From NCBI GenBank assembly GCA_027063755.1, contig JAMORD010000079.1:1-8234 (forward strand): a stretch of 8,234 nucleotides of DNA, given 5' to 3'. This DNA comes from a bacterium (GTDB taxonomy: Bacteria; Coprothermobacterota; Coprothermobacteria; Coprothermobacterales; JAADFF01). The notes below the pieces were generated by a model. The model saw only the letters and a program-made list of their open reading frames with translations, was not told the origin of the DNA and did no database searches. Made by a program: the position numbers and the translations under genes. Of the stretch, positions 1-8,234 are shown piece by piece. Every line of letters begins with the position of its first letter. The first letter of the stretch is position 1.

Positions 1-1
1 T

Positions 2-586
2 GGTGCCATTATGATGGTAGACGATGCCCATGGTGAAGGTGTACTAGGTGAGGCAGGAAGAGGTATTGTTGACCACTTCGGTCTGCACGGCAAGGTAGAT
101 ATTGAGGTGGGTACCCTCTCCAAGGCATTTGGTATCATTGGTGGATTTGCAGCCGGTAAGCAGATTATCATAGACTACCTCAAGCAGAAGGCAAGACCAT
201 TCCTGTTCTCCTCTGCTCCAACTCCTGCCGATGTCGGCGCTGCTATGGCAGCTGTTGATGTGCTGATGGAGAGCGGAGAGCTTGTTGAAAGACTGTGGGA
301 CAATGCCAAGTACTTCAAAGAGAAGATGAAGGCCCTTGGCTTTGACACAGGTATCAGCCAGACACCTATTACCCCTGTAATACTTGGTGAGGAGAAGCTG
401 GCACAGGAGTTTTCTAAGAGACTCTTTGAGGAGGATATCTTTGCACAGGCCATTGTCTATCCAACAGTGCCACTTGGCACAGCCCGTATTAGGGTAATGA
501 TTTCTGCAGCCCACTCTAAAGAGGACCTTGACTTTGCAGTAGAGAAGTTTGCCAAGGTTGGCCGTGAGCTGGGGGTTATTAAATAG
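2..586 (+). CDS. kbl: Glycine C-acetyltransferase / 2-amino-3-ketobutyrate CoA ligase (5'-truncated)
   Basis: This is the C-terminal part (about 194 residues, roughly half) of a PLP-dependent alpha-oxoamine synthase. The reading frame is already open at base 2 and the start lies outside the window. Visible marks are the [11 protein letters not shown] segment, whose Asp and His contact the cofactor in this family, and the PLP-lysine motif GTLSKAFG with Lys encoded at 122-124. RPFLFSSAP and the C-terminal [17 protein letters not shown] are also present. The family condenses glycine or alanine with an acyl-CoA. Kbl joins glycine and acetyl-CoA in threonine/glycine interconversion, whereas BioF makes 8-amino-7-oxononanoate. 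The [21 protein letters not shown] stretch fits the Kbl-like group of thermophiles, but BioF activity cannot be excluded from half a protein. No tdh or bio gene is visible nearby. The stop codon shares one base with the start of the next gene. Confidence 0.85.
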
Positions 587-1374
587 TGGCCGGTGAAAGC
601 CGTGAACTGTTATGGCTACTGGAGTCGGGAGGCTTTACAGGCTCTCCCGACTCTTTGATAGTGGAGGCTGTAAAACAAAAGCCCCATGTTGTAAAGTTTG
701 GAGATGATAGTCCATATACATGGAATGCCTTACCTGTCACTGGGGCACGACCTGCCCCTATATATTTTTATGTGCTTAGAAAAGACCCCATAGCCCTTGT
801 GGTACCCAGACAGGGTGAAGATATACTCTACATGCTTCCCGCCTTTACCAAGGTGTGGAATGTATATAGGCCTCAGAGACTTGATGTGGTGTGGGACGAA
901 GATACCAAGTCTTTTCTTGGCACTTTGGTGCTTAGCGAGCCTGCTGTGTCTATTAAGGTAGATGTGCTGACACCATATCATGTACATCCCAGCTCCATAC
1001 CAGTGCTGAGCATGGTGACAGCAGAGGTAGATGTTTTGCCACCTGTGAGTAAAGAGCTTGAAGAGAAGTTTAAGAAGGCAGAGAGAGAAGGCAGTGCCAA
1101 TGAAATGTTTGCCAATCTCATAAAGAGCCACAAGCCTGAGGAGTTTATAGATAAATATATAGAGTACACAGGTTGGCGCAATCAATATGTGTTTATAGGT
1201 CATGTAAAGAGGGTAAAAGAGGACATTAACCCGTTTACAGGGAGCAAATACCTGCATGCCTCTGTTGATATAGGAGCCCTCACCTTAGACATGATGATAT
1301 CTCCCCGCTGGGGGGTAAGAGAAGGCGATCGTGTTAAAGGTATAGGACTGCTGGAGATGTGGCTTGAAGGGTAA
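586..1374 (+). CDS. Uncharacterised 262-aa protein, coupled to kbl; possible C-terminal OB-like domain
   Basis: I do not recognise this family. The GTG start overlaps the kbl TAG by one base (taGTG), and a G-rich SD (gggggt, 571-576) lies 9 nt upstream, so translation is probably coupled to kbl. An in-frame GTG at 661 is an alternative start but has no SD at a useful distance. The product is soluble by inspection, with no signal peptide or membrane segment. Residues 1-150 alternate hydrophobic strands with proline-rich turns. Residues about 155-190 are charged and helical (KELEEKFKKAEREG). The last 65 residues (from about YVFIGHVKRV to GDRVKGIGLLEMW) have a strand and glycine pattern like an OB-type beta barrel, which is an inference from pattern only. 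The coding potential looks real: the frame is long, the codon use resembles kbl, and there is a tight junction. The function is unknown. Confidence 0.75.
   Translation: MAGESRELLWLLESGGFTGSPDSLIVEAVKQKPHVVKFGDDSPYTWNALPVTGARPAPIYFYVLRKDPIALVVPRQGEDILYMLPAFTKVWNVYRPQRLDVVWDEDTKSFLGTLVLSEPAVSIKVDVLTPYHVHPSSIPVLSMVTAEVDVLPPVSKELEEKFKKAEREGSANEMFANLIKSHKPEEFIDKYIEYTGWRNQYVFIGHVKRVKEDINPFTGSKYLHASVDIGALTLDMMISPRWGVREGDRVKGIGLLEMWLEG
622..653 (+). repeat. Perfect 10-bp inverted repeat (hairpin) inside the start of the 262-aa gene
   Basis: The arms gagtcgggag (622-631) and ctcccgactc (644-653) are fully complementary. The 12-nt loop can add two inner G-C pairs with a one-base bulge. The hairpin begins 36 nt after the kbl stop and is followed by only a weak T run (tttgat), so it is terminator-like but not a convincing intrinsic terminator. 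It lies within codons 13-23 of the downstream gene and could act in attenuation, mRNA processing or 3'-end protection of kbl mRNA. Confidence 0.6.
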
Positions 1375-1400
1375 AATATTATTTTATTAATATTCTTTTT
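1375..1400 (+). terminator. Weak AT-only hairpin with T-rich tail after the 262-aa gene
   Basis: aatatta (1375-1381) pairs with taatatt (1388-1394) around a 6-nt loop and is followed by cttttt. The stem has no G-C pair, so it would be unstable. It starts directly at the stop codon, where a terminator would be expected, and no better candidate lies between this gene and the next promoter. The rest of 1400-1432 is AT-rich with no recognisable feature. Confidence 0.25.
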
Positions 1401-1432
1401 ACGTTGTTTTCCATTACCCCTTTGTGTTGTTT

Positions 1433-1461
1433 TTGATGTTTGTATTTGTTAATGTTATAAT
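1433..1461 (+). promoter_or_regulatory. Extended -10 housekeeping (sigma-A type) promoter for the secreted/membrane protein unit
   Basis: The -35 TTGATG (1433-1438) and the perfect -10 TATAAT (1456-1461) are separated by the ideal 17 bp. A TG at 1453-1454 gives a TGnTATAAT extended -10. The predicted transcription start is near 1468, leaving a leader of about 120 nt before the TTG start at 1588. The upstream gene ends 58 bp before the -35, so this unit is probably transcribed independently. Confidence 0.7.
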
Positions 1462-1484
1462 GATATTGTGTAGGGGGTGGAGTG

Positions 1485-1541
1485 TTGCAAAAAGCCATGC
1501 AGAAAAAGAGCACAGAAAAAGAGCACCTCCATGTTGCTTGA
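1485..1541 (+). CDS. Candidate 18-codon leader peptide
   Basis: A short frame starts at TTG 1485 (or in-frame GTG 1482) and ends at TGA 1539-1541, reading MQKAMQKKSTEKEHLHVA. It has an SD-like gggggtgg at 1473-1480, with about 6 nt between gggggt and the TTG. It matters because its last six codons cover the anti-SD segment (1524-1536) that can mask the SD of the next gene. A ribosome finishing or stalling here would open that helix, as in erm- and cat-type translational attenuators. The peptide itself matches nothing I know, and it could be a chance frame. Confidence 0.35.
   Translation: MQKAMQKKSTEKEHLHVA
1501..1526 (+). repeat. Perfect 13-bp tandem duplication in the leader
   Basis: agaaaaagagcac occurs twice back to back (1501-1513 and 1514-1526). 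The second copy's final cac forms the first bases of the anti-SD element cacctccat. The unit is not a multiple of three, so the duplication shifts the frame of the candidate leader peptide and does not repeat residues. Confidence 0.85.
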
Positions 1542-1581
1542 TACCACATATTGTTGATATTTAAAAACTAATATGGAGGTG
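1524..1581 (+). promoter_or_regulatory. SD-sequestering leader hairpin (anti-SD / SD pair)
   Basis: cacctccat (1524-1532) is the exact reverse complement of atggaggtg (1573-1581), which contains the SD of the secreted-protein gene. Pairing extends inward through G-U, U-A, U-A and G-U to about 13 bp (1524-1536 with 1569-1581), leaving a 32-nt loop. An upstream gggggtg (1473-1479) can pair with the same anti-SD (1524-1530, one G-U), so two mutually exclusive folds are possible, one hiding and one exposing the SD. I recognise no known riboswitch core. Regulation is inferred from complementarity. Confidence 0.5.
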
Positions 1582-1587
1582 ACAAAA

Positions 1588-2952
1588 TTGCATAAATATA
1601 GTGCGGTGTTAAAAATCGTTAGTAGTATAGTGTTTCTTTCGTTGATTATCATAAGCAGTGCTTTTTCCATTTCATACACATATGGTGATACTACCACCTA
1701 TATTGGAGGGCATCGCTCATATTTCATGCTAAATGGTAAAAGCACAGTATTAATAAATGTGATTGACAGCACACTTGTGGTTGGCGATAAGAGATATAAG
1801 GGGAAAAAATACGATACGCCATATGGCACACTGTATGACTTGTATTTTTACAGCGATGATGGTGCTATCACAGGCAATATATCGCTTCTTGTGGGAGATT
1901 TTTCCTACTCGTATGTGTGGAATATATACTCACTAAATAAAGACAAGGGACAGTATATTTTGCAATTTTCAGATTCGTATGGCAGCGGAGTTTATAAGGC
2001 TTTGGGCTGGCTCTTTTCTGGGAAAACATATAAATTGGCAAGTGACGAGAAGTCTTCTGTAACTGTTGGCGGTCATTACCAAATAATCAGAAACATGGTA
2101 TCTGACAAACTGAGTTCTTATGAATATATAGCAGATGATGTTTATGGTCCCATTAAAGAACATTCCAAGGTTTTTCCTTATATAAACGCCAGTATCTCTT
2201 CATGCAAAGGCAGTAAAACTCTTGGAGCCTCTGGAGGTGTCAAAGTATTACCATTTGTGGGTGTCAGAAGTGATTCTTCTGAAGCTCATGTTGTCGGTAT
2301 AGCCATGTTTATCAGAGATGACACCATAAATAGCATTATGTCAAGGTATTCGCAGGCTATGGGAGTTTCCCATCTATCTCCTGAGTTGGTGGGGTTTTCA
2401 AATATTCATCTGTTCTTTGGCATTTATAAAACATCGCTTTTGAGATTTATAAATTGGGCTACCGATAGAGATAGCAGAGTGTTTTGGAATCCCACAGTCC
2501 ATTTCTCTCAGTCTTTAGATTGGATAGGTGCCTTTCTTGGTGTCATTGGTGGTTTGGATATCAAGCCTCCTGTGAATGTGTTTGTCAATGTGATTAATAC
2601 TGCTCTTTCTGTCGTTTCAAGACCCGCTACTTACAGCACGACATGGCATGTTGACTTTGACACGGGAAAGATGATGTTAAACTCAAATGAGTTTCTGCCT
2701 ATAGTGCTTTCAAATGGAGCCAATATAAATGATAATCTTTGGAGAGATCTCAGGTATGTGCCCAATACCCACTTTGTGCCGATTTATGGAGCCTACATCG
2801 CCAATGGCAATGTTGATCATGTTGTCCAGGTAGAGGGCACTGTATGGCTGAAAGTAAACTTTAAAGTATACTGGCAAGGTTCAGGACATTCTGCTTGCAC
2901 AGCGATATTGAGTGCACCAATTTATATCAATACAAGGTTTAGGGGGAGATAG
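1588..2952 (+). CDS. Secreted protein of unknown function, 454 aa
   Basis: I do not recognise this family. I place the start at TTG 1588, because ggaggtg at 1575-1581 is a strong SD 6 nt upstream. The in-frame ATG at 1573 overlaps that SD and has none of its own. The N-terminus is a Sec-type signal peptide: HKYSAVLK, a hydrophobic core at about residues 10-23, and a likely cleavage after A25-F26-S27. The mature part is rich in Tyr, Ser, Gly and Asn with alternating strands, suggesting an extracellular beta-rich fold. It has only two cysteines, C206 and C437, which could form a disulfide. No second membrane segment, lipobox, sortase motif or catalytic motif is evident. It has its own promoter and structured leader, and the next gene starts 2 nt after its stop, so the pair probably functions together. 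It looks more AT-rich than the flanking genes, which may indicate accessory origin. Confidence 0.75.
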   Translation: MHKYSAVLKIVSSIVFLSLIIISSAFSISYTYGDTTTYIGGHRSYFMLNGKSTVLINVIDSTLVVGDKRYKGKKYDTPYGTLYDLYFYSDDGAITGNISLLVGDFSYSYVWNIYSLNKDKGQYILQFSDSYGSGVYKALGWLFSGKTYKLASDEKSSVTVGGHYQIIRNMVSDKLSSYEYIADDVYGPIKEHSKVFPYINASISSCKGSKTLGASGGVKVLPFVGVRSDSSEAHVVGIAMFIRDDTINSIMSRYSQAMGVSHLSPELVGFSNIHLFFGIYKTSLLRFINWATDRDSRVFWNPTVHFSQSLDWIGAFLGVIGGLDIKPPVNVFVNVINTALSVVSRPATYSTTWHVDFDTGKMMLNSNEFLPIVLSNGANINDNLWRDLRYVPNTHFVPIYGAYIANGNVDHVVQVEGTVWLKVNFKVYWQGSGHSACTAILSAPIYINTRFRGR

Positions 2953-2954
2953 CA

Positions 2955-3365
2955 GTGTTTATTAGTCCATGGGCAGGCAAAGTGGCTACACTTGCGGTTA
3001 TGGTTGTGTTGGTTGCTACCCTCAAAAAGTGGCATAAACATATGCCCTGGTATGCTATGGCGATTTTAGCGTTCACCGTAGATACGATTTTACATCGCAT
3101 ATATCCTATGCTAGGTATATCTCAGCAGGCATATGTTGCCGTATATCCATGGCTAACATTGATTCTTTCATTTCTCTTGTGGCTTGTTGTTTTTTACCTT
3201 ATATGCACTGTAAGGTATTATGTCATACCACTGTATGTTTTTTCAGTAGCCATCAAATACTTCTTTGAAGGGGTGTGGTTTTCTCCGTATGTGCTACCTG
3301 CTTTGATATATATGCTCGTAGTATCGCTACTGTTTGCCATGCTTGTATGGGCTGTTTCATCTTAA
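2955..3365 (+). CDS. Small multi-spanning membrane protein of unknown function, 136 aa
   Basis: The GTG start follows the secreted-protein stop by 2 nt and has a good SD (agggggaga, 2941-2949). Most of the chain is hydrophobic, with membrane segments at about residues 6-23, 31-49 (containing a buried D43), 63-86, possibly 88-104, and 112-134, giving four or five helices. Aromatic residues (W, Y, F) cluster at the helix ends. Basic residues at 24-29 (KKWHKH) suggest a cytoplasmic first loop. No transporter, protease or kinase motif is visible. The tight coupling suggests it helps export, anchor, protect against or sense the secreted protein, but that is inference. The stop codon is followed one base later by a strong terminator, closing the two-gene unit. 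Confidence 0.7.
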   Translation: MFISPWAGKVATLAVMVVLVATLKKWHKHMPWYAMAILAFTVDTILHRIYPMLGISQQAYVAVYPWLTLILSFLLWLVVFYLICTVRYYVIPLYVFSVAIKYFFEGVWFSPYVLPALIYMLVVSLLFAMLVWAVSS

Positions 3366-3366
3366 T

Positions 3367-3394
3367 AAAGGCAAGCCCTATGGGGCTTGCCTTT
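3367..3394. terminator. Strong bidirectional terminator between convergent genes
   Basis: aaaggcaagccc (3367-3378) and gggcttgccttt (3383-3394) form a perfect 12-bp stem with a 4-nt loop (TATG). The outer A/T pairs provide a short U tract in both directions. It starts one base after the membrane-protein stop and its right arm contains the last bases of the pseudouridine synthase stop codon (3393-3395 on the minus strand), so it serves both genes. Confidence 0.85.
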
Positions 3395-4133
3395 AGTCCT
3401 CGTCTTGTAGTCCTACGGTTTCTTTCAAAGCCTCTACCTCTTCTTCTGTGAGTTCTCGCCACTGGCCAGGTTCAAGTTCTTCATCAAGGCTGAGTGGTCC
3501 ATATCTCAGCCTTTTCAGATAAGAAACTCTACTTCCACAGGCTCCTATAATGCGTTTCACCTCGTGGTATTTTCCCTCTGTCAGTATCATATGAAGTTTG
3601 GCACCATCTTCTTCGTTTTCTATGATGTCATAGTCTTTGACCTTCATGAGTGTGCCACTTTTTTCCAGCACGATCCCCTCTTCTTTGGCTTGCCTTAGCA
3701 TGTCTTCATTGAGCTTGCCTTCAGTTTCCACATAGTATTCCCTTTCCACCTTATATTTGGGGGATATAAGCCTATGGCCCAAGATACCGTCTGTTGTGAT
3801 AATCAGTAGTCCTTCTGTATTTTTGTCAAGTCTGCCTACAGGAAACATCTTGTGCACCAGTGGATGGTCTATAAGGTCCATAACTGTGCCATGGAAGTCA
3901 TCTTCTGTGGCTGTGATAACTCCTTGCGGTTTGTTAAGCATAATATATATATGCTCTGTAGGCCAAGGCACAATTTCACCCGATACCTCTACAATATCAC
4001 CTTTCTGCAGTTTATACGAAGAATCTCTAACAACCTTGCCGTTGACCTTTACTGCCCCTTTGCGTATGAGATTTTTCTTTACGCCTTTTCTTGTACCAAA
4101 TCCAGACCATACAAGGTATTTATCCAGTCGCAT
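3393..4133 (-). CDS. rsuA: 16S rRNA pseudouridine synthase, RsuA/RluB family
   Basis: This 246-residue enzyme isomerises a uridine in rRNA to pseudouridine. An N-terminal S4 RNA-binding domain (about residues 1-50, MRLDKYLVWSGFGTRKGVKK) precedes the catalytic domain. The catalytic domain contains MLNKPQGVITATED (65-78), the active-site motif GRLDKNTEGLL with nucleophile D103, SPKYKVEREYYV, and EGKYHEVKRIIGACG near the C-terminus. The EGKYHEVKR form and the closing GQWRELTEEE resemble RsuA (U516 of 16S rRNA) more than RluB/RluE. The exact site is not provable here. The ATG is supported by ggggaggtg on the minus strand, 4-5 nt upstream. The stop lies inside the shared terminator. The gene is transcribed divergently from the GerM-domain gene. 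Confidence 0.9.
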   Translation of the reverse strand: MRLDKYLVWSGFGTRKGVKKNLIRKGAVKVNGKVVRDSSYKLQKGDIVEVSGEIVPWPTEHIYIMLNKPQGVITATEDDFHGTVMDLIDHPLVHKMFPVGRLDKNTEGLLIITTDGILGHRLISPKYKVEREYYVETEGKLNEDMLRQAKEEGIVLEKSGTLMKVKDYDIIENEEDGAKLHMILTEGKYHEVKRIIGACGSRVSYLKRLRYGPLSLDEELEPGQWRELTEEEVEALKETVGLQDED

Positions 4134-4144
4134 GCTAACACCTC

Positions 4145-4181
4145 CCCATATATATTACCTGTTTCATATACAGAATATGGG
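4145..4181. repeat. 7-bp inverted repeat in the rsuA / GerM divergent intergenic region
   Basis: cccatat (4145-4151) and atatggg (4175-4181) flank 23 bp in an 84-bp region that must hold the start signals for both divergent genes. It could be an operator. No convincing -35/-10 pair is visible in either direction, although TAGAAT (4184-4189) and TAAAAT (4189-4194) are weak -10 candidates toward the GerM gene. Confidence 0.3.
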
Positions 4182-4217
4182 AGTAGAATAAAATGGGTAT
4201 AAAAGGAGGTGCGGAGG

Positions 4218-4844
4218 GTGAGTAAAAATAGAAAAGTACGTATGTGGATATATTTCACTCTGCTTGTTGTTGCTCTTATGATTGTTGTCATGGCTGTTCA
4301 TTTTTCCCGTGAAAGGGAAATAAATCCTGGACCCGGGGGTGGTACACAGTCTATTACCTCATCTGGTTTTATGGAATCGGATAACTCTCAGGTATATAAA
4401 ACCGCTACCATTACTTTCTATATGCTGACCTTAAAAGACGAAGGGGATTTATCGTTGGCAACTGTTACTCTAACTGCATCTCTCCCCGATACATCTACCG
4501 AAGCACTTGTCAAGGTGGCTTTACAGTATCTTGCCAATCCCCCTGTAAAGATTGATGGTATGTATCCTGTACTGCCCAGTGGTACAAAGGTGAAAAAAAT
4601 TGAGATTAAAGATGATGCTGTGTATATAGATTTTTCCAAAGATATTTTATTTCCTAAATATCCCAGTGCCACATCAGAACAGCTGGCACTATGTGCCATA
4701 GCTGGTATACCGGCCCAGTTTGGTATAGATAGCACATATATCACTATAGAGGGAAAATCCTCTGGTCCTATTGACGGTAAATATGTTGAAGATTTTTGGG
4801 GACACATAGGACTTAGCGACCAGCCATTGCATCCGTGCAGGTGA
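4218..4844 (+). CDS. Membrane-anchored GerM (sporulation/germination-type) domain protein
   Basis: This is a 208-residue protein. I choose GTG 4218 because the strong SD aaaggaggtgc (4202-4212) lies 7 nt upstream, whereas the in-frame GTG 4209 overlaps that SD. Residues 1-9 are basic, and a single membrane helix (about 9-28) then anchors the protein. There is no lipobox, unlike the GerM lipoprotein of Bacillus subtilis. After a Gly/Pro/Ser linker, residues about 58-180 match the GerM domain. The matching features are ITFYMLTL, a helix with ALVKVALQYLANPP, the hallmark PVLPSGTKVKKIEIKDD, a strand VYIDFS, a helix SEQLALCAIAGIPAQFG, and a closing strand with ITIEG. GerM domains occur in envelope proteins of spore formers and some non-spore formers, so sporulation is not implied. 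It precedes fabD by 63 bp and may be co-transcribed with it. Confidence 0.8.
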   Translation: MSKNRKVRMWIYFTLLVVALMIVVMAVHFSREREINPGPGGGTQSITSSGFMESDNSQVYKTATITFYMLTLKDEGDLSLATVTLTASLPDTSTEALVKVALQYLANPPVKIDGMYPVLPSGTKVKKIEIKDDAVYIDFSKDILFPKYPSATSEQLALCAIAGIPAQFGIDSTYITIEGKSSGPIDGKYVEDFWGHIGLSDQPLHPCR

Positions 4845-4846
4845 TG

Positions 4847-4873
4847 TGTAACAAAAATATGCTTTCCCCTGTC
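4847..4873 (+). promoter_or_regulatory. Candidate ECF-sigma-type promoter upstream of fabD
   Basis: TGTAAC (4847-4852), the AAC-containing -35 typical of ECF sigma factors, is followed by an A-rich 17-nt spacer. TGTC (4870-4873) follows, one base from the CGTC-type -10. Transcription would start near 4880, about 28 nt before the fabD ATG. An ECF sigma gene closes the same operon, so autoregulation is plausible. A single site with one mismatch is weak evidence. Confidence 0.3.
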
Positions 4874-4907
4874 TAATAGGATGAATATGAAGAAAGGGGT
4901 GGATGCA

Positions 4908-5795
4908 ATGGCTAAGGTAGCATGGGCATTCGCAGGACAGGGTAGTCATATAGCACAGATAGGCAAGTATCTACCAGAGGATATTAAGGCCTCTATAGAG
5001 AGGAGGCTGGGTAGAAAGTTTCTTTCTGTGCTTGAGAATGGTTCAGACGATGAGATAAAGAAGAGTATCTACGCTCAGGTTGGTATTATGGCATACACCT
5101 ATGCAGCTGCCAGACAGGCCATGAAAGAGGGACAGAGACCAGATGTTGTACTTGGACATTCCCTTGGTGAATATACAGCGGCCTTGGTCGGTGGGTTGAC
5201 AGATTTTGAGACAATGCTTGAAACTGTTTATCTTAGGGCAGAGTATATGGATAGATATGCCCCAGAGGGTTTTATCCTTATTGTGTTTAAGCCTCTGGAG
5301 CAGGTAAAAGCCATGCTTCCTATGGCTCCCGTAGACCTTTATCTATCTAATATCAATGCCAAGAATCAGACACTGGTTGGAGGTATTGCTCCAGATTTTG
5401 AAAAAGCCTATGAGTTTTTCAAGAGCATAGGCTGGAAGGTAAGAAAACTTGATGCTGCCAGTATACCATTCCATACACCACTGATGGAACCTGTGAGGCA
5501 AAAATTTGCAGAGGTTGTGGACCGTATACCCGGTGAGACGCTGGAGATACCGCTATATAGCAATGCCCAAGATAGATTTGTTATGGGACCTGTTAGGGTG
5601 AAGTTGGGCCTTCTTGATGGTATACAGACTCCTGTAAACTGGGTGCGTGCTATAAAGAGACTGAAAGAGTATGGTGTAGATACTATTGTTGAGTTTGCAC
5701 CGAAGCCGGTTCTTTCTAAACTTACCAAACGTATAGACAGGGATATGAAAACTGAGGTGTACGAGGTGAAGAGACTTGAAACTGAACTTGAATGA
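4908..5795 (+). CDS. fabD: Malonyl-CoA:acyl-carrier-protein transacylase
   Basis: FabD transfers malonate from CoA to ACP to supply chain-elongation units. I place the start at ATG 4908, preceded by aaaggggtgg (4894-4902 region) at good spacing. The ATG at 4881 has only a poor SD and adds nine residues that FabD proteins lack. The 295-residue protein shows GQGSH (10-14), the nucleophile elbow GHSLGEY with S85, LRAEYM with the carboxylate-binding R110, and FHTPLM with catalytic H189. It is somewhat divergent: GQGSQ is GQGSH, the usual GAMAAVLG-like segment reads GFILIVFKP, and the C-terminal GPGKVL is APKPVL. All catalytic residues remain, so it should be active. Its 3' end overlaps fabG by 20 bp. 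It is the first fab gene of the cluster. Confidence 0.92.
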   Translation: MAKVAWAFAGQGSHIAQIGKYLPEDIKASIERRLGRKFLSVLENGSDDEIKKSIYAQVGIMAYTYAAARQAMKEGQRPDVVLGHSLGEYTAALVGGLTDFETMLETVYLRAEYMDRYAPEGFILIVFKPLEQVKAMLPMAPVDLYLSNINAKNQTLVGGIAPDFEKAYEFFKSIGWKVRKLDAASIPFHTPLMEPVRQKFAEVVDRIPGETLEIPLYSNAQDRFVMGPVRVKLGLLDGIQTPVNWVRAIKRLKEYGVDTIVEFAPKPVLSKLTKRIDRDMKTEVYEVKRLETELE

Positions 5796-6498
5796 CAAGC
5801 ATATTGTTGTTATTGGTGCTTCTGGTGGTATTGGTCTTGTTACAACAAGGGTTCTTCTTGAGGAAGGTGCAATAGTTCATGCAACATATCGCAGTGGTCT
5901 AAAAGGACTTGCAGACATAGAAAGCGACAAACTCTTTACCTATCAGGTAGATGTCAAGGACAGAAAGTCTTTAAAATCTTTATTTGATTCACTAAAGCAG
6001 GTTCATGGCATGGTCTATGCCTCGGGTATTACCAAAGATAACCTTCTTATGAGGTACAAAGAGGAGGACATAGATGATGTTGTGGATGTCAACCTAAAGG
6101 GTGCTATACTTGCTACGAAATATGCCATATTAAAAATGAGGAGAAGTGGCGGTTCCATTGTACTCTTGTCCTCTGTTGTTGGTATCACTGGTAATATAGG
6201 CCAGTCTATATATGCCGCTACGAAATCTGCAATGAGTGGATTTATTAAGAGTGTTGCCCTTGAGATGGGCAGAAAAAATATCCGTATTAATGCCGTTGCC
6301 CCGGGATTTGTTGATACGCCTATGACGCAAGTGTTGTCTGATGTTATCAAAGAAGAGTACATTAAGAAATGTCCTCTCAGGCGTATAGCAACACCAGATG
6401 AAATTGCATCGGTAATAAGCTTTTTGCTTTCGGAAAAGGCTTCGTATATTACAGGACAGATGATTGCCGTAGATGGTGGAGCATCACTAGGAATATAA
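5776..6498 (+). CDS. fabG: 3-oxoacyl-ACP reductase (short-chain dehydrogenase)
   Basis: FabG reduces 3-ketoacyl-ACP with NADPH in each elongation cycle. The start is TTG 5776, inside the end of fabD, with SD gaggtg (5763-5768) 7 nt upstream; this gives translational coupling. At 240 residues it has standard length. Seen are the Rossmann motif GASGGIG (14-20), ITKDNLLMR, N106 in VNLKG, catalytic S133 in LSSVVG, and Y146 and K150 in YAATK. RINAVAPGFVDTPMT and a C-terminal YITGQMIAVDGGASLG follow. The active-site spacing matches E. coli FabG (S138/Y151/K155). One oddity is that the usual NNAG motif reads YASG. Being placed between fabD and acpP supports the FabG assignment over a general SDR. 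Confidence 0.93.
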   Translation: MKLNLNDKHIVVIGASGGIGLVTTRVLLEEGAIVHATYRSGLKGLADIESDKLFTYQVDVKDRKSLKSLFDSLKQVHGMVYASGITKDNLLMRYKEEDIDDVVDVNLKGAILATKYAILKMRRSGGSIVLLSSVVGITGNIGQSIYAATKSAMSGFIKSVALEMGRKNIRINAVAPGFVDTPMTQVLSDVIKEEYIKKCPLRRIATPDEIASVISFLLSEKASYITGQMIAVDGGASLGI

Positions 6499-6521
6499 AA
6501 CATAGAAGGGGGTAGATGATT

Positions 6522-6761
6522 ATGACCAGAGAAGAAATCATGAACAAACTTACAGAGATTCTTAAAGACAGAGGCTTTGATACAGATGGTATTACAGAGG
6601 AGAGCAAACTTGTTGACGATATTGGTCTTGACTCTCTTGATCTTGTGGACCTAACAATGGATATTGAAGAGGCTTTCTCTATCCAGATTCCCGATGAAGA
6701 TTTACCTAAGCTGGATACTGTTGGTAAGGTTGTTGATTATATCTTAGAAAAGGTAGGTTGA
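6522..6761 (+). CDS. acpP: Acyl carrier protein
   Basis: This 79-residue acidic protein carries growing acyl chains on a phosphopantetheine arm attached to S38 of the DSLD motif (GLDSLDLVDL). The four-helix ACP pattern is clear: an N-terminal helix TREEIMNKLTEILKDRG, helix II from DSLD with EEAFSIQIPDED, then a short helix and a final DYILEKVG. I choose ATG 6522, because gggggt at 6508-6513 sits 8 nt upstream. The in-frame ATG 6516 would be only 2 nt from that SD and adds two residues. It lies between fabG and fabF, the usual position in Gram-positive fab clusters. Confidence 0.95.
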   Translation: MTREEIMNKLTEILKDRGFDTDGITEESKLVDDIGLDSLDLVDLTMDIEEAFSIQIPDEDLPKLDTVGKVVDYILEKVG

Positions 6762-6767
6762 TAATCC

Positions 6768-7997
6768 ATGCGTGTTGTGGTTACCGGTATGGGGGCCGTG
6801 AGTCCACTTGGTATTGGTGTGGATAAATTCCGTGAAGGAATTTTCAGTGGAAAGAATGGTGTAGATACCATTCCGGAGCTTGTGGAATGGGGTATGCCTG
6901 TAACTTTTGGTGGTAAAGTATGGGATTATAAAGATGAAGATTTTTTTGAAAAGAAAGAGGCACGGCGTCTTGATAAATTTTCTAAATTTGCTATTGTTGC
7001 CGCTGAAGAAGCTTGGAAAGACGCAGATATCAAAGACTATGACCCTTACAGGGTAGCCACTATCGTAGCTACGGGAATGGGAGGATTAGAGACACTTGAA
7101 AAGAACAAGGAAGTTCTATTGAAAAAAGGTCCCCGTTATGTATCTGCATTAACCATTCCAATGCTTATACCTAATATGGCTGGTGCCAATATAGCATTGA
7201 GACTTGGTTTAAAGGGGCAGTCATTTACACCGGTGACAGCATGTGCCTCTTCTCTTGATGCTATAGGTATTGCCTACAGACTGTTAAAGTCAGGTACTGC
7301 TGACATGGCTGTTGTAGGAGGAACGGAGGCCAGTATCACTCCACTGGGTATATCTAGTTTTGCTTCTGCGAGGGCTTTGTCTCGTAGAAATAATGATCCC
7401 AAACATGCATCCAGACCTTTTGACAAAGACCATGATGGTTTTGTTATGGCAGAGGGTGCAGCTGTGCTTGTAATAGAGGCATTAGAGCATGCTATGAAAC
7501 GAGGCGCTAAGATATATGCCGAGATTGTAGGTTATGGTGCTACATCTGATGCATATCATATCACGGCACCTAACCCTGAAGCCGATACACAGGCTAAAGC
7601 TATAGAGATTGCCATAAAGGAAGCCGGTATAGGGCCTGAAGATATAGATTATGTCAATGCACACGGCACATCTACACCTGCCAACGATACAACAGAGACA
7701 AAGGTGCTAAAGAAGGCTTTGGGTGAGCATGCCTATAAGGTGCATATATCCTCTACCAAGTCTATGACAGGACACCTTCTTGGTGGTGCCGGTGCCATAG
7801 AATCTATTGCAACTATACTGGCAATCAATGAGAGTATAGTACCACCTACTATCAATTTTGAGGAACCAGACCCTGAATGCGACCTTAACTATACACCTAA
7901 TGAAGCCGTGAAAAAAGATATTAGATATGCACTAAAGGAGTCGTTTGGATTTGGTGGGCACAATAGTGCTGTTATCTTTAAGAGGTGGGAAGAGTGA
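6768..7997 (+). CDS. fabF: 3-oxoacyl-ACP synthase II (beta-ketoacyl-ACP synthase)
   Basis: FabF carries out the decarboxylating condensation of malonyl-ACP with acyl-ACP. The 409-residue length is standard for the family. The start MRVVVTGMGAVSPLG is canonical and begins 6 nt after the acpP stop, with aggtagg (6751-6757) as SD. The Cys-His-His triad is complete: C159 in TACASSLDAIG, H299 in NAHGTSTPANDTTE and H336 in MTGHLLGGAGA. The active-site lysine K331 is in SSTKS, and a C-terminal FGFGGHN supports the thiolase fold. The spacing matches E. coli FabF (C163, H303, K335, H340). The stop codon is overlapped by the GTG start of the sigma factor gene. No fabH is in the window, so initiation must be encoded elsewhere. 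Confidence 0.96.
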   Translation: MRVVVTGMGAVSPLGIGVDKFREGIFSGKNGVDTIPELVEWGMPVTFGGKVWDYKDEDFFEKKEARRLDKFSKFAIVAAEEAWKDADIKDYDPYRVATIVATGMGGLETLEKNKEVLLKKGPRYVSALTIPMLIPNMAGANIALRLGLKGQSFTPVTACASSLDAIGIAYRLLKSGTADMAVVGGTEASITPLGISSFASARALSRRNNDPKHASRPFDKDHDGFVMAEGAAVLVIEALEHAMKRGAKIYAEIVGYGATSDAYHITAPNPEADTQAKAIEIAIKEAGIGPEDIDYVNAHGTSTPANDTTETKVLKKALGEHAYKVHISSTKSMTGHLLGGAGAIESIATILAINESIVPPTINFEEPDPECDLNYTPNEAVKKDIRYALKESFGFGGHNSAVIFKRWEE

Positions 7998-8234
7998 AGG
8001 AAAAAGACCTTATCAAACGGGCAAAAAAAGGAGATGTAGAGGCATTTGAAAAGTTGTTTACCCGTTTTGAAAGGGATATATACACCCTTGCATATCGCTT
8101 TGTAGGAAACAAAGAAGATGCAGAAGATGTACTTCAGAATGTGGCCCTCAAGATGTGGGAGCATTTAAAGAATTTTAAAGGTAAATCGTCCCTGTGGACA
8201 TGGATTTATCGCATTACCGTTAATGAGTCTATGC
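7994..8234 (+). CDS. ECF-family RNA polymerase sigma factor (3'-truncated)
   Basis: The frame runs from GTG 7994 to the window edge (80 codons seen; the family is usually about 160-200). The start overlaps the fabF TGA in a GTGA junction, and agaggtggg (7981-7990) is its SD. The N-terminal KDLIKRAKKGDVEAFEKLFTR and YTLAYRFVGN are region 2.1-like. DAEDVLQNVALKMWE (42-56) is the core-RNA-polymerase-binding region 2.2, and FKGKSSLWTWIYRITVN (61-77) covers the -10 recognition regions 2.3-2.4. These segments are typical of the RpoE/SigW-like group 4. Region 4 and any anti-sigma gene lie beyond the window. Translational coupling to fabF suggests a link between membrane-lipid synthesis and envelope-stress transcription. 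Confidence 0.9.
   Translation, partial: MKEKDLIKRAKKGDVEAFEKLFTRFERDIYTLAYRFVGNKEDAEDVLQNVALKMWEHLKNFKGKSSLWTWIYRITVNESM

Follow-up and report, generated by a model that had tools for sequence, protein, structure and literature searches.

A short leader frame and a masked SD in front of an exported/membrane protein gene pair: probably a translation-controlled switch in a Dictyoglomota-related genus

The DNA analysed here (the window, 8,234 nucleotides) carries a short frame directly upstream of a gene for an exported protein, and raises the question of whether translation of that frame controls access of ribosomes to the gene. The original prediction had compared the region with erm- and cat-type leaders. 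Attenuators of the cat type combine a short leader frame that has its own SD, an inhibitory stem over the next SD, and an alternative pairing. Our analysis covered the window (contig C79 of G000, a draft genome of 1.5 Mb) and the sole same-genus relative of G000 among the genomes searched (G001); L numbers below denote loci in these two genomes. Translation of the gene pair behind the leader most likely depends on translation of the leader itself (probability about 0.6).

Elements of the leader region

The leader region sits between a 262-aa gene and the gene of a 454-aa exported protein, with TTG 1588 as its likely start (Table 1). An SD-like sequence, an 18-codon frame, an anti-SD and a second SD (SD2) were all found where the original prediction had placed them. 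The leader frame has GTG 1482 as an in-frame alternative start, and the anti-SD arm forms its codons 14–18. Upstream lies a predicted sigma-70-type promoter, a consensus match of which shuffled sequence yields 1.6 such sites, and from it the transcription start is expected near 1467–1469. Neither a stall motif nor an inducer is evident for the 18-codon leader.

Table 1 Features of the leader region and of neighbouring genes in the window
Feature	Position	Strand	Remarks
262-aa gene	586–1374		family unassigned; upstream of leader region
Predicted sigma-70-type promoter	1433–1461	+	TTGATG-17-TATAAT, TG before the -10; 10 of 12 consensus positions
SD1 of leader frame	1473–1480	+	GGGGGTGG; duplex with 16S 3' end -14.3 kcal/mol
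Leader frame, 18 codons	1485–1541	+	TTG 1485, TGA 1539–1541; (M)QKAMQKKSTEKEHLHVA stop
Anti-SD arm	1524–1536	+	CACCTCCATGTTG; 13 bp with 1569–1581
Second, weaker partner of 1569–1581	1543–1552	+	in the fold of 1542–1620, once the anti-SD arm is removed
Partner arm	1569–1581	+	TAATATGGAGGTG; holds SD2, GGAGGTG (1575–1581)
Exported 454-aa protein gene	1588–2952	+	likely start TTG 1588; N-terminal hydrophobic segment
136-aa membrane protein gene	2955–3365	+	partner of the 454-aa gene in all complete copies observed
Pseudouridine-synthase-like gene	3393–4133		one of two divergent genes at 4141–4209
Germane-domain protein gene	4209–4844		the other divergent gene at 4141–4209

Folding bore out the proposed pairing of about 13 bp between the anti-SD and SD2: the two arms form 13 uninterrupted pairs, two of them G-U, and in the predicted transcript (1467–1620) the core pairs have a probability of about 0.9 or more from 37 to 65 °C. 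The alternative fold that had been proposed for the 5' end was also recovered. The MFE fold of 1468–1600 at 37 °C holds the helix of SD1 with the anti-SD (1473–1479 with 1524–1530), whereas the centroid fold of the same stretch holds the anti-SD:SD2 helix instead. In total folding energy the region is unremarkable (z -0.92).

Within the leader frame, an exact 13-bp tandem repeat (AGAAAAAGAGCAC, two copies) occupies 1501–1526 and extends into the anti-SD arm. Adding or removing one repeat unit would shift the leader frame, as 13 is not divisible by 3. An SD word, GTGTAGGGGGTG, is shared by the window and loci L040, L127 and L157; the idea that it marks a regulon was rejected, the cases being too few.

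The secreted and membrane protein pair described downstream by the original prediction corresponds to the 454-aa and 136-aa proteins, and neither has a Pfam match. Relatives of the 454-aa protein outside G001 were absent among 60 genomes, none were found in phage records or viral contigs, and a genome-contig search returned the G001 ortholog alone. This ortholog lies on G001:C60, deposited as JAADFF010000038.1 (MAG: Dictyoglomota bacterium isolate L_MetaBat.91). An AlphaFold2 model of the 454-aa protein from a two-row alignment was uninformative (mean pLDDT 33.6). Judging from sequence comparison, the protein is a member of a lineage-specific, divergent family, with copies on C79, C13 (two copies), C102, C124, C174 and C145 of G000 and on C60, C4, C79, C65, C66 and C43 of G001. 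Its members are exported proteins of about 400–460 aa, followed by a small membrane protein where the sequence can be read; several copies are cut at contig ends.

Occurrence of the layout within the gene family

The direct ortholog on G001:C60 shares about 50% identity with the window gene and has the same neighbours. By the original prediction's own terms, a pairing not conserved in orthologous leaders speaks against it, and this is the case for the single ortholog: in its leader, about 45 nt from the predicted start, both frame and helix are absent. Four further family members whose leaders can be read are likewise plain, with neither frame nor helix. Because the leaders of the ortholog and of these four members are plain, the frame and helix are no ancestral, conserved feature of the gene family, and have come or gone between close relatives. 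For the uvrB-linked locus of G001, no counterpart was found in the assembly of G000, which is incomplete, and its leader therefore has no G000 leader to set beside it.

The layout does recur before a paralog. A search for CACCTCC and GGAGGTG separated by 25–55 nt (pattern CACCTCCN{25,55}GGAGGTG) gave one match in G000, the window site, and one in G001 (C4:6335–6395), and the reversed control pattern gave zero matches in both genomes. Both sites stand before members of the one divergent family, each an exported protein with a small membrane protein. Downstream of the G001:C4 site lie genes for an exported protein of 430 aa and a membrane protein of 167 aa, both remotely related to the window pair (22% and 28% identity, respectively); profiles built with them pick up further members in both genomes. 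In front of the G001:C4 gene lies a 17-codon leader frame (ATG TAT GTA AAA GAG ACA AAG GCC ACC TCC ACG GTT TGT GGG TTT TGT GTA TAG) with GAGGT as its SD, the anti-SD inside it, and a promoter-like -10 of its own. Its helix comprises 12 bp (CACCUCCACGGU/GCCGUGGAGGUG).

The two helices have the SD core and one further pair in common; between these two leaders, pairs 9 and 11 are changed on both sides and pairs 10 and 12 on one side. Outside the helix the leaders align no better than shuffled sequence, so that homology beyond the helix was not detected by alignment, and the leader peptides are dissimilar, with no motif in common. The doubly changed pairs are compensatory if the leaders descend from one ancestor and a product of convergence if they arose twice; masking of the SD is common to both cases either way. 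This recurrence of the layout before a paralog, with two helix-bearing leaders known in all, is the strongest sign that the arrangement exceeds chance.

Modelled ribosomes and the reading of the leader

The cost of opening SD2 was computed with and without a ribosome on the leader frame, assuming the temperature and a footprint that reaches 14 nt to either side of the P-site codon. At 37 °C and free of ribosomes, the window SD2 needs 5.9 kcal/mol to open and that of G001:C4 12.9 kcal/mol; the plain family leaders require 1.1–4.9 kcal/mol, and the G001:C60 ortholog 2.1 kcal/mol. A ribosome placed at the leader start raises the cost to 11.1 (window) and 17.3 kcal/mol (G001:C4), since it covers SD1 and removes the SD1:anti-SD fold, leaving SD2 shut more tightly. 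In G001:C4, a ribosome on codons 6–15 lowers the cost at 37 °C to 0.3–0.8 kcal/mol, and with the last codon in the P site SD2 is shut again (10.2 kcal/mol). In the window, values of 3.0 and 2.8 kcal/mol at codons 17–18 represent a modest gain at 37 °C over the ribosome-free state; at 65 °C the cost falls to between 1.4 and 0.8 kcal/mol at codons 15–18, versus 4.1 kcal/mol without a ribosome, and five plain family leaders require 0.2–1.9 kcal/mol at this temperature. The proposal that a ribosome ending or stalling at the leader stop exposes SD2 thus agrees with the drop in modelled cost at the end of the window frame, but in the paralog that position leaves SD2 shut and codons 6–15 open it, so that this part of the proposal is not shared by the two leaders.

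We infer that the leader is transcribed from the predicted promoter, is translated, and controls expression of the gene pair. In the proposed mechanism, the transcript would begin shortly upstream of SD1. As long as no ribosome translates the leader frame, its anti-SD arm would pair with SD2 and little exported protein would be made, nor much of the membrane partner insofar as it is coupled. A ribosome on the leader, in the window chiefly near the end of the frame or at its stop, would cover the anti-SD arm together with the second, weaker partner (1543–1552), leaving SD2 open; alternatively, the leader ribosome may reinitiate 46 nt downstream. Expression of the pair would then depend on translation of the leader, and slow or stalled leader ribosomes would raise it.

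The window leader is best read as a leader of the unfolding-type coupling or attenuation kind, and probably constitutes a translation-controlled switch of a known general kind. In unfolding-type coupling, as reviewed for E. coli rpmI-rplT with a spacing of +52 nt (PMC12548453), translation of the upstream frame prevents a structure from masking the downstream ribosome-binding site; the 46-nt spacing here is of the same order. Here, by contrast, a short leader takes the place of an upstream gene, and dependence on its translation is putative. The toiL uORF of E. coli topAI-yjhQ (PMC12121999) similarly stands before a non-resistance gene whose ribosome-binding site is occluded by structure, and the position of the ribosome on the uORF decides opening, as it may here; toiL for its part responds to several antibiotic classes and acts with Rho termination. 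In B. subtilis MifM-YidC2 (PMC4423224), a stem-loop over the ribosome-binding site of an envelope-linked gene is opened when the leader is translated, as proposed here; but MifM is 95 residues long and contains both a membrane segment and an established arrest sequence, whereas the leader here has 18 residues and no hydrophobic segment.

A stricter reading follows the erm/cat model: a specific small molecule or a nascent-peptide event would halt the ribosome at one defined codon of the leader, and this stall would induce the pair. Like ermB (PMC5118997, PMC8274638), the window has a short leader frame with its own SD, a stem covering the SD of the downstream gene and an alternative pairing; the order of parts is the same (a short frame with a strong SD, the anti-SD near its end, the masked SD2, the competing 5' fold), the promoter match would put the frame in the transcript, the layout occurs again before a paralog, and codons 15–18 open the window SD2 best in the model. 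However, no known stall sequence was recognised in either of two unlike leader peptides, no inducer is known, and the downstream gene belongs to an exported/membrane family without a Pfam match and is not a resistance gene. Because no resistance gene follows and stalling is only putative, the leader was not filed as an erm/cat attenuator. We consider such strict attenuation unlikely; simple translational coupling fits the data as well as erm/cat-type stalling and needs fewer assumptions.

Masked SDs in the two genomes

Gating by leader translation must also be weighed against a chance inverted repeat, in which the leader's CACCTCC does not serve regulation and the frame arose by accident. The window SD2 helix ranks 6th among 521 sampled genes. 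It is equalled by 0.35% of swapped leader/SD pairs overall and by 0.41% with intergenic, non-divergent leaders only, so that each genome can be expected to contain a few helices of this strength, and the plain leader of the ortholog also speaks for chance. A leader frame that covers the anti-SD position and has an SD of -7 kcal/mol or stronger was found in 13 of 346 intergenic leaders (3.8%), and one with an SD of -9 kcal/mol or stronger in 6 (1.7%). The conjunction of helix and frame, taken as a product that assumes independence, amounts to about 1 in 10,000 per gene: it is unlikely for a single gene, yet not impossible across a whole genome. Divergent gene pairs can create such patterns as well, but no minus-strand gene uses 1530–1524 as its SD, which excludes this source of the anti-SD for the window. 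Coincidence is further opposed by the same conjunction and whole layout appearing again before a paralog with a different helix sequence, and we judge it quite improbable. A CCTCC...GGAGG pair at window 4141–4209 represents the SDs of two divergent genes, and calls for caution in pattern searches of this kind.

A further reading, in which the leader frame is irrelevant and the helix acts as an RNA thermometer or as a binding target for a protein or a small RNA, is highly improbable: other strong SD hairpins in G001 (e.g. L132) do lack an evident leader frame, but in both members having this layout the anti-SD falls within a frame that has an SD of its own, no Rfam family reaches its gathering score in the window, and in the model (of an uncultured organism) SD2 is still mostly paired at 80 °C, so that heat alone is not expected to be the trigger.

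A larger sample drew on 1.25 Mb of G001 and 0.26 Mb of G000 and comprised 1183 genes that have an SD. Among 402 intergenic, non-divergent leaders, nine SD-masking helices of -22.7 kcal/mol or stronger were observed versus 1.7 expected from swapped leaders, and four of -25 kcal/mol or stronger versus 0.25. At -18 kcal/mol, strong intergenic helices precede 8 of 140 signal-type genes versus 10 of 1043 others (p 0.0005; p 0.007 without the two seed cases), an enrichment noticed post hoc with several thresholds tried. Signal-type genes were defined by a signal-type N-terminus and few further membrane segments, as judged by a simple hydropathy rule on genes called with a home-made program. These counts hint that strong SD-masking helices tend to precede exported-protein genes, and the excess hints at a wider rule.

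If the proposed gating by leader translation is correct, ribosome-gated control would extend to an uncultured Dictyoglomota-related lineage and a new gene family. The best-known leaders of this kind belong, in model bacteria, to resistance genes and to a small number of envelope or toxin-antitoxin genes, and a layout repeated in unrelated sequence would offer a natural case for how they arise. It is conceivable, though distinctly doubtful, that ribosome-gated masked-SD leaders arose repeatedly before exported- and surface-protein genes in this genus, with a general translation signal switching an expanded, lineage-specific surface-protein family.

Several other loci were noted in passing. The ribonucleotide-reductase-like gene of L017 (G000:C13, 4163–7981) contains a long intein-like insert after VTNPC, which is absent from its counterpart L075 (G001:C79, 2–1957). 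At L132 (G001:C18, ~1915–1955), the SD of a 244-aa exported protein lies inside a 15-bp hairpin with an 8-nt loop (TATCTTCACCTCCGTATATATACATGGAGGTGAAGATA), and similarity to the G000 locus stops short of the hairpin. At L040 (G001:C1, minus strand, ~3580–3640), the SD of an SLH-domain-like exported protein lies in a perfect 13-bp helix (ACACCCCCTACAC/GTGTAGGGGGTGT) immediately downstream of the stop codon of a MATE-like gene. In the related locus of G000, L127, the SD is present but the insert that carries the anti-SD is missing.
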